Positions 1 to 64,000 of a stretch of DNA of 64,000 bases are shown here, piece after piece (within the stretch, counting starts at the first letter, position 1; every line of letters starts with the position of its first letter). This stretch comes from Daejeonella lutea (GTDB lineage Bacteria; Bacteroidota; Bacteroidia; Sphingobacteriales; Sphingobacteriaceae): contig NZ_FUYR01000001.1 in assembly GCF_900168015.1 (NCBI RefSeq), positions 990,943 to 1,054,942 of the forward strand, read 5' to 3'. A program made the translations under genes and the position numbers. A model generated the notes under the pieces. It was not told the origin of the DNA and did no database searches. It saw nothing but the letters and a program-made list of their open reading frames with translations.

Positions 1-1498
1 TAGCAACCTTGAGGCGATAGCGATATCCATCCATAGAGGGTGTAATTGGAATATCCCCATAAGTAGCCTGATACTCATACACATTCAAAGTTGAGTTATA
101 TACCGGGCTGCCGATTTTGGCTGTTCCCATGTCTGTCCAGGTCAATCCCCCGTCGATGCTGTTCTGAAAAATGTAGGCTGAATAGGTATTAATCGAAGCT
201 TTTATATCTGCTTTTAATGGCAATACACCATAAGAGCAATATCTTGCAGTCAAATCAATGTTGGGATAGGTGATATCTGGTCCGCAGATAGCCATAGAAA
301 TATCATCAAGACCTAAATCGTTACCCCCTGCTACGAAGGTGGCATTGTCAATCTTTAAATCGACCGAAGTATTTGGGCCGGAATACCAAAGTCCTCCAAC
401 CTTTACCCATTGAGGGACCCAGTTAGTCGCTGCGGTCGAATAGCTTATCGCACCGGAAGTCGAAACTAACTCACCATTTATATAGAAACTGATGTTAGGT
501 TCAGATCCTGCTGCGGCCGCAACATGGTTTCCTGGCAGGACATTTATCACATAAGCGGAGAATTCGTAAAGTGTATTAGGGCAAACGGCTATGCTGGTTG
601 CCTGATAAAATGTCTTACCAAATGTCGCCGAATTTGGAGAACCATTAACGATCATGGCGTATCCTCCATCTCCGGTATGGTCAGAAGCGACCCAATCAGT
701 TTTGATGCAATTTCGATCAGAGGCACTGATGGTTCCTAATGTTTTAAGAAATGAGTATGTGCCCTCAGGACCCAACCCACCGGAAGTAGAAGCGTACGTA
801 TATGTCGTTTGCAAAGGTTTAGAGTTTCCAAGGTTTCCAACCGGACCAGCTGTGGTGGAACCATTGTTAATGCAATTGTTAACAGTGTTATTCGGTGTGA
901 TGTATGGGCTGCTAAATGTTCCGTTTGCTCCGAGAATGTTTGTTCCAAGACCTGTACCGCTGCAAACCAGAAGTGATGGATCATTCGTTACCGGGATAGT
1001 GAAAGTCGCCGGGCTTGAATCGCTTAACCCGGCATTATCCGTTACGGTATAGGTGAAGCTGGCAACACCCGTAAATCCTGATCTTGGTTCAAATTTCAAC
1101 AGTTTAGCTTCGGCAGGAGTCAATACCTGGCCATTGGACACCTGCACATTATTAAGCATTAACCTTCCCTGTGGGTTAGCCGGGGTTCGGGTTATTATTT
1201 TAAACGATGCGATTGAACCGTCCGCATCACTTCCAATTAGTGGCAAAATCTGGTATGGAAGGTTTATAGCCTGAAGATAAAAATTCTTAACATCGATTGC
1301 TTCTGGCGCCGCATTTGCAACTCTAGATTTCGAAAGTAAAAATCCTGGCTTAATTACGGTGGGGGCATTGGGGGTAAATGAAGGAAAGAACTCGTGGAGT
1401 CGCGCCGGATATGAATCTGCGAATACAGAAACAGGCATAATAAAACAACCCAGAATCAAATAAAAAAAGCGCTTAAAGTGCTTCGTAAAAATCCCCAT
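1..1498 (-). CDS. Large secreted adhesin-like protein, N-terminal part (3' end outside window)
   Basis: An open frame runs on the minus strand from an ATG at 1498 to the left edge, about 499 codons without a stop. Its first ~28 residues form a signal peptide (basic start, hydrophobic core, cut after VFADS or nearby). Residues ~80-170 look like a cadherin/Ig-type repeat (a GSDADGSI start and a SFTYTVTDNAG end, the usual Bacteroidota pattern). A lectin-like jelly-roll region follows, ending in a GLDDISMAICGPDI-type stretch typical of Bacteroidota surface proteins, then further Ig-like sequence. Such proteins are normally large and often carry a type IX secretion tail, but the C-terminus is not visible here. 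The function as an adhesin is inference from architecture only. Confidence 0.75.
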   Translation of the reverse strand, partial: MGIFTKHFKRFFYLILGCFIMPVSVFADSYPARLHEFFPSFTPNAPTVIKPGFLLSKSRVANAAPEAIDVKNFYLQAINLPYQILPLIGSDADGSIASFKIITRTPANPQGRLMLNNVQVSNGQVLTPAEAKLLKFEPRSGFTGVASFTYTVTDNAGLSDSSPATFTIPVTNDPSLLVCSGTGLGTNILGANGTFSSPYITPNNTVNNCINNGSTTAGPVGNLGNSKPLQTTYTYASTSGGLGPEGTYSFLKTLGTISASDRNCIKTDWVASDHTGDGGYAMIVNGSPNSATFGKTFYQATSIAVCPNTLYEFSAYVINVLPGNHVAAAAGSEPNISFYINGELVSTSGAISYSTAATNWVPQWVKVGGLWYSGPNTSVDLKIDNATFVAGGNDLGLDDISMAICGPDITYPNIDLTARYCSYGVLPLKADIKASINTYSAYIFQNSIDGGLTWTDMGTAKIGSPVYNSTLNVYEYQATYGDIPITPSMDGYRYRLKVA

Positions 1499-1564
1499 TT
1501 GTGTTTCGAATGCCTTGATGCATGTTGTACGAAATACACAAGTAAAGGTTCCCGAAAAATGCGA

Positions 1565-1849
1565 TTAAATAGCAGCTCCTAAGCGTTTCTTTAACTTAAC
1601 CATATTTGGACGTAAAATGAATCTTAGATTAATTTCTTTTTGTTCTAAGAAAAGGTCTTCAACTTTTTTACGTGCCCAAGGAGTTTTACGCAGGAACTTT
1701 AAGGACGACTGAAGGTCTGGGTTCTCATTGAAACATTTAATCCTGATCAGGAAACCAAGTTTTTCAAACCCATAAGCCTCAATAAGGGAAATCAATATCG
1801 ATTCCAAAGTTTTACCATGGAGAGGGTTATTTGGCTGAGTATTGCCCAT
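1565..1849 (-). CDS. VF530 family DNA-binding-like small protein (DUF2132)
   Basis: A 94-residue protein starting at the ATG at 1849 (a TTG three codons upstream is possible but less likely). It shows the family hallmarks: [10 protein letters not shown] near the start, a central [22 protein letters not shown] segment, then a basic tail. The family is named after Vibrio fischeri VF530, whose structure suggested DNA binding; the cellular role is unknown. The family is usually ~75 residues, so this one has a ~20-residue basic C-terminal extension. It is divergent from the Smr-domain gene with a 72-bp shared upstream region. Confidence 0.8.
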
Positions 1850-1921
1850 ATCGTGCAAAAATACAGATTTACCCTAATCTTATCCGTAATTTTGCTTCTC
1901 ATTCCCACATATAATCTAATT

Positions 1922-2854
1922 ATGAAATATAAGCTAGGCGAGTTTGTCCGTTTTGTCGAAGAAAGACGCGAAGGGTATATAACCCGTATAATCGACGATG
2001 CGACTATAGCGGTTACCGACGAGGATGGATTTGAAATCCCAGTGTTAGCAAGTCAGGTAACCCGGGTCCATGGCCAAAGTGAAGATGTACAAACCCAGAT
2101 AGAAACCAAACAGGAAACGGAATTTGTATCAAGCGGTATTTTCGTGGCAGCAGTACCGGATAAAAAAGCGGGCGCTGTCGTCCACCTCCATCTTGTAAAT
2201 ACCAGCTCATATAAGCTATTACTTACGTTAACCACAGAAAAACCTAATAAATTTAAAGGTGAATATCATGGGATAATCTCTGCTAAATCTGCTATCCAGA
2301 TATATTCCGCCTCCTTAAATGAACTCGATCAATGGCCTAAATTTCATTTACAGATATTGTTATTTGCCAGCGAAGGTGCGGAAATTAAAAAGCCCATAAT
2401 GTTCTCGGAAAAGTTGCGTGCGAAGGATTTCTCAGGCGCCAAAAAGAGCTCTGAATATCTCGATCATCCGGCATGGATGATTCAGCTTGACTCAAATGAA
2501 CCAATTATCGACCCGCAAAAGCTGAAAGAAAGCTTTTATAAGCCTGCTGCCGAAAAGCGGCAAGTTGAAAGTCCAGGTAAAGAAGTTGACCTACACATCG
2601 AAAAACTAAGGGATGATTATCAGTTCCTGACTAATAAGGAGATCTTGGATATTCAGCTTGCGCATTTCCGCAAAAGTCTCGATGCCGCGATCGTTCACAA
2701 ACTACCATCAATTGTTCTCATCCACGGGAACGGCAACGGTACACTTAGAAACGAGATCTACAAAGTAATTAGCAAGCATCCACAGGTCAGGACTTTTATG
2801 GACGCACATAAGGAAAGGTTTGGGTATGGCGGCACGGAGGTTTTTCTGAAGTGA
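1922..2854 (+). CDS. DUF2027 and Smr domain protein
   Basis: A 310-residue protein. The start is placed at the ATG at 1922 because residues from there (MKYKLGEFVRFVEE) match the conserved beginning of this Bacteroidota family; an upstream in-frame ATG at 1817 would overlap the divergent VF530 gene. The N-terminal ~60 residues form a small SH3-like unit (GYITRIIDD, EIPVLASQVTRVHG), the middle is a DUF2027 beta domain, and residues ~228-310 are a Smr domain with the DLHIEKL motif and the HGNGNGTLRNEI glycine-rich loop. Smr domains in MutS2 and related proteins cut or bind nucleic acid; recent work ties them to ribosome rescue. The actual substrate here is unknown. Confidence 0.85.
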   Translation: MKYKLGEFVRFVEERREGYITRIIDDATIAVTDEDGFEIPVLASQVTRVHGQSEDVQTQIETKQETEFVSSGIFVAAVPDKKAGAVVHLHLVNTSSYKLLLTLTTEKPNKFKGEYHGIISAKSAIQIYSASLNELDQWPKFHLQILLFASEGAEIKKPIMFSEKLRAKDFSGAKKSSEYLDHPAWMIQLDSNEPIIDPQKLKESFYKPAAEKRQVESPGKEVDLHIEKLRDDYQFLTNKEILDIQLAHFRKSLDAAIVHKLPSIVLIHGNGNGTLRNEIYKVISKHPQVRTFMDAHKERFGYGGTEVFLK

Positions 2855-2861
2855 TTTTTAC

Positions 2862-2869
2862 TACCTTTG
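2862..2869 (+). promoter_or_regulatory. Probable -7 promoter box of prfC
   Basis: TACCTTTG matches the Bacteroidota sigma-ABfr -7 consensus TAnnTTTG exactly and lies 25 bases upstream of the prfC start. A T-rich stretch sits near 2841, where the -33 element would fall, but without a clean TTTG. Confidence 0.6.
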
Positions 2870-2894
2870 CATTTTTGTAATTCCCTGATGTTAT

Positions 2895-4487
2895 ATGCTC
2901 AACCCTGAAATAGAGAAACGGAAAACCTTCGCAATCATTAGTCACCCCGATGCCGGTAAAACAACCCTTACAGAGAAATTTCTCCTGTTTGGAGGTGCTA
3001 TAAATACTGCCGGAACGGTAAAACGCAATAAGGCCAACCAGAGCAGCACATCAGATTTCATGGAAATAGAAAAGCAAAGAGGAATTTCTGTTGCTACTTC
3101 CGTTATGGGATTTGAGTATAATGGTAAGCGGATCAATATTCTGGATACACCGGGCCACAAAGACTTTGCTGAAGATACCTATCGAACGCTTTCTGCGGTA
3201 GATAGTGTTATCCTTGTAGTCGATAGTGTTAAGGGGGTCGAGGAGCAAACGCAGAAGCTGATGGATGTCTGCCGGATGCGCAATACGCCCGTAATTATCT
3301 TCATCAACAAACTAGACCGTGAAGGTAAGGACACATTTGATCTGCTCGATGAACTTGAAAACAATCTGAACATTAGTGTGTGCCCCCTATCCTGGCCTAT
3401 TGGTCAGGGACATAATTTTAAAGGGGTTTATAATATTTTCGATAATTCTCTTAATCTCTTCCGTCCTGATAAATCAAAGATCGCAGAAACCCTCATCCAG
3501 GTAAAAGATCTGGATGATGCACTATTAACCGAGCATCTCCAGCCTAAAGAATTAAAGACATTAAAAGACGATCTGGAGCTGGTCGAAGGCATATACGGCA
3601 CTCTCGACAAGGATTTATACCTTGAGGGACTACTGGCTCCAGTATTCTTCGGAAGTGCAATTAATAACTTCGGTATACGGGAATTGCTTGACACCTTCGT
3701 ATCAATCGCGCCAAGCCCTAAAAGCCGGGAAGCCAATGAGCGTTTGGTTATTGCTACAGAGAAAGCCTTCACTGGGTTTGTTTTTAAGATCCACGCTAAC
3801 CTCGATCCAAATCATCGCGACAGGATTGCTTTCTTGCGAATCTGTTCGGGAAAGTTTGAACGCAATAAATTCTATTTTCATACCCGTCAAGGCAAGAAGC
3901 TTAAATTCTCGAATCCGATGGACTTTATGGCCAATGAAAAAAGTCTTGTTGAAGAGGCATGGCCGGGTGATGTGGTTGGTCTTTACGACAGTGGTAACTT
4001 CAAAATTGGCGACACTCTCACCGAAGGGGAACAGCTCCAGTTCAAAGGCATACCAAGCTTCTCCCCTGAGATCTTTAAAGAAGTTGAGAACAGGGATCCA
4101 CTAAAGTCGAAACAACTGGAGAAAGGCTTACAACAACTTACAGAAGAAGGTGTGGCTCAACTATTTGTGCAACAGCCAGGTAACCGAAAGATCATTGGAA
4201 CGGTAGGAGAATTACAGTACGAAGTAATCGCTTTCAGGTTGCAGCACGAATATGGTGCCAAGTGTGCTTTCCGGCCCCTGACGTTCCGGAAATCAAGCTG
4301 GTTAACCTCAAAGGATAAGAAGAATCTCAACGAGATCGTTCAAAGACGCCATCATCATATCGCTACTGACAAGGATGGCAATCCTGTGTTTCTGGCGGAT
4401 AACGACTGGACTCTGAATCTGGCTAAGAGAGATTTTCCTGATGTGGAGTTTCATTCTACCTCAGAGTTTAAAAGGCAACAAGGATAA
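2895..4487 (+). CDS. prfC: Peptide chain release factor 3
   Basis: RF3 is the GTPase that removes RF1/RF2 from the ribosome after peptide release. The 530-residue length is normal for the family. GTPase motifs are all visible: P-loop [13 protein letters not shown] near residue 17, switch [10 protein letters not shown] near residue 83, and NKLDREG near residue 138. The elongation-factor-like domain 2 follows, and the RF3 C-terminal domain ends in a FKRQQG tail. The gene is preceded by a good -7 box and followed by an inverted-repeat cassette that separates it from the convergent L,D-transpeptidase gene. Confidence 0.96.
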
Positions 4488-4489
4488 AG

Positions 4490-4635
4490 TAATACGTTAT
4501 ACGTTATATGTTGTAAGTTATAAGTTTCTAAACGCTGGGTTATCCGTCCAGACGTAAAACTTATAACTTACAACCTACAACTAATAGTTTCTAAACTCTG
4601 TGCAATCCGCCCAGACGTGAAACGTTAAACTTACC
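4490..4635. repeat. Iterated-word inverted repeat cassette A
   Basis: Between the convergent prfC and L,D-transpeptidase genes. The left arm at 4510-4527 (GTTGTAAGTTATAAGTTT) and right arm at 4557-4574 are perfect reverse complements over 18 bases. A 40-base segment (4523-4562) with GTTTCTAAAC and CCAGACGT is repeated imperfectly at 4588-4627. Outer words such as ACGTTATACGTT flank the arms. The same architecture recurs at five other 3' ends in the window. A bidirectional terminator role is inference. Confidence 0.85.
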
Positions 4636-4641
4636 ATTGTA

Positions 4642-6372
4642 TTAAAGTTTGCCCTTGGTCTTTTTAGCAGCGGGAGCTCTTGCTATCACTTTAGATGCAC
4701 TTACCTCGCTGAAATACTGCTGTGCCAGGGTCCTATCATGCCCGTAAATATCCTCACGGAAGTGAACGTTACCACTTTCATCAGCCCATGCTGTAAAATA
4801 TACCAGATATACCGGAAGCACTTGCTTTAACTTTACATATTTTTCCTGTCCCTGTGCAATGGTACTTTGAATTTTGCTCATATCCCAACCTACCGGACGA
4901 AGTAGATATTCAGCAAGTTCCAATGGTTTTTCAACTCTCACACAACCGTGGCTGAAATTACGTTTCGTTTGGCTGAATAATTCATCATGCGGGGTATCGT
5001 GCAGATAAATGTCATTTGTATTCGGGAAGATGAACTTTACATCCCCAAGGTCGTTTTTAGGGCCTGGTTTCTTGCGAAGTGTATATCTCCAGTTCTCGCG
5101 GGTGACTGATCCCCAGTCGACAGATGATGGACTAACCGGATTACCCTTCGCATCGATCAGCTCCATATTAGTACGGTCAAGGTAGCTTGGATCACCGGAT
5201 ATTTTAGGACCAAGCTCATTCCTAACAATACTTGCAGGAACGTTCCAATAAGGAGCAAGTACAACGTTCTCCATCTTGTCACTGAATATCGGTGTACTGT
5301 TCATTGTTTTACCCACGATAACGTTCATGGCGATCGCTTCTTTTCCCTTCTCATATACACGCAGTCTGTATTCCGGGATATTTACAATAAGATAATCTTC
5401 TTCGAAGCTCTTCGGTATCCATCTCCAGCGTTCCATATTCAGAATAATTTGCTTAATACGCTGATCAACCGGAACATTGAGAAGCTTTACCGTTTCCGGG
5501 CCAAGGCCTCCGTCAGGTTTAAGGCCCTGAGCGGACTGAAAGCTTTTTAACGCATTAACAGTTTCGGCATTAAAGGTTGAATCTGTTGAATTCAATCCTA
5601 GTCGTTTTTTTAATGCTGCAACTGCCGGCGACTTCTGACCCTCTTTTAAGCTTGTTGCTGTGATCTTAGGCCAACCGCCTGCCGCTTGTACTTTTCGATA
5701 TGATGCAAGTGCTGATTTAAGCCTGGCATAATCTGGATGTAGCGGACTAAAGCTTGCGTAAGAGTATTTACTTTCACGCTCTTTCAGCACTGTCATTAAG
5801 GCTTTATGAAGCTTGATTTTATTACGCTTTACATCCCATTCTATTTCCTTATTTTCTTTTGGAATAACAACTCCTCTGTAATAATCAGAAGCCCATACAA
5901 AATAAGTAGCAGAAAGTGCTACGTCTATTTCCTTCTGTATCGCTGTAAATTTGGCAGAATCTGCTTTTGCGGCTTCCAGATTAGTAAACATGGTGTTGAA
6001 ATCCTTAAACTGATACTTCTTCGGGTCTAATCCTTCTTCATCAGCCTTACTGATCATGGTTAGCATTTCCTTTGCCTGCGGCACGATCTCGTTATTCTTG
6101 AACCAACCAAGCTTAAAACCACGCTCCCGATAGAATTTCTTCGCCCAGTCGGTATGCTCTTTCAGCAACGGGTCATTGTTCATGTAACTAATGTAATAGG
6201 TGCTGTCCAGTACTGGCTGAGGTTTTCTGGCCACCTGGCGCTCCTGCTTTTTCTTGCCACCGCAAGCTGATGAGAAAACAATCAGGGACACTCCTGCGAC
6301 GAGCAGCAGCCGTTTTCTGAGAACGTCAAAATACGTGCTTTTGTAAGGTTGTTGGTGCATATTAGTATACAT
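4642..6372 (-). CDS. L,D-transpeptidase family lipoprotein (YcbB-like)
   Basis: Forms or edits 3-3 peptidoglycan cross-links, or anchors proteins to the wall, using a cysteine nucleophile. The 576-residue protein has an N-terminal membrane segment ending in a lipobox-like VFSSACGG, so it is probably a periplasm-facing lipoprotein. A scaffold region precedes a peptidoglycan-binding domain (around residues 245-300, LKKRLGLN and FQSAQGLKPDG). The catalytic YkuD domain carries SHGCVRV near residue 475 with the active cysteine. Length and order match the YcbB/LdtD class. Two in-frame ATGs (6372 and 6360) are possible starts. Confidence 0.92.
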   Translation of the reverse strand: MYTNMHQQPYKSTYFDVLRKRLLLVAGVSLIVFSSACGGKKKQERQVARKPQPVLDSTYYISYMNNDPLLKEHTDWAKKFYRERGFKLGWFKNNEIVPQAKEMLTMISKADEEGLDPKKYQFKDFNTMFTNLEAAKADSAKFTAIQKEIDVALSATYFVWASDYYRGVVIPKENKEIEWDVKRNKIKLHKALMTVLKERESKYSYASFSPLHPDYARLKSALASYRKVQAAGGWPKITATSLKEGQKSPAVAALKKRLGLNSTDSTFNAETVNALKSFQSAQGLKPDGGLGPETVKLLNVPVDQRIKQIILNMERWRWIPKSFEEDYLIVNIPEYRLRVYEKGKEAIAMNVIVGKTMNSTPIFSDKMENVVLAPYWNVPASIVRNELGPKISGDPSYLDRTNMELIDAKGNPVSPSSVDWGSVTRENWRYTLRKKPGPKNDLGDVKFIFPNTNDIYLHDTPHDELFSQTKRNFSHGCVRVEKPLELAEYLLRPVGWDMSKIQSTIAQGQEKYVKLKQVLPVYLVYFTAWADESGNVHFREDIYGHDRTLAQQYFSEVSASKVIARAPAAKKTKGKL

Positions 6373-6761
6373 AAGTGGTTAGTGACAGTTTTTAAAATTG
6401 TTTAAAACGCTAATTACCAGCATTATAGAAAACTGAGAAGTTTTACTACACATGCTCATTTGATGTATTGCAACAAATGTGCCGTTGATGTGAGGAACTA
6501 GCTTAACGCTAGAGATCCGCGTATCGGAAGATATTTGGCTGCGCATCGGAATCGACTTCGATAGATAAATCAAACGCCAGACTCTGGTTACGGTAGTTTC
6601 ATTTGCCGTTCATTTGCCGTTCATTTGCCGTTGATCTGCATGCTAAACATTCATTGAAACTGGGCTTATATAACATGCTATGTCAAGTTGGCATCGTCTG
6701 AGGTTTGGAATAGGGTTTGATATAAGCGTCCCAACTAAGACATTTAAAAAAACTCTGTACA
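6373..6761. other. Divergent intergenic region between L,D-transpeptidase gene and htpG
   Basis: These 389 bases hold the upstream regions of both divergent genes. I see no convincing gene: one 64-codon frame on the minus strand lacks any family signal. No strict TAnnTTTG box is visible on the htpG side (TAGGGTTTG at about 6711 has one base too many). The notable element is the 11-bp triplicate at 6600-6632. Confidence 0.5.
6600..6632. repeat. Three exact tandem copies of CATTTGCCGTT
   Basis: Three perfect 11-base copies in a row, about 130 bases upstream of the htpG start. A related TGTGCCGTTGATG string lies at about 6480. Possible regulator binding sites in helical phase or simple slippage; the sequence alone does not decide. 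Confidence 0.9.
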
Positions 6762-8645
6762 ATGCAAGAAAAAGGAACCATTTCGATCCACACGGAAAAT
6801 ATATTTCCGATCATTAAGAAGTTTTTATACTCTGATAACGAGATCTTCCTGAGAGAGCTGGTGGCAAATGCGGTGGATGCAACGCAAAAAATTAAGCGCC
6901 TCTCCTCATTAGGGGAATACAAAGGCGACCTGGGAGAACTTAAAGTTTCAGTTTCTTTTGATGAGAAAAAGAAAACCATTACAATTTCTGATAATGGTCT
7001 GGGAATGACCGGTGAAGAGATAAAAAAATATATCAATCAGATTGCGTTTTCGGGTGCTACGGAATTCGTAGAGAAGTTCAAAGACGCTAAAGACGCGAAT
7101 GAGATCATTGGAAAGTTCGGTCTGGGCTTCTACTCAGCCTTTATGGTTGCCGACCAGGTTGAAATACAGTCATTATCCTATAAAGAGGGTTCTGAGCCTG
7201 CTCGGTGGATCTGTGACGGAAGCACCGAGTTTGAAATAAGCGCAGGCAACCGTACCGAGCGCGGTACTGATATCATCCTGCATGTAAATAAAGAATCTAA
7301 GGAATTCCTGGATAAAGGAAAGCTGCAGGGCATTCTTGATAAATACTGCAAATTCCTGCCAGTACCGGTGCAATTTGGTAATAAATCTACGTCTGAGCCT
7401 GATGGTGAAGACGCGGATGGCAAACCAAAATATAAATCGGTAGAGGTTCCGAATATCATCAACAACACTTCTCCTATCTGGACGAAGTCGCCGACAGAGT
7501 TAAAGGACGAAGATTACCTTTCATTCTATCAAGAGCTGTATCCATTCTCGGAAGCACCCTTATTTTGGATCCACCTGAACGTGGATTATCCGTTCAATTT
7601 AACGGGTGTATTGTACTTTCCTAAGCTGAAGAATGACTTTGAAATGCAACGTAATAAAATCAAGTTGTTTTCACGTCAGGTATTCATTACAGACGAGGTG
7701 AAAGACGTTGTTCCGGAGTTCCTGATGCTGCTTCATGGTATTATCGACTCACCGGATATTCCGTTGAACGTTTCACGAAGCTTCCTGCAGGCCGATAGCT
7801 CGGTGAAGAAGATCAACACTTATATCACTAAAAAGGTAGCGGATAAACTTGCTTCACTTTTCAAAGCCGACCGTAAAGCCTACGAAGAAAAATGGTCAGA
7901 TATTGGTCTGTTCGTGAAATATGGTATGATCAGCGAAGAGAAATTCTACGACAAGGGAAAGGATTTCGTTCTGATGGGAAATACTGCGAAAGAATATTTC
8001 ACAGTTGACGAGTACAAAGAAAAGGTTAAGGCAAATCAAACGGACAAAGACGGCAATCTGGTCTTGCTATACGCGACCGATGCTGCAAAACAAGATAGTT
8101 TTATCCAGTCTGCTAACAAGAAAGGCTACGACGTCCTTTTAATGGACTCTCCTATCGACACACACTTCATCAGTCAGATGGAGCAAAAGCTGGAGAAAGT
8201 AAATCTTAAAAGAGTGGATGCTGCCTCTGCGGATAAAATCATCAGCAAAGACGAAAATATTGTTGCTGTACTTAACGATGAAGAAAAGGAAAAAGTGAAG
8301 GGCATTTTCGAGAAGGCGATCGTTAAACCGGGTATGAAAGTCGAAGTTGACAGTCTTAATCCGGATGAACTTCCCGTAATTGTTACCATGGATGAGTTTA
8401 TGCGCCGCATGAAAGATATGGCAGCAATGGGCGGTGGGATGAATTTCTACGGTAACCTGCCAGATAGCTATAATGTCACCATCAACGGGAATCACAAGCT
8501 TGTAGGTAAGATCCTTCAAACCAGCGACGAAGCTGAACAAACTCAACTGGCAAAGCAGGCCTTCGATTTGGCATTGCTTTCTCAGGGTATGCTGACAGGA
8601 GCTGAGTTAACGGAATTTGTTAATAGAAGTGTTTCTCTGATTTAA
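6762..8645 (+). CDS. htpG: Molecular chaperone HtpG (Hsp90)
   Basis: ATP-dependent cytosolic chaperone for late folding steps. The 627-residue length is normal. The GHKL ATPase pocket shows ELVANAVDAT near residue 35, DNGLGMT near residue 80 and GKFGLGFYSAFMV near residue 120. The middle client domain contains the SRSFLQADSSVKKI-type motif and the C-terminal dimerisation domain is complete. The gene stands alone and ends at a strong hairpin terminator. Confidence 0.97.
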   Translation: MQEKGTISIHTENIFPIIKKFLYSDNEIFLRELVANAVDATQKIKRLSSLGEYKGDLGELKVSVSFDEKKKTITISDNGLGMTGEEIKKYINQIAFSGATEFVEKFKDAKDANEIIGKFGLGFYSAFMVADQVEIQSLSYKEGSEPARWICDGSTEFEISAGNRTERGTDIILHVNKESKEFLDKGKLQGILDKYCKFLPVPVQFGNKSTSEPDGEDADGKPKYKSVEVPNIINNTSPIWTKSPTELKDEDYLSFYQELYPFSEAPLFWIHLNVDYPFNLTGVLYFPKLKNDFEMQRNKIKLFSRQVFITDEVKDVVPEFLMLLHGIIDSPDIPLNVSRSFLQADSSVKKINTYITKKVADKLASLFKADRKAYEEKWSDIGLFVKYGMISEEKFYDKGKDFVLMGNTAKEYFTVDEYKEKVKANQTDKDGNLVLLYATDAAKQDSFIQSANKKGYDVLLMDSPIDTHFISQMEQKLEKVNLKRVDAASADKIISKDENIVAVLNDEEKEKVKGIFEKAIVKPGMKVEVDSLNPDELPVIVTMDEFMRRMKDMAAMGGGMNFYGNLPDSYNVTINGNHKLVGKILQTSDEAEQTQLAKQAFDLALLSQGMLTGAELTEFVNRSVSLI

Positions 8646-8669
8646 TTAGGCCATTTTTATCATCACTTT

Positions 8670-8708
8670 AAAGATCCCTGTCGTGCCGGCAGGGATCTTT
8701 TGTTTTTT
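8670..8708 (+). terminator. Rho-independent terminator after htpG
   Basis: AAAGATCCCTG (8670-8680) pairs perfectly with CAGGGATCTTT (8690-8700) around a 9-base loop and is followed by TTGTTTTTTAA on the plus strand. Confidence 0.9.
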
Positions 8709-8858
8709 AAATAAGAACAGAGAAGGATTTTAAGGTCATGATCATGATACGCTACAGCCTTCGTCATTTAATTATCACTTATCACCAAAGGCTTGGTATT
8801 ACATGTTGAGTTTCCCTAATTTGAAATCTGATAATCATTAAACCTAATTTGTAGTTCT

Positions 8859-9233
8859 ATGAAAATTGTTAAACTCGTACTTTACATTCTTTTCGGCCTG
8901 ATGTTCATAAACGCTGGTCTGAACAAATTTTTCAACTATATGCCGATGCCCGAGCTGACTCCGGCACAGCTAAAGTTCTTTACGGCATTTGCTTCTATCT
9001 CCTGGCTAATACCCCTTGTGGCGGCTGTAGAAGTAATAGGCGGGATTTTAGTAATGATACCCAAAACCCGTGCCCTTGGCGCGATCGTTTTACTCCCGGT
9101 AATGATTGGAATATTTGTACACCATCTTACCGTCGATCCCAGTGGCATTGTAATCGCCGTTGCCCTAATGGCCATTAATATCCTCGCAATTGTAGATAAT
9201 TGGAAAAAATACGAGGGTCTGATAACTGATTAA
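8859..9233 (+). CDS. DoxX-like small membrane protein
   Basis: A 124-residue protein with four predicted hydrophobic helices. The N-terminal pattern (ILFGLMFINAGLNKFF) and the third-helix region (EVIGGILVMIPKTRALGAIVL) are typical of DoxX-type membrane proteins. The biochemical role of these small DoxX relatives is not settled; some associate with redox or quinone metabolism. It forms a single-gene unit ending at a bidirectional hairpin. Confidence 0.8.
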   Translation: MKIVKLVLYILFGLMFINAGLNKFFNYMPMPELTPAQLKFFTAFASISWLIPLVAAVEVIGGILVMIPKTRALGAIVLLPVMIGIFVHHLTVDPSGIVIAVALMAINILAIVDNWKKYEGLITD

Positions 9234-9270
9234 GGGTAGTCTTGTATACAATTTAATTAACCCACTATCT

Positions 9271-9316
9271 CTGATTGGGAGGAGGTTTAATCTAAAATTC
9301 CTCCCAACCAGATTTT
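9271..9316. terminator. Bidirectional hairpin between convergent genes
   Basis: CTGATTGGGAGGA (9271-9283) pairs with TCCTCCCAACCAG (9299-9311) with one mismatch; ATTTTGTC follows on the plus side. It lies between the 3' ends of the DoxX-like gene and the convergent lipoprotein gene, so it can serve both. Confidence 0.7.
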
Positions 9317-9321
9317 GTCAA

Positions 9322-9999
9322 TCACTTGTTTATTCTATTGTACGCCTTTTTGCGTCGGCTTTTAGCCTTGAAGGTATCGGTATCCTGAAATCCATCTGCC
9401 TTTAAAAATTCTCTGAATTTTGAAGCACTGAGGTGAAACTCATAAGGAACGGAATCAATATAATTATCAGAAAGCTTTTTTAAGTGATCTGCCTCGTTCT
9501 CTGAAACTGAGGCCCAGATCAATTGCTTATTCTTTTTCTCAAGCTTTACCACCTTCCATCCTTTTTCCTGGCGCCGGTTTAGAATATAAGTGTCCCTGGA
9601 TTTGCGAAGCATGTGATCTGCACTCAGTAAGAATAAGGTATCGACTGTATTTAATTCAAAATAAACTGTATCCCCCACACGTTTGACTGGAAAGTTTAAA
9701 TTCCATTCCGTGTCCCTGATCACGGAATCACCAATAAGGACATCGCCTGAGTCTAGTTGATTAACATGTGCATTTTTTTTATAATGAACATACCGGAAAA
9801 TACCTTCCGGCTGTATGACCAAACTATTGCTGTCCTTATCCGAAATATATTCACCTAACAGACTAATTGGAAATTTTCGAAGTACCATTCCATCCTCTGG
9901 TTGTGGATTAGCAAAAATAACTGCCGAAGGAGTCTGACTCTCAGAACAAGCAGAATTTAGGGCAATAAAAATCCCTGCAGTATAAAATAACTTTTTCAT
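9322..9999 (-). CDS. Hypothetical lipoprotein
   Basis: A 225-residue protein with a short signal sequence (MKKLFYTAGIFIAL) followed by NSAC, a marginal lipobox. The rest is mixed alpha/beta with many charged residues, regular beta segments around residues 50-130 and a strongly basic tail (KAKSRRKKAYNR). I recognise no domain. It stands alone, with its start at the ATG at 9999. Expected location is an outer or inner membrane anchor facing the periplasm. Confidence 0.7.
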   Translation of the reverse strand: MKKLFYTAGIFIALNSACSESQTPSAVIFANPQPEDGMVLRKFPISLLGEYISDKDSNSLVIQPEGIFRYVHYKKNAHVNQLDSGDVLIGDSVIRDTEWNLNFPVKRVGDTVYFELNTVDTLFLLSADHMLRKSRDTYILNRRQEKGWKVVKLEKKNKQLIWASVSENEADHLKKLSDNYIDSVPYEFHLSASKFREFLKADGFQDTDTFKAKSRRKKAYNRINK

Positions 10000-10284
10000 A
10001 CATGTTTAATTTAATTTAAAGGAAAAATTAATGCGATTTGTAGACTATGATCTCATAAGTTCGGAAACGCCATGAAAGCAATTTGAATCAACCTATGCAT
10101 CTTGGAGATATATTTCGGGTCATTTTCGCGATGAGTATCCTCCTTTCCTTGACGAGATTTGCAAAACTCTCTTTCTTTATAATTAATACAAAAGGCTATC
10201 AATATGTAACCCTTAAATGAACACTTATTTCCAAACAATCTTACTTTACTACTGTTCCACCGTTGAGATAGCCTATCTTAGTCC

Positions 10285-11115
10285 ATGCCCGCAAAAAAAA
10301 CCATTCCAACAAACGACCGGGAAGATATACCGCTGAAAAAGCGCTTGTTCCTGGTTGTTTTCGGCAATACCACTAAGACCGGACGGCGTTTTGATATCAT
10401 CCTTCTCTGGCTTATTTTGGGAAGCATTCTAGCGGTAATGCTCGAAAGTATTCCTACAATAGGCCCGCGCAACGCCACTTTCTTCTTCACAATAGAGATC
10501 TTCTTTACCGTAATTTTCTCCCTTGAATATGTTATACGGGTTTGGGTTAGCCCGCATCGATGGAAATATATCTTTAGCTTTTGGGGCCTGGTCGATTTCT
10601 TGTCTGTAGCCCCTACCTACCTTTATCTGCTTTTCCCGGGCTATCACTACTTGCTTATTATTCGCTCATTACGATTGCTCCGGGTGTTCCGTGTGGCAAA
10701 ATTGGTTCGATTCGTTAATGAAGCACAAGCCTTGGGAGAAGGCCTCAAATCCAGCTTTTATAAAATAAGCACGTTTCTTTTTACAGTACTAATCACTGTT
10801 GTTGTAATGGGAACCGTAATGTATGTCGTTGAAGGACCTGAAAATGAATTCACGAGCATCCCGCAAAGTATATACTGGGCTATAATCACGATCACTACAG
10901 TGGGCTATGGAGATATCGTTCCGCAAACAGTGGTCGGAAAGTTCATTTCATCAATGGTAATGATCATTGGTTATGCGATTATAGCCGTCCCGACCGGAAT
11001 CTTTACTGCGGCAATGGTCAAAGCGGCATCTCACAAAAAAGAATGTGAGATATGCCGTCATTCAAACGATATCAACGCCCGCTACTGCAGCGGCTGCGGA
11101 GTGGAAATTAAGTAG
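10285..11115 (+). CDS. Voltage-gated-type potassium channel with C-terminal zinc ribbon
   Basis: A 276-residue six-helix ion channel. S1 starts near residue 35; the S4 voltage-sensor helix is arginine-rich (RSLRLLRVFRVAKLVRF, around residue 130). The pore loop has the canonical K+ filter TTVGYGDIVP near residue 210, followed by S6. After the pore comes an unusual short tail, residues 254-271, with two CxxC pairs (CEIC and CSGC) that look like a zinc ribbon. The cytosolic tail may sense metal or redox state, which is inference. A TAGCCTATC-centred inverted repeat lies just upstream of the ATG. Confidence 0.9.
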   Translation: MPAKKTIPTNDREDIPLKKRLFLVVFGNTTKTGRRFDIILLWLILGSILAVMLESIPTIGPRNATFFFTIEIFFTVIFSLEYVIRVWVSPHRWKYIFSFWGLVDFLSVAPTYLYLLFPGYHYLLIIRSLRLLRVFRVAKLVRFVNEAQALGEGLKSSFYKISTFLFTVLITVVVMGTVMYVVEGPENEFTSIPQSIYWAIITITTVGYGDIVPQTVVGKFISSMVMIIGYAIIAVPTGIFTAAMVKAASHKKECEICRHSNDINARYCSGCGVEIK

Positions 11116-11131
11116 CTCCCTTAGGGTGTGA

Positions 11132-12373
11132 CTACTTTTTCCCCTGTCTGTGTCCGTTTATCCCAAAAAATACGATGTAAGCATAGCAGACCACCGGCAA
11201 CATGAATGCAATTGCCCAGGAAAAATGATCTTTCAAATAACCCTGAGAAAATGAAACGATTGCTCCTCCAGCAATAGCGGTAGATAAAATTCCTGATGCC
11301 TTGGTAGTATATTTACCGAGGCCTTCAACAGAAAGCGCAAAGATTATTGCGAACATAACGGAATTGAACAATCCAACCCCAATCATCGTCCAAACGGCAA
11401 TCGCTCCTGTACTTACAACAGAAATAAGAATAAGTGCGATGGCTGCGGCAGCACAAAATGTTAATATTGAAGAAGGCTTTAAGCGCTGAAGCAGGTAAGA
11501 TCCGATAAGCCTGCCAACAAGCATCCCACCCCAGTAATACGTGACAAAGGCGTTTGCTTCTTCGATCGGAAGACGAAGTGTGTCCGATATATAATTGGTG
11601 AGGAAAGTCCCGATGGAAACCTCGGCTCCTACATATGCAAATATTGCCCAGGAACCAAAATTAAGATTCCTGAATGAAAATATACTTCGGCGCTCGGCAG
11701 CCGTAGTCTCAATAGAATTTGCCGTGGTGCTGATCTTAGGAAGTTTCAGGTTAAAAACCACCAAGGCAATAATCACAAGCATCGCCGCTATTCCCAAATA
11801 AGGATATTTAACGGCATCACTCGAAGCGCCCGATTCCTCCAGGCGTGATAGGATAAAACTTGCTCCGAATAAGGGAGCTGTTGTTGTCCCTATCGAGCCA
11901 ATGGCCTGAATCAGGGTTAAACGTGAGGACGCTGTCCGGGCAGGCCCTAATGCCGTGATATAAGGATTTGAAGCTACCTGCAGCACAACAATTCCAATTG
12001 CCAACACAAACAATGCACAGAGGAAAAGATAATACAGATGCATGTCCGCCGCAGGATAGAATAACAAGGCTCCTACGGCAGCGATTGCAAATCCCAAAAC
12101 CATTCCGTTTTTATATCCGATCTTCTCTACTACAATGCCCGCAGGGAAACTCATGAGTCCATATGTCAGGAAGAAATAGAACTGGACCAGAGATGAATCG
12201 GCATAGCTGAGCGTGAAACCTTCCTTAAAAAAAGGCACAAGTGTATCGTTAAGACAGGTAATAAATCCATTCATGAAGTATAAAACTCCAAGGGAAATTA
12301 ATGCCGGTAGATAGTTTTGTGACGGATTTGAGCTCTCTGCGGTTGAAGCAGTGCTTGTAGAGAAATTTGCCAT
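11132..12373 (-). CDS. Sugar MFS transporter, FucP/GluP type
   Basis: A 413-residue major facilitator with about 12 membrane helices. The N-terminal segment (LGVLYFMNGFITCLNDTLVPFF) and the GxxLFYPAA region match the fucose/glucose-galactose H+ symporter group. The gene follows the AGE-family epimerase by 54 bases in the same direction, suggesting co-transcription and a shared sugar substrate, possibly mannose, N-acetylmannosamine or a disaccharide. The exact sugar cannot be read from the sequence. Confidence 0.88.
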   Translation of the reverse strand: MANFSTSTASTAESSNPSQNYLPALISLGVLYFMNGFITCLNDTLVPFFKEGFTLSYADSSLVQFYFFLTYGLMSFPAGIVVEKIGYKNGMVLGFAIAAVGALLFYPAADMHLYYLFLCALFVLAIGIVVLQVASNPYITALGPARTASSRLTLIQAIGSIGTTTAPLFGASFILSRLEESGASSDAVKYPYLGIAAMLVIIALVVFNLKLPKISTTANSIETTAAERRSIFSFRNLNFGSWAIFAYVGAEVSIGTFLTNYISDTLRLPIEEANAFVTYYWGGMLVGRLIGSYLLQRLKPSSILTFCAAAAIALILISVVSTGAIAVWTMIGVGLFNSVMFAIIFALSVEGLGKYTTKASGILSTAIAGGAIVSFSQGYLKDHFSWAIAFMLPVVCYAYIVFFGINGHRQGKK

Positions 12374-12427
12374 TAGGGTGGGTATGATCTAATAAAATAA
12401 GGGTTCAGTAATTTGGCGCTATAAAAT

Positions 12428-13630
12428 TTAGAATTTGCTATTTAAGCCATATTTAGCCTCAATTTTTTCGAGGGTCTTCCAGCATTGATACAAACCGCGG
12501 GGAACATGAAAGCAGCCTTTCCATTTACCACCTTTCAACGGAAGCAGAACTTCCCCTCTCCTGTTCAGATAGCCGAACCATTCGCCGTGTTCCGGATCAG
12601 GGAAATGTTCCCAGGTATACTTATGAACTTTTTCGAACCACGACCAGCATCGCTCATCACCTGTGTGCAGGAATCCTTTCAGCAAACTTATGAGGGTTTC
12701 TACATGTACCCACCAGAGTTTCTGGTCCCATTCCAATTGTTGTGGAGGGTGGCCTTTGACATCCATAAAATATAAAATGCCTCCGAAGTCTTTATCCCAG
12801 CCGTATTCAAGAATATTAATGGTAGTGTCGACTGCCTTTCTGATCAATGCCTGGTCTTTCCTGCGTTCAGCGATGTCCATAACAAACCACATCGATTCCA
12901 AACCGTGCCCGGGGTTGATCAGCCGGCCATCGAACGTATCGGAGAACGAACCGTCTGGCTTTACGTTTTCCAATATTATACCCAAGTCGTCCTGGTAAAA
13001 AACCTCCATTACCTGGTGCAATCCGTGATCGATCGTTTTCTCAATTACCTCCTTGTCCAGCAAGTGCTCCAGCTCAAGTACCAGATTGCAAAGGATCATC
13101 GGCAAAGAAAATCCCTGAAGCTCCCGTGTTCCGGGATACGCCTTGAGCCATTTACCTTTGGGATTATCCTGTTTTGCCAGGATATTGTTAAATGTTTTTA
13201 CGGCAAGATCGCCATACTCCTGCACGCCGCTTGCTTTGTACAATTGGGCAAATGCCATTGCAGCAAAACAGTCAGAAAAGATATTATATGGATGAATAAG
13301 TGGTTTGCCTTCGCGGGTAAGCGAAAAATAAAAATTGCCTGCATCATCACTGCCATGCTCTTTCATAAACTCCGCGCCCTGAACAGCCAAATCAAGCCAT
13401 TCCTGTTTTTGTTCTACATTATTATAAAGCATGCTGAAACACCAGATCTGGCGAAACTGGAGCCAGACAAATTTATCGGTGTCAAAAACCTTCCCTGCAC
13501 GGTCAAGACAGGTCAGAAAACCTCCGTATTCTTTGTCAGGGGAATTTTTAAGCCAGAATGGAATCACATCGTTAAGGAGATTATCGCGGTATTGGGATGC
13601 AAGCTGAGTGTAGTTCATTGGCTTTAACAT
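12428..13630 (-). CDS. AGE family epimerase/isomerase
   Basis: Member of the N-acylglucosamine 2-epimerase superfamily, an (alpha/alpha)6-barrel that interconverts gluco- and manno-configured sugars at C2. The 400-residue length is normal. Conserved segments seen: FVWLQFRQIWCFSML near residue 54, NPGHGLESMW near residue 240 (histidine and glutamate of the active site), and GCFHVPRGLYQCW near residue 378. Members act on N-acetylglucosamine, cellobiose/mannobiose or free mannose; family alone does not tell which. The adjacent FucP-type transporter points to uptake and conversion of one sugar. Starts at 13630 and 13618 are both ATG. Confidence 0.88.
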   Translation of the reverse strand: MLKPMNYTQLASQYRDNLLNDVIPFWLKNSPDKEYGGFLTCLDRAGKVFDTDKFVWLQFRQIWCFSMLYNNVEQKQEWLDLAVQGAEFMKEHGSDDAGNFYFSLTREGKPLIHPYNIFSDCFAAMAFAQLYKASGVQEYGDLAVKTFNNILAKQDNPKGKWLKAYPGTRELQGFSLPMILCNLVLELEHLLDKEVIEKTIDHGLHQVMEVFYQDDLGIILENVKPDGSFSDTFDGRLINPGHGLESMWFVMDIAERRKDQALIRKAVDTTINILEYGWDKDFGGILYFMDVKGHPPQQLEWDQKLWWVHVETLISLLKGFLHTGDERCWSWFEKVHKYTWEHFPDPEHGEWFGYLNRRGEVLLPLKGGKWKGCFHVPRGLYQCWKTLEKIEAKYGLNSKF

Positions 13631-13845
13631 TCATATTTGAGTGATCATTATCTATCAGCTGCCTGGCGGACATCTGTAAATCATTTTTCTACTAATATAG
13701 CACGCAAGATTAAATAATAATATTCAATTGATGATGGGGAAAAGTAGCAATCAATTTCCTTGAAGCCTGATTAATTAGTAATTTATCAGACAGTAGTCAT
13801 AAAAAGAGTGCTTCTCTTTTTGAACAAGCAAAACGAATGTCTTTT

Positions 13846-14247
13846 TCAACATCCGCACACGCTATATATCAAAAAGCATCCTATCAACATAGAGAAAGGT
13901 GAAATAAGCTGAAAATATACAGGTTTCAAAATTCCCGCAGCCTTTAGCGAAAATTTATGGTGTAATTTTCTGGGAACAAAATACAACACTAAAGAAGTTG
14001 CCAGCATAAACCAGCCGAATGCCATTAAGAGCTCAGGGTATTTCGAATAATCAGCGAAAATAATCATAGCCGAAGCCGGGATAAGCCTGAGCGTAATCTC
14101 AGCATAATTGATGAAAAAAGTGCTTCCGGCTTTACGCAGAACGTTCCGTGCTGTTTCCGGCTTCAAAACCATCAGAATGCCAATCAGGATAAAGAATAGG
14201 CCAAAACCAAATGTTACCCATTTTGAAATTAAAATTAACTCCATCAT
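13846..14247 (-). CDS. Small integral membrane protein of unknown function
   Basis: About 133 residues from the ATG at 14247; an upstream in-frame TTG at 14268 seems less likely. Four hydrophobic segments are visible (around residues 5-25, 50-65, 75-90 and 110-130), separated by short basic loops (KPETARNVLRKAG, VPRKLHHKF). No recognisable domain. It is monocistronic, divergent from the GH15 gene. Confidence 0.65.
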   Translation of the reverse strand: MMELILISKWVTFGFGLFFILIGILMVLKPETARNVLRKAGSTFFINYAEITLRLIPASAMIIFADYSKYPELLMAFGWFMLATSLVLYFVPRKLHHKFSLKAAGILKPVYFQLISPFSMLIGCFLIYSVCGC

Positions 14248-14437
14248 TGGTTGCCTATTTGTTAGCAATTTCCAATTAAATATACATAACTAAAGACATT
14301 TTCAAGTATGGAACGAATCGATTCATTGGAATGGTTGACATTTTACGAAACAAGAAAATGGTTGGCTTGTAGTTATATTATATGCAATCGAACCCGCAAT
14401 CGACGATTTCGATTTTCTATCACGCTTATTCAATCAC

Positions 14438-16225
14438 ATGGACAAACACCTTTATAAATCAGGACTCGTCGGCAACTGCGCATACCTGGCACATATCAAT
14501 GTGAATACGAATGTGGATTGGCTTTGCTGGCCGGCGTTCGACAGTACCTTTGTATTTGGCGGGATGATGGATATTGATAAGGGAGGCGAATTTTCAATTT
14601 TACCCGAAGGCGAATTCAGTTCCAATCAATATTATCTTGAAAATACAAATGTCCTGTGTACTGAAATTACCTGTGAAAGTGGAAGCTATCGTGTGACCGA
14701 TTTTGCCCCCAGGTTTCACCAGTATGAACGCTATTTTAAACCATTGATGCTGATTCGCAAGGTTGAACCGCTTGATGGGACGCCGCGGATAAAAGTGAAA
14801 TGTAAACCGGTGTGCGATTATGGAAAGAGGCAACTTCGGCCGGTTCGTGGCAGCAATCACATCGAATATCAGGGCTGCGATGAAACAATAAGGCTTAGTA
14901 GTAATATGGCGATCAGTTACCTTGCAGAAGAACGCTATTTCGTGCTTAATGATTCGAAGTACCTCGTCCTCACTTATGGCCAGCATCTGGAAGCACCTCT
15001 TGTCAGTACCGCAGACAACTTTCTTTACCAAACGATTGGGTACTGGCATCGTTGGATAAAACATTCGTCCATAGCCGGCTTCTACCAGGAATATGTGATC
15101 AGGTCTGCACTCGTTCTTAAGATTCACCAATATGAAGACACAGGGGCAGTGATCGCTGCCAGCACAACCAGCCTGCCGGAGTTCCCTGGAAGCGGGCGCA
15201 ACTGGGATTACCGTTATTGCTGGATGCGGGATACCTATTATGTACTTACTTCATTAAACCATATTGGTCACTTTGAAGAGATGGAACGTTATTTTAACTA
15301 CATAACAGATATTTCGCTTTCGGAGAGTGAAGATTACCGGTACCAGCCACTATATGGCATTACCGGCACGAAGAAACTCCACGAAAATATCATGGACCAT
15401 CTTAGCGGATATCTCGGAAATAAACCAGTGAGGATTGGTAACCAGGCATATGAGCATATTCAAAATGATATCTACGGACAAGTGCTCATATCGCTCCTGC
15501 CCCTATATACTGATCATAGGTTCATCTTCCGAGAGCGAAAGGATTCAGACAAGTGGATCAGGTCGCTCCTGAATAAAATAGAACGCACTATTGACGAGTT
15601 TGACGCTGGTATTTGGGAATTCCGGAACATCGCTAATATGCACGCATATAGTAATCTTTTCCAATGGGCCGGATGCAAAGCAGCTGCGAAAATGGCTGCA
15701 ACAATCGGTAATGCAGAGCTGCAAGAGCGGGCGAATGCTTTGATGGAGAGAGCGGCCATCCATATAGAAAACTGTTACGATCCTGAGCGTAAAGTTTATA
15801 CACACGCTGTAAATAGTCCTCACTTAGACGCAAGCACCCTACAGCTCATAATTATGAATTACCTTGACCCTGCTTCGCAGCGGGCAAAGGATCATCTCCT
15901 TGCACTTGAAAAGGAACTCAAAACACCCGGTGGACTTTTCTATCGGTATTTGCATGCTGACGATTTTGGCAAACCAAAAACAACCTTCCTCATATGTGCC
16001 TTCTGGTATATCGAAGCTCTGGCATGTGTGGGCCGGCTCGATGATGCAATCAACGAATTTGAAAAAATAATGAAATACTGCAATCATCTCCTGCTTTTCA
16101 GCGAGGATGTTGATGAAGAAACAGGAAGCCAGTGGGGTAATTTCCCGCAGGCCTACAGCCATGTAGGGCTGATGAATGCAGCATATCGGATAGCCATAAA
16201 GCTTGATAAACCCATTTTCTTATAG
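14438..16225 (+). CDS. Glycoside hydrolase family 15 protein (trehalase/glucoamylase-like)
   Basis: A 595-residue GH15 enzyme: N-terminal beta-sandwich (residues ~1-220), then the (alpha/alpha)6 catalytic barrel. The family signature NWDYRYCWMRDTYY is at about residue 251. A tryptophan-glutamate pair in GIWEFRNIANMH near residue 391 and SEDVDEETGSQWGNFPQAYSH near residue 555 carry the regions of the two catalytic glutamates. Bacterial GH15 proteins include alpha,alpha-trehalases as well as glucoamylases. The gene converges on the trehalose-phosphate synthase/phosphatase gene with a 27-bp gap, so trehalose breakdown is a reasonable inference, though not proven. Confidence 0.9.
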   Translation: MDKHLYKSGLVGNCAYLAHINVNTNVDWLCWPAFDSTFVFGGMMDIDKGGEFSILPEGEFSSNQYYLENTNVLCTEITCESGSYRVTDFAPRFHQYERYFKPLMLIRKVEPLDGTPRIKVKCKPVCDYGKRQLRPVRGSNHIEYQGCDETIRLSSNMAISYLAEERYFVLNDSKYLVLTYGQHLEAPLVSTADNFLYQTIGYWHRWIKHSSIAGFYQEYVIRSALVLKIHQYEDTGAVIAASTTSLPEFPGSGRNWDYRYCWMRDTYYVLTSLNHIGHFEEMERYFNYITDISLSESEDYRYQPLYGITGTKKLHENIMDHLSGYLGNKPVRIGNQAYEHIQNDIYGQVLISLLPLYTDHRFIFRERKDSDKWIRSLLNKIERTIDEFDAGIWEFRNIANMHAYSNLFQWAGCKAAAKMAATIGNAELQERANALMERAAIHIENCYDPERKVYTHAVNSPHLDASTLQLIIMNYLDPASQRAKDHLLALEKELKTPGGLFYRYLHADDFGKPKTTFLICAFWYIEALACVGRLDDAINEFEKIMKYCNHLLLFSEDVDEETGSQWGNFPQAYSHVGLMNAAYRIAIKLDKPIFL

Positions 16226-16252
16226 TTTCTTCTTTAAAAAGTATTTGGCCTT

Positions 16253-18457
16253 TTAAAGCTGAAATTGCTCTTCGGATATTGGGATTGCTACATCTTGAAG
16301 CAACGCACGTACCTTTTCCGGATCGCGAAGGTAGAATCGTGCTGCCGAGATGTTGCTTCCTACTTTTACCGTTATTGAATCATCAGGCAGGGTTTTGAAA
16401 ATATCTTCATCCGTATGATCATCTCCAAAAGCCATTATAAAATCATAGTCGTCATGTTTAAGTTTAGCAGCAGCAGCTTTACCCTTATTTATCTCAATGC
16501 TTTTAATCTCCACAACCTTATTGCCTGCCAAAAGCTGCAGGCCGCGGTCGTTAGTAAGATAGCGCAAGTTGTTCATCAGCTCACTCGTGCGAAGCTCGCC
16601 AAGACCGGTTTCTACTTTACGGTAATGCCAGACTAGGGAATAGTCTTTTTCCTCAACAAAAGCACCAGGCGTCCGGTCTGCATAAGTCTCCATTAAAGGC
16701 CTTATGTCTGATTTCCAATGGTCACTAATACCTGGCGCACTATGCCAGATACCATCTGTCTTTTGCCAGGCACCGTGTTCAGCGATGAGTTCAAGGTTTA
16801 AATGGCCAAACCATTCCTCAATATCGGCATGGCTGCGGCCGCTGATTAACACAATTTTATTTATCGGATCATTACAAAGTCGCTGAAGTATCCGATACAG
16901 CTCCTCATCAGGAACTGCGGCACTGATTTCGGGATTGAATCCCACAAGTGTGCCGTCATAATCCAGGAAGATAATGCGTTTTCTTGATTTGTGATAAACT
17001 TTTCGGATAGCTTTAGCTGTGATGTCCGTGATGTGCCGCGTAGAAAGCGAAGTTTGCATCTGTTTTACTTCGGCCAGTCTAGACATAAACAATTTCATCC
17101 AGTGAGCCACAGTAAACTTGGCAACTACCCTCTGCATCAGCACCATACGGCGCTTCTGTTCCGCTTTGGGCATGGTTAAGCCAGTAACAATCGCATCCCG
17201 CATAGAGGCAATATTACTTGGGTTTACTAAAATTGCATCTACCAGCTCCTTCGCTGCACCTGCCATTTCGCTGAGGATTAATACCCCATCCTGATTAACG
17301 CGACTAGCTACATATTCTTTACTTACCAGGTTCATTCCGTCGCGCATCGGTGTTACCATACAAATGTCAGCACTCAGATAAAGCGCGGAAAGCTCTTCAA
17401 TAGGGAATGGCCTGTAAAAATAATAAACAGGAGTCCAATTGATGGTTCTGTACTTCGCATTGATTTCTCCCACACGTCTGTCAATAAGTTCTTTAAGATC
17501 GCGATATTGTGGAACAGTATCCCTTGACGGCACAACAATCATGTGCAGGGCTACTTCTCCAACATATTCAGGATTAGATTCGAGCAACAGTTCAAACGCC
17601 TGCAGACGCTGCAGGATCCCTTTGCTGTAATCAAGCCTGTCTATACTTAAAATTAGTCGTCGCTTGTTAGTATGAACAGCTTTTACTTCTGCGACATGCT
17701 GTTTTACAACATCACTTTTTGCCAGATCTAAGTACCTTCGATTGTCTATGCCCATCGGAAACGATTCTGCCAGTACCATTCGTCCTTCGTACGTCAGTGA
17801 ATTTGCTGATGTATTTACAGGTGCCAGTTGGGTAGCAGCGTCAAGGAAATGCCTTACATCATTGAACGTATGAAATCCAAGCAAATCGGCGCCAAGCATT
17901 CCAGCAATAAGTTCTGAACGCCAGGGTATTAACCTGAATAACTCAAATGAAGGAAAAGGTATATGCTGGAAAAACCCAATCGTACTGCCAGGTAACGCCG
18001 ACCTCAACAGACCTGGCAACAGCAGGAGCTGATAGTCATGCACCCAGATGGTATCATCTGGCCCTGCTACTCTTGTCACAACATCAAGGAATTTTTGATT
18101 AACGGACTTATAATATTCCCAGTTTGACTGCTTATAATTGGCATGAACGGAGGCATAATAGTGAAATATTGGCCAGATAATATCATTTGAAAATCCTTCG
18201 TAATATTCATTTATATCTTCTTCACTTAAAAACACCGGCACAAGCCGCCGTTTATCTAAAAAGCTTGTAATGTTGGCCTCGTCTTCTTTATTTTTCACTG
18301 CTATGCCTGGCCAGCCTATCCAAATAGTGTCGTCCGCAGAGTGCATCGACCCAAGCCCGGTTGCCAGGCCGCCCTCGCTCGAGGTAAATTGAAAACCGTG
18401 TTCAATTTGGTTTACTTTGACCGGAAGCCTGTTTGATATAATTATTGTTTTACTCAT
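16253..18457 (-). CDS. otsAB: Fused trehalose-6-phosphate synthase/phosphatase
   Basis: Makes trehalose from UDP-glucose and glucose-6-phosphate in two steps on one chain. Residues ~1-465 are a GT20 synthase (ISNRLPVKV start, SSEGGLATGL donor loop, IWVHDYQLLLLPGLLR, and MRDGMNLVSKEYVASR near residue 365). Residues ~490-734 are the HAD phosphatase with FLDYDGTLVGF and GDDHTDEDIF. The start is set at the ATG at 18457, giving the conserved MSKTIIISNRLP beginning; a longer frame upstream would overlap the neighbouring four-helix gene. The fused form is common in Bacteroidota. Confidence 0.95.
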   Translation of the reverse strand: MSKTIIISNRLPVKVNQIEHGFQFTSSEGGLATGLGSMHSADDTIWIGWPGIAVKNKEDEANITSFLDKRRLVPVFLSEEDINEYYEGFSNDIIWPIFHYYASVHANYKQSNWEYYKSVNQKFLDVVTRVAGPDDTIWVHDYQLLLLPGLLRSALPGSTIGFFQHIPFPSFELFRLIPWRSELIAGMLGADLLGFHTFNDVRHFLDAATQLAPVNTSANSLTYEGRMVLAESFPMGIDNRRYLDLAKSDVVKQHVAEVKAVHTNKRRLILSIDRLDYSKGILQRLQAFELLLESNPEYVGEVALHMIVVPSRDTVPQYRDLKELIDRRVGEINAKYRTINWTPVYYFYRPFPIEELSALYLSADICMVTPMRDGMNLVSKEYVASRVNQDGVLILSEMAGAAKELVDAILVNPSNIASMRDAIVTGLTMPKAEQKRRMVLMQRVVAKFTVAHWMKLFMSRLAEVKQMQTSLSTRHITDITAKAIRKVYHKSRKRIIFLDYDGTLVGFNPEISAAVPDEELYRILQRLCNDPINKIVLISGRSHADIEEWFGHLNLELIAEHGAWQKTDGIWHSAPGISDHWKSDIRPLMETYADRTPGAFVEEKDYSLVWHYRKVETGLGELRTSELMNNLRYLTNDRGLQLLAGNKVVEIKSIEINKGKAAAAKLKHDDYDFIMAFGDDHTDEDIFKTLPDDSITVKVGSNISAARFYLRDPEKVRALLQDVAIPISEEQFQL

Positions 18458-18534
18458 TTTTTCTGTATTAGTAGTGTAGGAGGACGCCAGAGTGTATACA
18501 TCTGGCTTTACTTTCCAAAGTGGCTCACCCAAAT

Positions 18535-18864
18535 TCAGGCAGCCATTTTCCTGCATTCCGCAGCACATGCAAGACAAATTCTGCTGCACTCGCGGCAATG
18601 CTCAGTTTGATGTTTTCCGCATTCCTCACCGCATAATCGACAAATTTCAGCACAAATTGCACAGACCTGTTTTGCAAGATCACTACCCAAGCTCATTAAC
18701 TGGGCAGCATTATAACATAGCGTTGAACACTCCATGTCCAGTTGTATACATTTTGCCATCATTTTAACATCTTCCTCTTTCGCACATTCGCTCGCGCAAT
18801 GATTACAAACCGACGCACATTCTAAACACGCGTCAATACATTTTTTCCATTCATGATATCCCAT
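18535..18864 (-). CDS. Four-helix-bundle copper-binding protein (Csp/DUF326 type)
   Basis: A 109-residue protein from the ATG at 18864, starting MGYHEWKKCIDACLEC. It is extremely rich in cysteine, mostly as CxxxC spaced along amphipathic helices (CIDACLECASVCNHC, CAICAEICRLCGEEC, CRECSRICLACAAEC). This is the pattern of the copper storage proteins, where cysteines line the inside of a four-helix bundle and bind many Cu(I) ions. No signal peptide is present, so it would act in the cytosol like Csp3. It sits 77 bases upstream of the trehalose synthase gene in the same direction. Confidence 0.88.
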   Translation of the reverse strand: MGYHEWKKCIDACLECASVCNHCASECAKEEDVKMMAKCIQLDMECSTLCYNAAQLMSLGSDLAKQVCAICAEICRLCGEECGKHQTEHCRECSRICLACAAECRKMAA

Positions 18865-18952
18865 AACGTATATGATTTTATTATTGTTAACATGATACAA
18901 CATTCACTTTTTCATATGATTCAGTCCCAATGAACCATCACATTCCCATAAA

Positions 18953-20662
18953 TTAGTCCAGATCTTCTAAAACCTCCAAAGAGCTTGTGGCGTATTTATT
19001 GTCGGGCTCCAACTGTAAAATCTTATTAAAGTATTCCACTGCAACCGCCTGTTCTTCTGGATTATCACTACGGGCTGCAATTGCCCCCAGATTTGAATAT
19101 GCTTCAACGGCTGTCTTTTTCGCCCGGTCGTTGCTCTGGAAGTCAGGTTTGCCGGTAACCAATTCTATATACTTTTCGTAATCAGGGACCATCAGGCCCT
19201 CAGGTTGTGTTGCATCATCCAGCAGACGTCGGACCCTAGCCCGGTACAAATATGCATCGGCCGTTGAGGGCGATAACTTAATCACCCGGGAGAAAGCTGT
19301 ATCTGCCCTTGCCAGTATGCTGGTATCTGCCGTAGCTGTAACTGTAAGCGACGAATCTTTGGCGGCCTTGACTTTGGCGGCATAGTGGAAATAATTTGAC
19401 ATACCTAGATAAAAGTTGTCATAAGCATACGTTTTAGAAGCAGAGTCTGAAACTGCTACCTCGTAAATTCTTGCGGCACTTTCATACTTCCTTGCAGTGT
19501 ATAAATCCTTTGCTATTGTGGAAATATCCTTTAGTAAAGTTGAATCCTTCTCGCTAGCTTTCAGTAAGCTCCAGGCGGCGGTATCGGTTTTACCACTCTC
19601 TATTAATGCCTTTCCAAGGTATAGCCAATCCTTTGCAATTACCCGACTGGTGTCAACTCCTGATATGAATTCAGTTAAAGCTTCTTCCGATTCAGGATAA
19701 TTTCCGTTTTCAAAAGCTGCATAGCCCAGGTACCTATAGATCCTTTTGTTTGATTTCTCATATTTAGCTAATTCACGGGCTTCCTGTTCAAGTGTTTTGT
19801 AGTCGCCTGCAAGAATTAGGAAATCGGCATACCTCATACGCGACAAAGGCGAAAGATCTGTCAGTTTAATGTATTTCCGGTATTGTTCGAGGGCTAACTT
19901 CATCTTGTCTTTATAGGCTTTTGGTTCGCTCATTGCCCATAAGTAGTATGTTTCTGCAAGTTCCCGGTAAGCTGGCGCATAGTTGGGATCTAAAGCATTA
20001 ACTTTCTTGAATTCATCGGCTGATTCACGGAATGCCCTTGATTGTTTAACAATCACGCCAAGTGCCAGTTTAGCACGCAATAGGGAATTGTCCAGCGCAA
20101 ATGCCTGGGTGTAGTTTTTATATGCTTCGGAATTCTTCAGCATCCCATGATAAGCATCGCCAAGAAACAAATAGATCTTCGGATCTTTATCGTTAATTTC
20201 TTTTGCCCTCTGCAAATGCAGGATGGCATTCTCATAGTCAGGCTTTGTCGCCTTGATCAGTGCGCGGCCGATGTATAACTCAGTTTGATGGTCTTTCTTC
20301 CGGGTTTGCTCAAGCGCCTTGTTAAAGTCAGCGGTGGCCTGATCAGTAGAACCTTCCAATTTTACTGCACCTCGCCCAACGTAATTTAAGGCATATTCGG
20401 GGTCTACGCTTATTCCCTTATCAAAAGCAATCAGCGCCGAGTCCGGCTGCTCCGTTTCAAGATAAATATTACCCAGATAGAAATAATTTCGGGCACCATC
20501 ACTTTTAGAAAGTATCAAGGATTTTGTTAGTTCCTTTGCTTTTTGATACTGTTCTGCATCTATCGCTTTTTCAACTTCGCTAATAGTCTGAGCTTGCACA
20601 ACAAAAGATGTCATTGAAAGAATTAAAACCAGCATGCTTTTTTTGATTTTCAGGATCTTCAT
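18953..20662 (-). CDS. Secreted or periplasmic tetratricopeptide-repeat protein
   Basis: A 569-residue protein with a signal peptide ending at VQAQ (residues ~1-25). From there to the C-terminus it is built of repeated ~34-residue helical hairpins with TPR spacing (for example YFYLGNIYLETEQPDSALIAFDKGI and IYLFLGDAYHGMLKNSEAYKNY regions). TPR arrays bind partner proteins; no catalytic domain is attached. It is probably monocistronic. The partner cannot be named from the sequence. Confidence 0.85.
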   Translation of the reverse strand: MKILKIKKSMLVLILSMTSFVVQAQTISEVEKAIDAEQYQKAKELTKSLILSKSDGARNYFYLGNIYLETEQPDSALIAFDKGISVDPEYALNYVGRGAVKLEGSTDQATADFNKALEQTRKKDHQTELYIGRALIKATKPDYENAILHLQRAKEINDKDPKIYLFLGDAYHGMLKNSEAYKNYTQAFALDNSLLRAKLALGVIVKQSRAFRESADEFKKVNALDPNYAPAYRELAETYYLWAMSEPKAYKDKMKLALEQYRKYIKLTDLSPLSRMRYADFLILAGDYKTLEQEARELAKYEKSNKRIYRYLGYAAFENGNYPESEEALTEFISGVDTSRVIAKDWLYLGKALIESGKTDTAAWSLLKASEKDSTLLKDISTIAKDLYTARKYESAARIYEVAVSDSASKTYAYDNFYLGMSNYFHYAAKVKAAKDSSLTVTATADTSILARADTAFSRVIKLSPSTADAYLYRARVRRLLDDATQPEGLMVPDYEKYIELVTGKPDFQSNDRAKKTAVEAYSNLGAIAARSDNPEEQAVAVEYFNKILQLEPDNKYATSSLEVLEDLD

Positions 20663-21186
20663 AATCTAGATTTTAGTTAATAAATATTGGCTCAATTGAC
20701 TGCTCGCAGTTCCTGGCCAAGTTATATTTGTGTAAAATGGTTAACAAGTTAAGCTGCCTACAAACTATCAGCATTTATTTTTCCCCGCATAAACGCCAGC
20801 CCAGATTCCGGTTAGGTTTGTGATGAGCAAGTTGGCAGACTTTGAATATTATTGCTCAATCCAGGCTATGAGTACAAAAACGCATCATTGCAGAAAGCCC
20901 TAATCTTCTAAACTAGTCTTTAATTGATGGCTGTGTCCCCGCGGGAAGTCCTCAGAATGCCGATAGTTAAAGCAAATAAGCGTTCTGAAAGCAGAAAATG
21001 GCTATGAAAATAATGACAATTCGTAGAGTTGAATTGCCAAAAACCAAACACTTAATTTAATACGATCAAGGGCAAATATGACCTCGTTAGCACAATATAC
21101 GGTTTTATTTTCATAAATCAAAATTAGAAAGTACCACGATCGCCTGTTTTACTCGGTTATCGCCACGTCAGAAAAGACGTCAGAAC
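20663..21186. other. Intergenic region without recognisable gene
   Basis: 524 bases between the TPR gene start and the 3' end of the universal-stress gene. I find no frame with family similarity, no tRNA-like cloverleaf and no clear hairpin terminator. A direct repeat of CTGACGT lies near 21165-21180 (minus-strand reading) just past the stress-protein stop. The TPR promoter should be at the left end, but no strict TAnnTTTG box is seen. Confidence 0.4.
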
Positions 21187-22032
21187 TTACCTTACACTCA
21201 GTACGGGTACCGGACAAGTATTAAGCATTTGCTGTGTATAGTTACCTGTAAAAAGATGCTCTAAGCTTGTTTTGAAAGATGCAGAAATAATCACAAGATC
21301 CGTACTTTTCTCAATAGCCTTCCTGATAATTTTCTTCGCCGTTCTCCGTGTAGGATCCAGCTCCTTGTCCACCTTATTCGTGTTTCGTGAAATAACGGAA
21401 TGGGCCGATTGAATCAGATTGTTAACATGAACGCATTCGGAAATTGAATTCCGGGAAGTGGTAGACCCAATCAATGTAACTGTCGCTTTATTTTCCCGGA
21501 TTATGGGCAACGAAACGTCTAGTTTAGATCCAATTGCTTGGGCTGGGCTTATTGGAAATAAAATGGAGTCAAAACGTTTTTTTGCACAGCGGGCGGGTAT
21601 TACCATTACCGGACAATCTGTTTGAAATAATATTTGGTATGCACTGTGCGTGTTTATTAAGCCGGCAAACGATGATGGAATTTGCCTTTCTAACAAAATC
21701 ATATCGCAATAAAAATCCTTTGCAACGCTGGCAACTGTTTTAGCAAATTGTCCCTCTCTCAAATGAAAAAAGCAGGAAATACGATAGTCTTGCGCAATAC
21801 TTTTTGCTTTCCATTCCAGTGCGTCCTGGTCATTCTTACGTGCTTGAAGGCGCAAATCCATTAGTAATGCGTTTCTTCCCGCAGGATGAGGCATAACGGA
21901 ATCCCGGTTTACCTGAAGAAGGTGCAAAGTGGCGCCATGCCGCATACACATTCCTATGCCTGTTTCAATTGCATGAGTTGCTGACGCTGAAAAATTTACA
22001 GGTATTAAAACATTTTTTATTGCTCTCTGCAT
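21187..22032 (-). CDS. Tandem-domain universal stress protein
   Basis: A 281-residue protein with two Usp folds (residues ~1-140 and ~150-281). Each has the opening strand (NVLIPVNFS; DSILFPISPAQ) and the closing CPVMVIPAR / CPVPVLSVR strand. The nucleotide-binding G-x2-G-x9-G-S/T loop is not recognisable in either half, so it may belong to the non-ATP-binding class. The start is set at the ATG at 22032, because an upstream start would overlap the preceding MscS gene. The gap to that gene is 19 bases, consistent with one operon. Confidence 0.88.
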   Translation of the reverse strand: MQRAIKNVLIPVNFSASATHAIETGIGMCMRHGATLHLLQVNRDSVMPHPAGRNALLMDLRLQARKNDQDALEWKAKSIAQDYRISCFFHLREGQFAKTVASVAKDFYCDMILLERQIPSSFAGLINTHSAYQILFQTDCPVMVIPARCAKKRFDSILFPISPAQAIGSKLDVSLPIIRENKATVTLIGSTTSRNSISECVHVNNLIQSAHSVISRNTNKVDKELDPTRRTAKKIIRKAIEKSTDLVIISASFKTSLEHLFTGNYTQQMLNTCPVPVLSVR

Positions 22033-22051
22033 AGTAAGTCGCTTATATTGG

Positions 22052-23149
22052 TCAATAGTTGCGTTCGTCGGTAACACCATCCAATGGGCTTTCTTCCTTT
22101 AGAGGTATACTTGCAATGATGGTTTGTGTTGGATAGGCAAATTCAATTTTGCGGCTCTCAAAACCGCTCAGAATGTCGAAGAATATCTCCTGCTGTTTAT
22201 CCATATATACATTATATTCTGAACTGAGAACATAATACACAAATTCAAAATCGAGGCTGAAATTTCCAAATCCTGAAAAATGGCCGCGGTCGAAACGTAC
22301 AAGATCTTTTGACTCGATTATATCTCTTATAATCCCAGGTATCTGCTTCACCCTGCCGACTTCAGTCTGATAGATCACCCCGAGTTTAAAAACCACCCGA
22401 CGTTGCTCCATTCTTTTGTAGTTATGTACCCGGGCATTGGTAAGATCGGTATTTGAACAAACCATTTGCTCACCACTAAGACTTCTCAGTCGGGTGGTTT
22501 TGATCCCGATATACTCGACTGTTCCTGCTTTATCATCAACTGTAATAAAATCACCTATCTCAAAAGGCCTGTCAAAAAAGATTGAAAAATAACTAAAGAG
22601 ATCACCAAGTATGGTTTGTGCCGCCAACGCAACGGCTATTCCACCAATACCTAAACCCGTGACTAGAGTCGTTACATTATAACCGAGATTGTCTATCAGG
22701 AAAATAATACCTAGTATCCAAAGCACAATGTTTATGATCAGAATAAGGCCGCGTGCTTGTTTCGCCTGTATTTGGTCAGAGTCTTCGGATTTTATAAATG
22801 AAAACACAAACTGCCTGGCAATGGAAGTGATAACCTTCAACACAAAGAATGTCGAGAAAAGTAGCACAGCGACATGAATTACGGCCCCTATTCCTGCAGG
22901 TATACTTAAGGCTTTGATCGCAACAGAGAAAGCGCCCACATAAAAAAGGGGGACTACCGACGTTTCAATAGTAGCCAAAAGAAAATCGTCGAGGGTGGTC
23001 TGGCTTCGAGAAGCCCACCTTTTGAGACATGTCAGGATTCGCTTCTTGAAAAATAGTGTAATCAGTACACCCAAAAGCAGTATAGATAACGCAGTTGTCC
23101 AGTCTTTGATGGAATTGCCAAAATAGACGTTATTGAAAAAATTATTCAT
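22052..23149 (-). CDS. MscS family small-conductance mechanosensitive channel
   Basis: A 365-residue channel that would release solutes on hypo-osmotic shock. Four hydrophobic helices precede the pore-lining helix and beta domain: GIGGIAVALAAQTILGDLF near residue 165 followed by DRPFEIGDFI and KTTRLRSLSGEQMVCSN, the family core. The ATG at 23149 is preferred to an in-frame TTG two codons upstream. It heads a two-gene unit with the universal stress protein, a reasonable pairing for an osmotic stress response. Confidence 0.92.
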   Translation of the reverse strand: MNNFFNNVYFGNSIKDWTTALSILLLGVLITLFFKKRILTCLKRWASRSQTTLDDFLLATIETSVVPLFYVGAFSVAIKALSIPAGIGAVIHVAVLLFSTFFVLKVITSIARQFVFSFIKSEDSDQIQAKQARGLILIINIVLWILGIIFLIDNLGYNVTTLVTGLGIGGIAVALAAQTILGDLFSYFSIFFDRPFEIGDFITVDDKAGTVEYIGIKTTRLRSLSGEQMVCSNTDLTNARVHNYKRMEQRRVVFKLGVIYQTEVGRVKQIPGIIRDIIESKDLVRFDRGHFSGFGNFSLDFEFVYYVLSSEYNVYMDKQQEIFFDILSGFESRKIEFAYPTQTIIASIPLKEESPLDGVTDERNY

Positions 23150-23322
23150 AAGCAATTATTCTGTGTCTCTCAATGGAGAAATTAGAAAATATTAGCCTAA
23201 GCCTCATTGACTAAAATGCCGTAATTCGTGGGACTTGGCTAAAGGCTGAATGCCTTGATTAATAGAAAGAAAGCCTTCTGTGGTGAATCGAAATTCGTGA
23301 AGGGCAGAGATTCTGATAAGGA

Positions 23323-23330
23323 CAAAGGTA
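23323..23330 (-). promoter_or_regulatory. Candidate -7 box for the mscS-usp unit
   Basis: On the minus strand this reads TACCTTTG, an exact TAnnTTTG match identical to the prfC box, about 170 bases upstream of the mscS ATG. No clean TTTG -33 element is visible at the expected spacing. The remainder of the 328-base interval (23150-23477) holds no gene I can support. Confidence 0.45.
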
Positions 23331-23477
23331 CGTATTTTGCATTTAACGCATAAATTATACCGGCAATAATCTTGTTACCCACTCAGGATTTAACTAAAAC
23401 TTATTAATTAAAACATTTCTTTAATGTTTGAACTTATAATTAACAACACCAAACTGTAATAGAGCTTTGAAGATTGT

Positions 23478-24050
23478 ATGAAGAATGAAAACGAGGAAAT
23501 AAACAGAGCTGATAATTCCATAAAAAATAGCGACTCTCAGGATAAAAAAACTATAAGGTTTATAGTGATTATATCTCTCGGACTAATTGCTGGATTATGG
23601 CTGTGGAAGTCGTATCAAATAAATAATATCAGTGAGAAAGCACTCTCCCGGGAAACTCAGCTAACTCATTCCGCCCAAAAGCAACTATTCAATAGTCATG
23701 AAGAACATTTAAAATTGCTGGTAAAGCCAATGATCTGGGCACTTCGATCTCAAATGATTCAGGGCAATATCGAACAGGTCAATATGTACCTAAATGATAT
23801 GGTAAAAGAAAAAAATTTCCAGCGCATTGCGGTAGCTGACAATAAAGGGATAATCATTTCATCTACTAATAAAAAAGATGAGGGAAGTCCGATCTCGGTT
23901 TTTGCGAGTGTAGCCTCTCTCCCCTCAAATGAAACAATGTCACAAAATATTGGCGACAGTATTATAATAATTACAAGTCCGGTTATGGGCTTCAATTCCA
24001 GACTGGGCACCGTGGCTATTCGCTTCGCTGTACCGCCAGCCAAGTTTTAA
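23478..24050 (+). CDS. Membrane-anchored protein with a Cache-like extracytoplasmic domain
   Basis: A 190-residue protein: a polar N-terminus of ~25 residues, one membrane helix (FIVIISLGLIAGLWLW, residues ~28-44), a helical stalk, then a small alpha/beta domain (AVADNKGIIISSTNKKDEG, SIIIITSPVMGFNSRLGTVAIRF) reminiscent of the extracytoplasmic PAS/Cache fold of chemoreceptors. There is no attached output domain, which is unusual for a sensor. It may bind a ligand for another protein. The Cache assignment is from pattern only. Confidence 0.6.
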   Translation: MKNENEEINRADNSIKNSDSQDKKTIRFIVIISLGLIAGLWLWKSYQINNISEKALSRETQLTHSAQKQLFNSHEEHLKLLVKPMIWALRSQMIQGNIEQVNMYLNDMVKEKNFQRIAVADNKGIIISSTNKKDEGSPISVFASVASLPSNETMSQNIGDSIIIITSPVMGFNSRLGTVAIRFAVPPAKF

Positions 24051-24138
24051 ATTGGTTAAGTATCGTAGTTTATGAGAAGGTTTTCAGGCCTGGAATGGCC
24101 CACCCGACAAATAAAATTTTGTTTTTAGCAAATAAGTT

Positions 24139-24381
24139 ATGAGAGAATTCAAATATCAGTTAATAAATGATCCCCGATTATTCGAGGTATCGAGGGATAT
24201 AAATGGCGATGATGAATTATATTCAATATTCGACGTTCGGCTGAACGACAGCCACTACGAATATTTGTACAGAAATAACGCAAATGGCGAGTATTCCACG
24301 ACCCCTAAATCCCTCTTTAGTTCACTGGAAATAGATCAATTTAAAGCAGCTATTGAAAAGGAATTGAATACGGAAGCCTAA
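24139..24381 (+). CDS. Small hypothetical cytosolic protein
   Basis: 80 residues, acidic, no signal peptide or membrane helix. It has the look of a small beta protein (LYSIFDVRLNDSHYEYLYR) ending in a helix (EIDQFKAAIEKELN). Not recognised. It lies 88 bases after the Cache-like gene and 25 bases before the next lipoprotein gene, all in one direction. Confidence 0.6.
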   Translation: MREFKYQLINDPRLFEVSRDINGDDELYSIFDVRLNDSHYEYLYRNNANGEYSTTPKSLFSSLEIDQFKAAIEKELNTEA

Positions 24382-24406
24382 TGAAAAAAAATGTATTTTG
24401 CCGCCC

Positions 24407-24979
24407 ATGAGATTCCAGAGATTACTAACCCTGATACTTTTTTTATTTTTTACAGCATGCGGTAAAAGCGCTGAAGAACGTAAGCTTGAGCAAATGGCTG
24501 TGGATCTCGAATCCCGCGAAAAGTTACTACTGGCCCGCGAACAGCAAGTTGATCTGAAGGAACTTGAGCTTGCAAAGCTACAGCAGCAAATTGATAGCAT
24601 ACGGGGTAAATCAGATACCATCGGAACCTACAATCCGGAACTCGTGGGCACATGGCAGGTCACCATGAATTGCATTGAAACAACGTGCGAGGGATCCGCT
24701 GTAGGCGACACAAAAACAGAACAATGGATCATCTCCTACCAAAACAACAAGGTAATTGCCCGTGCTCAGGCGAATGCCAACGTTATACGTGTGTATAACG
24801 GATTATATAAAGAAAACGCACTTCAACTTGCAGCTCTGGAAACTCCCGATCAGGAAACTCATATGGATGTGCTCCTTACACCGCATGCTACCACAAAAGG
24901 ATTAATGGAAGGTCAGCGCATTATTAACAGGCTTGGAATTTGTCGCACCGTTTATACACTAAAAGCAGAAAAACAATAA
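24407..24979 (+). CDS. Hypothetical lipoprotein with coiled coil
   Basis: About 190 residues from the ATG at 24407; an upstream TTG is in frame but weak. The signal peptide ends in a lipobox (LFLFFTACGK). Residues ~25-70 form a charged coiled coil (ERKLEQMAVDLESREKLL and continuing), and residues ~80-190 a beta-rich domain that begins PELVGTWQVTMNC, resembling lipocalin-like domains. Two cysteines after the WQV stretch (NCIETTCEG) could form a disulphide. The antiporter gene follows by 12 bases, so co-transcription is likely. Confidence 0.72.
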   Translation: MRFQRLLTLILFLFFTACGKSAEERKLEQMAVDLESREKLLLAREQQVDLKELELAKLQQQIDSIRGKSDTIGTYNPELVGTWQVTMNCIETTCEGSAVGDTKTEQWIISYQNNKVIARAQANANVIRVYNGLYKENALQLAALETPDQETHMDVLLTPHATTKGLMEGQRIINRLGICRTVYTLKAEKQ

Positions 24980-24991
24980 TCTCCTGTAGCT

Positions 24992-27142
24992 ATGATATTA
25001 CTCTCTGCATTAGACTTTTCACTGCCTTTAAAAAATCCGGTCATTATATTTTCACTGGTTCTGTTCATTATACTTTTTGCACCAATATTATTCAACAGGA
25101 TCAAGGTGCCGCATATTATCGGGCTTATCATTTCAGGTATAATTATAGGGCCTTACGGGTTTAATCTGCTTCTCAGGGATAATAGTATCGTGTTATTTGG
25201 CACTGTGGGACTTTTGTATATCATGTTTACCGCAGGCCTTGAGATTGAAATGGAGGAGTTTAAGAAAACTAAATTCCAAAGCCTCGTGTTCGGACTGGTC
25301 ACATTTCTGCTGCCTATGATCCTCGGCACTCTTGCAGCAGTTTATCTTCTAAACTTTGACATGATGCAGGGGATATTACTGGGAGGTATGTTATCAACCC
25401 ATACCCTTCTGGCCTACCCCATTGTGAGTAAATATGGAATTGCCGGCATACGGGCCGTTACATTAACTATCGGAGGAACTATCGTTACCGATGTGCTTTC
25501 GCTTCTGGCTCTCGCCTTTGTAACCGGCATGACAAAGGGCGATATCGGACCTGAATTTTGGCTTAGAATTGTCGTCGGCTCGATCCTGCTCGGGGCTATA
25601 ATTTTTTACGTATTTCCCCTTATAGCCAGTTGGTTTTTCAAAAAGTTCGCCGATCACATTTCGCAGTACATTTTTGTTTTGGCAATGGTCTTCCTGGGAT
25701 CCTTCCTGGCAGAAGTTGCCGGGTTGGAAGCAATAATTGGTGCTTTTCTTTCAGGACTGGCATTAAACCGGTTCATCCCTCACGTTTCGGCGCTGATGAA
25801 CAGGATTGATTTCGTTGGCAACGCATTCTTTATTCCATTCTTCCTCATTAGCGTGGGCATGCTGGTTGACGTCAGCGTACTTTTTAACGGCTGGGGCGCT
25901 GTTCGCGTAGCCGCCGTAATGATCATAGTAGCCGTTTTATCCAAATATCTTGCTGCCCTTTTCACACAAAAAACTTTCAGGCTGTCGTCTGACGACAGAC
26001 GTCTCATATTTGGGCTGAGTACCGCAAGGGTTGGCGCGACATTGGCCATCGTACTTGTTGGCTATAATATCATTATTGCTGAAACTGCTGCGGGCGAGCC
26101 TATCAGGTTATTAAGCGAGGATGTCTTAAATGGCACCATCCTGATGATACTTGTTACGTGTACCATCAGTTCCTTCGCTGTGGAAAAAGCAGCACAAATA
26201 ATAGCACATAAAAATGATAATGGGCAAGTTCACAAAGAGAGCAAAGAGAAAATACTGATTTCACTGGCTTATCCGGAAACCGTGGTCGAACTGGTAGATC
26301 TCGGCCTTATGCTTAAGCCACGTAAAAGCGATATTCCGGTTTATGCTTTACATGTAACAGACGACCAGCAAGCGAACGGAGCGACACCTCCACAAGGCAA
26401 AAAGATCATTGAAAAAGCTGTTAAACATGCTGCTGCGACAGAAGATATTTTATTCCCTATAACACGCCATGATATAAATATCAGCCACGGTATCATCTAT
26501 TCAATAAAAGAACATGAAATAACAGATATCATTATCGGACTTCACATTAACAGTCACGACGATTTTTTTGGCCCAACTGCCCAGGCTATTTTTACCCGCA
26601 TAACCGACACGATCTACATGTACAAGCCGATCCAGCCTTTCAACACTCTAAAACGGATGGTGGTTGCGGTTCCTCCCAAGGCCGAGCTAGAGCCCGGCTT
26701 TAGACATTGGCTGTCAAAATTAACTAACCTGGCAAAAGAAGCCGGAATGTCTGTTACCTTTTACGCCAGCAGGAGTACGATCCGTGAACTTGAAGTACAA
26801 ACAAATGGGAGCTCTGTTAAGATTACCTTTAATGAATTTAACAATTGGGATGATTTCCTGATGTTCAAAGGTGAATTACAAACCAACGATTTCTTTATAG
26901 TAATAACTTCCAGAGAAGGAAATATATCTTACGGTGAGTATCTTGAGAAACTTCCTTACTACATGAAAACTTATTTCCAAAACAATAGTTTTATCATTCT
27001 ATACCCTAAACAGCTGGAGCAAGGGTTCAATATGGCGAACATTCAGCAGGGAGATCACTCACTGCTCGAAACCCTGAGCGGCAACACAATGAGCAAAGTT
27101 GGGAGTTCACTCAAAAGCATTTTTAAAAAACGTACTTCCTGA
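24992..27142 (+). CDS. CPA2-type cation:proton antiporter with C-terminal Usp-like region
   Basis: A 716-residue protein. Residues ~1-400 form the membrane exchanger with about 12-13 helices (FNRIKVPHIIGLIISGIIIGP opening, the GLEIEMEEFKKTK loop, and the DRRLIFGLSTARVGATLAIVLVGY helix). The C-terminal ~300 residues are cytosolic and contain two universal-stress-like halves (KILISLAYPETVVELVDLGLM; KRMVVAVPPKAELEPGF). It would exchange Na+ or K+ for H+ to control pH and ion content. It converges on trkA-trkH and stands near nhaA, which fits an ion-homeostasis region. Substrate ion is not readable. Confidence 0.9.
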   Translation: MILLSALDFSLPLKNPVIIFSLVLFIILFAPILFNRIKVPHIIGLIISGIIIGPYGFNLLLRDNSIVLFGTVGLLYIMFTAGLEIEMEEFKKTKFQSLVFGLVTFLLPMILGTLAAVYLLNFDMMQGILLGGMLSTHTLLAYPIVSKYGIAGIRAVTLTIGGTIVTDVLSLLALAFVTGMTKGDIGPEFWLRIVVGSILLGAIIFYVFPLIASWFFKKFADHISQYIFVLAMVFLGSFLAEVAGLEAIIGAFLSGLALNRFIPHVSALMNRIDFVGNAFFIPFFLISVGMLVDVSVLFNGWGAVRVAAVMIIVAVLSKYLAALFTQKTFRLSSDDRRLIFGLSTARVGATLAIVLVGYNIIIAETAAGEPIRLLSEDVLNGTILMILVTCTISSFAVEKAAQIIAHKNDNGQVHKESKEKILISLAYPETVVELVDLGLMLKPRKSDIPVYALHVTDDQQANGATPPQGKKIIEKAVKHAAATEDILFPITRHDINISHGIIYSIKEHEITDIIIGLHINSHDDFFGPTAQAIFTRITDTIYMYKPIQPFNTLKRMVVAVPPKAELEPGFRHWLSKLTNLAKEAGMSVTFYASRSTIRELEVQTNGSSVKITFNEFNNWDDFLMFKGELQTNDFFIVITSREGNISYGEYLEKLPYYMKTYFQNNSFIILYPKQLEQGFNMANIQQGDHSLLETLSGNTMSKVGSSLKSIFKKRTS

Positions 27143-27186
27143 ATAGCGATTATGCATTTGATTACCCGGTGGGAAGGCCAGCGTCA

Positions 27187-27864
27187 TTAATCTTGCTTCA
27201 GCAAGCTCCTTATATTGGCTAATTCTCCAAACAGTACAAGAACATCACCTTCATGTAGCAAAGTAGAAGCAGTGGCGATCCCGGTAGCTTCTTTTTTTAA
27301 ATTTTCCCCTGATTTTGAAATTTGTTCCCTTATCAGAGTTAAAACAAGCACTTTGTAGGAGTTAATAAAATCGGCTTCCCCGATAGTCATTCCTGCATAC
27401 TTTTTAGGCACTAATCCTTCTACAATACTGTATTTATCAGATATTTTAAATGAATCGATCACTTCTTCAAGGTCGAGCCTCATTGCCAGGCGCTCAGCTG
27501 ATTCTTCTTCAGGGAGCACATACTCCTCAATTGACATGGCCAATAGTACAGTCTTCTGTAGATCGGAAATTATCCGGCCGATGATACGTTTAACCTTGAG
27601 CTGCTTTAATAAAGCTGTTGTTAGTAATGATGCTGCTCCGTCTTCGCCTATCGCTACAATTACCGCGTTAGCATCTTTTAAGGGCAGGGAGCTTACCGCA
27701 TCTTCATTGGTAGCATCAAGACATACCGTATGGGTGATCACGTTTTTTACCCGTTCCACTTTAGCCATGTTGTTATCAACACCAATAACTTCATGCCCCA
27801 TTTCGGTCAGCCGCACAGCTAAGGCGCTTCCGAAGTTGCCGAGTCCGATAACTATAAACTTCAT
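27187..27864 (-). CDS. trkA: TrkA/KtrA-type potassium uptake regulatory subunit
   Basis: A 225-residue peripheral subunit that binds nucleotide and gates the TrkH/KtrB pore. RCK-N domain: GLGNFGSALA at residue 7 (GxGxxG) and the acidic strand end VIGVDNN near residue 30. RCK-C domain: residues ~140-225 (GMTIGEADF, HEGDVLVLFGE). It has a single RCK pair, so it is KtrA-like rather than the doubled E. coli TrkA. It lies 28 bases after the TrkH gene and is surely co-transcribed. Confidence 0.93.
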   Translation of the reverse strand: MKFIVIGLGNFGSALAVRLTEMGHEVIGVDNNMAKVERVKNVITHTVCLDATNEDAVSSLPLKDANAVIVAIGEDGAASLLTTALLKQLKVKRIIGRIISDLQKTVLLAMSIEEYVLPEEESAERLAMRLDLEEVIDSFKISDKYSIVEGLVPKKYAGMTIGEADFINSYKVLVLTLIREQISKSGENLKKEATGIATASTLLHEGDVLVLFGELANIRSLLKQD

Positions 27865-27892
27865 AATTTATTTGTCTGTTAATCTAAAGCAA

Positions 27893-29272
27893 CTAAAATA
27901 TCACGTTCTCTTTTGGATACTCATAGTGGCGAACCATAACACTGTTTACCAGGGCCACCAGCAACGTAATTGTACCAACCCTGCCAAGAAACATCGTGAA
28001 CAGAATAATTATTTTTCCACCAGTGCTCAACACACTCGTTATTCCTAAGCTTAAACCCACCGTGCTATAGGCAGAAACACTTTCAAAAGCCAAGGCTTTT
28101 AGTCCTTTTTCCCCGTCTGTTATCGACAATATAAAAATTGAAACACCCAGCCAGAGAATGGAAAGGCTTATGATTGCAAACGCCTTTTTTAGCGATTCAC
28201 TGGAAATTTGACGGTTAAATACATAGATCCTGCTGAAGCTTCTGGCTGAATTTACAATATTTAAAGCAGCAACAGCAAATGTAGTTGTACGTACACCGCC
28301 TCCTGTTGATCCCGGTGATGCCCCAATCCACATCAGCACCATCATAATTGTTATTGATGGAAAAGCTAAACTGTTTAAATCAACAGTGTTGAACCCCGCT
28401 GTTCTAGGCGTCGCGCTGGTAAAAAAAGCAGTCACGATTTTGCCGAAAAGTGTAGGATGAGCCGCCAGAGTGTGATCATATTCCAGGATGAAGAACGCAA
28501 CAAACCCAAACACCAACAATGCAAAGGTGGTATAGGCGATCAATCTCGAATTAAAAGTCATAACCCATGCCTTATATTTAATTTTCCTCTTGAAACGTAT
28601 TAGGTTATAGATCAATACAGCCCAGCGAGAGATAAATACTTGAACATTCAAAATGATGGTGAAGCCAAGTCCCCCGAGAATGAGCAAAGTCGCAATAATT
28701 AGGTGCAACGGATAATTATAGCGGAAGTTTTCGTCATAAAAGCCCAGCGGTAGCGTAGAAAAACCGGCATTACAGAATGCCGAGACAGAATGAAATATGG
28801 AAAAAAAGAGTTTATCAGTGAAACCACCAAATTGATTGTCATCGAGGACAGAAAATATCAGTGCTACACCGGCCAACTCGAAAGCAAGCGTTAGAATTAC
28901 GATTTTGATCAAAGCCTTGATAACAGAGCCCAATTTATTATGATTTAGTAACTGGGAAAACATGATCTGATCTTTATATGATGACTTGCCCGATATCAGG
29001 TAACCCAAAAAAGTGGTGAAAGTCATAATACCCAGCCCACCAAGCTGTATCAATACCAGAATAACATTCAGACCAAAGAGGCTAAGTTTAGCATTCAGGT
29101 CAAATACTGCCAATCCGGTTACACACACCGCGCTAGCTGACATAAATAACGCATCTACAAAATTAACTTGTGATGATTTGGATGCAGCAGGCAGCATCAA
29201 TAATCCGGCACCAACTATAATGAGAAATAGAAAACTCAGAATGAAGATTAAACTAGGATTCAAATATTTCAT
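27893..29272 (-). CDS. trkH: TrkH/KtrB-type potassium uptake pore
   Basis: A 459-residue membrane protein with the four pseudo-repeats of SKT transporters. Filter-like segments are visible: SASAVCVTGLAVFD near residue 48, HSVSAFCNAGFST near residue 160, SATPRTAGFNTVDL near residue 290, and FESVSAYSTVGLSLGI near residue 400. It would bring K+ in, controlled by the adjacent trkA product. It stands downstream of the ion channel gene by 84 bases. Confidence 0.93.
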   Translation of the reverse strand: MKYLNPSLIFILSFLFLIIVGAGLLMLPAASKSSQVNFVDALFMSASAVCVTGLAVFDLNAKLSLFGLNVILVLIQLGGLGIMTFTTFLGYLISGKSSYKDQIMFSQLLNHNKLGSVIKALIKIVILTLAFELAGVALIFSVLDDNQFGGFTDKLFFSIFHSVSAFCNAGFSTLPLGFYDENFRYNYPLHLIIATLLILGGLGFTIILNVQVFISRWAVLIYNLIRFKRKIKYKAWVMTFNSRLIAYTTFALLVFGFVAFFILEYDHTLAAHPTLFGKIVTAFFTSATPRTAGFNTVDLNSLAFPSITIMMVLMWIGASPGSTGGGVRTTTFAVAALNIVNSARSFSRIYVFNRQISSESLKKAFAIISLSILWLGVSIFILSITDGEKGLKALAFESVSAYSTVGLSLGITSVLSTGGKIIILFTMFLGRVGTITLLVALVNSVMVRHYEYPKENVIF

Positions 29273-29356
29273 TAAGCAATGAATAAAAGTACTTCGACGT
29301 GTAAACTTAGCTATTATGGGCCCCTAATCCCGCCATTTACCTATTTGCAACTAGTA

Positions 29357-30127
29357 TCAATTCCGGTTATCCTTAAAATCCTGGATTGTTTTATTAAGCG
29401 CCCTGATTTCAAACCTGAGTTTCTCTACTTCCTCCGAATTAATCGAGGATTCCCCTCTCACTTTTGCGTCACTTCCTATAAAAAAAGACGCCAGGGTTGC
29501 AGTGATGTATCCGAAAACCGCAAATCCATAGAGGGAGATGAGGGTGGTTAAAATTCTTCCCTCTATTGATTTGGGCCAGAAATCCGTACCTACAGTTATC
29601 ACAAGCATGGTTGTCCACCACAGTGCAACCCCATACGATTCAAAATTACCTGTTTCAAAAGCGAACATACCGGCAGCACCAGCCAAAATTACCGCGAGCG
29701 TTAGTGCCATCACATACCCAAAACCCCGGCGGCCCATTGTTGCATTTAAGCTTTTCATACCACGATTAACACTGGCCACAACTTTTATCAGTCGCGTGCC
29801 TCTGAAAACCCGGAGCAGGCGGATAAACCGGAAAATCCGGAACAGCCGCAGTGCTGGGATTATCAGAGAAACAATTGTCAGGATATTCTTCTTCAAAAAG
29901 AGCCATTTTTCTGATGCTATCACTAGCTTGAGGATAAAATCGCAGATAAAAACAATCCAGATGACGGTACTGATGAGCTCCATCGTCTTATCGAAGCCGT
30001 TAATAAGCTCAACGATCAACAATACAAGCCAGATGAACCCCAGAATGATCATCGGACCTTCAAGCTTTTTTTCCAGTTTGATAACCAGCCGATTTCGACT
30101 TGATGAAAAATTATTGCTCTCGTCCAT
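29357..30127 (-). CDS. Voltage-gated-type ion channel with non-canonical filter
   Basis: About 256 residues from the ATG at 30127 (a TTG lies 11 codons upstream). Six helices; S4 is arginine-rich (RLFRIFRFIRLLRVFR). The pore loop reads TMLVITVGTDFWPKS near residue 190: the K+ filter TVGYGD is replaced by TVGTD followed by aromatic residues, one residue shorter. The C-terminus ends in a short coiled coil (VEKLRFEIRALNKTIQDF), which may tetramerise the channel. Related bacterial ion transporters with GSDYWP-like filters exist; ion selectivity is unknown. Located upstream of trkH in the same direction. Confidence 0.85.
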   Translation of the reverse strand: MDESNNFSSSRNRLVIKLEKKLEGPMIILGFIWLVLLIVELINGFDKTMELISTVIWIVFICDFILKLVIASEKWLFLKKNILTIVSLIIPALRLFRIFRFIRLLRVFRGTRLIKVVASVNRGMKSLNATMGRRGFGYVMALTLAVILAGAAGMFAFETGNFESYGVALWWTTMLVITVGTDFWPKSIEGRILTTLISLYGFAVFGYITATLASFFIGSDAKVRGESSINSEEVEKLRFEIRALNKTIQDFKDNRN

Positions 30128-30270
30128 TTTGCGTTTATTGGTTAACAAAAAAGTCGTCAAACAGTTCCCGAAACAAGGATATTATAAGCTGCTATCAGAT
30201 TGATCGAACACAAAAACTATCACCAGGCATAATAAAATTTAATTGTAGATATCATCTGTAATCAACTGCC

Positions 30271-30650
30271 ATGAAAAAACTTGCAACCTCATTATTCGCT
30301 CTTCTAACAGTGTTTTCAGTTTACGGCCTGCAGATCGGCGGCCAGTCGAACTGCGTGTTGAAAGTTGGAGCAAGCCAGCTGCGGGTGGTCTTTCATATCG
30401 CTCACTCTGACAATGGCTATAATTCTACTATGGATAGTCCCGACCAGGAAGCCAAAGGTATCCCGGTTAGCAATACAACTTTTTCCGATGAGAAGTTAGC
30501 ACTGGAAATTGCAGAGGCGGGCATCCAGTATACTTGACTGTTAAAACAAGATTCGTTAACCGGGACTTTCAAATAAGGCGGACAGGAATTCCCGCTTGAT
30601 TTATGGTGTGGTTCAACGCAACCGATCAAAAAACCACAGGGAAATACTAA
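30271..30650 (+). pseudogene. Remnant of an alpha/beta hydrolase, N-terminal domain only
   Basis: An 88-codon frame (30271-30537) starts with a signal peptide and matches the N-terminal beta domain of a common Bacteroidota secreted alpha/beta hydrolase (LKVGASQLRVVFHI, STMDSPDQEAKGIPV). After its TGA the same frame continues as LLKQDSLTGTFK, a TAA, then GGQEFPLDL, and later QPIKKPQ, all recognisable parts of that domain. The TAA is one base from the expected CAA. Conserved positions are also degraded (GQSNC where GQWNG is usual). The catalytic hydrolase domain is missing; nhaA begins directly afterwards on the other strand. A decayed gene is the best reading. Confidence 0.8.
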
Positions 30651-31813
30651 ACTCTCTTATAAAAAACCCGTAAAAGCGTATATCCAGTAACTCCCGCAAT
30701 TACTGACGCAACCAGGATTGAAAACTTTGCTTCTGTTTGAAGCTCTGGTTGGCTATATGACAGCATTGCCATAAATATCGACATCGTAAATCCTATGCCA
30801 GCTATTACACCGAGAGCCGCAATTTGGATCCACTTGGTTTTTTTGGGAAGCGCACTCAAACCGGTTTTAACTGACACCCACGACATGATCACAATACCAA
30901 TCGGCTTTCCGAGTAGGAGACCGAAAATTATCCCCATTCCCATATTACTGTATAAACCATCGATCATCCCTTCTTCGAAACGGATATTCGTATTGGCCAG
31001 GGCAAAGAGCGGCATAATGATAAAGTTAACAGGCCGTGTTAGAACATGCTCTAATTTTTCAAGCGGGGATTCAGTCTGATCCGGTGTAGTAGGTATCGTA
31101 AGTGCAGTAAGTACACCTGCGATAGTGGCATGGATACCGGAATGATGGATAAAATACCACATGAATAATCCGGGAATGAGATAGAACCCATAACCCATCA
31201 CCTTCATTCGGTTTAGTACTATCAGGTAAATAAATACACCACCACCGTATGCCAGATAATCCAGATGAATTTCTGACGAATAAAATATTGCTATAACCAG
31301 AATAGCCCCTAAGTCATCAACTATTGCCAGCGCTGTTAAAAAGATCTTCAGTGCAAGTGGTACCCTGTCGCCCAGCAACGATAAAATAGCAATTGCAAAC
31401 GCGATATCAGTCGCCATCGGTATTCCCCAACCTCCGGAGGTAGGCGTATTGTTATTGAACAACCCAAATATCAGTGCCGGTACAAGCATCCCTCCAACAG
31501 CTGCAAAAACCGGAAGTGCAGCCTGTTTAGCAGAGGATAGCTCACCCTCCACCAGTTCTCTCTTTATCTCCAGGCCCACGAGCAGGAAAAAAATCGCCAT
31601 CAGCCCGTCGTTTATCCATAATAATACAGGATACCTTAGATTTACAATCCCAAAATCACGGCCTAACTCCGCAGCGAGCAGATTCTCGAAACCCTCACCT
31701 GCCCCTGTATTTGCGATGATCAAACTAATTACAACACACACCAGCAGTATAATCCCGCCGGCTGATTTTGATGAAAAGAAGTCCTTGAACGGAGTAATAT
31801 CAAGTTTAACCAT
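30647..31813 (-). CDS. nhaA: Na+/H+ antiporter NhaA
   Basis: A 388-residue protein with about 12 helices. The paired aspartates for ion binding sit in ALAIVDDLGAILVIA near residue 163. Other family strings: SPLEKLEHVLTRPVNFIIMPLFALAN and the GGWGIPMATDIAFAI segment near residue 128. NhaA exports Na+ in exchange for two H+. The ATG at 31813 (MVKLDITPF) is preferred over an in-frame ATG at 31822 because a -7 promoter box lies so close upstream. The 3' end abuts the hydrolase pseudogene. Confidence 0.95.
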   Translation of the reverse strand: MVKLDITPFKDFFSSKSAGGIILLVCVVISLIIANTGAGEGFENLLAAELGRDFGIVNLRYPVLLWINDGLMAIFFLLVGLEIKRELVEGELSSAKQAALPVFAAVGGMLVPALIFGLFNNNTPTSGGWGIPMATDIAFAIAILSLLGDRVPLALKIFLTALAIVDDLGAILVIAIFYSSEIHLDYLAYGGGVFIYLIVLNRMKVMGYGFYLIPGLFMWYFIHHSGIHATIAGVLTALTIPTTPDQTESPLEKLEHVLTRPVNFIIMPLFALANTNIRFEEGMIDGLYSNMGMGIIFGLLLGKPIGIVIMSWVSVKTGLSALPKKTKWIQIAALGVIAGIGFTMSIFMAMLSYSQPELQTEAKFSILVASVIAGVTGYTLLRVFYKRV

Positions 31814-31822
31814 AGGATGCAT

Positions 31823-32173
31823 TCACAAACAGCAAAAATACAAATTTCTAATGCATCGACTGACGTTTGGTAAACCCCGGTATATTCAGCGACCTTTGGT
31901 AGTCCTCTCTCGCCCTATCTAACTTTCTAGGTTTCAGGCCAGGTGAACTTCGGATTGAAACATCTTTTCCTAAATGCAACAAACTGCCACATCAACGTGA
32001 AAATAAGGCAGATGCTAGAGAAAAGCTCCCCTATTTCCTCTTCATAACGGGTCTGGAACTCCAGCATTATGATAGCGGTAATTAAAAAGTTGATGCGCAT
32101 AAATCCCGGAGGAACACCCAAAAGCCTTTTATCATTCAGTGTTGTTGTGCCACCTTTAACCCGCCTCCACAGG
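31823..32173. other. Intergenic stretch without a supported gene
   Basis: Between nhaA and the 11-bp array. A 64-codon minus-strand frame (31927-32121) has no family signal and I do not call it. The nhaA promoter box is at the left end. Confidence 0.4.
31833..31840 (-). promoter_or_regulatory. Probable -7 box of nhaA
   Basis: Reads TATTTTTG on the minus strand, fitting TAnnTTTG, about 20 bases upstream of the nhaA ATG at 31813. The expected transcript start falls at about 31826, downstream of the alternative ATG position's useful range, supporting the shorter protein. Confidence 0.5.
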
Positions 32174-32424
32174 CTCGGGACTGTCCCCTACCTGCTTCGA
32201 GACTGCTTTGCCCCTGGTTCGGTTAGTCTTCGGAAAAAATAGCACCGTAGCGAAGGTTTTGCGAACAGCTAGCGAAGCGCTACCGAACACTTTCCGAACA
32301 ACTACCGAACACCTACCGAACACTTACCGAAGCGCTACCGAACACCTACCGAAGAGTTTGCGAATCTGTCCCGGCGCTGTCTCGAAGCAATCCCGAAGCA
32401 AACCCGAAGCATACCCGAACACCA
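32174..32424. repeat. 11-bp-periodic degenerate tandem array centred on CGAA
   Basis: From 32249 to 32424 there are 16 consecutive 11-base units without any slip in register, mostly of the form ACCGAACACCT or ACCGAAGCGCT; only one unit lacks the CGAA core. The same 11-base phase continues upstream to about 32174, but there the core is TCGG/TTCG, partly the reverse complement. The array lies in the nhaA to M14 carboxypeptidase interval. A 124-codon frame across it is an artefact of the repeat. It is not a CRISPR: units are too short and there are no spacers. Confidence 0.85.
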
Positions 32425-32502
32425 ATTGGCCAAATATTCAATACCGCCCCGAAGGATCAAAAGCACTGTACCACCCTATCTCATTCAAATTTACAACCAT
32501 CT

Positions 32503-32534
32503 TTTGCTCCTTCCCCCTCGAAATCCTACATTCG
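32503..32534 (+). promoter_or_regulatory. Promoter of the M14 carboxypeptidase gene
   Basis: TTTG at 32503-32506 and TACATTCG at 32527-32534 are separated by 20 bases, fitting the Bacteroidota -33/-7 layout with one mismatch in the -7 box (C for T). The gene's ATG is only four bases further on, so the transcript may be leaderless. Confidence 0.6.
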
Positions 32535-32538
32535 TGCC

Positions 32539-33771
32539 ATGGATTCCATTATCTCTCTGCTTCATTCCTATCATACATTTAATAATAACGATATCAAGGA
32601 TCGTTTCTTCAAACACAGCGACTTACTTAATGTCCTCGACAATTTAAAAACAAATCCATTGTTCGAGATCAGGGAAGTTGGAACATCTGTCGAAGGACGT
32701 TCACTGAACCTGATTAAATGCGGTGGTGGTACTGCAAAGGTTTTTTTGTGGAGCCAGATGCACGGAAATGAAGCTACAGCCACAATGGCTTTAATGGATC
32801 TCTTTAATTTCCTTGGAGATGATTGCCGGGACGATGTTAAAGACAGTATTCTGCAGAACTGTACCCTCTATTTCCTGCCGATGGTAAATCCTGACGGCGC
32901 CGAGGTTTTTAACCGACGTAATGCTCTGGAGATCGACATTAACAGGGATTTTCACAGTCAACAGTCTCCGGAGGGACGAATTTTGCGTCAGCTAAGGGAT
33001 GAGATCCAACCTCATTTTGGCTTCAATTTACATGATCAGACCACCATGTGGTCTGCCGGACAGCTCGGTAACCCTGCTACTATTTCTCTTTTGGCACCGG
33101 CCTATGATGATGCTCTGAGTATTAACACGATCAGGCAAATCGCGATGCAAGTGATCGCAGAAATGAACGATACACTTCAGAAAGTCATTCCGGGACACGT
33201 TGGACGATTTGATGACGAATACGAAATGCGGGCTTTTGGAGATAATTTCCAGGCTGCTGGAACCAGCACCATTCTCATCGAAGCTGGTGGATATGCCGAC
33301 GACCCCGAGAAACAGCATATCCGAAAACTTGTGTTTGTTGCTATGATGACCGGTCTTTTATCTATCGCTGAGCGTTCTTTTCTACGCAAAACGGTTAGCG
33401 ACTATTTCACAATTCCGGACAATAAGCTGCACCATTTCCAGATCCTGCTCAGGAATTGTAAGCTACAGACCTCTCTGCCGGCAAAGCAGATTGAAACTGC
33501 AAACCAGAACTCTGAATATACTGTAGACATCGGTTTGATCGTCAAAGAAAAGATATCCGACGACCTGAAGTCGATGACCTACACCTACCTCATTGGTGAT
33601 ATTGGCGACCTCTCTAACCGCTTCGGCTACAAAGACATTGATTGCGAGTCATTCAAACTGATTCCAACAAATAAAATCATATTCGACGAACCTGCAGATC
33701 TGGTCTTAATGGATGGCTTGGAAGTGCTGCTCGCGATTGAGAATGGAGTTATAACAAATTCCACTGTTTAG
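32539..33771 (+). CDS. M14 family zinc carboxypeptidase
   Basis: A 410-residue metallopeptidase without a signal peptide. Zinc ligands H75 and E78 lie in SQMHGNEATA; the third ligand is in FNLHDQ near residue 167, preceded by the RDFHSQQSPEG substrate loop. A glutamate in ILIEAGGYADDP near residue 247 fits the catalytic base. After the peptidase domain (to about residue 280) comes a C-terminal extension of ~130 residues seen in Bacteroidota homologues. It would remove residues from peptides in the cytosol, exact specificity unknown. Confidence 0.9.
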   Translation: MDSIISLLHSYHTFNNNDIKDRFFKHSDLLNVLDNLKTNPLFEIREVGTSVEGRSLNLIKCGGGTAKVFLWSQMHGNEATATMALMDLFNFLGDDCRDDVKDSILQNCTLYFLPMVNPDGAEVFNRRNALEIDINRDFHSQQSPEGRILRQLRDEIQPHFGFNLHDQTTMWSAGQLGNPATISLLAPAYDDALSINTIRQIAMQVIAEMNDTLQKVIPGHVGRFDDEYEMRAFGDNFQAAGTSTILIEAGGYADDPEKQHIRKLVFVAMMTGLLSIAERSFLRKTVSDYFTIPDNKLHHFQILLRNCKLQTSLPAKQIETANQNSEYTVDIGLIVKEKISDDLKSMTYTYLIGDIGDLSNRFGYKDIDCESFKLIPTNKIIFDEPADLVLMDGLEVLLAIENGVITNSTV

Positions 33772-33937
33772 TTGTAAGTATTAAGTTGTAAGTTATAAGT
33801 AAACTGACGGCGACGTAAGGGGAACTCAATAGTATACCAATAATTTACACTTAAAAACTCATAACTTAGAATATGTGCTAACTGCGACGTTTAACTTGCA
33901 ACTTAGAACCTACAACTTATAATCTATAACTTACAAC
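33771..33937. repeat. Iterated-word inverted repeat cassette B
   Basis: The left part repeats GTTGTAAGTATTAA / GTTGTAAGTTATAAGT; the right part ends TACAACTTATAATCTATAACTTACAACC, its near reverse complement. It shares its words with cassette A. It begins on the stop codon of the M14 gene and ends three bases before the ATG of the SpmA-SpmB gene, so the arm also forms the latter's leader. Confidence 0.8.
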
Positions 33938-33940
33938 CAT

Positions 33941-35185
33941 ATGGCTCTTAACTACGTCTGGATAGGATTCTTTGTCATCGCTTTCATAGTTGCTCTTATC
34001 AAGCTTGTTGTGCTTGGTGATACTGCGATTTTTAATAATGTGGTCAACGGAATGTTCGACAGCGCCAAAACAGGTGCAGAGATCTCAATTGGTCTTATCG
34101 GAATCATGACGTTTTGGTTGGGCATCATGAAGATTGGCGAACGGGCAGGAATGATTTCTCTTTTTGCGAAAGGCCTGAGTCCATTCTTTAGCCGCTTATT
34201 TCCGGATGTTCCGAAAAGTCATCCGGCAAACGGTTCGATCATCATGAACTTTTCGGCCAACGCACTAGGCCTTGATAATGCGGCTACACCGGTCGGATTA
34301 AAGGCCATGCAGGAACTGCAGGAATTAAATCCAGTCAAGGATACAGCAAGTAATGCCATGATTATGTTCCTGGTATTGAATACCGCCGGGATTACTCTAA
34401 TACCCACTTCGGTTATCGCGCTCAGGATGGCCAATGGTGCCGCAAATCCGGCAGATATCTTTATACCGTGTTTAATTGGAACATTTATTTCTTTCCTGTC
34501 GGGAATGATTGCAGTAGCCATTTATCAAAAAATAAACCTCCTGCAATTACCTATTCTGGCGTTCTTTTCATTTTTCGTCGCACTGATGCTTGGGCTGTAC
34601 TTCTGGCTTGGTGCCCTTCCTCCGGATGAGATCGCGCTATATGCCGGCCTGCTGGGTGGAATCATCATATTTTCGGTGATCACGTTATTCATTGTCCATG
34701 GAGCCTTTCAGAAGATCAATGTTTACGAAGCTTTTATTGACGGCGCGAAAGAAGGTTTCACCACTTCAGTAATGATCATCCCATTTCTAATTGCCATCCT
34801 CGTTGCAATTAGTGCCTTCCGTACCACAGGCTGTATGGATTACGTCGTTAATGCCATAGGCTCGTTTGTTGCCCTCTTCGGACTGGATACTAACTTCGTT
34901 CCCGCTCTTCCGGTGGGGCTGATGAAAACCCTCAGCGGTGGCGGAGCCCGAGGATTAATGGTCGATGTAATGAAGACCTATGGCGCAGATTCTTTCCAGG
35001 GTCGACTAGCCTGTATCATCCAGGGTTCAACCGAAACTACTTTTTACATCCTGGCAGTTTATTTTGGATCCGTTGGCATCAAAAAACCAAGGTACGCACT
35101 CGTATGCGGACTGATCGCTGATTTCGTTGGGGTGATTGCAGCGATCTTGCTGGCATACATGTTCTTCGGATCAACGATTAAGTGA
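33941..35185 (+). CDS. Fused SpmA-SpmB nucleoside-recognition (GATE) membrane protein
   Basis: A 414-residue membrane protein. Residues ~1-195 resemble SpmA (SIGLIGIMTFWLGIMKIGERAGM, FSANALGLDNAATPVGLKAMQEL) and residues ~230-414 resemble SpmB (AFIDGAKEGFTTSVMIIPFLIAILVA, GSTETTFYILAVYFGSVGI). In Bacillus these are two spore maturation proteins; the fused form in non-sporulating Bacteroidota has an unknown transport function. The ATG follows directly on repeat cassette B. Confidence 0.9.
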   Translation: MALNYVWIGFFVIAFIVALIKLVVLGDTAIFNNVVNGMFDSAKTGAEISIGLIGIMTFWLGIMKIGERAGMISLFAKGLSPFFSRLFPDVPKSHPANGSIIMNFSANALGLDNAATPVGLKAMQELQELNPVKDTASNAMIMFLVLNTAGITLIPTSVIALRMANGAANPADIFIPCLIGTFISFLSGMIAVAIYQKINLLQLPILAFFSFFVALMLGLYFWLGALPPDEIALYAGLLGGIIIFSVITLFIVHGAFQKINVYEAFIDGAKEGFTTSVMIIPFLIAILVAISAFRTTGCMDYVVNAIGSFVALFGLDTNFVPALPVGLMKTLSGGGARGLMVDVMKTYGADSFQGRLACIIQGSTETTFYILAVYFGSVGIKKPRYALVCGLIADFVGVIAAILLAYMFFGSTIK

Positions 35186-35186
35186 T

Positions 35187-35405
35187 ACGTTTTACGTTAT
35201 ACGTTGTACGTTTTCACACTTCCAATTAGCGATTTAGGCAGATTTTAGGACTCATGTGATTTTACGGGATTTGGTCAGGAAACAGTAATAAGAGGACCTT
35301 TTCTTTATTACTTCAATCCTGGGCCCATAAATCCATCGTACCCGTCAAGTAAAACCTACCATCTATCCGCCCAGAACGTATAACGTACAACGTAAAACGT
35401 ACAAC
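35187..35405. repeat. Iterated-word inverted repeat cassette C
   Basis: The left arm (35187-35214) is a run of ACGTTTTACGTTATACGTTGTACG words and the right arm (35375-35405) is their near reverse complement, AACGTATAACGTACAACGT and onward. The 160-base centre holds no gene. The right arm is preceded by ATCCGCCCAGAACGT, which nearly matches ATCCGCCCAGACGT inside cassette A. The rest of the 367-base interval up to 35552 contains only the DinB promoter. Confidence 0.85.
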
Positions 35406-35497
35406 TCCCACTTTCGTCCCCCGAAATATTATAAACCATTAATCTCATAATATTCCTTTAACAACTTTTTGTTTAAATAGTAACATTTTGTTAACGC

Positions 35498-35525
35498 TTT
35501 GACAAACAAGCCTCGCGTACCTTCG
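35498..35525 (+). promoter_or_regulatory. Candidate promoter of the DinB gene
   Basis: TTTG at 35498-35501 and TACCTTCG at 35518-35525, spacer 16 bases (shorter than usual), with one mismatch in the -7 box. The ATG is 27 bases downstream. Confidence 0.4.
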
Positions 35526-35552
35526 TTATTATAAGACCTAATACCATAAACG

Positions 35553-36089
35553 ATGGAAATGCACGCTGAAACAATGAACCGCTTTTGCAGCCAGTACAGG
35601 ATTGTAAAGCATTATATTGAAGACCTACCTTCTCAGGCAATACACACCCGATTTATTCCAGATAAATGGTCAATTCACGAAACGATTGCATACCTGTGTC
35701 GGTACCAGTATGTTTTTATGGAGAGGTTGAAGACCATCACCAATGAAATAAATCCATTTTTCGTTGCATATAAACCGGAGAATGACGCGGAATATCAATT
35801 CACCGCTGCACGCACAACAGGAGCGCTACTTCACGAAATTTACCGCGTACGCGATGAAATCAAGCGGATGATAACCAACCTGAGCCCTGCTGAATACTCA
35901 CGTGTTGGTACACATGCGGTTCTTGGCCGGATGAACATCTGCCAGTGGATGGAGTTTTTTCTGCTTCACGAATCGCAGCAGTTTTATAAGATCTTCAAAC
36001 AAGCGGGCAATTTCTGGAGTAATGGAAGCGTACATCATGGAAATGTGATTAGTATGCCCATGGCGCAAGTTGATGAAATGGCTGGGTAA
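35553..36089 (+). CDS. DinB family protein
   Basis: A 178-residue four-helix protein of the DinB/YfiT-like metalloenzyme superfamily (KWSIHETIAYLCRYQYVFMERL near residue 50, with the histidine expected to bind metal; LLHESQQFYKIF near residue 148). Family members include thiol transferases (bacillithiol, mycothiol) and many of unknown reaction. It converges on the thioesterase gene with a 4-base gap. A second start at 35559 is possible. Confidence 0.82.
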   Translation: MEMHAETMNRFCSQYRIVKHYIEDLPSQAIHTRFIPDKWSIHETIAYLCRYQYVFMERLKTITNEINPFFVAYKPENDAEYQFTAARTTGALLHEIYRVRDEIKRMITNLSPAEYSRVGTHAVLGRMNICQWMEFFLLHESQQFYKIFKQAGNFWSNGSVHHGNVISMPMAQVDEMAG

Positions 36090-36093
36090 ACCG

Positions 36094-36537
36094 CTAAGCT
36101 CGCCCTTCAAGTTTTATCATATTTGAATAGCCTCTTGCAAGAAGCCTGCTTTTACCTATGAGCCAAAGCTCGCATTGCAAATTGATTATCTGTCGTCCGC
36201 GTTTGATTACCGAAGTGCGTGCTTCTATTATATCACCGGCCTTTGCTGGTGCAAAGTAATCGATATTATTATTTATCGTAGTGTAATGGCTGCTGAATCC
36301 CATAGTAAAAACAGTAGCGCCAATAATATCATCCATAATGCCGGCTGTAACTCCTCCGTGAAGCAATTGCATCGGATTAGTCATTTCCTCGCGAATTGTA
36401 AACTCAAACGTCAACGCGCCATATTCCGCTGCCCGGATAATGGGATTCAGCCATCGCATAAATGGCGAAGGACTTTCATGAAATTGTCCTCCGATATATT
36501 CGCGCATCCGCTCCAGGCGCTCGTTCGTCTCAGTCAT
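36094..36537 (-). CDS. PaaI family hotdog-fold thioesterase
   Basis: A 147-residue single hotdog domain. The signature MQLLHGGVTAGIMDDIIGA near residue 58 contains the helix-capping HGG and the acidic residue used in catalysis. Members hydrolyse acyl-CoA thioesters, often aromatic or medium chain; the substrate here is unknown. It is divergent from the OsmC gene with 48 bases between start codons. Confidence 0.88.
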   Translation of the reverse strand: MTETNERLERMREYIGGQFHESPSPFMRWLNPIIRAAEYGALTFEFTIREEMTNPMQLLHGGVTAGIMDDIIGATVFTMGFSSHYTTINNNIDYFAPAKAGDIIEARTSVIKRGRQIINLQCELWLIGKSRLLARGYSNMIKLEGRA

Positions 36538-36544
36538 AACTTTG
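36537..36544 (+). promoter_or_regulatory. Candidate -7 box of the osmC-like gene
   Basis: TAACTTTG fits TAnnTTTG and lies 41 bases upstream of the OsmC ATG; it overlaps the first codon of the divergent thioesterase gene. Confidence 0.45.
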
Positions 36545-36585
36545 GTTTTTTTTGTCGTTCTTTGAACCTAAATTAACTATTTAGC

Positions 36586-37020
36586 ATGGAATTGGAGCAT
36601 TGCACCGGGACGACCTGCACATCGGTTGAAATTGGAAGAGATCATTACAGAACAGAGATTACAGCTGGAAATCATACCATTATAGCAGATGAACCACTTG
36701 ATATTGGTGGAGAGGATAAAGGGGTTAACCCCAACGAACTGTTCCTGGCGAGTTTAGGCAGCTGTACTGTCATTACCCTTCGCATGTATGCCGATCGCAA
36801 AGAATGGCCGGTAGACAGCATTTTGGTCGACCTGAAAATGGATATCGTGAAGGGTAACGAAACCCAAACCACCTACATTAAGAAGCATATTACCATTCTT
36901 GGAGACATCAGCGAGGAGCAAAAGCAAAGGATGTTAAAAATTGCTGACAGTTGCCCCCTACACCGCATCATGACCAACCCGATTGTCATTAGCAGTAATC
37001 TGATCCCGGGAAAAGAATAG
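36586..37020 (+). CDS. OsmC/Ohr family protein
   Basis: A 144-residue protein of the thiol-dependent peroxidase superfamily. The two redox cysteines are C60 in LFLASLGSCTVITLR and C123 in ADSCPLHRIM. OsmC and Ohr reduce organic hydroperoxides; this one resembles the YhfA/OsmC branch by its short length and NPNELFLASLGSC motif. An extra CTGTTC pair near the N-terminus is unusual. It stands 86 bases before arsR in the same direction. Confidence 0.9.
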   Translation: MELEHCTGTTCTSVEIGRDHYRTEITAGNHTIIADEPLDIGGEDKGVNPNELFLASLGSCTVITLRMYADRKEWPVDSILVDLKMDIVKGNETQTTYIKKHITILGDISEEQKQRMLKIADSCPLHRIMTNPIVISSNLIPGKE

Positions 37021-37087
37021 GCCATACCGATATAATTAGAGCTATTACTGATGTTTTTTCAGAATAATTTGCATTTCTCATTAATCC

Positions 37088-37103
37088 ATCGTAATATTGC
37101 GAT
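37088..37103. promoter_or_regulatory. ArsR operator upstream of arsR
   Basis: ATCGTAATATTGCGAT is a 16-base inverted repeat with a single central-arm mismatch, three bases before the arsR start codon. It matches the palindrome found again before the next gene. Confidence 0.75.
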
Positions 37104-37106
37104 GTA

Positions 37107-37436
37107 ATGGGACTAAGTAAGACAGAAATTTTTACGGATGAACAAAACAGGCTTGCAAGTTTGTTTAAAGCCCTCGCCCATCCCGCAAGGATTGCTATTC
37201 TCCAGCGTATAATCGAACTCAACACCTGCATATGCGGTGATCTTGTCACAGAACTCGGGTTAGCCCAGGCAACTATCTCACAACACTTGAAAGAACTTAA
37301 AAGCGCAGGTATAATTCAGGGCACTATCGACGGCGTAAGCATATGTTATTGCATTGATCCTAAAGCCTGGGAACTAATGGAGCGCCATTTTCAACAATTC
37401 ACCAGCACCTACAAACCGACCGCTAACTGCTGTTAA
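37107..37436 (+). CDS. arsR: ArsR family transcriptional repressor
   Basis: A 109-residue winged-helix repressor that leaves DNA on binding As(III). The helix-turn-helix is LGLAQATISQHLKELKSAGI (residues ~51-70). Metalloid-site candidates are C41 and C43 in NTCICGDL at the start of helix 3, C80 and C82 in SICYCIDP, and a terminal C108-C109 pair. It heads a four-gene operon, and its operators flank it on both sides. Confidence 0.93.
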   Translation: MGLSKTEIFTDEQNRLASLFKALAHPARIAILQRIIELNTCICGDLVTELGLAQATISQHLKELKSAGIIQGTIDGVSICYCIDPKAWELMERHFQQFTSTYKPTANCC

Positions 37437-37457
37437 AAAAAATTTGACTTAATCAAA

Positions 37458-37469
37458 CGTAATATTACG
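37458..37469. promoter_or_regulatory. Second ArsR-type operator, perfect palindrome
   Basis: CGTAATATTACG is a perfect 12-base palindrome with the same core as the arsR operator, six bases before the DUF6428 start codon. Two near-identical palindromes in one short operon strongly suggest both bind ArsR. Confidence 0.75.
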
Positions 37470-37474
37470 ATAAT

Positions 37475-38035
37475 ATGGAAACTACACAAACCTTAAACTG
37501 GCAGAACTTCAAAGAAGCCCTGCTTCAGCATCCTGATCTTAATCTTCAATTCCAATATGCGGAAGATAAATGGGTTGATGCATCATACCACATTACAGAG
37601 ATTAAACAGGCACCAATCACGTCTGTTGATTGCGGCGGTGTACTCAATCAGTGGACGGAGATCATCGTGCAGCTCTGGGAGCCCGGTGAAAAGCAGCAGG
37701 AACGGGCCATGAAAGTAAGAAAAGCGCTATCTATAGTGGAAGTCGTAGAAAAGAAGCTTCGGCTTGAAGATCTGGCCGTTGTAAAGATTGAATTTGGAAA
37801 TTCGCAATTTGACACCCGCCAAATGTATCCGGGTAACATTAAAATTGATGATGAAAATCTTATTGTCGATCTTCAACCTGATTTTACTCAATGCAAAGCC
37901 ATCGGGCGTGGCGGAAGCTGCGGCACTGACGACAAAGGGGTCGAATGCTGTGAACCTGTTGCTAAAGAGAAAGTTGAAATGAAAAATCTCGCTTTAGCAA
38001 CTGATTGCTGTACTCCGGGAGGTGGATGCTGTTAA
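37475..38035 (+). CDS. DUF6428 family protein with cysteine-rich tail (arsenic operon)
   Basis: A 186-residue protein repeatedly found beside arsR and arsC in Bacteroidota. Residues ~1-135 form a compact alpha/beta domain. The last 47 residues carry eight cysteines, C140, C149, C158-C159, C178-C179 and C185-C186, in glycine-rich surroundings (GRGGSCG, TPGGGCC). This resembles a soft-metal trap, and binding of As(III) is a reasonable inference, not an established fact. It has its own operator upstream. Confidence 0.82.
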   Translation: METTQTLNWQNFKEALLQHPDLNLQFQYAEDKWVDASYHITEIKQAPITSVDCGGVLNQWTEIIVQLWEPGEKQQERAMKVRKALSIVEVVEKKLRLEDLAVVKIEFGNSQFDTRQMYPGNIKIDDENLIVDLQPDFTQCKAIGRGGSCGTDDKGVECCEPVAKEKVEMKNLALATDCCTPGGGCC

Positions 38036-38044
38036 TAAGATAAT

Positions 38045-38536
38045 ATGGAAATAATTGAAATGACACCAGATCACTGGGAATCGGTTAGAGATATTTATCT
38101 GCAGGGTATCGCCACAAAAAATGCCACACTGCAAACAGGCGCTCCTTCATGGGAAGAATGGGACAGGGAACACCTGTCATCACTCCGTTTCGTTTCCCTT
38201 ATTGATAATGTCGTTGCCGGTTGGGCAGCGCTTACACCAGTGTCCGGCAGGTGTGTATATGCAGGTGTAAATGAGGTAAGCGTGTATGTTCATGAAGACT
38301 ATCGTGGGAAAGGTGTTGGTGCCCAATTGCTTGCCCAACTGATTAGCGATAGTGAAAAGCAAAACATCTGGACACTGCAGTCGGGAATATTTCCCGAAAA
38401 CAAAGCCAGCATTGCCCTGCACGAGAAGAACGGATTTAGAACAGTTGGTTACCGGGAAAAGATTGGAAAAATGGAAGGCACCTGGAGAGATGTAGTGTTA
38501 ATGGAGCGCAGAAGCAGCATTGCAGGACAAGAATAA
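38045..38536 (+). CDS. GNAT acetyltransferase, ArsN/PPT-acetyltransferase type
   Basis: A 163-residue N-acetyltransferase. The acetyl-CoA loop YRGKGVGAQLL lies near residue 87, preceded by the EVSVYVHED strand; the NKASIALHEKNGFRTVGYREKIG end is typical of phosphinothricin-type acetyltransferases. ArsN1 relatives in ars operons acetylate arsinothricin-like compounds. The 9-base gap to the preceding gene and the next gene's close start place it in the operon. Substrate is not proven. Confidence 0.87.
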   Translation: MEIIEMTPDHWESVRDIYLQGIATKNATLQTGAPSWEEWDREHLSSLRFVSLIDNVVAGWAALTPVSGRCVYAGVNEVSVYVHEDYRGKGVGAQLLAQLISDSEKQNIWTLQSGIFPENKASIALHEKNGFRTVGYREKIGKMEGTWRDVVLMERRSSIAGQE

Positions 38537-38544
38537 CGAATGAT

Positions 38545-38964
38545 ATGAAGAAAGTGTTAGTGCTATGCACCGGTAATAGCTGCCGCAGCCAGATTGCAGA
38601 AGGGTATTTAAGACATTTTTCCGCCGACAAAGCAGAAATTTTCAGTGCTGGCATAGAAACTCATGGGGTAAATCCCCGTGCCGTTCAGGTCATGGCTGAA
38701 GACCATCTGGACATATCGAAACATACATCCAACAACGTTGACGAATACAGCGATGTCTCTTTTGATTATGTGATCTCGGTATGCGACAATGCAAAAGAAT
38801 CCTGCCCGGTCTTTCCTGCTACCGTTCAGCATTTCCACGAAAACTTCCCGGATCCGGCCAAAGCTAGTGGCACTGAGCAGGAAATAATGGATGAATTCAG
38901 GCGCGTGCGGGATATGATCAAGGTATATTCGGCCGACTTTGTTAAAGCAAACCTTGAAAATTAA
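38545..38964 (+). CDS. arsC: Thioredoxin-coupled arsenate reductase
   Basis: A 139-residue LMW-phosphatase-fold arsenate reductase: reduces As(V) to As(III). The P-loop CTGNSCRS gives nucleophile C8 and arginine R14. The redox pair C80 and C87 in ISVCDNAKESCP is spaced exactly as C10, C82, C89 of the B. subtilis enzyme, so disulphide relay through thioredoxin is expected. It is the last gene of the operon; no arsB or ACR3 efflux gene follows before the hairpin terminator. Confidence 0.94.
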   Translation: MKKVLVLCTGNSCRSQIAEGYLRHFSADKAEIFSAGIETHGVNPRAVQVMAEDHLDISKHTSNNVDEYSDVSFDYVISVCDNAKESCPVFPATVQHFHENFPDPAKASGTEQEIMDEFRRVRDMIKVYSADFVKANLEN

Positions 38965-39043
38965 TCTCAAGGTGATATAGCAAAAAGTTGTAGCGGCACA
39001 GTTCTTGCAATAAAAGGATATTGACCCTACTCTCCTATGTAGC

Positions 39044-39082
39044 AAAGGCCTTTTGATTCAAGCTCAAAAGGCCTTTATACTT
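39044..39082 (+). terminator. Hairpin terminator after the arsenic operon
   Basis: AAAGGCCTTTTGA (39044-39056) and TCAAAAGGCCTTT (39064-39076) pair perfectly over 13 bases with a 7-base loop, followed by ATACTTTTA. It lies 79 bases after the arsC stop. Confidence 0.7.
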
Positions 39083-39111
39083 TTACCAATCCTATTTTTC
39101 TTCCTGCCCTT

Positions 39112-39133
39112 GCATACGATAGATATCGTATGC
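39112..39133. repeat. Perfect 9-bp hairpin downstream of the YeiH gene
   Basis: GCATACGAT and ATCGTATGC with a four-base AGAT loop. It lies between the convergent arsenic operon and YeiH gene and could form part of the latter's terminator. Confidence 0.6.
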
Positions 39134-39139
39134 CACAAC

Positions 39140-39198
39140 AGTATCCTATGAATCCTATAATCCTATGAATCTTATTGATCCTATTTATCCTACTATCC
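39140..39198. repeat. Tandem ATCCTATGA-type words
   Basis: The words ATCCTATGAATCCTATAATCC and onward repeat about seven times with 8-9 base spacing directly after the YeiH stop (minus strand). Similar in style to the inverted cassettes elsewhere, but a complementary arm is not visible. Confidence 0.7.
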
Positions 39199-39205
39199 CT
39201 TGAAT

Positions 39206-40462
39206 CTAGTTAAATAGAAGAAGTGCCACAATCAAAGTCACCACAACATTAAACCCCTGTGCGATCAGAAATGCATAAAACGGCTTTTTACTCTGTTTAT
39301 TAAACAAATCAGCAAAATTTGTTTCAAGACCTATGCTGGTGAACGCCAGGGCAAACCATAAACCCTGTAAATTCTTCAGGCTTCCTTTTACAGCACTGAT
39401 AGTCTCCGCGTCAAGTATGAAGGAAAAAACCAGCGAGGCGGCGATGAATCCCAGCACGAACTTCGGGAAGCGCTCCCATATTACGCCGATGGTCGGCTTT
39501 GAATCCGGGTCCTTAGAGTTTGGATGTTTTGTATAGGTCCAGAAGACTGATATGGCGAACGCCGCAATACCCAGTAGTACATTTTGGGAGAACTTCACAA
39601 TTGTACTAATCTTCAGGGCCTCTTCTCCGACAAGAGATCCCGAAGCTACGACAGCCCCAGTGGTATCAATACTTCCTCCTAGCAAGGCACCGGTAACTGC
39701 CTGCGATAATCCAAAATAGTTTGCAAACATCGGCATAAAGATCATCATCGGAATAGCTGTGATCAGCACCATGGAGATGACGTAAGAAAGTTTTTTGGAA
39801 TCCCCTTTTATTGCACCTGACGTTGCAATTGCCGCTGAAACACCGCATATAGATACGGCGCTGGAGATCATCATGGTCAACTCGTCATCAATCTTAAGCT
39901 TTTTACACAACCAGTATGCAAAATACCAAACCGATATCACAACTATAAGGGCCTGAATAAGTCCTAAGGACCCCGCCTTTAAAATATCTCCAAAGATGAC
40001 ACCAGTTCCGAGCAATACCAGGCCAATCTTTACAAACAGCTCAGTAGACAACGAAGATTTTAACCATTCAGGTAGTTTAAAGAAATTGCTGATTATCAGT
40101 CCAAGGCCAAGACTAAAAATAACTGCCTCCAAATTGATCGCTTTTACCTGGCTGTTTCCCGCGAGGATAAGTGCCAGAATCGTCATAAAATATACTACCG
40201 GAAAACCCAGCAAATAGCTCTTCAGGGATTTCCCCGTGAGCAGCGCGCCTATTACTGCGATAACCAGGACAAAAACAAACTGGATCAATATGATCCCGAG
40301 GTTAGCTGGCTCTAAAACTGTTTGGGTAAGCTCTGAAGCATTGCTCCAGCTAAAAGCAGGTACGGGTAATATCAAGCCCCCGATGGAAAGCGCTATAATC
40401 AAGGCCCCTAAAATTACTACTACCAAGTCCTCATGTAGGACAAGTTTTTTCTTTTCTGACAT
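39206..40462 (-). CDS. YeiH family putative sulfate exporter
   Basis: A 418-residue membrane protein with about 11 helices (UPF0324/YeiH family). Signature segments: EAVIFSLGLGLIISNFF near residue 115, LVLLGTGVIFGDILKAG, and SAVSICGVSAAIATSGAIKGD near residue 203. The family is annotated as exporting sulfate, on limited evidence. It starts two bases after the stop of the upstream flavoprotein gene, so the two are co-transcribed. Confidence 0.88.
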   Translation of the reverse strand: MSEKKKLVLHEDLVVVILGALIIALSIGGLILPVPAFSWSNASELTQTVLEPANLGIILIQFVFVLVIAVIGALLTGKSLKSYLLGFPVVYFMTILALILAGNSQVKAINLEAVIFSLGLGLIISNFFKLPEWLKSSLSTELFVKIGLVLLGTGVIFGDILKAGSLGLIQALIVVISVWYFAYWLCKKLKIDDELTMMISSAVSICGVSAAIATSGAIKGDSKKLSYVISMVLITAIPMMIFMPMFANYFGLSQAVTGALLGGSIDTTGAVVASGSLVGEEALKISTIVKFSQNVLLGIAAFAISVFWTYTKHPNSKDPDSKPTIGVIWERFPKFVLGFIAASLVFSFILDAETISAVKGSLKNLQGLWFALAFTSIGLETNFADLFNKQSKKPFYAFLIAQGFNVVVTLIVALLLFN

Positions 40463-40464
40463 AA

Positions 40465-41901
40465 TTAGAGTGAAGTGTTGATTTGAAATATATCTTTAAG
40501 TGTTTGTTTAGCAGCGTGATATCCACACATACCATGAACCCCGCCCCCCGGAGGTGTCGAAGAAGAACAGATGTAAATACCTTTGGAAGATGTGCGGTAC
40601 GGTGATGGCCTGAGCGCCGGTCGTGTAAACAATTGAGCGAGATCGATAACACCCCCGTTAATGTCGCCGCCGATGTAATTTGGATTATAAGCTTCAACTT
40701 CTTTTGTATTCATCGTGTGTTTTGCCAGGATCAGATCCTTAAAACCGGGTGCGAATCGTTCAACCTGGTTTTCGATAGCAGCGGTCATATCGACTGTCGA
40801 ACCGTTAGGGACATGGCAATAAGCCAATGCGGTATGCTTGCCTGCAGGAGCCCTGCTTGAATCAAACAGGCTTTGCTGGGCCAGCAAAACAAAAGGTTTT
40901 TCGACATGTTGTCCACGAGACGTACCAAGCTCATTTGAAGCAATTTCTTCGAGCGTGTTTCCAAGGTGCACGGTTCCGGCTTCTCTCGCTTCCGTTGATT
41001 TAAAAGGGATTGGCCCATCCAATGCCCAGTCTATCTTAAATACTCCCATCCCATAACGGTACCGTTCCAACTGCCATTTGTAAAGAGGCGAAAATCGCTC
41101 GCCGGCAATATCAAGGATCTGCTTTGGTGTAAGGTCGAACAGAATCGCTTTTGCTGTTGGTACATCGCTCATTGCGCGTACATGAACGCCGGTCTGGATT
41201 TTCCCGCCAAGGGACAAAAAATATCCAGCTAGCGCATTAGCGATCTGTATGGAGCCGCCGACAGGTGCCGGCCATCCTTTCAAATGCCCGGTAGCCAGCA
41301 ATACCAATCCAATAGCAGACGTAGCGAGATTGGAAAGCGGTTGAATCGAATGCGCAGCCATCCCAGCCCATAATCCCCTCGCTTTTGCAGTTTTAAATTT
41401 ATCCGCAAGTGATGTCGCTGATCGCAGCGCATTCAATCCAAAAGCCGCCATGTCTAACGGATGTTTTGGAAAATGAAGCGGTGCAAGCACATCGGGTGCC
41501 ATGGCGGGCCAGCTTTTAACGAGGGGCGCCAATAAATCCGCATAAGCGCTTCCATCTTCACCCAGAGCAGCAGCCGTTTCGTCTACCGATCCTTGCAGCA
41601 ATGCAGATGACCCATCATCAAAAGGGTGCGCTGCTGCAATTTTTGGATAAACGTATTTCAGCCCTTGCTGCTGTAGAGGGAGTTTATTAAAAAACGGAGA
41701 TCCAGCTGCCAGAGGATGAATGGCAGAACAGACATCGTGAATAAATCCGGGAAGGGTAAGCTCAGCTGAACGCAATCCCCCGCCGACAGTATCTTTAGCC
41801 TCAAGGAGCAAGACGGAAAGTCCAGCTTCCTGAAGTACAATTGCTGCCGACAAGCCATTTGGCCCGGAACCTACAACTACTGCATCATATTCGTTATTCA
41901 C
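40465..41901 (-). CDS. FAD-dependent oxidoreductase, CrtI/PYROXD2-like
   Basis: A 478-residue flavoprotein beginning at a GTG. The dinucleotide motif VVVGSGPNGLSAAIVLQEAG is at residues ~8-27, followed by LLLEAKDTVGGGLRS. The C-terminal FAD segment with the GIYICSSSTPPGGGVHGMCGYHAAK pattern is near residue 445. It belongs to the phytoene-desaturase-like amine oxidase superfamily; such genes act on carotenoids or unknown isoprenoids. No other carotenoid genes are nearby. Two-base gap to the YeiH gene. Confidence 0.86.
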   Translation of the reverse strand: MNNEYDAVVVGSGPNGLSAAIVLQEAGLSVLLLEAKDTVGGGLRSAELTLPGFIHDVCSAIHPLAAGSPFFNKLPLQQQGLKYVYPKIAAAHPFDDGSSALLQGSVDETAAALGEDGSAYADLLAPLVKSWPAMAPDVLAPLHFPKHPLDMAAFGLNALRSATSLADKFKTAKARGLWAGMAAHSIQPLSNLATSAIGLVLLATGHLKGWPAPVGGSIQIANALAGYFLSLGGKIQTGVHVRAMSDVPTAKAILFDLTPKQILDIAGERFSPLYKWQLERYRYGMGVFKIDWALDGPIPFKSTEAREAGTVHLGNTLEEIASNELGTSRGQHVEKPFVLLAQQSLFDSSRAPAGKHTALAYCHVPNGSTVDMTAAIENQVERFAPGFKDLILAKHTMNTKEVEAYNPNYIGGDINGGVIDLAQLFTRPALRPSPYRTSSKGIYICSSSTPPGGGVHGMCGYHAAKQTLKDIFQINTSL

Positions 41902-42166
41902 AGGGAGCTTATTTAATTGCTGAATATCATTAAATAAGTTGAAAGTTGAATACTGAATTTTATAGGCTTAGAAAGCCCTGTTCATCCCGCTGTAACAACA
42001 CACACTGGTTTACGTAAAAGAAATATTCCGCAATCACACGCAACAAATTGAAACTTATGGCTTAAATATTTGCAAATATGTGCGTGTTATTAATACATTT
42101 ACTTATAAACCCGCAATTAAATTAAACGCTCATGTAATTTAAATATAAACCCTTTAACCCCTATCT

Positions 42167-44656
42167 ATGAAAAAACTTCTACCCGCAATTCTTGTGTTAC
42201 TTACAGCGCTTACAACTTTCGCGCAAACACCCCCTAAACGAGAGCTTAGGGGAGTCTGGATAAGTACCCATATCAGTCTCGACTGGCCGAACCGGACTCA
42301 GACCCCCACCCAGCAAAAAACTGCGCTTACGGGCATTTTGGATCATAACAAGGCCACTGGAATGAATGCTGCCTATTTTCAAGTGAGAAGTCAGTCAGAT
42401 GCTATGTACCCAAGCGCTTTGGAGCCATGGTCTTATTACCTGACTAATCAACAAGGCAGAGCCCCATCCCCACTTTGGGATCCGCTCCAATTTGCAATTG
42501 ATGAAACCAAAAAAAGAGGCATGGAATTCCATGCATGGATTAACCCTTATCGTGCAGTTGCAACCCTTGCGAATGCAAATATCCCTGCGCAATATGCACC
42601 AAACCATGTTTCAAAGACACACCCGGAATGGATGTTAACCGTCGGAACCGTGCAGATCCTAAATCCCGGACTGCCACAAGTTCGAGATCATGTGACAAAT
42701 GTAATTGTCGATATTTTTAAAAGATATGATGTCGATGGTATCCACTTCGATGATTATTTCTATCCGAACGGTACTACTGGCGACGATGCAGCTTACAATG
42801 CTGATCCCAGAGGATTTCCGGCGACAACTGCCGGCCGTGCCGATTGGCGTCGTGACAACATAAATTTGTTGATCAAACGCGTTTCGGACAGTATTAATGT
42901 CCTTAAGCCCTGGGTCAAGTTTGGTGTGTCCCCTTCCGGGATTTACCGCAGCAGTACCGATCCTAATATTGGCTCACCAACATCTGCAGGTGCACTTCAG
43001 CATTACAGTGCCTTGTTTGCAGATAGCAAGAAATGGATTCAATCCGGATGGGTAGATTATCTTACCCCGCAAGTTTACTGGTATATAGGACAAACTGGCT
43101 CAGATTACAAGCTGCTCGTGCCTTGGTGGAATAATAACTCTTTCGGCAGGCATATTTATATCGGTATGGCCGATTATAAGGTAAACACTGCAGGCTGGCT
43201 AAGTCGTTCTGAAATACCGAATCAGGTGCGTTTGAACCGGAGCAACCCTAATGTGTTTGGCCAAACTCATTTCCGCCATGCTTTCCTTGTGGCAAACCCG
43301 CTTAATTACCGGGATTCATTAAAGCAGCATTTTTATAACAAACCTGCCCTCCTTCCTGCCATGACATGGAAAGACAGCGTTGCTCCAGCTGCCCCGGATT
43401 CCCTTGGCCTCGCTAGGACTTCCGGATCTATCGTTCTTTCATGGAACAAACCTGCTGCATCTCCGAACGAACTCGATAAAGCCAAACGATTTGCAATCTA
43501 TCGGTCAACCAGTCCGGTAATTGATAAGGAAAATGCCAATAACCTTATCGGAATAACGAATCAGGATGAAGATACCTTTACGGATAACTCTGTGGTCGCC
43601 GACAGCATTTATTACTATGCTGTAACGTCATTGGACAGACTGTATAACGAAAGTGCAGGATCAAACATTGCCAGCAACGATACAATTAAACCAGTAGTTG
43701 TAGTTCAAAACATTACACGCGACCTTGTGAACGGAAATGTTTCAATAAGCGTGTCAGACATAGACAATGGTTCTTCAGATAATTGGGGAATTGCGTCCAT
43801 GCAGCTGAGTAAATCAACTTTCGACTGCACTAACATCGGACCCAATACAGTGACCTTGACAGTCATCGACAAGGCCGGCAATATCGATTCAGCCACTGCC
43901 ATTGTCACCATTAACGGCCGTATCCCTCAACCTGCTATTGCTGTGAGCAGAACCAACACTACCAACACAGGACTACCGGCCAATACAATCGCTTTAGGAT
44001 ATGGTGCACAAACACTCCAGCTAACTGCGTCAGACAGTACCGCGACAAGCGGCACAACTTATTCCTGGAGTCCGGCAACGGGTCTGAGCAGTACAACTGG
44101 CTCAACGGTAACCTTCACTCCTTCTCAGGCAGGTACTTATACCTTCCTTGTGGAAGCGAGAAGTGAATTCGGATGTATAGCAGTAAAATCAGTTATCATA
44201 GAGGTGATTGATGTACGTTGTGGTGATAAAGTATTGGTTTACAAAACAGCCGGGAACAGCGGGAAATGCGTTCAGCTTTGCGTTTCCGCAAATGCCGTAC
44301 CTGCCCATCTTGCAAATGGATCGTCTCTGGGCAAATGTGCCGAAGGAACTACAATCATTGATTCCGTTGAAGACTATGTCGCTGACAACAACGAGGTATC
44401 TGTCATTAAAGGGTATCCAAATCCGTTCACTTCACAGTTTACTCTCACGTTCAAGTTGGAAAAGAAACAAAACAATGTAACGCTTGATATCTTTGATCTG
44501 GCAGGCAACCGGCTTAAACGAGTTTACGCTGGCAATGTTAACGAGGGACAAGAATATTCCTTCCCGATAGATGCCTCAGGCTTCCAGGGTAAGTTTTTCA
44601 ATGCCCGCCTTACGGCACCAGGAAAGGTATATAACTTCAGACTGGTAAAAGATTAA
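42167..44656 (+). CDS. GHL10-type glycosylhydrolase-like protein secreted by type IX system
   Basis: An 829-residue exported protein. Signal peptide ends at TTFAQ (about residue 20). Residues ~25-385 are the family-10 glycosyl-hydrolase-like (DUF187) barrel: RELRGVWISTHISLDWP, AYFQVRSQSDAMYPS, FHAWINPYRAV, VDGIHFDDYFYP. A fibronectin type III domain follows (~405-510), then Ig/PKD-like repeats. The last ~80 residues (VIKGYPNPFTSQFTL to the RLVKD end) are a T9SS type A sorting domain, so the product is moved across the outer membrane and cleaved. The substrate of GHL10 is unknown. Confidence 0.9.
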   Translation: MKKLLPAILVLLTALTTFAQTPPKRELRGVWISTHISLDWPNRTQTPTQQKTALTGILDHNKATGMNAAYFQVRSQSDAMYPSALEPWSYYLTNQQGRAPSPLWDPLQFAIDETKKRGMEFHAWINPYRAVATLANANIPAQYAPNHVSKTHPEWMLTVGTVQILNPGLPQVRDHVTNVIVDIFKRYDVDGIHFDDYFYPNGTTGDDAAYNADPRGFPATTAGRADWRRDNINLLIKRVSDSINVLKPWVKFGVSPSGIYRSSTDPNIGSPTSAGALQHYSALFADSKKWIQSGWVDYLTPQVYWYIGQTGSDYKLLVPWWNNNSFGRHIYIGMADYKVNTAGWLSRSEIPNQVRLNRSNPNVFGQTHFRHAFLVANPLNYRDSLKQHFYNKPALLPAMTWKDSVAPAAPDSLGLARTSGSIVLSWNKPAASPNELDKAKRFAIYRSTSPVIDKENANNLIGITNQDEDTFTDNSVVADSIYYYAVTSLDRLYNESAGSNIASNDTIKPVVVVQNITRDLVNGNVSISVSDIDNGSSDNWGIASMQLSKSTFDCTNIGPNTVTLTVIDKAGNIDSATAIVTINGRIPQPAIAVSRTNTTNTGLPANTIALGYGAQTLQLTASDSTATSGTTYSWSPATGLSSTTGSTVTFTPSQAGTYTFLVEARSEFGCIAVKSVIIEVIDVRCGDKVLVYKTAGNSGKCVQLCVSANAVPAHLANGSSLGKCAEGTTIIDSVEDYVADNNEVSVIKGYPNPFTSQFTLTFKLEKKQNNVTLDIFDLAGNRLKRVYAGNVNEGQEYSFPIDASGFQGKFFNARLTAPGKVYNFRLVKD

Positions 44657-44672
44657 TTGTATAAAGATCGAC

Positions 44673-44705
44673 AAAAGCCTCCCGAGAACCCGGGAGGCTT
44701 TTTTT
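44673..44705 (+). terminator. Rho-independent terminator after the GHL10 gene
   Basis: AAAAGCCTCCCG (44673-44684) pairs perfectly with CGGGAGGCTTTT (44691-44702) around a six-base loop and ends in a T run. Confidence 0.92.
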
Positions 44706-44791
44706 ATTCCTGTAATTTACCAGATCACCCTGCCTGGCGTTAGTTAGGGTCTGAGTTAAAAATGTTAATTTAGTCCACATATCTTAATCAA

Positions 44792-45271
44792 ATGAACAAA
44801 CAGATCGACGTAGTAAGAAAAACCAGGAGAGCGATCCTGAACCTGATAAGCGACATGAGTACTGAAGAATTAAATCAGGTACCCGCTGGATTTAATAACA
44901 ATATCATCTGGAATATAGCTCATCTGGTTGCTGCACAGGATAATATCTTCTACGTTAAATCCGGACATCCATTAAAAAACATCAGTCAGGAGTACTTCGA
45001 TGCGTACAAACCAGGTTCAAAACCTGAGGGATCAGTTTCGTCGAATGAGATTGAGCGAATTAAGGCTTTGCTTTTCTCCAGTCTGGATCATCTCGAAAGT
45101 GATTTTGACCAGAACCTCTTCAGCAACTACCCTGCATGGACAACCCGTTACGGTGTCGATATAGAAAGCGCAAATGATGGCCTCATTCTTCTTCCCTTTC
45201 ACGAAGGTTTACATTTTGGATACATGATGGCGCAGAAGAGAGTTATCAGAGGTCAGAAGCAGGAGATCTGA
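44792..45271 (+). CDS. DinB family protein
   Basis: A 159-residue four-helix DinB-superfamily protein (IIWNIAHLVAAQDNIFYV near residue 38, with the first metal histidine; LLPFHEGLHFGYMMAQKR near residue 130 with further histidines). This places three histidines as expected for the metal site. It is distinct from the DinB gene at 35.5 kb. Its stop codon lies inside the left arm of repeat cassette D, whose sequence encodes the last few residues. Confidence 0.87.
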   Translation: MNKQIDVVRKTRRAILNLISDMSTEELNQVPAGFNNNIIWNIAHLVAAQDNIFYVKSGHPLKNISQEYFDAYKPGSKPEGSVSSNEIERIKALLFSSLDHLESDFDQNLFSNYPAWTTRYGVDIESANDGLILLPFHEGLHFGYMMAQKRVIRGQKQEI

Positions 45272-45412
45272 AGTCGGAAGTCAGAAGTCGGAGGTCTGAA
45301 GTCGGAGACTAAATGCTGAAATAGAGGTTTGCGGCGGTTGGCTTGCTTTATCTGAATGCTCGTAACTTGATAGCTCGTTTCCTCAGACCTCAGACCTTAT
45401 ACCTCAGAGATC
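45271..45412. repeat. Iterated-word inverted repeat cassette D
   Basis: The left arm is built of GAAGTCGGA/GAAGTCAGA/GAGGTCTGA words and the right arm of TCAGACCT/CAGACCTTA/CCTCAGAGATC words, largely complementary. It lies between the convergent DinB gene and the antiporter remnant. Confidence 0.8.
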
Positions 45413-45642
45413 AACTCCCCAATCACTACTTTTTTCTTAGCAAACACGATCCCAAGCATCATGATTACGCCTGATGCTAAAATTATAAAGGACAATACCC
45501 CTTCGTTAAACTTGCTGCTCACCAGATGCTGTGGAATGGAGTAGAACAAAATAATGGTTATTAGTCCTCTGGGCGCTATAAATAGCTCTGGGAAAAAATT
45601 GGTTTGCGAAATGTAACGGAGGAAAACATAGCGGATAAGCAT
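45397..45642 (-). pseudogene. C-terminal remnant of a Na+/H+ antiporter
   Basis: An 81-codon frame whose sequence (FFPELFIAPRGLITIILFYSIP, then FNEGVLSFIILASGVIMMLGIVFAKK) matches only the last two membrane segments of a CPA-type cation:proton antiporter of ~400 residues. Everything upstream is absent; the metallophosphoesterase gene ends three bases before. The remnant ends within repeat cassette D. It is most likely a deletion product and not a functional gene. Confidence 0.7.
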
Positions 45643-45645
45643 AAG

Positions 45646-46506
45646 CTACTTCAGGTTGAGACGAGTCGGCATAGCATCCAGCGGATAGTACTTGTGAGTT
45701 ACAGCGGTACCGTTTACATCTACGATCCTAAATCCAGAGCTATCCGATCCTAATGGCCGCCCAACAGGGCCTGTAGTGATCATTTCGATGTTGCCTGCAC
45801 GGCCACCAGCATTGCGGTGATAATGCCCTGCGAAGATCTGTCTTACCTTATATTTCTCAAATAGTTCCAGGTACATCTTTCTTCTTTCAATATCAATATT
45901 GAAATATTCATTGGGCTCGTCAGCACTGTTAAGGAAGAATGGATGATGCATGAAGATCATGATGTTCCTGCTTCCTGAATTCTTGCCATCCTCCAGGGCA
46001 GTCCTTACCCAGGCTTCCTGCTCTGTGGCCTCTGCAGGTGCCTTTGACGGATCTTTAATAAGTGAAGAATTAAGGACGATTCCGAATATATTTCCTGATC
46101 TGAAGGTATAACGATCCGGGCCAAAGTGTTCCTGATAGAACCTTACAGATGCTGGTGTGGGGATGTTCTCCACGTCATGATTACCTGACACATTATAGAT
46201 CTTAATTGCAGGATCGAGCGTTGCTGCGATTCGCTTATATTCATTAATCTGGGCCAGATCCCCTGGTTTGTTTACCAGGTCGCCGCAAACAATGATAAAA
46301 GCTGGTTTCAAGCGATTGGTCTCAGCAATCGCCTTCTCGAAATTCCGGGTTTCCCTGCTGAATTCCTTATTTTCATTAAAGAATCCAAACTGCGTATCTG
46401 CCATCTGGAAGAAGGTAAATTTCTCAGTATACTTAATTGATGCACAACTCGCAGCTAACAAGGTAAATGCGGTAATCAGGAGGCTTTTATGTATTGTTTT
46501 CAACAT
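45646..46506 (-). CDS. Metallophosphoesterase lipoprotein, CPPED1-like
   Basis: A 286-residue calcineurin-like phosphoesterase with a lipobox signal peptide (LLAASCASI). Metal-site motifs in order: MADTQFG near residue 35, VCGDLVNKPGD near residue 73, VSGNHDVENI near residue 105, MHHPFFL near residue 180 and AGHYHRN near residue 228. It should act on phosphate esters in the periplasm or at the surface; substrate unknown. It is divergent from a second metallophosphoesterase gene. Confidence 0.9.
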   Translation of the reverse strand: MLKTIHKSLLITAFTLLAASCASIKYTEKFTFFQMADTQFGFFNENKEFSRETRNFEKAIAETNRLKPAFIIVCGDLVNKPGDLAQINEYKRIAATLDPAIKIYNVSGNHDVENIPTPASVRFYQEHFGPDRYTFRSGNIFGIVLNSSLIKDPSKAPAEATEQEAWVRTALEDGKNSGSRNIMIFMHHPFFLNSADEPNEYFNIDIERRKMYLELFEKYKVRQIFAGHYHRNAGGRAGNIEMITTGPVGRPLGSDSSGFRIVDVNGTAVTHKYYPLDAMPTRLNLK

Positions 46507-46581
46507 CGGGATCTATATTTATAACCGTGAATTTAAGGAAATAATTATCGTGTATGTCGGTTCGGACTAAACATATTTATT

Positions 46582-46589
46582 TAGTTTTG
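46582..46589 (+). promoter_or_regulatory. Probable -7 box of the second metallophosphoesterase gene
   Basis: TAGTTTTG fits TAnnTTTG and lies 14 bases before the ATG; TTCG at 46561 may be the -33 element. Confidence 0.5.
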
Positions 46590-46603
46590 GATAAAACTCA
46601 GCC

Positions 46604-47617
46604 ATGCAATTCAGGAATGCCTATATAGCGGTAACACTTCTTTTAGCAATAATTCTAACGGCGTTTGTCGCAGAAAATACTATTCATGAGACTAACCCTA
46701 GAGCTCGTAAAATCAGGAAAGAGCAGAAAGACAAACCAATTAAGATCTGTGTGATAAGCGATCTGAACGCCAGTTATGGTTCAACTCAATATCCTTATGA
46801 AGTGTCCCAGGTAATACAACGGATGGGTGAGATCGATCCGGATATAATACTGTGTTCCGGAGATATGGTTGCCGGACAAAAAGCGAGCCTCACTGAACAG
46901 AATATAACGGATATGTGGGCCAGTTTTAAAACTACAGTATTGAATCCGATAAATCGCCTTGGTATCCCTTTTGGTTTTACTGTTGGCAACCATGATGCCT
47001 CGCCTTCCTTTTCAAAAGATAGGGCTATCTCTAAAGACTTTTGGAAAGAAAACGTTAAAAATACTAATCTCACTTTTGTTGATTCCACCAACTACCCTTT
47101 CTACTACAGTTACATAAAGAATAATGTATTTATTATGAGCTGGGATGCCGCTGGTGCAGAAATAAAGCCGGAAGTCTACCGTTGGATGAAAGCCCAAATG
47201 GAGGGTAAAATAGCCAGGAATGCCCGGCTGAAAATACTGATAGGCCACCTGCCTTTGTACGCCATAGTTGACAGCAAAAACAAACCCGGGGAAGTGAATT
47301 CAGATCCTGCAGCGGCCCTGGAGTTTTTCAAAACATACGGACTGGATTTATACATAAGTGGTCATCAGCATGCTTATTACCCTTCGAAAAAAGGTGAAAT
47401 ACGATTTCTTAATATGGGAGCTATTGGCGATGGACCAAGAAAATTGATCGGTAACACAGCGGAAGCCGCTAAATCTTACACAATTATCGACATCCCAGTG
47501 AAAAATGCCAGAAATTTCACTTACCAAACATACACGCCTGATAATGTGAAAATAGAACTCTCCAGCCTTCCTGATTCAATAATAGGATTTAACGGCACGT
47601 CTCGTAAAGATCATTAA
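46604..47617 (+). CDS. Metallophosphoesterase, membrane-anchored or exported
   Basis: A 337-residue calcineurin-fold enzyme with an N-terminal hydrophobic segment (AVTLLLAIILTAFVAEN) that may be an uncleaved anchor. Motifs: CVISDLNASYGS near residue 48 (an asparagine where histidine is typical), LCSGDMVAG near residue 82, TVGNHDASPS near residue 125, IGHLPLY near residue 212 and ISGHQHAYYPS near residue 250. It resembles the Icc/purple acid phosphatase side of the superfamily. Substrate unknown. Confidence 0.88.
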   Translation: MQFRNAYIAVTLLLAIILTAFVAENTIHETNPRARKIRKEQKDKPIKICVISDLNASYGSTQYPYEVSQVIQRMGEIDPDIILCSGDMVAGQKASLTEQNITDMWASFKTTVLNPINRLGIPFGFTVGNHDASPSFSKDRAISKDFWKENVKNTNLTFVDSTNYPFYYSYIKNNVFIMSWDAAGAEIKPEVYRWMKAQMEGKIARNARLKILIGHLPLYAIVDSKNKPGEVNSDPAAALEFFKTYGLDLYISGHQHAYYPSKKGEIRFLNMGAIGDGPRKLIGNTAEAAKSYTIIDIPVKNARNFTYQTYTPDNVKIELSSLPDSIIGFNGTSRKDH

Positions 47618-47727
47618 TGCGGTTTCACGCAAGACAAAAGTTATTGTTGAATAAGTTCAAAAATTGAACGGGTATCTGAGCGTAACAAAAGCCCTCAGAA
47701 TACGTTAATATCCAAATGCAGATTGAC

Positions 47728-47735
47728 TAAATTTG
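47728..47735 (+). promoter_or_regulatory. Probable -7 box of the thiolase gene
   Basis: TAAATTTG is an exact TAnnTTTG match, 17 bases before the start codon. Confidence 0.55.
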
Positions 47736-47752
47736 CACGATATAATTAGAAG

Positions 47753-48934
47753 ATGCAAGAAGTATATATAGTATCCGCTGTCCGCACACCGATAGGAAGT
47801 TTTGGGGGCAGTTTATCATCTTTATCAGCAAGTCAGCTAGGAGCAATTGCAATTAAGGCGGCTGTTGAACGGGCAGGAATAGATTCTGGTCAGGTACAGG
47901 AAGTTATCATGGGCAACGTATTGTCTGCAAATTTGGGCCAGGCTCCAGCCACACAAGCTGCAAAGTTTGCCGGTTTGCCCGACATTCCCGCAACTGCAGT
48001 GAATAAAGTTTGTGCTTCCGGAACCAAAGCGCTAATGTTCGCTGCTCAAAGCATCGCCCTGGGCGAAAAAGATATTATAGTTGCGGGCGGAATGGAAAGC
48101 ATGAGCAATGTTCCCTACTACCTCGACAAAGCGCGGAATGGCTATCGCCTTGGCGATGGTAAGATCACCGACGGCCTTGTAAAAGACGGCTTGTGGGATG
48201 TATATAACGATTACCATATGGGTTCGGCTGCAGAGCTATGTGCAACTGATTGTAAGATCAGCCGTGAGGATCAGGATGCTTATGCGATTGAATCTTACAG
48301 GAGATCACAAAAAGCTCAGGCTGAGGGCAAATTCAACAGCGAAATTGTGCCGGTAGAGATAAAAGATAAAAAAGGCGACATCACTTCGGTTACCATGGAT
48401 GAAGAAGTTCAGGCTGTTAAGTTCGAGAAAATACCATCCCTAAAACCTGTGTTCAAAAAGGACGGAACTGTAACTGCCGCTAATGCATCGACCTTAAACG
48501 ATGGTGCTGCCGCACTCGTGCTGATGAGCAAAAAGAAAGCAGATGAGCTGGGAATTAAGCCGCTGGCACGAATTGTATCTTACGCGGACACGCAGCAGGC
48601 GCCTGAATGGTTTACTACCTCTCCGTCAAAGGCTATACCAGCGGCCCTGGAGCGTGCCGGCATTGCTGCTGATAAAGTTGACTACTACGAGATCAATGAA
48701 GCGTTTTCTGTGGTGTCCTTAGCGAACAATCGACTTTTAGAGCTTGATTCTGCAAAAGTGAATGTAAACGGTGGAGCAGTTTCTATGGGCCACCCGCTGG
48801 GTGCATCCGGAGCGAGAATTATCGTTACCCTCATAAACGTGCTTCAGCAAAATGGAGGTAAAATTGGCGTAGCAGGTATCTGCAACGGCGGTGGTGGTGC
48901 AAGTGCCATGGTGATAGAAAATCTGTCTAATTGA
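47753..48934 (+). CDS. Acetyl-CoA C-acetyltransferase (thiolase)
   Basis: A 393-residue thiolase that condenses or splits acetoacetyl-CoA. Catalytic residues: C87 in [11 protein letters not shown]347 in [12 protein letters not shown] and C377 in [10 protein letters not shown]. The full set of family motifs is present and length is normal. The next gene starts one base after its stop, so they are likely co-transcribed. It may serve fatty-acid breakdown or isoprenoid supply; no other pathway gene is adjacent. Confidence 0.95.
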
Positions 48935-48935
48935 A

Positions 48936-49829
48936 ATGATAAGATCAGTAATAATCGTAAGTCTTTTGATGCTGCTTGGATTCAAAGTCCATGCACAGCA
49001 TTCAGCAAGCAGTAGTAACCTGAAGTTAAAGGCGTACCAGGATACCCTGAAAGACTTAAGTTTTAAGATGATAAACGACAGTTTGGAGCCACAACGATAT
49101 AATGCCAGCTATAAGTTCATTAGAACATTGGTAAGCGCCTTGAAAACCCCGTATTCCTTCAACTTTGCATTTGATTCCCTGAAGACAATTTCAATACAAC
49201 CCTCTTCTGATAAACGTTTCAGGATCTTCAGCTGGCACGTAATGAATGCCGACGGCAGTTACAGATATTACGGGACTGTCCAAATGAATAACCCGGATGG
49301 TAAGCTTCAAATGTTTCCGCTGGTTGATTATACTTCAGAATTTAAAAAGCCTGCCGATAGTGTCACGACTAACGATAAATGGTACGGCGCTCAGTATTAT
49401 CGCATTATATCTGTAATAAACAACGTCAAAACCCCGTACTACATCCTGCTGGGTTGGAAAGGAAACAATGTAAAATCTACAAAAAAGGTAATTGATGTGA
49501 TCCATTTCAAAGATAACAAGGCCTACTTCGGAATGCCTGTGTTTGATGGAGATAAAGACAACCCAACTCAAAAGCGTGCTATTTTTGAATATGATCGTAA
49601 GGCTTCTATGGTTTTAAACTACGACCCAAAAACTACCACCATCATATTTGATCACCTTGCCCCGCCTGATGATAAACTTAAAGGAAGGTTTGAGCTTTAC
49701 GGCCCCGACTTTTCTTATGATGGCTATCGACTTGCTAACGGCCGCTGGAAGCTGGTTGAGGATATTGAGGTAAAAAATCAACCAACGGATCAGGATGAGA
49801 ACTTTAATGATCCGAAGAAGATGAAATGA
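48936..49829 (+). CDS. Secreted hypothetical protein
   Basis: A 297-residue protein with a signal peptide cut near VHAQ (residue 21). The rest is beta-rich with a repeating aromatic pattern (FRIFSWHVMNADGSYRYYGTVQM, YYIISVINNVKTPYYILLGWKG in style). I recognise no catalytic motif. It follows the thiolase by a single base, although a secreted product is an odd partner for a cytosolic thiolase. Confidence 0.72.
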   Translation: MIRSVIIVSLLMLLGFKVHAQHSASSSNLKLKAYQDTLKDLSFKMINDSLEPQRYNASYKFIRTLVSALKTPYSFNFAFDSLKTISIQPSSDKRFRIFSWHVMNADGSYRYYGTVQMNNPDGKLQMFPLVDYTSEFKKPADSVTTNDKWYGAQYYRIISVINNVKTPYYILLGWKGNNVKSTKKVIDVIHFKDNKAYFGMPVFDGDKDNPTQKRAIFEYDRKASMVLNYDPKTTTIIFDHLAPPDDKLKGRFELYGPDFSYDGYRLANGRWKLVEDIEVKNQPTDQDENFNDPKKMK

Positions 49830-49839
49830 GTGGACGGTG

Positions 49840-50127
49840 GACCGTTGACAGTTGACAGTTGACAGTTGACAGTTGGGCATAGCGAACAAAGGCTCTAAAT
49901 TAATTCCCCGTTCGCAATACTGTGATTCATTTACAGCGTTTACATCACTTTCAAATTTCCACTCGTCCGTTGTTCGCTTACAGCGTTTGCATCACTTTCA
50001 ACTTTCAACTTTCAACTTTCAACTTTCCACTTTCATCTTTCACCTTTCAACTCACCCATTGTTCATTTACAGCGTTTCCAAAACTTTCAACCGTCAACTT
50101 TCAACTTTCAACTGTCAACTGTCAACC
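49840..50127. repeat. Iterated-heptamer inverted repeat cassette E with a 24-bp triplicate
   Basis: The left arm (49843-49875) is TTGACAG repeated four to five times. The right part (about 50000-50127) is a long run of TCAACTT and TCAACTG heptamers, complementary to the left. Between them a 24-base unit TTACAGCGTTTACATCACTT and onward occurs at 49931-49954, 49978-50001 and 50067-50090. It fills the gap between a plus-strand gene and the convergent DUF819 gene. No coding function is supported. Confidence 0.9.
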
Positions 50128-50130
50128 CGT

Positions 50131-51381
50131 CTAAGGTGCTACCGCCTGCATCAACAACCCACAAATATAAGCTCCATAAGTCCCCACCACGTACCCAAAC
50201 ACAGCCAACAACACTCCTACAGGAGCCAGTGACGGGTGAAATGCGCTCGCTACAACTGGTGCCGAAGCTGGCCCGCCAATATTAGACATACTGCTTACCG
50301 CAAGGAAAAAGAATGGAGTTTTAGTCAATTTGGCTACAATGATTACGATAATCGCATGAATCAACATCCACACTACACCAACAAGTAATATCCCGGGATT
50401 GGAGAAAATAGCGATAATGTTCATTTGCATACCAATGGTGGTAATGAGCACATAAAGCAATACACTTCCAAGCCGTGAGGCGCCAGCAGCTTCCAGATTC
50501 CTGACTTTTGTAAACGAAAGTAACATCCCTATAGTTGTTGCAATAATTACGATCCAGAAAAAGCCTGATGTAAGACTGAATTTACTCAAATAGGGTGCAT
50601 TTGCCGTTACCCAGGGCGCAATATTGTCGGCCCCAAAATGAGCAAGCCCCGTGACACCAAATGCCACAGCAAGGATCAACACAATATCTGAAGTTGAAGG
50701 GATTCGCATAGTCGAAAGCTGATATGCCTCTATCTTTTCTTTAATCTCCGTCACGGAACTATCATCTGCTTTTAACCACTTGTTTATTCTGACCGTTTGA
50801 GTTGCACCATATAATAAAAGTGCCATCCAGGTATAAGAAATTACCACATCAAGGGTAACCATAGCTGAGAACAGGTCAGCACTCGGCTTGAATATCTCAA
50901 ACATAGCCGCCTGGTTTGCCGCTCCACCTATCCAGGTGCCAGCTACGGTCGCTAATCCACGCCAAACGGCATCCGGTCCTACCCCGCCAACTATATCGGG
51001 AGCAAAAATTGAGATCAGAAGAACAGCGATAGGCCCGCCCAATAAAATACTGATTGTAGACGTTAAAAACATAAGGCCGGCCTTTTTACGTAATTTCCAT
51101 ATCTCCTTTAAGTCAAGGCTTAGTGTAAATAAAACTAAACTTGCCGGCAACAAATACCTTGATGAAATTGTATATAGAGATGACGTTTCTCCGGAAATAA
51201 TACCAACAGAGTTCAATATACCCGGCAGGAAATAGCAGAGAAGTATTGGAGGGATGACGTTATAGAATTTTCTGAAAAAAGGAACTTTGCTTTCGGCAGA
51301 CCAGAAAACGAGTCCTAATATGCTCATTAACAATCCTAATACTACGGCATCGTTAGTGATTAATGGAGTTGGGGCTGTCAT
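50131..51381 (-). CDS. DUF819 family membrane permease
   Basis: A 416-residue membrane protein with about 11-12 helices, matching the DUF819 (YjcL-like) family: SRYLLPASLVLFTLSLDLKEIW near residue 75, GTWIGGAANQAAMFEIF near residue 150, and SMSNIGGPASAPVVASAFHP near residue 370. The transport substrate of this family is unknown. Its 3' end abuts repeat cassette E. Confidence 0.87.
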   Translation of the reverse strand: MTAPTPLITNDAVVLGLLMSILGLVFWSAESKVPFFRKFYNVIPPILLCYFLPGILNSVGIISGETSSLYTISSRYLLPASLVLFTLSLDLKEIWKLRKKAGLMFLTSTISILLGGPIAVLLISIFAPDIVGGVGPDAVWRGLATVAGTWIGGAANQAAMFEIFKPSADLFSAMVTLDVVISYTWMALLLYGATQTVRINKWLKADDSSVTEIKEKIEAYQLSTMRIPSTSDIVLILAVAFGVTGLAHFGADNIAPWVTANAPYLSKFSLTSGFFWIVIIATTIGMLLSFTKVRNLEAAGASRLGSVLLYVLITTIGMQMNIIAIFSNPGILLVGVVWMLIHAIIVIIVAKLTKTPFFFLAVSSMSNIGGPASAPVVASAFHPSLAPVGVLLAVFGYVVGTYGAYICGLLMQAVAP

Positions 51382-51538
51382 TTATAAGAATTAATATTTC
51401 AGCATATCGGTTAAAGGGCCAATTTTAGACAAAATTTAATTATAATTGAACTTTTTACTTCTGATTAAACTTTATAGGAAGTATTGGAACAACTAACCAA
51501 ATAAACAGCTCCTCAGACGGAGATTACTAAAACTTAAT

Positions 51539-52900
51539 ATGGAAATTCAACAAAAACAGCTTTTTGGACATCCGCGCGGACTTTACATTCTTTTCCTTAC
51601 GGAAATGTGGGAACGGTTCAGCTACTATGGCATGAGGGCACTTTTAGTCCTCTTTCTTGTTTCATCGGTAAATGGCGAAAATCCCGGTTACGGATGGACA
51701 AGCAGCGAAGCATTGAAATTGTATGGAATTTATACGTTTCTGGTTTACCTCTCTTCAATTCCCGGGGGTATTCTTGCAGATAAATATATCGGCCAGAAGA
51801 AAGCCGTTATAGTGGGCGGAGTCCTCCTTGTTATCGGACATAGTATCCTCGCTGTTCAGAACATCAGCGCTTTCTATATTGGATTAGGATTGATCATTGC
51901 GGGTGTAGGCTGCTTAAAACCTAATATTTCAACTATGGTCGGTGGCTTGTACCAAAAGGGTGACGACAGAAGAGATAAAGGCTTCACGATATTTTATATC
52001 GGTATAAACGTTGGAGCTTTCCTTGCAGGTATCATTATCGGATATGTGGGTGAAACAATGGGATGGCATTATGGGTTCGGACTTGCAGGATTGGGAATGC
52101 TTATCGGACTGATCATTTTTATTCTCGGGAGTAAAGATCTGAAGGGTGTTGGAGAAGCAACCAAGACCCTTTCTAAAGCAGATCAGGCAGTGTTGGACAA
52201 ACCCCTTACTAAGATTGAGAAAGACCGTGTATTGGTTATGCTGCTTTCCTTCTTGATGGTTATCATATTCTGGGGAGCATTCGAACAAGCCGGAGGTTTA
52301 ATGAATTTGTATGCATCCGAGAAAACTGATCGGGTGATCGGATTTTTAAACTGGACGGTTCCGGCAACCTGGTTCCAATCGGTAAACTCATTCTTTATCA
52401 TCACCCTGGGTATTCCGGTAGCAGCGTTCTGGTACAATTGGAAAAAGAAAGGCAAAGAAGCATCATCTATATTTAAAATTGCTATGGGCGTACTTATAAT
52501 GGGATGGGGATTCCTATTCATGTCAGCAGCGTCTATGCAATATCAGGAAAACGGTTCTTCAGCAATGTATTGGTTAGTTCTGGCTTACCTTTTCCATACT
52601 GTTGGTGAATTATGCGCATCTCCGGTGGCTCTTTCTTTCATAACCAAGCTTGCACCGCTTAAATATGCTTCGATCATGATGGGAGTATATTTCGCAGCAA
52701 CTGGGCTAGGAAATTACGTTGCAGCATGGGTTGGCGTTTGGTCACAAACCGCAGGCGAATTGGAAATTTTTATGGGTATTGCCATTTTCTGTACGATAAT
52801 CGCCGGACTTGTTATTGCAATTAGAAAACCTTTGAAAAGGCTTACCCATGGCGCGGAAGATTTCTCCGAAAAGACTATGGGCAAGACTGCCACTGCTTAA
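51539..52900 (+). CDS. POT/PTR family peptide MFS transporter
   Basis: A 453-residue proton-coupled oligopeptide transporter. The signature FLTEMWERFSYYGMRALLVLF (ExxERFxYYG) lies at residue ~19, followed by GGILADKYIGQKKAV and GCLKPNISTMVGGLY. About 12-14 helices. It would take up di- and tripeptides. The C-terminal 20 residues are cytosolic and charged. Monocistronic by spacing. Confidence 0.93.
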   Translation: MEIQQKQLFGHPRGLYILFLTEMWERFSYYGMRALLVLFLVSSVNGENPGYGWTSSEALKLYGIYTFLVYLSSIPGGILADKYIGQKKAVIVGGVLLVIGHSILAVQNISAFYIGLGLIIAGVGCLKPNISTMVGGLYQKGDDRRDKGFTIFYIGINVGAFLAGIIIGYVGETMGWHYGFGLAGLGMLIGLIIFILGSKDLKGVGEATKTLSKADQAVLDKPLTKIEKDRVLVMLLSFLMVIIFWGAFEQAGGLMNLYASEKTDRVIGFLNWTVPATWFQSVNSFFIITLGIPVAAFWYNWKKKGKEASSIFKIAMGVLIMGWGFLFMSAASMQYQENGSSAMYWLVLAYLFHTVGELCASPVALSFITKLAPLKYASIMMGVYFAATGLGNYVAAWVGVWSQTAGELEIFMGIAIFCTIIAGLVIAIRKPLKRLTHGAEDFSEKTMGKTATA

Positions 52901-53059
52901 TCACTAACATTGAATAGTATCCAGTGATCAGTAATCAGGATGTGAGTAAAAATCATAAACTGATTGCTGATTACTTTTTGTTAAAAAACCTTAAATATTC
53001 CTCCCAGCCTGGACCCTCTAAAGTATAACTCCTATATTCGCCTCTCCAAACTTTAGTTC

Positions 53060-53821
53060 GTGGCATCAGACAGCATTGTCATTATTCCTACTTACAACGA
53101 GAAAGAAAACATCGAAAACATCATTCGGAAGGTTTTTTCCCTGTCCGATGTTTTCCATATTCTGATCGTTGACGATGGATCGCCTGACGGAACTGCGGAT
53201 ATTGTAAAACATCTTCAGAACGAATACGAAGGCTTGTTGCATATTCTTGAACGAAAAGGCAAGTTAGGTCTTGGTACTGCTTACATAGAAGGATTTAAGT
53301 GGGTTCTCAATCGCGGTTATGAGTACATCTTCGAAATGGATGCCGATTTTTCACACAATCCTGTGGATCTTTCACGACTTAGAATGGCCTGCGTTGACGG
53401 AGCTGATCTGGCAATAGGGTCGCGCTATATCAAAGGAGTTAATGTAGTAAACTGGCCCATGAGCAGGGTACTTATGTCCTACTTTGCATCGGTTTATGTG
53501 AGATTTGTAACCGGGATTAATATTCAGGATGCAACTGCCGGGTTTAAATGCTACAGGCGTATCGTTTTAGAAACCATTCCCCTGGACAAGATCAAATTCA
53601 TTGGCTATGCTTTCCAGATCGAAATGAAGTTCACTGCAATAAAGTTTGGCTTCAACGTTGTTGAAGTACCCATTATATTTACTGATCGCACCGAGGGCAC
53701 ATCCAAAATGAGTACCAAAATCTTTAGAGAGGCTTTCCTTGGGGTTATACAGATTAAGCTGAGCAGTTTCTTCCGGGACTATTCAAGAACAAAGATCGAA
53801 GCCAGGAGCCTAAAAAATTAA
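53060..53821 (+). CDS. Polyprenol monophosphomannose synthase-like glycosyltransferase (GT2)
   Basis: A 253-residue GT-A glycosyltransferase beginning at a GTG (MASDSIVIIPTYNEKENIENII). The DPM1 pattern is clear: IVDDGSPDGTADIV near residue 38, EMDADFSHNP near residue 92 (DxD), GSRYIKG near residue 119, and VPIIFTDRTEGTSKMS near residue 212. It would transfer mannose or a related sugar from a nucleotide to polyprenyl phosphate at the membrane. No membrane domain is attached. TATATTCG 20 bases upstream may be its -7 box. Confidence 0.92.
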   Translation: MASDSIVIIPTYNEKENIENIIRKVFSLSDVFHILIVDDGSPDGTADIVKHLQNEYEGLLHILERKGKLGLGTAYIEGFKWVLNRGYEYIFEMDADFSHNPVDLSRLRMACVDGADLAIGSRYIKGVNVVNWPMSRVLMSYFASVYVRFVTGINIQDATAGFKCYRRIVLETIPLDKIKFIGYAFQIEMKFTAIKFGFNVVEVPIIFTDRTEGTSKMSTKIFREAFLGVIQIKLSSFFRDYSRTKIEARSLKN

Positions 53822-53875
53822 GTCTGAAACTTTATATTTACAAGACTTAATAAATTCCAATTCAACAGCAATCCT

Positions 53876-54895
53876 ATGAATGAAAATCTTGATCCCGGAG
53901 AGGAGAATCTTTCACCTGTAGAGCGGGAGATAGAGAAAGTACTGCGGCCGCAGGCTTTTGAGGATTTCACAGGACAGCACAAGATACTGTCGAACCTGAA
54001 GATTTTTGTTCAGGCCGCCAAACAGCGTGGCGAGGCTTTGGATCACGTTCTTCTGCATGGCCCCCCCGGATTAGGAAAGACAACCCTGTCACATATCATA
54101 GCCAATGAAATGGGCGTCAATATCAGAATTACCTCAGGACCTGTCCTGGACAAGCCAGGAGATCTGGCAGGGCTGTTGACAAACCTTGAAGAAGGCGATA
54201 TCCTTTTTATTGATGAGATTCATAGACTGAGTCCCCTGGTCGAAGAATACCTGTACTCTGCAATGGAGGACTTCAAAATAGATATCATGCTGGAAACGGG
54301 TCCCAATGCCCGTTCGGTACAAATATCACTGAATGCCTTCACGCTTGTCGGAGCCACCACCCGTTCAGGCTTGCTTACCGCCCCTTTGAGAGCACGTTTT
54401 GGAATAAACAGCCGGTTGGAATATTATGATGCCAAACTATTAACAACGATCGTACTGCGTTCTGCTGAGATCCTTAAAACTGCAATTTCGGACGAAGGCG
54501 CATATGAAATCGCCAGACGAAGCCGGGGCACACCACGTATAGCAAATGCTTTGCTACGCCGGACTCGTGATTTTGCTCAAATTAAGGGCAATGGGAGTAT
54601 CGATACTGAAATCGCGAAGTATGCGCTAAACGCGCTCAATGTAGACGAACATGGTTTAGATGAGATGGACAATAAGATACTTGTAACCATTATCGATAAG
54701 TTCAAAGGAGGGCCTGTAGGATTGAAAACTATAGCGACTGCCGTAGGCGAAGAAGAAGGAACAATCGAAGAAGTCTATGAGCCATTCCTGATCCAGGAAG
54801 GCTACATCATGCGGACTTCAAGGGGAAGAGAATGTACAGAGATTGCCTATAAACACCTTGGACGAATTAAATCGGGGGGAAATACGTTATTTTAA
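53876..54895 (+). CDS. ruvB: Holliday junction branch migration helicase subunit RuvB
   Basis: A 339-residue AAA+ motor that drives branch migration with RuvA. Walker [13 protein letters not shown] near residue 62, Walker [12 protein letters not shown] near residue 112, sensor [12 protein letters not shown] near residue 157 and the RuvB C-terminal winged helix. Length and motifs are standard. The C-terminus ([26 protein letters not shown]) is complete. Ends at a hairpin terminator. Confidence 0.97.
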
Positions 54896-54940
54896 TTCCC
54901 TGTAGTGTAGAACTTCAACCTTAAAAGTTGATTGAAATAA

Positions 54941-54973
54941 AAAAGGGCTCTCCAATCGGAAAGCCCTTTTTAC
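54941..54973. terminator. Hairpin terminator between ruvB and the OmpA-like gene
   Basis: AAAAGGGCT (54941-54949) and AGCCCTTTT (54962-54970) pair, with a further TCC/GGA pairing inside the loop; T and A runs flank it on both sides, so it can serve both convergent genes. Confidence 0.88.
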
Positions 54974-54989
54974 CTATTTAGTTTAAGGT

Positions 54990-56351
54990 TTAGTACAGTG
55001 TAAACTCTACCCTTCTGTTGTTCTGGCGACCCGAAGCTGTTTTGTTAGAAGAGATCGGCTGGCTTTCACCATAACCAGTTGCTTCAATCCTTGAAGGATT
55101 AGCTCCCTGGCTTACCAGATACGACTTAACTGATTCCGCACGATCTTTAGATAACTTAAGATTAGCAGCGTCACTACCAACATTGTCGGTGTGACCGGCC
55201 AGTTTAAGACTGAAATCTTTAGATTTCAATAGATCTGCAACTCTGTTTAAGCTTGGATAAGAAGATGGGCGAATGGTTGCTTTTGCGAAATCAAACTCAA
55301 GGTTTTTAATCGCTTCAGCTACTACCCTTCTATCCTCTTCAGTAACCACAACGCGAACCGGATTAACGGTTGTGTTTGTTACTTTAATTTCACAACCAGC
55401 ACCATCAACCTGAGTTCCGGCTGGAGTGTTCGGGCATTTATCGAAGTAATCAGAAACACCGTCACCATCAGAATCCATTTTGAAACGAGCCCAATCAGTA
55501 TTCATTTGAGCTAGCTGAGCAGCATTTCTAGCACGTTCAGCGGCCAAATCTGCTTGTAACGCTGCGTTACGTGCAATATAATCCGCTTCCAATGCCGCAA
55601 CAGGGTTGTAACTAGATAAAGCAGGCTTGGTCTTACCGCCTAATGCAAATTCAAGTCCTATATGTGTGTAAGAGAATTTATCGCTTTGTGGACCTGCGCG
55701 GTATCCGTCCAGGTTATCTCCGTCTACAAAGTTCATCTGATAACCGAGGTCAAGCATTAAGTTGTTAGATAGTCCGAACTTTAAGCCTGCACCAACTGGG
55801 ATGAAAGACTCATGCACAGTTGCTTCGGGATTGAATCGGGTTGTTCCCGCTGAATTGGTAATATCAACATCATAACCCATCCAACCGTATCCAGCTGTTA
55901 AATATGGTTGAATAACATTTGTCCTGTTCATCCAATATATATTTGCAAGACTCCAGTATGCGTTTAGACTTGCAGAATATTTAACCAAAGTTTCATAATT
56001 TGTATACGGACTTACTGGAGCAGTACCATTACCCCAATCTCTCGAATTATCAGCTTTAAGCTTACCGCCCAGGAAATTGGCCTGTATCCCAAAAGCCGGC
56101 CATATCTGCTTTTTTATGTATGCACCGTAGCCTAAATCTGCTTTCCATTTAGTAAAGTCGTTCTTACCTGCAATCACCGTAGGTGCAAGAACTCCGGCAT
56201 TGATACCAAATGACCAGGTACTGAATGACGAAGCAGGAGAAAAGACAGGTGGAACTGCTAAAGGTGCAGATACGCTATCCTGTGCAAACGTTTCTGAAGA
56301 TACGATCAGGCCCAAAGCCAGCGCTGAAAGTTTTAGAAATCTTAAATTCAT
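54990..56351 (-). CDS. OmpA family outer membrane protein
   Basis: A 453-residue porin-like protein: signal peptide (to SSETFAQ, about residue 24), an eight-strand beta-barrel (to about residue 245), an alanine-rich helical linker (residues ~255-285), a calcium-binding type-3 thrombospondin stretch (DSDGDGVSDYFDKCP) and a C-terminal OmpA domain with AGHTDNVGSDAANLKLSKDR and GRQNNRRVEF, which grips peptidoglycan. It tethers outer membrane to wall. Probably abundant and monocistronic. Confidence 0.95.
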   Translation of the reverse strand: MNLRFLKLSALALGLIVSSETFAQDSVSAPLAVPPVFSPASSFSTWSFGINAGVLAPTVIAGKNDFTKWKADLGYGAYIKKQIWPAFGIQANFLGGKLKADNSRDWGNGTAPVSPYTNYETLVKYSASLNAYWSLANIYWMNRTNVIQPYLTAGYGWMGYDVDITNSAGTTRFNPEATVHESFIPVGAGLKFGLSNNLMLDLGYQMNFVDGDNLDGYRAGPQSDKFSYTHIGLEFALGGKTKPALSSYNPVAALEADYIARNAALQADLAAERARNAAQLAQMNTDWARFKMDSDGDGVSDYFDKCPNTPAGTQVDGAGCEIKVTNTTVNPVRVVVTEEDRRVVAEAIKNLEFDFAKATIRPSSYPSLNRVADLLKSKDFSLKLAGHTDNVGSDAANLKLSKDRAESVKSYLVSQGANPSRIEATGYGESQPISSNKTASGRQNNRRVEFTLY

Positions 56352-56485
56352 AGTCTTATTTGTTTGTTTACCCTTTATAACAAAAGCTATACCACAAGCA
56401 GCTAATGTTTTTTATAATAAAAATAAATTTAACCGTGTGTTAACCATTTAACTGTAAATCAGTATCATGCTCTTACTCTTATTTT

Positions 56486-56493
56486 TATCTTTG
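56486..56493 (+). promoter_or_regulatory. Probable -7 box of queG
   Basis: TATCTTTG fits TAnnTTTG and lies just eight bases before the ATG, which would give a very short or absent leader. Confidence 0.5.
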
Positions 56494-56501
56494 CGTGTCG
56501 G

Positions 56502-57431
56502 ATGATTAGCAAGAAAGACTATACCAAATTCATTAAAAGTGAAGCACAAAAGCTTGGCTTCCTTTCATGTGGTATTTCAAAAGCCGGGTTTCTGGAGAAA
56601 GAAGCCCCACTGTTGGAAACCTGGCTAAAAAATGGTTCGAATGGAGAAATGGGGTATATGGAAAATCATTTCGACAAGCGCCTGGACCCCACCCTGCTGG
56701 TTGATGGGGCGAAGTCAGTGATATCTCTTTCTATAAACTATTATACTGATCAACTGCAGACTGATCCGGATGCACCCAAAATAAGCCGCTATGCCTTTGG
56801 AGAGGATTATCATAAAGTTATAAAAGACAAGCTGCGGCAGCTAATCGAGATTATACAGGAACATATTGGTGAGGTAAACGGCCGCGCCTTTGTCGACTCC
56901 GCTCCTGTTTTAGATAAAGCCTGGGCAAATAAGTCCGGCCTGGGCTGGATAGGGAAAAACTCAAACCTCATCAGCAAAAAGGTTGGGTCTTTTTTTTTCC
57001 TGGCAGAACTCATTACCGATCTTGAACTGGAATACGACGTTGCGCCCACGGAAGATCATTGCGGAACGTGCACACGATGTATAGATGCCTGCCCGACTAA
57101 CGCGATCGTAGAGCCATATGTAGTTGATGGCAGCCGTTGTATATCCTACCTTACAATTGAGCTGAAAAACGAAATACCATCCGAATTCAAAGGAAAAATG
57201 GATAACTGGATGTTTGGCTGCGATATTTGTCAGGACGTTTGCCCCTGGAATAAATTTTCCTTGCTTCATACCGAACCCTCATTTGAAGCCAACCCTTCGG
57301 TACTTGGTATGACCGCTCCCGAATGGCGGGAAATCACCCAGGAGACATTTAGCAAAGTCTTTAAAAACTCCGCTGTAAAGCGTACAAAGTTCAGTGGATT
57401 GAAGAGAAATATTGAATTCTTAAAAAGCTGA
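56502..57431 (+). CDS. queG: Epoxyqueuosine reductase
   Basis: A 309-residue cobalamin and iron-sulphur enzyme for the last step of queuosine synthesis in tRNA wobble position. Two [4Fe-4S] cysteine sets are seen: [12 protein letters not shown] near residue 187 and [11 protein letters not shown] near residue 241. Upstream strings [24 protein letters not shown] and [14 protein letters not shown] are family-specific. The short form without a HEAT domain is usual. The stop codon meets repeat cassette F. Confidence 0.95.
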
Positions 57432-57545
57432 GTTGTACGTTCTACGTCATACGTTTTACGTACTTGGAAACGTACCTAACGGTTTGCAGAGTCTATATAT
57501 CGTATGCAACGTAACACGTAGAACGTATTACGTACAACGTTTTAA
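57432..57545. repeat. Iterated-word inverted repeat cassette F
   Basis: Left arm 57432-57461 (GTTGTACGTTCTACGTCATA and on) and right arm 57509-57538 are reverse complements with 25 of 30 positions matching. Words are of the TACGT type also used in cassette C. It starts directly after the queG stop codon. Confidence 0.87.
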
Positions 57546-57698
57546 ATATCAGTAAAAACGTCCAAGTCCCTGATTCGTCACATTTTCCCGCCCACCCGTC
57601 ACATTTATTAGCAGCAGGGTTGCAAGCAGGGTAATATTGTTTCAAAATTCGTAAAGCAATTAAAAAACGGGACACACAGACCCATAAAATTTAAGACA

Positions 57699-60125
57699 AT
57701 GAAACCATTTTTACTTCTTTTGCTCTGCTGCTTCAGCTTCAGCCTTATGGCACAGACCACGCCGGAGCTTACGTATGAAATAAAAGGACTAACGGCTGAC
57801 TCTGCTTCAAAGAAAGCGCTCGATTACACAACAATAGGTTTGAAAACCGAGAAGAATATCCCGCTTAAGTCTGTACTTACGAAAGACGACGGTTCCTTTA
57901 TTTTTTCCGGCGTAAAGGCTGGCAAATATGTAGTATCTGTCATATCTGTAGGTTACAAGACAAAGACCATCCCTGTTGAACTAATCGGTTCTGTAAGGAC
58001 GCGTGATCTGGGGACGATACTGATCTCCACAAAAACAAATCAACTCAAGGAAGTTGTAGTGATGGCTGATAAGCCTATTATCAAACAGGAGGTAGATAGA
58101 ATATCTTATGACTTGCAGGCTGATCCTGAAAGCAAAACAAACAGCGTGATGGAGATCATGAGGAAAGTTCCCTTATTATCAGTTGATGCAGAAGATAATA
58201 TCCTTCTGAAAGGTGACGCAAACTATAAAATCCTGATAAACGGCAAGCCTTCCAGCATGATGGAGCGCAACGCAAAGGAGGTTTTGAAAAGTATGCCTGC
58301 ATCCAGTATTCAAAATATTGAAGTGATTACTACCCCTCCATCCAAATACGATGCGGAAGGGATCGCTGGTTTAATTAACATCATAACCAACAAAAAGGTT
58401 GATAATGGATATAATGCATCGGTAAATGTCAGCCATCGCTTCCCTGCCGGCGGTCCGGGAGTTGGAGGAAACTTGACTTTAAAGCAAGGTAAATTCGGAA
58501 TCTCAGCATTTGGTGGAGCTAACTCTGCAGAAATTCCAATAACACAGAACGGGACTTTTAGGACAACTACCGGCACAAATGCAAGCAGTCTTTCCCAGTT
58601 CCTGACGAGAGAATCAAATAACAAGAACGGTTACATTGGTGGTGAACTGAGCTATGAACTTGATAGCTTGAACCTAATATCCGGGCAGTTCAACTTTAAC
58701 GGGAACTCCAACGAAAGCATTAGCAACCAGAATTCAGAACTGAGCAGCTCAACAGGCAGTTTACAGCGCTATAATCTTGCAGGCAACAATCTATCTGACG
58801 GCCACGGAATGGACGCGTCACTTAATTATCAGTTGGGTTTTAAGAAGAACAAAGCACAGCTTCTCACCTTCTCATACCGTTTTTACGATTATACAAATGG
58901 GCAAAATAACTTGCTGACAAGCTCGAACCAGTTCAACTATAATATTGCCGATTACAATCAGGTAAATGAAGGCGGATCGGCTGAACAAACCATGCAGATC
59001 GACTATGTTCATCCTGTAAAGAAATTAACCATAGAAGCCGGACTAAAGGCGATCAGAAGAAAGAATGAGAGTGATTTCCAGTTTATGTCGCTGAACTCAA
59101 CGAGTGGCCAATTCGTAACAGATCCTACCAGAAGCAATGTTTTTGATAACACTCAGGAAGTGCTCGGCGCATATAATACTTATCAGTACAATACTAAAAA
59201 CTGGGGGTTCAAAGGCGGATTCAGGCTGGAGCAAACGACAATTGACGCTGACTTTGTTTCAAGCCAATCGCAGGTAAGGCAGGAATATCTAAATCTGATT
59301 CCGTCAGTGAGTATCAACAGAAAATTGAAGAACATGAGTAATATAAACCTCGGGTTCTCACAAAGGATACAGCGTCCGGGTATCTATCAGCTAAATCCAT
59401 TTGTCGACAGATCTAATCCTAATTTTGAGTCAAGCGGTAATCCAAACCTTCATCCTACAGTAGGAAGCAACCTGTCAATTGGCTACAGCAAATCCAAAAA
59501 GGGTTCATTCAACTACATCCTGGGATATGGATTGTTCAAAGACCTGATTATGCCTGTCTCTGTGTTTGATCCTGTTACTTATATTACCAAAAACACTTTC
59601 GACAATACCGGACGTGCAAGGCTTTTTACTCTCAACGTAAATGTAAATTACCCGTTAACAAAAAAGATGAATATGACATTCAACGGCGGTCTGGCTCATG
59701 GCCGGGTGCACGCAATGGTGAATAACATCCTTGTGAGAAATCAGGGCCTGATGTACAACTTTTCAACTTCAGCAAGCTATAGATTCGAAAAAGGCTGGCG
59801 TGCAAGCAGCAATCTGCATTTCAATGGTCCTAATTTATCTGTTCAGGGTTCGTCCAATACATTTTTCGGAAGTTCATTCAGCGTAAATAAAGACATCATT
59901 AAAGATAAGCTAACATTCTCGGCAGCTACCAGCAACCCGTTTAGCAAATACAGGAATAACATCCGCGAGTCGTTCGGACCGGATTTCTTTCAAACTAATA
60001 ACAACAGGGTCTTTTATCGAGGCTTCAATACTAACCTGTCGTATAAGTTTGGTAAATTAAAATCTGCGATCAAGAAAAATTCAAGGGGAATAAAAAACGA
60101 TGATGTTTCAAATAGCGCTCAATAA
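57699..60125 (+). CDS. Outer membrane beta-barrel receptor with carboxypeptidase-regulatory domain
   Basis: An 808-residue outer membrane protein. Signal peptide ends at LMAQ (about residue 19); a carboxypeptidase-regulatory-like domain follows (~25-110); then a plug-like domain (SVMEIMRKVPLLSVDAEDN, IEVITTPPSKYDAEGIAGLINI, residues ~145-230); then a TonB-receptor-like barrel of the Outer membrane beta-barrel family. The N-terminal part has no clear TonB box. It sits 25 bases upstream of the LytS-type kinase gene and may sense or transport the ligand of that system; the ligand is unknown. Confidence 0.9.
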   Translation: MKPFLLLLLCCFSFSLMAQTTPELTYEIKGLTADSASKKALDYTTIGLKTEKNIPLKSVLTKDDGSFIFSGVKAGKYVVSVISVGYKTKTIPVELIGSVRTRDLGTILISTKTNQLKEVVVMADKPIIKQEVDRISYDLQADPESKTNSVMEIMRKVPLLSVDAEDNILLKGDANYKILINGKPSSMMERNAKEVLKSMPASSIQNIEVITTPPSKYDAEGIAGLINIITNKKVDNGYNASVNVSHRFPAGGPGVGGNLTLKQGKFGISAFGGANSAEIPITQNGTFRTTTGTNASSLSQFLTRESNNKNGYIGGELSYELDSLNLISGQFNFNGNSNESISNQNSELSSSTGSLQRYNLAGNNLSDGHGMDASLNYQLGFKKNKAQLLTFSYRFYDYTNGQNNLLTSSNQFNYNIADYNQVNEGGSAEQTMQIDYVHPVKKLTIEAGLKAIRRKNESDFQFMSLNSTSGQFVTDPTRSNVFDNTQEVLGAYNTYQYNTKNWGFKGGFRLEQTTIDADFVSSQSQVRQEYLNLIPSVSINRKLKNMSNINLGFSQRIQRPGIYQLNPFVDRSNPNFESSGNPNLHPTVGSNLSIGYSKSKKGSFNYILGYGLFKDLIMPVSVFDPVTYITKNTFDNTGRARLFTLNVNVNYPLTKKMNMTFNGGLAHGRVHAMVNNILVRNQGLMYNFSTSASYRFEKGWRASSNLHFNGPNLSVQGSSNTFFGSSFSVNKDIIKDKLTFSAATSNPFSKYRNNIRESFGPDFFQTNNNRVFYRGFNTNLSYKFGKLKSAIKKNSRGIKNDDVSNSAQ

Positions 60126-60150
60126 GACCAATTATATTTAACTATACAAC

Positions 60151-61677
60151 ATGAAGAATTTCATAAAAAACCCATCAGATATCAACAGAATTGAATACTG
60201 GGCAGCAACGACCATGTTCGTCTTCTCGATATTCTTTCTTGTATCAAGCTCTGTTGACATCCAGGATTGGCGGTATGATACTGCAACGTTCAAAGAAGCT
60301 CAACAACACTACTCGTATTTCAATAATTACTTTTTACCCGTACTGGTTCGATATATAACATTTTATGGCAGCTACCTGCTCCTGACCTTTGTTATCGTTC
60401 CACCCCTGACGAGGAAACAAAATATTGCCGTCAATATTATATTAACGGTGATAATATTCTATCTGATTAGCGTAGTTCTTGCGATCACTGATACCTGGTT
60501 GCGAGGTTATCTTTTTAGTACTTACAGCGAAGATGCGCTGTATGCAAAGGTATTTCAGGAAAGTGCAATTTTCTCGTTCTGGCTTCTGATGATGTTTGCG
60601 CTTTATAATATCATTAAGTACCTGGCGATATATTTACTTGGTAACTCGGATCTTATTGAGGCTAAATACCGGGTCATAACAAGAGATGGAATTTATGCCT
60701 TTATTGTGTGGATGATAGGTTTGTTCTTACTTCTAATGGGGCAGGCAGATTCAGAAGTTGTAGTGGTTTTGGCAGTTTGTCCTCTTGCTGGGATATTCCT
60801 ATACTGCTACGCCATGTATTTTCTTTTACCGGGAAGTCAACGGGCCGCAAAGCCATTTAGGAATTACTTAAAGCAATTCTTCTGGATTGCAGCACTTAGC
60901 TCTCTGCCAATTTTTGCAGTGATACTAATTGTTGTTCCAAGGCATAACGATGAATTATCAATAATTACAGCGATTTTCAACCTTGGATTTCAGATATTAT
61001 TCACAGCCCCTCTCGCCTGGTACGTGTACAAGCATCGCGTAAAAGTGGATTATGAGATAAAAGGTTTGCAGACTGCGCTTGGGCGTTCCACTGCTGATTT
61101 AAACTTCCTCCGATCACAAATAAATCCCCATTTTCTATTCAATATCCTGAACACCTTGTATGGCACATCATTACAGGAAAAGGCTGAACGAACATCGGAA
61201 GGCATTCAGAAGCTGGGGGATATGATGCGTTTTATGCTGCACGAAAATCTGCAGGAGAAGATCTCTTTAAATCGTGAGATAGAATACCTGAACAATTACA
61301 TCACACTTCAATCACTGCGCACGCAAGCCTCACCCGAAATTACCATTAGTACAGAGATCGAAGATCATGTAGGGATATTGCAGATCGCGCCCATGCTGCT
61401 AATACCCTTCGTCGAGAATGCATTCAAGCATGGCATTAGTTTAAAAGAAAAGTCGATCATCCGCATTAGCCTGGTGACCAAAGACAAAACCCTCTATTTT
61501 GATATCTCAAACAGCATGCATGATAAACCAGCCAATGATCCTGAAAAGGATAATAATGGTATCGGCCTGGCAAACGTTCAGCAAAGGTTAAGGCTTATGT
61601 ACCCTTCGCGCCATGAATTGTCAATTAGAGAAAGCGGTAAAGAATTCTTCGTACACCTGACAATTCAACTGGATTAA
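60151..61677 (+). CDS. LytS-type sensor histidine kinase
   Basis: A 508-residue kinase: seven to eight membrane helices in the first ~300 residues, then the His_kinase domain with FLRSQINPHFLFNILNTLYG near residue 325 (phosphorylated histidine) and the ATPase motifs PFVENAFKHGI near residue 425 and GIGLANVQQRL near residue 471. The input domain is not recognised. Partner regulator is the LytTR gene further on, with DoxX-like and a small open frame between. Gap from the receptor gene is 25 bases. Confidence 0.93.
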   Translation: MKNFIKNPSDINRIEYWAATTMFVFSIFFLVSSSVDIQDWRYDTATFKEAQQHYSYFNNYFLPVLVRYITFYGSYLLLTFVIVPPLTRKQNIAVNIILTVIIFYLISVVLAITDTWLRGYLFSTYSEDALYAKVFQESAIFSFWLLMMFALYNIIKYLAIYLLGNSDLIEAKYRVITRDGIYAFIVWMIGLFLLLMGQADSEVVVVLAVCPLAGIFLYCYAMYFLLPGSQRAAKPFRNYLKQFFWIAALSSLPIFAVILIVVPRHNDELSIITAIFNLGFQILFTAPLAWYVYKHRVKVDYEIKGLQTALGRSTADLNFLRSQINPHFLFNILNTLYGTSLQEKAERTSEGIQKLGDMMRFMLHENLQEKISLNREIEYLNNYITLQSLRTQASPEITISTEIEDHVGILQIAPMLLIPFVENAFKHGISLKEKSIIRISLVTKDKTLYFDISNSMHDKPANDPEKDNNGIGLANVQQRLRLMYPSRHELSIRESGKEFFVHLTIQLD

Positions 61678-61681
61678 TAGT

Positions 61682-61792
61682 ATGAAAAAGGTCCTATTAG
61701 TATTGTTTTTCTGCGTGGTGATAAACACTGGCAAGGAAGTATTCAATGCAGGTAGAATCATCTTCACAGAACTTAGCTGTTGTAATAAATAA
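61682..61792 (+). CDS. Candidate small membrane peptide (36 residues)
   Basis: A short frame beginning four bases after the kinase stop: a basic start (MKKVLLVLFFCVVINTGK) with one hydrophobic segment and a cysteine pair near the end (ELSCCNK). It ends 20 bases before the next gene. It has the shape of a real small membrane or signal peptide in an operon gap, but there is no homology evidence. Confidence 0.35.
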   Translation: MKKVLLVLFFCVVINTGKEVFNAGRIIFTELSCCNK

Positions 61793-61812
61793 TCTAACGC
61801 TGAAATCAATTT

Positions 61813-62385
61813 ATGACTGAAAGTAAACTCAAAGATTTTATTGAGCTGATTTGCCGCTTATATGTATTCACTTTCCTAAACCTATATGCCATTGGTAAAA
61901 TTATGGGCGGACAGTTTTATACGCCTGAACGGTTGCCGGCAGAAATTGCGGCGATCCCGCTTGGAAAAGTTGAAAGCTTTGATCTGGCATGGACATTTAT
62001 GGGGCATTCATATACCTATATCCTTTTCATCGGTCTTTCGCAACTAATGGGTGCATGGATGCTTCTTTCAGGGAAATTAAAATTGATAGGAGTCTTTATC
62101 CTGCTGCCAATTATGGTGAATATTATTGTATTTGACATCATCTTCCTGGATACTTATGGTGCTTTGGCAAGTGCATTGATCTACTTTTCAATGTTAATTG
62201 TGATTTTGTTGATTAACAAAGACAAGATCATTGGTATTTTACGTTCCATTACAGATTTTCCACCGGCTGAGAAAGCCACATTAAATGCCCGATTGATGAA
62301 AATCGCTTTTGTATTGGTTTTTATGGCTGCAATTTTTGTAGTAGACCAGCTAATTGTTAATCTAATCGGACATGGCAAAGGCTAA
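61813..62385 (+). CDS. DoxX-like membrane protein
   Basis: A 190-residue membrane protein with about five to six helices. The TFMGHSYTYILFIGLSQLMGAWMLL segment and following KLKLIGVFILLPIMVNII resemble DoxX-type proteins. It lies between kinase and regulator of one two-component pair, which suggests it is controlled with them or takes part in sensing. No catalytic residues are visible. Confidence 0.7.
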   Translation: MTESKLKDFIELICRLYVFTFLNLYAIGKIMGGQFYTPERLPAEIAAIPLGKVESFDLAWTFMGHSYTYILFIGLSQLMGAWMLLSGKLKLIGVFILLPIMVNIIVFDIIFLDTYGALASALIYFSMLIVILLINKDKIIGILRSITDFPPAEKATLNARLMKIAFVLVFMAAIFVVDQLIVNLIGHGKG

Positions 62386-62434
62386 AACCATTTTACATCA
62401 ATCATTAGATCTTTTAATATCTTACTTTTATTAG

Positions 62435-63115
62435 ATGAATGCAATCGCCCTTGATGATGAACCACTAGCGCTTGAAGTAATACGCAGCCATGCTTCAAAA
62501 GTGCCTTTTTTAAAGTTGAAGGCCGAATTTACTGATGCATTTCAGGCAATGGAATACTTACAAAAAGAAAATATCGACCTCATTTTTCTTGATATAAAGA
62601 TGCCTGACATTTCTGGCATTGACTTCCTGAACAGCCTAAATAAGAAGCCAATGGTGATTTTCACAACGGCTTATACTGAGCATGCAGTAACGAGTTTTGA
62701 ACTGGACGCAATCGACTACCTTTTGAAACCATTTTCTTTAAGTCGCTTTGTAAAGGGGTGCAATAAAGCTTATGAACTATTCCAGCTCCGAAATAAAAGC
62801 GGCATGGCTGATTACATTTTCTTGAAAACCGGTTACGAGCAGGAAAAAGTACATTTCGGGGATATTTTATGGCTCGAGGCCGCAGGAAACTATGTCAATT
62901 TCGTGGTAAAAGGGAAAAGCCTGCTCTCCCGTATGACCTTTGCGGAGCTCGAAGCGATTTTGCCAAAAGATAAGTTTATTAGAACGCACAGGTCCTATAT
63001 GGTAGCTGTAAGTAATATCGACAGAATTGAACGTCATCAGGTTCATATACAAGGATCTACGATACCGATAAGCGAATCGTACATGCAGAACCTGGTCGGC
63101 CTGCACGGGCGTTGA
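62435..63115 (+). CDS. LytTR family response regulator
   Basis: A 226-residue regulator: receiver domain with acidic pocket (LDDEP at residues 6-10), phosphoacceptor D53 in FLDIKMPD, threonine in FTTAY and lysine in LLKPFS; then a LytTR DNA-binding domain (residues ~125-226; ILWLEAAGNYVNFVV, FIRTHRSYMVAVSNI). It is the likely partner of the LytS-type kinase. Confidence 0.94.
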   Translation: MNAIALDDEPLALEVIRSHASKVPFLKLKAEFTDAFQAMEYLQKENIDLIFLDIKMPDISGIDFLNSLNKKPMVIFTTAYTEHAVTSFELDAIDYLLKPFSLSRFVKGCNKAYELFQLRNKSGMADYIFLKTGYEQEKVHFGDILWLEAAGNYVNFVVKGKSLLSRMTFAELEAILPKDKFIRTHRSYMVAVSNIDRIERHQVHIQGSTIPISESYMQNLVGLHGR

Positions 63116-63145
63116 ATTGAGCTAAGATTTTGCTTATTTTAGAGT

Positions 63146-63985
63146 ATGAAATTCATGCTTATTTTTTTGCTTGTCATCGGGACGACATTAGTTCAAGGTC
63201 AACAGCTTAAGATAAAAAAACGGGCTTCTGATGCACTCTCCGGATCGGAATTTTCAAAAAGTATACGTGATACAGAAATCACTCTCGCTGAAAGGGAAAA
63301 GATTATTTTCAAGCAGATTAAATCGGGTAACATTCCGAATTTCTATCGGAGTTTAACGGAAATAAGGGATACTGTAGTGGTAAATAGTAAAACTCATACA
63401 ATCCGCTATTTTGTGATTCCTGATTTTATCGCTATTGGATCTAATGAAGATTATTTCTACTGCCCGATGAAACCACAATTAGCTCAGCGTGTGGGAAAAT
63501 TGCTAAAGGGCAGTCTTCCTACACGAAAGATATCCGATAGGATCTATAAAAATGCTGCTGTCAAGTTAGTGCCGGAACCAATTCCACCATCACCGCAAAT
63601 GATCACTGTACCAGTATTTGAAAAGCATAACACTCTCGTCAACGCCCAGCGAAAACCCTATTTGGTTTCCCACCCATTAGGAAGTTTGGTTGCAGGGAAC
63701 AAAAAGGATGTGGTCATTTCAAACAAGATTTATAATGATAAAGGGGTTCTGAGGGTTGTTATTTATGGTTGGCATAAGCCCGACGGAAAAGCAATACAGC
63801 CACTCTATAATGGTCATAGTACAATTCACGTAGATTACAGCCACGGTATCCGTATCATACAAAACAAACTGTGGGTAGATGGCAAGAGAAGTTCCATGCA
63901 AAAGATACTCGCCTCAGAGGAATTGAATTCACTTTTGAGTGATGAAGGTCCTATTTTATCGCCCTTCTACCCAACTACTGATTAA
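63146..63985 (+). CDS. Secreted hypothetical protein
   Basis: A 279-residue protein with a signal peptide (to about LVQGQ, residue 19). The first ~70 residues after it are charged helix; the rest has conserved-looking stretches (RYFVIPDFIAIGSNEDYFYCPM, VIYGWHKPDGKAIQPLYNGH, HVDYSHGIRIIQNKLW). I have seen similar GWHK and VDYSHGIR strings in other Bacteroidota proteins, but know no function. It lies 30 bases after the LytTR gene and may be a target or output of that operon. Confidence 0.7.
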   Translation: MKFMLIFLLVIGTTLVQGQQLKIKKRASDALSGSEFSKSIRDTEITLAEREKIIFKQIKSGNIPNFYRSLTEIRDTVVVNSKTHTIRYFVIPDFIAIGSNEDYFYCPMKPQLAQRVGKLLKGSLPTRKISDRIYKNAAVKLVPEPIPPSPQMITVPVFEKHNTLVNAQRKPYLVSHPLGSLVAGNKKDVVISNKIYNDKGVLRVVIYGWHKPDGKAIQPLYNGHSTIHVDYSHGIRIIQNKLWVDGKRSSMQKILASEELNSLLSDEGPILSPFYPTTD

Positions 63986-64000
63986 GTACTATTAACACTA

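Follow-up and report, generated by a model that had tools for sequence, protein, structure and literature searches.

The window, a 64,000-nt stretch of contig C10 in a 4.03-Mb genome of the genus Daejeonella (Sphingobacteriaceae; labelled G000), contains six intergenic intervals with a common build, in which tandem words flank a centre in inverted orientation. This build had been predicted from the letters alone; we found it in all six intervals (6/6), and the loci and their shared architecture are thereby confirmed. No Rfam family matches the 64-kb window at gathering score, and our search of the open-licence literature found no published account of heptamer arrays in Sphingobacteriaceae. Coordinates below refer to the + strand of the window.

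Locus A lies where an RF3 gene converges with an L,D-transpeptidase gene. Its left array (4487-4526) consists of the G-type words ACGTTAT and AAGTTRT and overlaps the end of the RF3 gene, whose stop codon ends at 4487. A 24-nt core, CTAAACGCTGGGTTATCCGTCCAG (4528-4551), stands between this arm and a right array of C-type AACTTAY words (4552-4581). By eye, the core (as 4591-4614) and a short version of the C-type arm recur in diverged form (together 4591-4635), with a cap at 4605; this second copy ends 7 bp before the convergent gene. Locus B has AGTTRTA words (33770-33800) flush with the stop codon of an M14-peptidase gene, and AACTTAC words (33893-33937) that end 3 bp before the next start codon, which belongs to a nucleoside-recognition Gate protein. 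At locus C, the ACGTTRT array (35179-35212) is flush with a stop codon at 35185, and the AACGTAY array (35375-35405) carries at its inner end the sequence ATCCGCCCAG (35365-35374), an instance of the element that we call cap1.

The left array of locus D, GAAGTCGGAGGTCTG (45267-45306), overlaps the stop codon of a DinB-family gene, and its right array of CCTCAGA words (45381-45404) overlaps the end of a small ORF that was called in convergent orientation. Locus E starts with GTTGACA words (49830-49875) flush with a stop codon at 49829, and has two right arrays: one of AACTTTC words (49994-50052), and one of AACTTTC and AACTGTC words (50082-50126) that ends 4 bp before a convergent DUF819 gene. 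The first of these lies within an 89-bp direct duplication (49948-50124), which has copied part of the centre and the right array together. Locus F pairs an ACGTTNT array (57432-57461), flush with the queG stop codon (57431), with an AACGTAN array (57509-57540); an ACGTACC piece in its centre (57470-57476) recurs at the same locus in three relatives (G002, G003 and G017).

We surveyed positions 1-2,000,000 of the contig and 0.4 Mb of one relative, G003, in which a home-made dicodon score called 1802 and 317 genes, respectively; some of the arrays classed as genic and some divergent intervals may reflect mis-calls by this score. Stretches of N were left out of most counts. In 1.2 Mb around the window there are 117 arrays of period 7, compared with 2 in order-2 random sequence, and each of the other periods from 4 to 15 yields 2-23 arrays except period 14, with 83; each of these counts in real sequence takes in two runs of N. 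Fourteen is a multiple of seven. In the 2.0 Mb with N left out, 258 arrays have period 7 (233 of them intergenic) versus 1-31 for other periods between 5 and 13, and in G003 the figures are 58 versus 0-7. In the whole genome, the pattern AACGTAnnACGTA has 135 matches and its backwards control 3. The words had been described as 7 to 9 bases long, a range that does not hold: the step is strictly 7. The threshold used to call arrays passes over weaker cassettes, and short arrays are visible by eye in several intervals that were counted as array-less.

The words themselves vary widely. The 133 arrays compared in 1.2 Mb fall into 21 word clusters, in agreement with the expectation that the architecture recurs while the words change, as they do among the six loci. 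Arrays at different loci share words far more often than chance, with 1080 of 8778 array pairs lying within one mismatch of each other versus 237-258 after letter shuffling. The commonest words (AATCAGT, AGAGTTG, ACAGTTG, ACGTTGT and AAGTATC among them) contain no GGG, which is found in a few rare words such as AGGGATT and AATAGGG. The G strand of the arrays has 9% C and 30% G, versus 18.5% C and 18.6% G in intergenic DNA. We looked for a strong common word grammar and rejected it; the grammar is loose, with R-G-T around one near-invariant G, and the word profile holds 3.2 bits of information versus approximately 2.0 after column permutation (303 arrays), or 3.2 versus at most 2.9 for the 92 distinct words. 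Word families do not cluster along the chromosome: neighbouring arrays share a word in 17 of 149 cases in G000 (12.75 expected) and in 2 of 34 in G003 (3.7 expected).

Arrays are preferentially located at gene 3' ends, as had been proposed. Among G000 intervals of at least 60 bp, they are present in 37/158 convergent, 91/601 tandem and 22/262 divergent intervals, so that intervals with a gene 3' end carry them more often (128/759) than divergent ones (Fisher p=0.0006). The corresponding fractions in G003 are 12/26, 20/121 and 3/46. Within the window, where it had been noted that no divergent interval has such an array, the counts are 3/7 convergent, 3/15 tandem and 0/11 divergent. That observation is correct for the window, but because divergent intervals do carry arrays genome-wide, at a lower rate, it does not generalise. 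Equal frequency between divergent genes had been named in advance as a refuting outcome, and it did not occur, since divergent intervals are poorer in arrays. We also asked how often the outermost array of an array-bearing interval lies within 15 nt of a stop or start codon. Proximity to stop codons is frequent, both in G000 (81/165 gene 3' ends; 34.3 expected) and in G003 (23/44; 9.5 expected), whereas proximity to start codons is near expectation (25/135, with 20.5 expected, and 4/26, with 5.9 expected).

Period-11 arrays are the second commonest class (31 in 2.0 Mb) and include two examples in the window (6598-6639 and 32258-32419), with words that resemble CGAACACCTAC and TTCATTTGCCG. Their preference is opposite to that of the heptamers, since 15 of the 28 intergenic period-11 arrays lie between divergent genes. 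Inverted ACGTA arrays occur within 250 bases of the starts of two contigs (G000:C1:180-246 and G000:C5:73-139), and such arrays may therefore break assemblies. Near 8.4-9.1 kb of contig C10 (L290, 904-2673), the genome also encodes an intact 589-aa reverse transcriptase whose best PADLOC match is RT_UG39 (E 1.6e-164).

The strongest rule that the arrays obey was missed by the original prediction. On its G-richer strand, an array reads away from the nearer ORF into the interval, whatever the direction of the genes. With arrays of equal G and C content left out, this polarity is followed in G000 by 47/52 arrays in convergent, 91/126 in tandem and 31/38 in divergent intervals, and in G003 by 14/16, 19/26 and 3/4. 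When polarity was tested as the nearer ORF lying on the 5' side of the G strand, the median distances in G000 were 31.5 versus 144 nt. The rule holds for 96/123 arrays in multi-array intervals of G000, for 41/48 single arrays that have a weak partner and for 32/45 unpaired single arrays (p=0.007); the equivalent numbers in G003 are 21/24, 8/13 and 7/9, of which the last two are not significant. A strict subset of divergent intervals comprises eight left arrays, all G-type, and six right arrays, all C-type, with no exceptions. Since unpaired arrays and divergent intervals obey the rule, polarity is not a product of the direction of transcription.

Polarity also distinguishes heptamer-built inverted repeats from others. 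The arms that are flush with stop codons in the first 1.2 Mb (n=40) have more G than C in the sense of transcription in 34 cases and the reverse in 2. Inverted repeats with arms of 15 nt or more number 253 in G000. The 90 with period 7 comprise 85 G-first, 3 C-first and 2 equal cases, whereas the 163 others divide into 76 G-first, 73 C-first and 14 equal. In G003 the period-7 repeats are 23:2 G-first to C-first, and the others 28:11 with 6 equal. Ordinary hairpins after stop codons have no clear polarity, either in G000 (103 with more G, 108 with more C and 56 equal) or in G003 (23, 16 and 5, respectively).

The same order dominates across the class Bacteroidia, although the class-wide evidence concerns one word pair only (AGTT/AACT): AGTTnnnAGTT...AACTnnnAACT occurs in 40 of 119 genomes with 276 matches (forward strand, overlaps counted), and the reverse order in 6 of 119 with 10 matches. 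In the backwards controls neither order prevails (83 matches in 38 genomes for TCAA..TTGA, 68 in 34 for TTGA..TCAA), and since TCAAGTA is one of the G-type words these controls are equivocal. The pattern of GTT at every seventh position is found in 125 of 149 genomes, with a backwards control that is often as high and is not neutral, as TTG occurs in common words; from this we conclude only that such arrays are widespread and patchy. An asymmetry of RNA:DNA hybrids was considered as the cause of polarity and rejected, since the difference between the G-type arm (-1.32 kcal/step) and the C-type arm (-1.23 kcal/step) is small; these values derive from a nearest-neighbour table.

The two arms of a cassette had been described as roughly complementary. 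In agreement with this, the outer two arrays of multi-array intervals have the same word beyond chance, namely in 23 of 53 intervals in G000 (5.2 expected; maximum of 10 in 300 shuffles) and in 6 of 13 in G003 (1.9 expected; maximum of 6). The correspondence is loose, however, as the remaining 30 of the 53 intervals have unlike words, most of which are still oriented by the polarity rule. A first test of complementarity gave a weak result, with the best inverted partner found in an array's own interval, as opposed to about 20 others, for 13 of 75 arrays; in the same test a partner scoring at least 12 was present for 49 of the 75, versus 21% of controls. Between arms of the same word, the order of units is not mirrored (12 of 26 pairs above the shuffled mean, p=0.53). 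Arm mismatches in 61 tandem cassettes, oriented along transcription, comprise 110 G-U and 123 A-C combinations. If an RNA stem were under selection, G-U should be in excess, and it is not; we therefore do not accept the hairpin as a selected feature. The complementarity of the arms is probably inherited rather than maintained by selection.

The inner ends of the arrays carry short conserved elements that are independent of the word. The ATCCGCCCAGA module that loci A and C had been noted to share is indeed present at both, but it belongs to this wider class of caps. Its form ATCCG[CT]CCAGA has 13 copies on either strand of the 2.0 Mb, of which 9 are within 27 nt of an array, 1 is intergenic after a short run of GTT words and 3 are in genes. 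When the first 30 nt inside an array were compared with outer flanks (262 of each), cap1 (CTGG[GA][CT]GGA) was found in 14 inner flanks, next to 10 different words, and in 1 outer flank (0.4 expected), and cap2 (CTA[AG]ACGC) in 22 inner flanks, next to 11 words, and in 7 outer flanks (0.5 expected), although several of the inner cap2 matches come from one tandem cluster (C10:617611-618003). A third cap, ACGTACC, is in 6 inner and no outer flanks. In the opposite orientation, inner flanks contain cap1 3 times, cap2 5 times and cap3 never.

A centre unique to each locus, which had been assumed, is thus not found everywhere, as caps recur at inner array ends. Any cap is present in 30 of 181 intervals. 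The core of locus A, which consists of cap2 and the reverse complement of cap1, recurs with one mismatch at C10:1270256, and similar compact centres are at 754966 and 1221155. Once the arrays are masked, one similarity network takes in 33 of the 185 array intervals, whereas no cluster in 185 control intervals exceeds 4; some links in this network run through heptamers that escaped the mask or through long, repeat-rich intervals. In the tandem cluster at C10:617611-618003, a unit of array plus cap (TTAAAAGTTGAGAGTTGAGAGTTGACAGTTACTAAACGC...) is itself tandemly repeated, and nine arrays were called. Dispersed palindromes, for example CCCGATAGCTATCGGG and CCTGCCTGCCGGCAGGCAGG, also recur in the centres of cassettes, such as locus E of G007.

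Comparison with other members of the genus, in most of which array density was judged on approximately 4-20 kb picked around the loci of the window, shows that words are replaced between species. In the interval of locus B, upstream of the Gate gene, G000 has AACTTAY words and G003 the related words AACGTAN and AACTTAT, one mismatch apart. The same interval in G007, G008, G010 and G019 has words of the RTAACTG/RTAACAG type, with arms in G008 that are below the array threshold; G009 has CTCATACTTCAGAC words, and further relatives have no array. The prediction that words would differ at one orthologous interval is borne out by this comparison of G000 and G003 with G007, G009, G010 and G019. At locus F, the word family is the same in G003 as in G000, TAACTGA-type words stand in its place in G002, and the arms in G009 belong to two families (by eye). 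At locus A, again by eye, a short heptamer hairpin is present in G019 and a plain hairpin flush with the stop codon in G007, both with the same GTTAAGCA loop. The D. oryzae locus included in the comparison (L070) has no arrays.

Among 100 intervals between orthologous gene pairs of G000 and G003, arrays are present in both species in 9, in one in 20 and in neither in 71, and some of the intervals scored as empty hold shorter, sub-threshold cassettes. The 9 shared cases exceed the 3.6 expected (Fisher p=0.0015), and in 6 of them the two species have words that differ by at most one mismatch. Of the 20 intervals with an array in one species only, 16 are shorter in the species without it (e.g., 36 versus 154 bp and 46 versus 251 bp). 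Such differences suggest that whole cassettes have been gained or lost.

The results agree best with dispersed heptanucleotide repeats that act at the level of DNA, with turnover of words and inherited similarity of arms, and we consider this explanation probable. Arrays would lengthen, shrink and reshuffle one word at a time, presumably through replication slippage, and growth in 7-nt steps is plausible. Words would mutate and then be re-amplified, so that arrays turn into mosaics of related words. Arms of the same word may descend from one word by inverted duplication or by capture of a capped core, and would afterwards scramble independently. One orientation would be kept, with the G-bearing, C-poor strand leaving the nearer ORF 5' to 3', and arrays might persist where they are tolerated, directly after stop codons and away from promoters. 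A stem in the transcript may, as a by-product, block 3' exonucleases or aid termination. Some of our data fit this explanation poorly. If arrays were merely tolerated, a polarity as strict and strong as this would not be expected, and slippage alone does not account for words shared at unlinked loci or for caps shared between words. The shorter, stop-flush hairpins of G019 and G007 at locus A also fit a functional stem.

Such a stem is central to the original prediction, according to which the cassettes are selected bidirectional terminators or 3' mRNA stabilisers whose RNA arms stay complementary while their words drift. Long stems are predicted for RNA from all six loci (-33.9 to -71.5 kcal/mol, computed without a shuffle control), and the preference for gene 3' ends, the stop-flush placement and the orthologous stop-flush stems of differing word content at locus A are all in accord with this function. 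Terminators with U-tracts (dG <= -9) are slightly rarer at convergent ends with arrays (4/38) than at those without (39/146; Fisher p=0.051), which counts against the DNA-repeat explanation; the difference is a weak hint of a terminator role, and the fractions at tandem ends are 5/44 and 44/300 (p=0.65). However, the lack of G-U excess, the unmirrored unit order, the 30 multi-array intervals whose unlike words are mostly oriented in the same way, and the polarity of unpaired arrays and of divergent intervals are not what selection on RNA predicts. Nor do period-7 stems generally combine a hairpin with a U-tract in the manner of intrinsic terminators: a T/A tract adjoins 15 of 90 in G000, versus 57 of 163 other stems, and 5 of 25 versus 12 of 45 in G003. 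Orthologous sub-threshold intervals with a gene 3' end contain an inverted repeat in 6 of 16 cases, several of them heptamer-built, which is not above the baseline of 104/250. The related proposal that other 3' ends use ordinary hairpin terminators applies to a minority of them, as the 39 of 146 array-less convergent ends indicate. We therefore regard an RNA-selected class as rather unlikely, although the distribution of predicted terminators leaves room for a minor role in termination. The interpretation originally given to these loci is, as a whole, partly supported.

Two other origins were considered. If the cassettes were a family of non-autonomous mobile elements, a short asymmetric core with variable heptamer arms would move as a unit, in accord with the network of masked centres, with caps that adjoin different words, with the ACGTACC cap in other species and with the shorter empty intervals of one-sided orthologous pairs. 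Yet caps are in a small part of the intervals, the strict compact core has only two copies, the arms of one locus can differ in word, and cap1 and cap2 are absent from the examined loci of other genus members, except for one reverse cap1 in G003; mobility of this kind is quite improbable. Alternatively, a reverse transcriptase or end-joining polymerase could extend the broken ends of an intergenic gap with G-rich repeats in the polarity of telomeres, after which the ends would be rejoined. Two ends extended in this way would be expected to leave G-strand 3' ends that face each other, bacterial reverse transcriptases that make tandem repeats are described (DRT10/UG17; PMC12632851, a preprint), and G000 encodes a UG39-type enzyme. 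Among 20 genus genomes, however, reverse transcriptases are found in 3 and Ku in 6, and arrays exist in the draft genomes of G002, G009, G010 and G019, where neither was found; we rejected both as drivers, since neither tracks the arrays. The many words in each genome would, moreover, need many templates, and end addition is very improbable.

The closest known relatives of these arrays are the GGGAATC heptamers of Xanthomonas and the GGGGA(T/C)T heptamers of Nostoc. According to PMC4692102, they are intergenic with a unit of 7, and the 5' side of their G strand faces the nearer ORF, in whichever direction that ORF is read. The same account places them near or overlapping stop codons and reports them as under-represented between divergent ORFs; in two xanthomonads, 70-75 convergent pairs form inverted repeats, and inverted pairs are few in Nostoc. 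The Daejeonella arrays agree with this description in their unit of exactly 7, intergenic location, placement rule and convergently paired sites (85:3 G-first). They differ from what is described there in having many words, the common ones without GGG, and in their caps and the replacement of words across species. That work presents one G-tract word type per genome, demonstrates quadruplexes in vitro and leaves function open, and its RNA data indicate that transcripts start or stop more often at quadruplex-forming than at control repeats (PMC4692102). Because the common words here lack G-tracts, quadruplexes cannot be the general cause of placement. Our verdict is that the Daejeonella arrays are a multi-word, non-quadruplex form of heptameric intergenic repeats, at the level of DNA. 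Heptamer arrays are also present in two Rubrivivax contigs (L088 and L089; Betaproteobacteria), the latter with the GGGAATC word known from Xanthomonas.

Other repeats have more limited resemblance. The TAACTGA repeats of marine Beggiatoaceae, cyanobacteria and five Bacteroidetes are likewise intergenic with a unit of 7, and TAACTGA is a right-arm word at locus F of G002; they differ in being mostly upstream of start codons, direct and of one word, and the main genome contains only one inverted case (PMC4679880). The P6b stem of the Nostoc tRNALeu group I intron is also built of 7-nt repeats, with a motif class that was replaced repeatedly and repeat numbers that vary on either side of the stem (PMC4476775). 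It lies within a self-splicing intron and has only two motif classes, whereas the window has no Rfam match. REP palindromes, too, are short palindromic repeats that are often downstream of genes, but their sequence is conserved and tagged by GTAG or CGTC, and the GTAG type often comes with a RAYT transposase (PMC3733652). Daejeonella words change from locus to locus, and no single conserved palindrome unites the 21 clusters.

A single word-independent machinery, operating in several phyla, might construct heptamer arrays at the edges of genes and orient them. This would entail a fixed 7-nt step, a fixed strand (the G-bearing one leaving the ORF), a free choice of word and docking sequences in the form of inner-end caps, here CTGGGCGGATA, CTAAACGCTG and GCWNACGTACC. 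We think this unlikely; if it were true, the same process would also cover the TAACTGA repeats and, in Xanthomonas and Nostoc, the quadruplex repeats, each as a special case. Fold energy alone should not make long inverted repeats at gene ends "terminators" in genomes of this kind. With hundreds of arrays and words that are replaced species by species, Daejeonella genomes permit direct tests of how 7-nt repeats originate, and they separate the rule of heptamer placement and polarity from the formation of G-quadruplexes through which it was interpreted in Xanthomonas and Nostoc.
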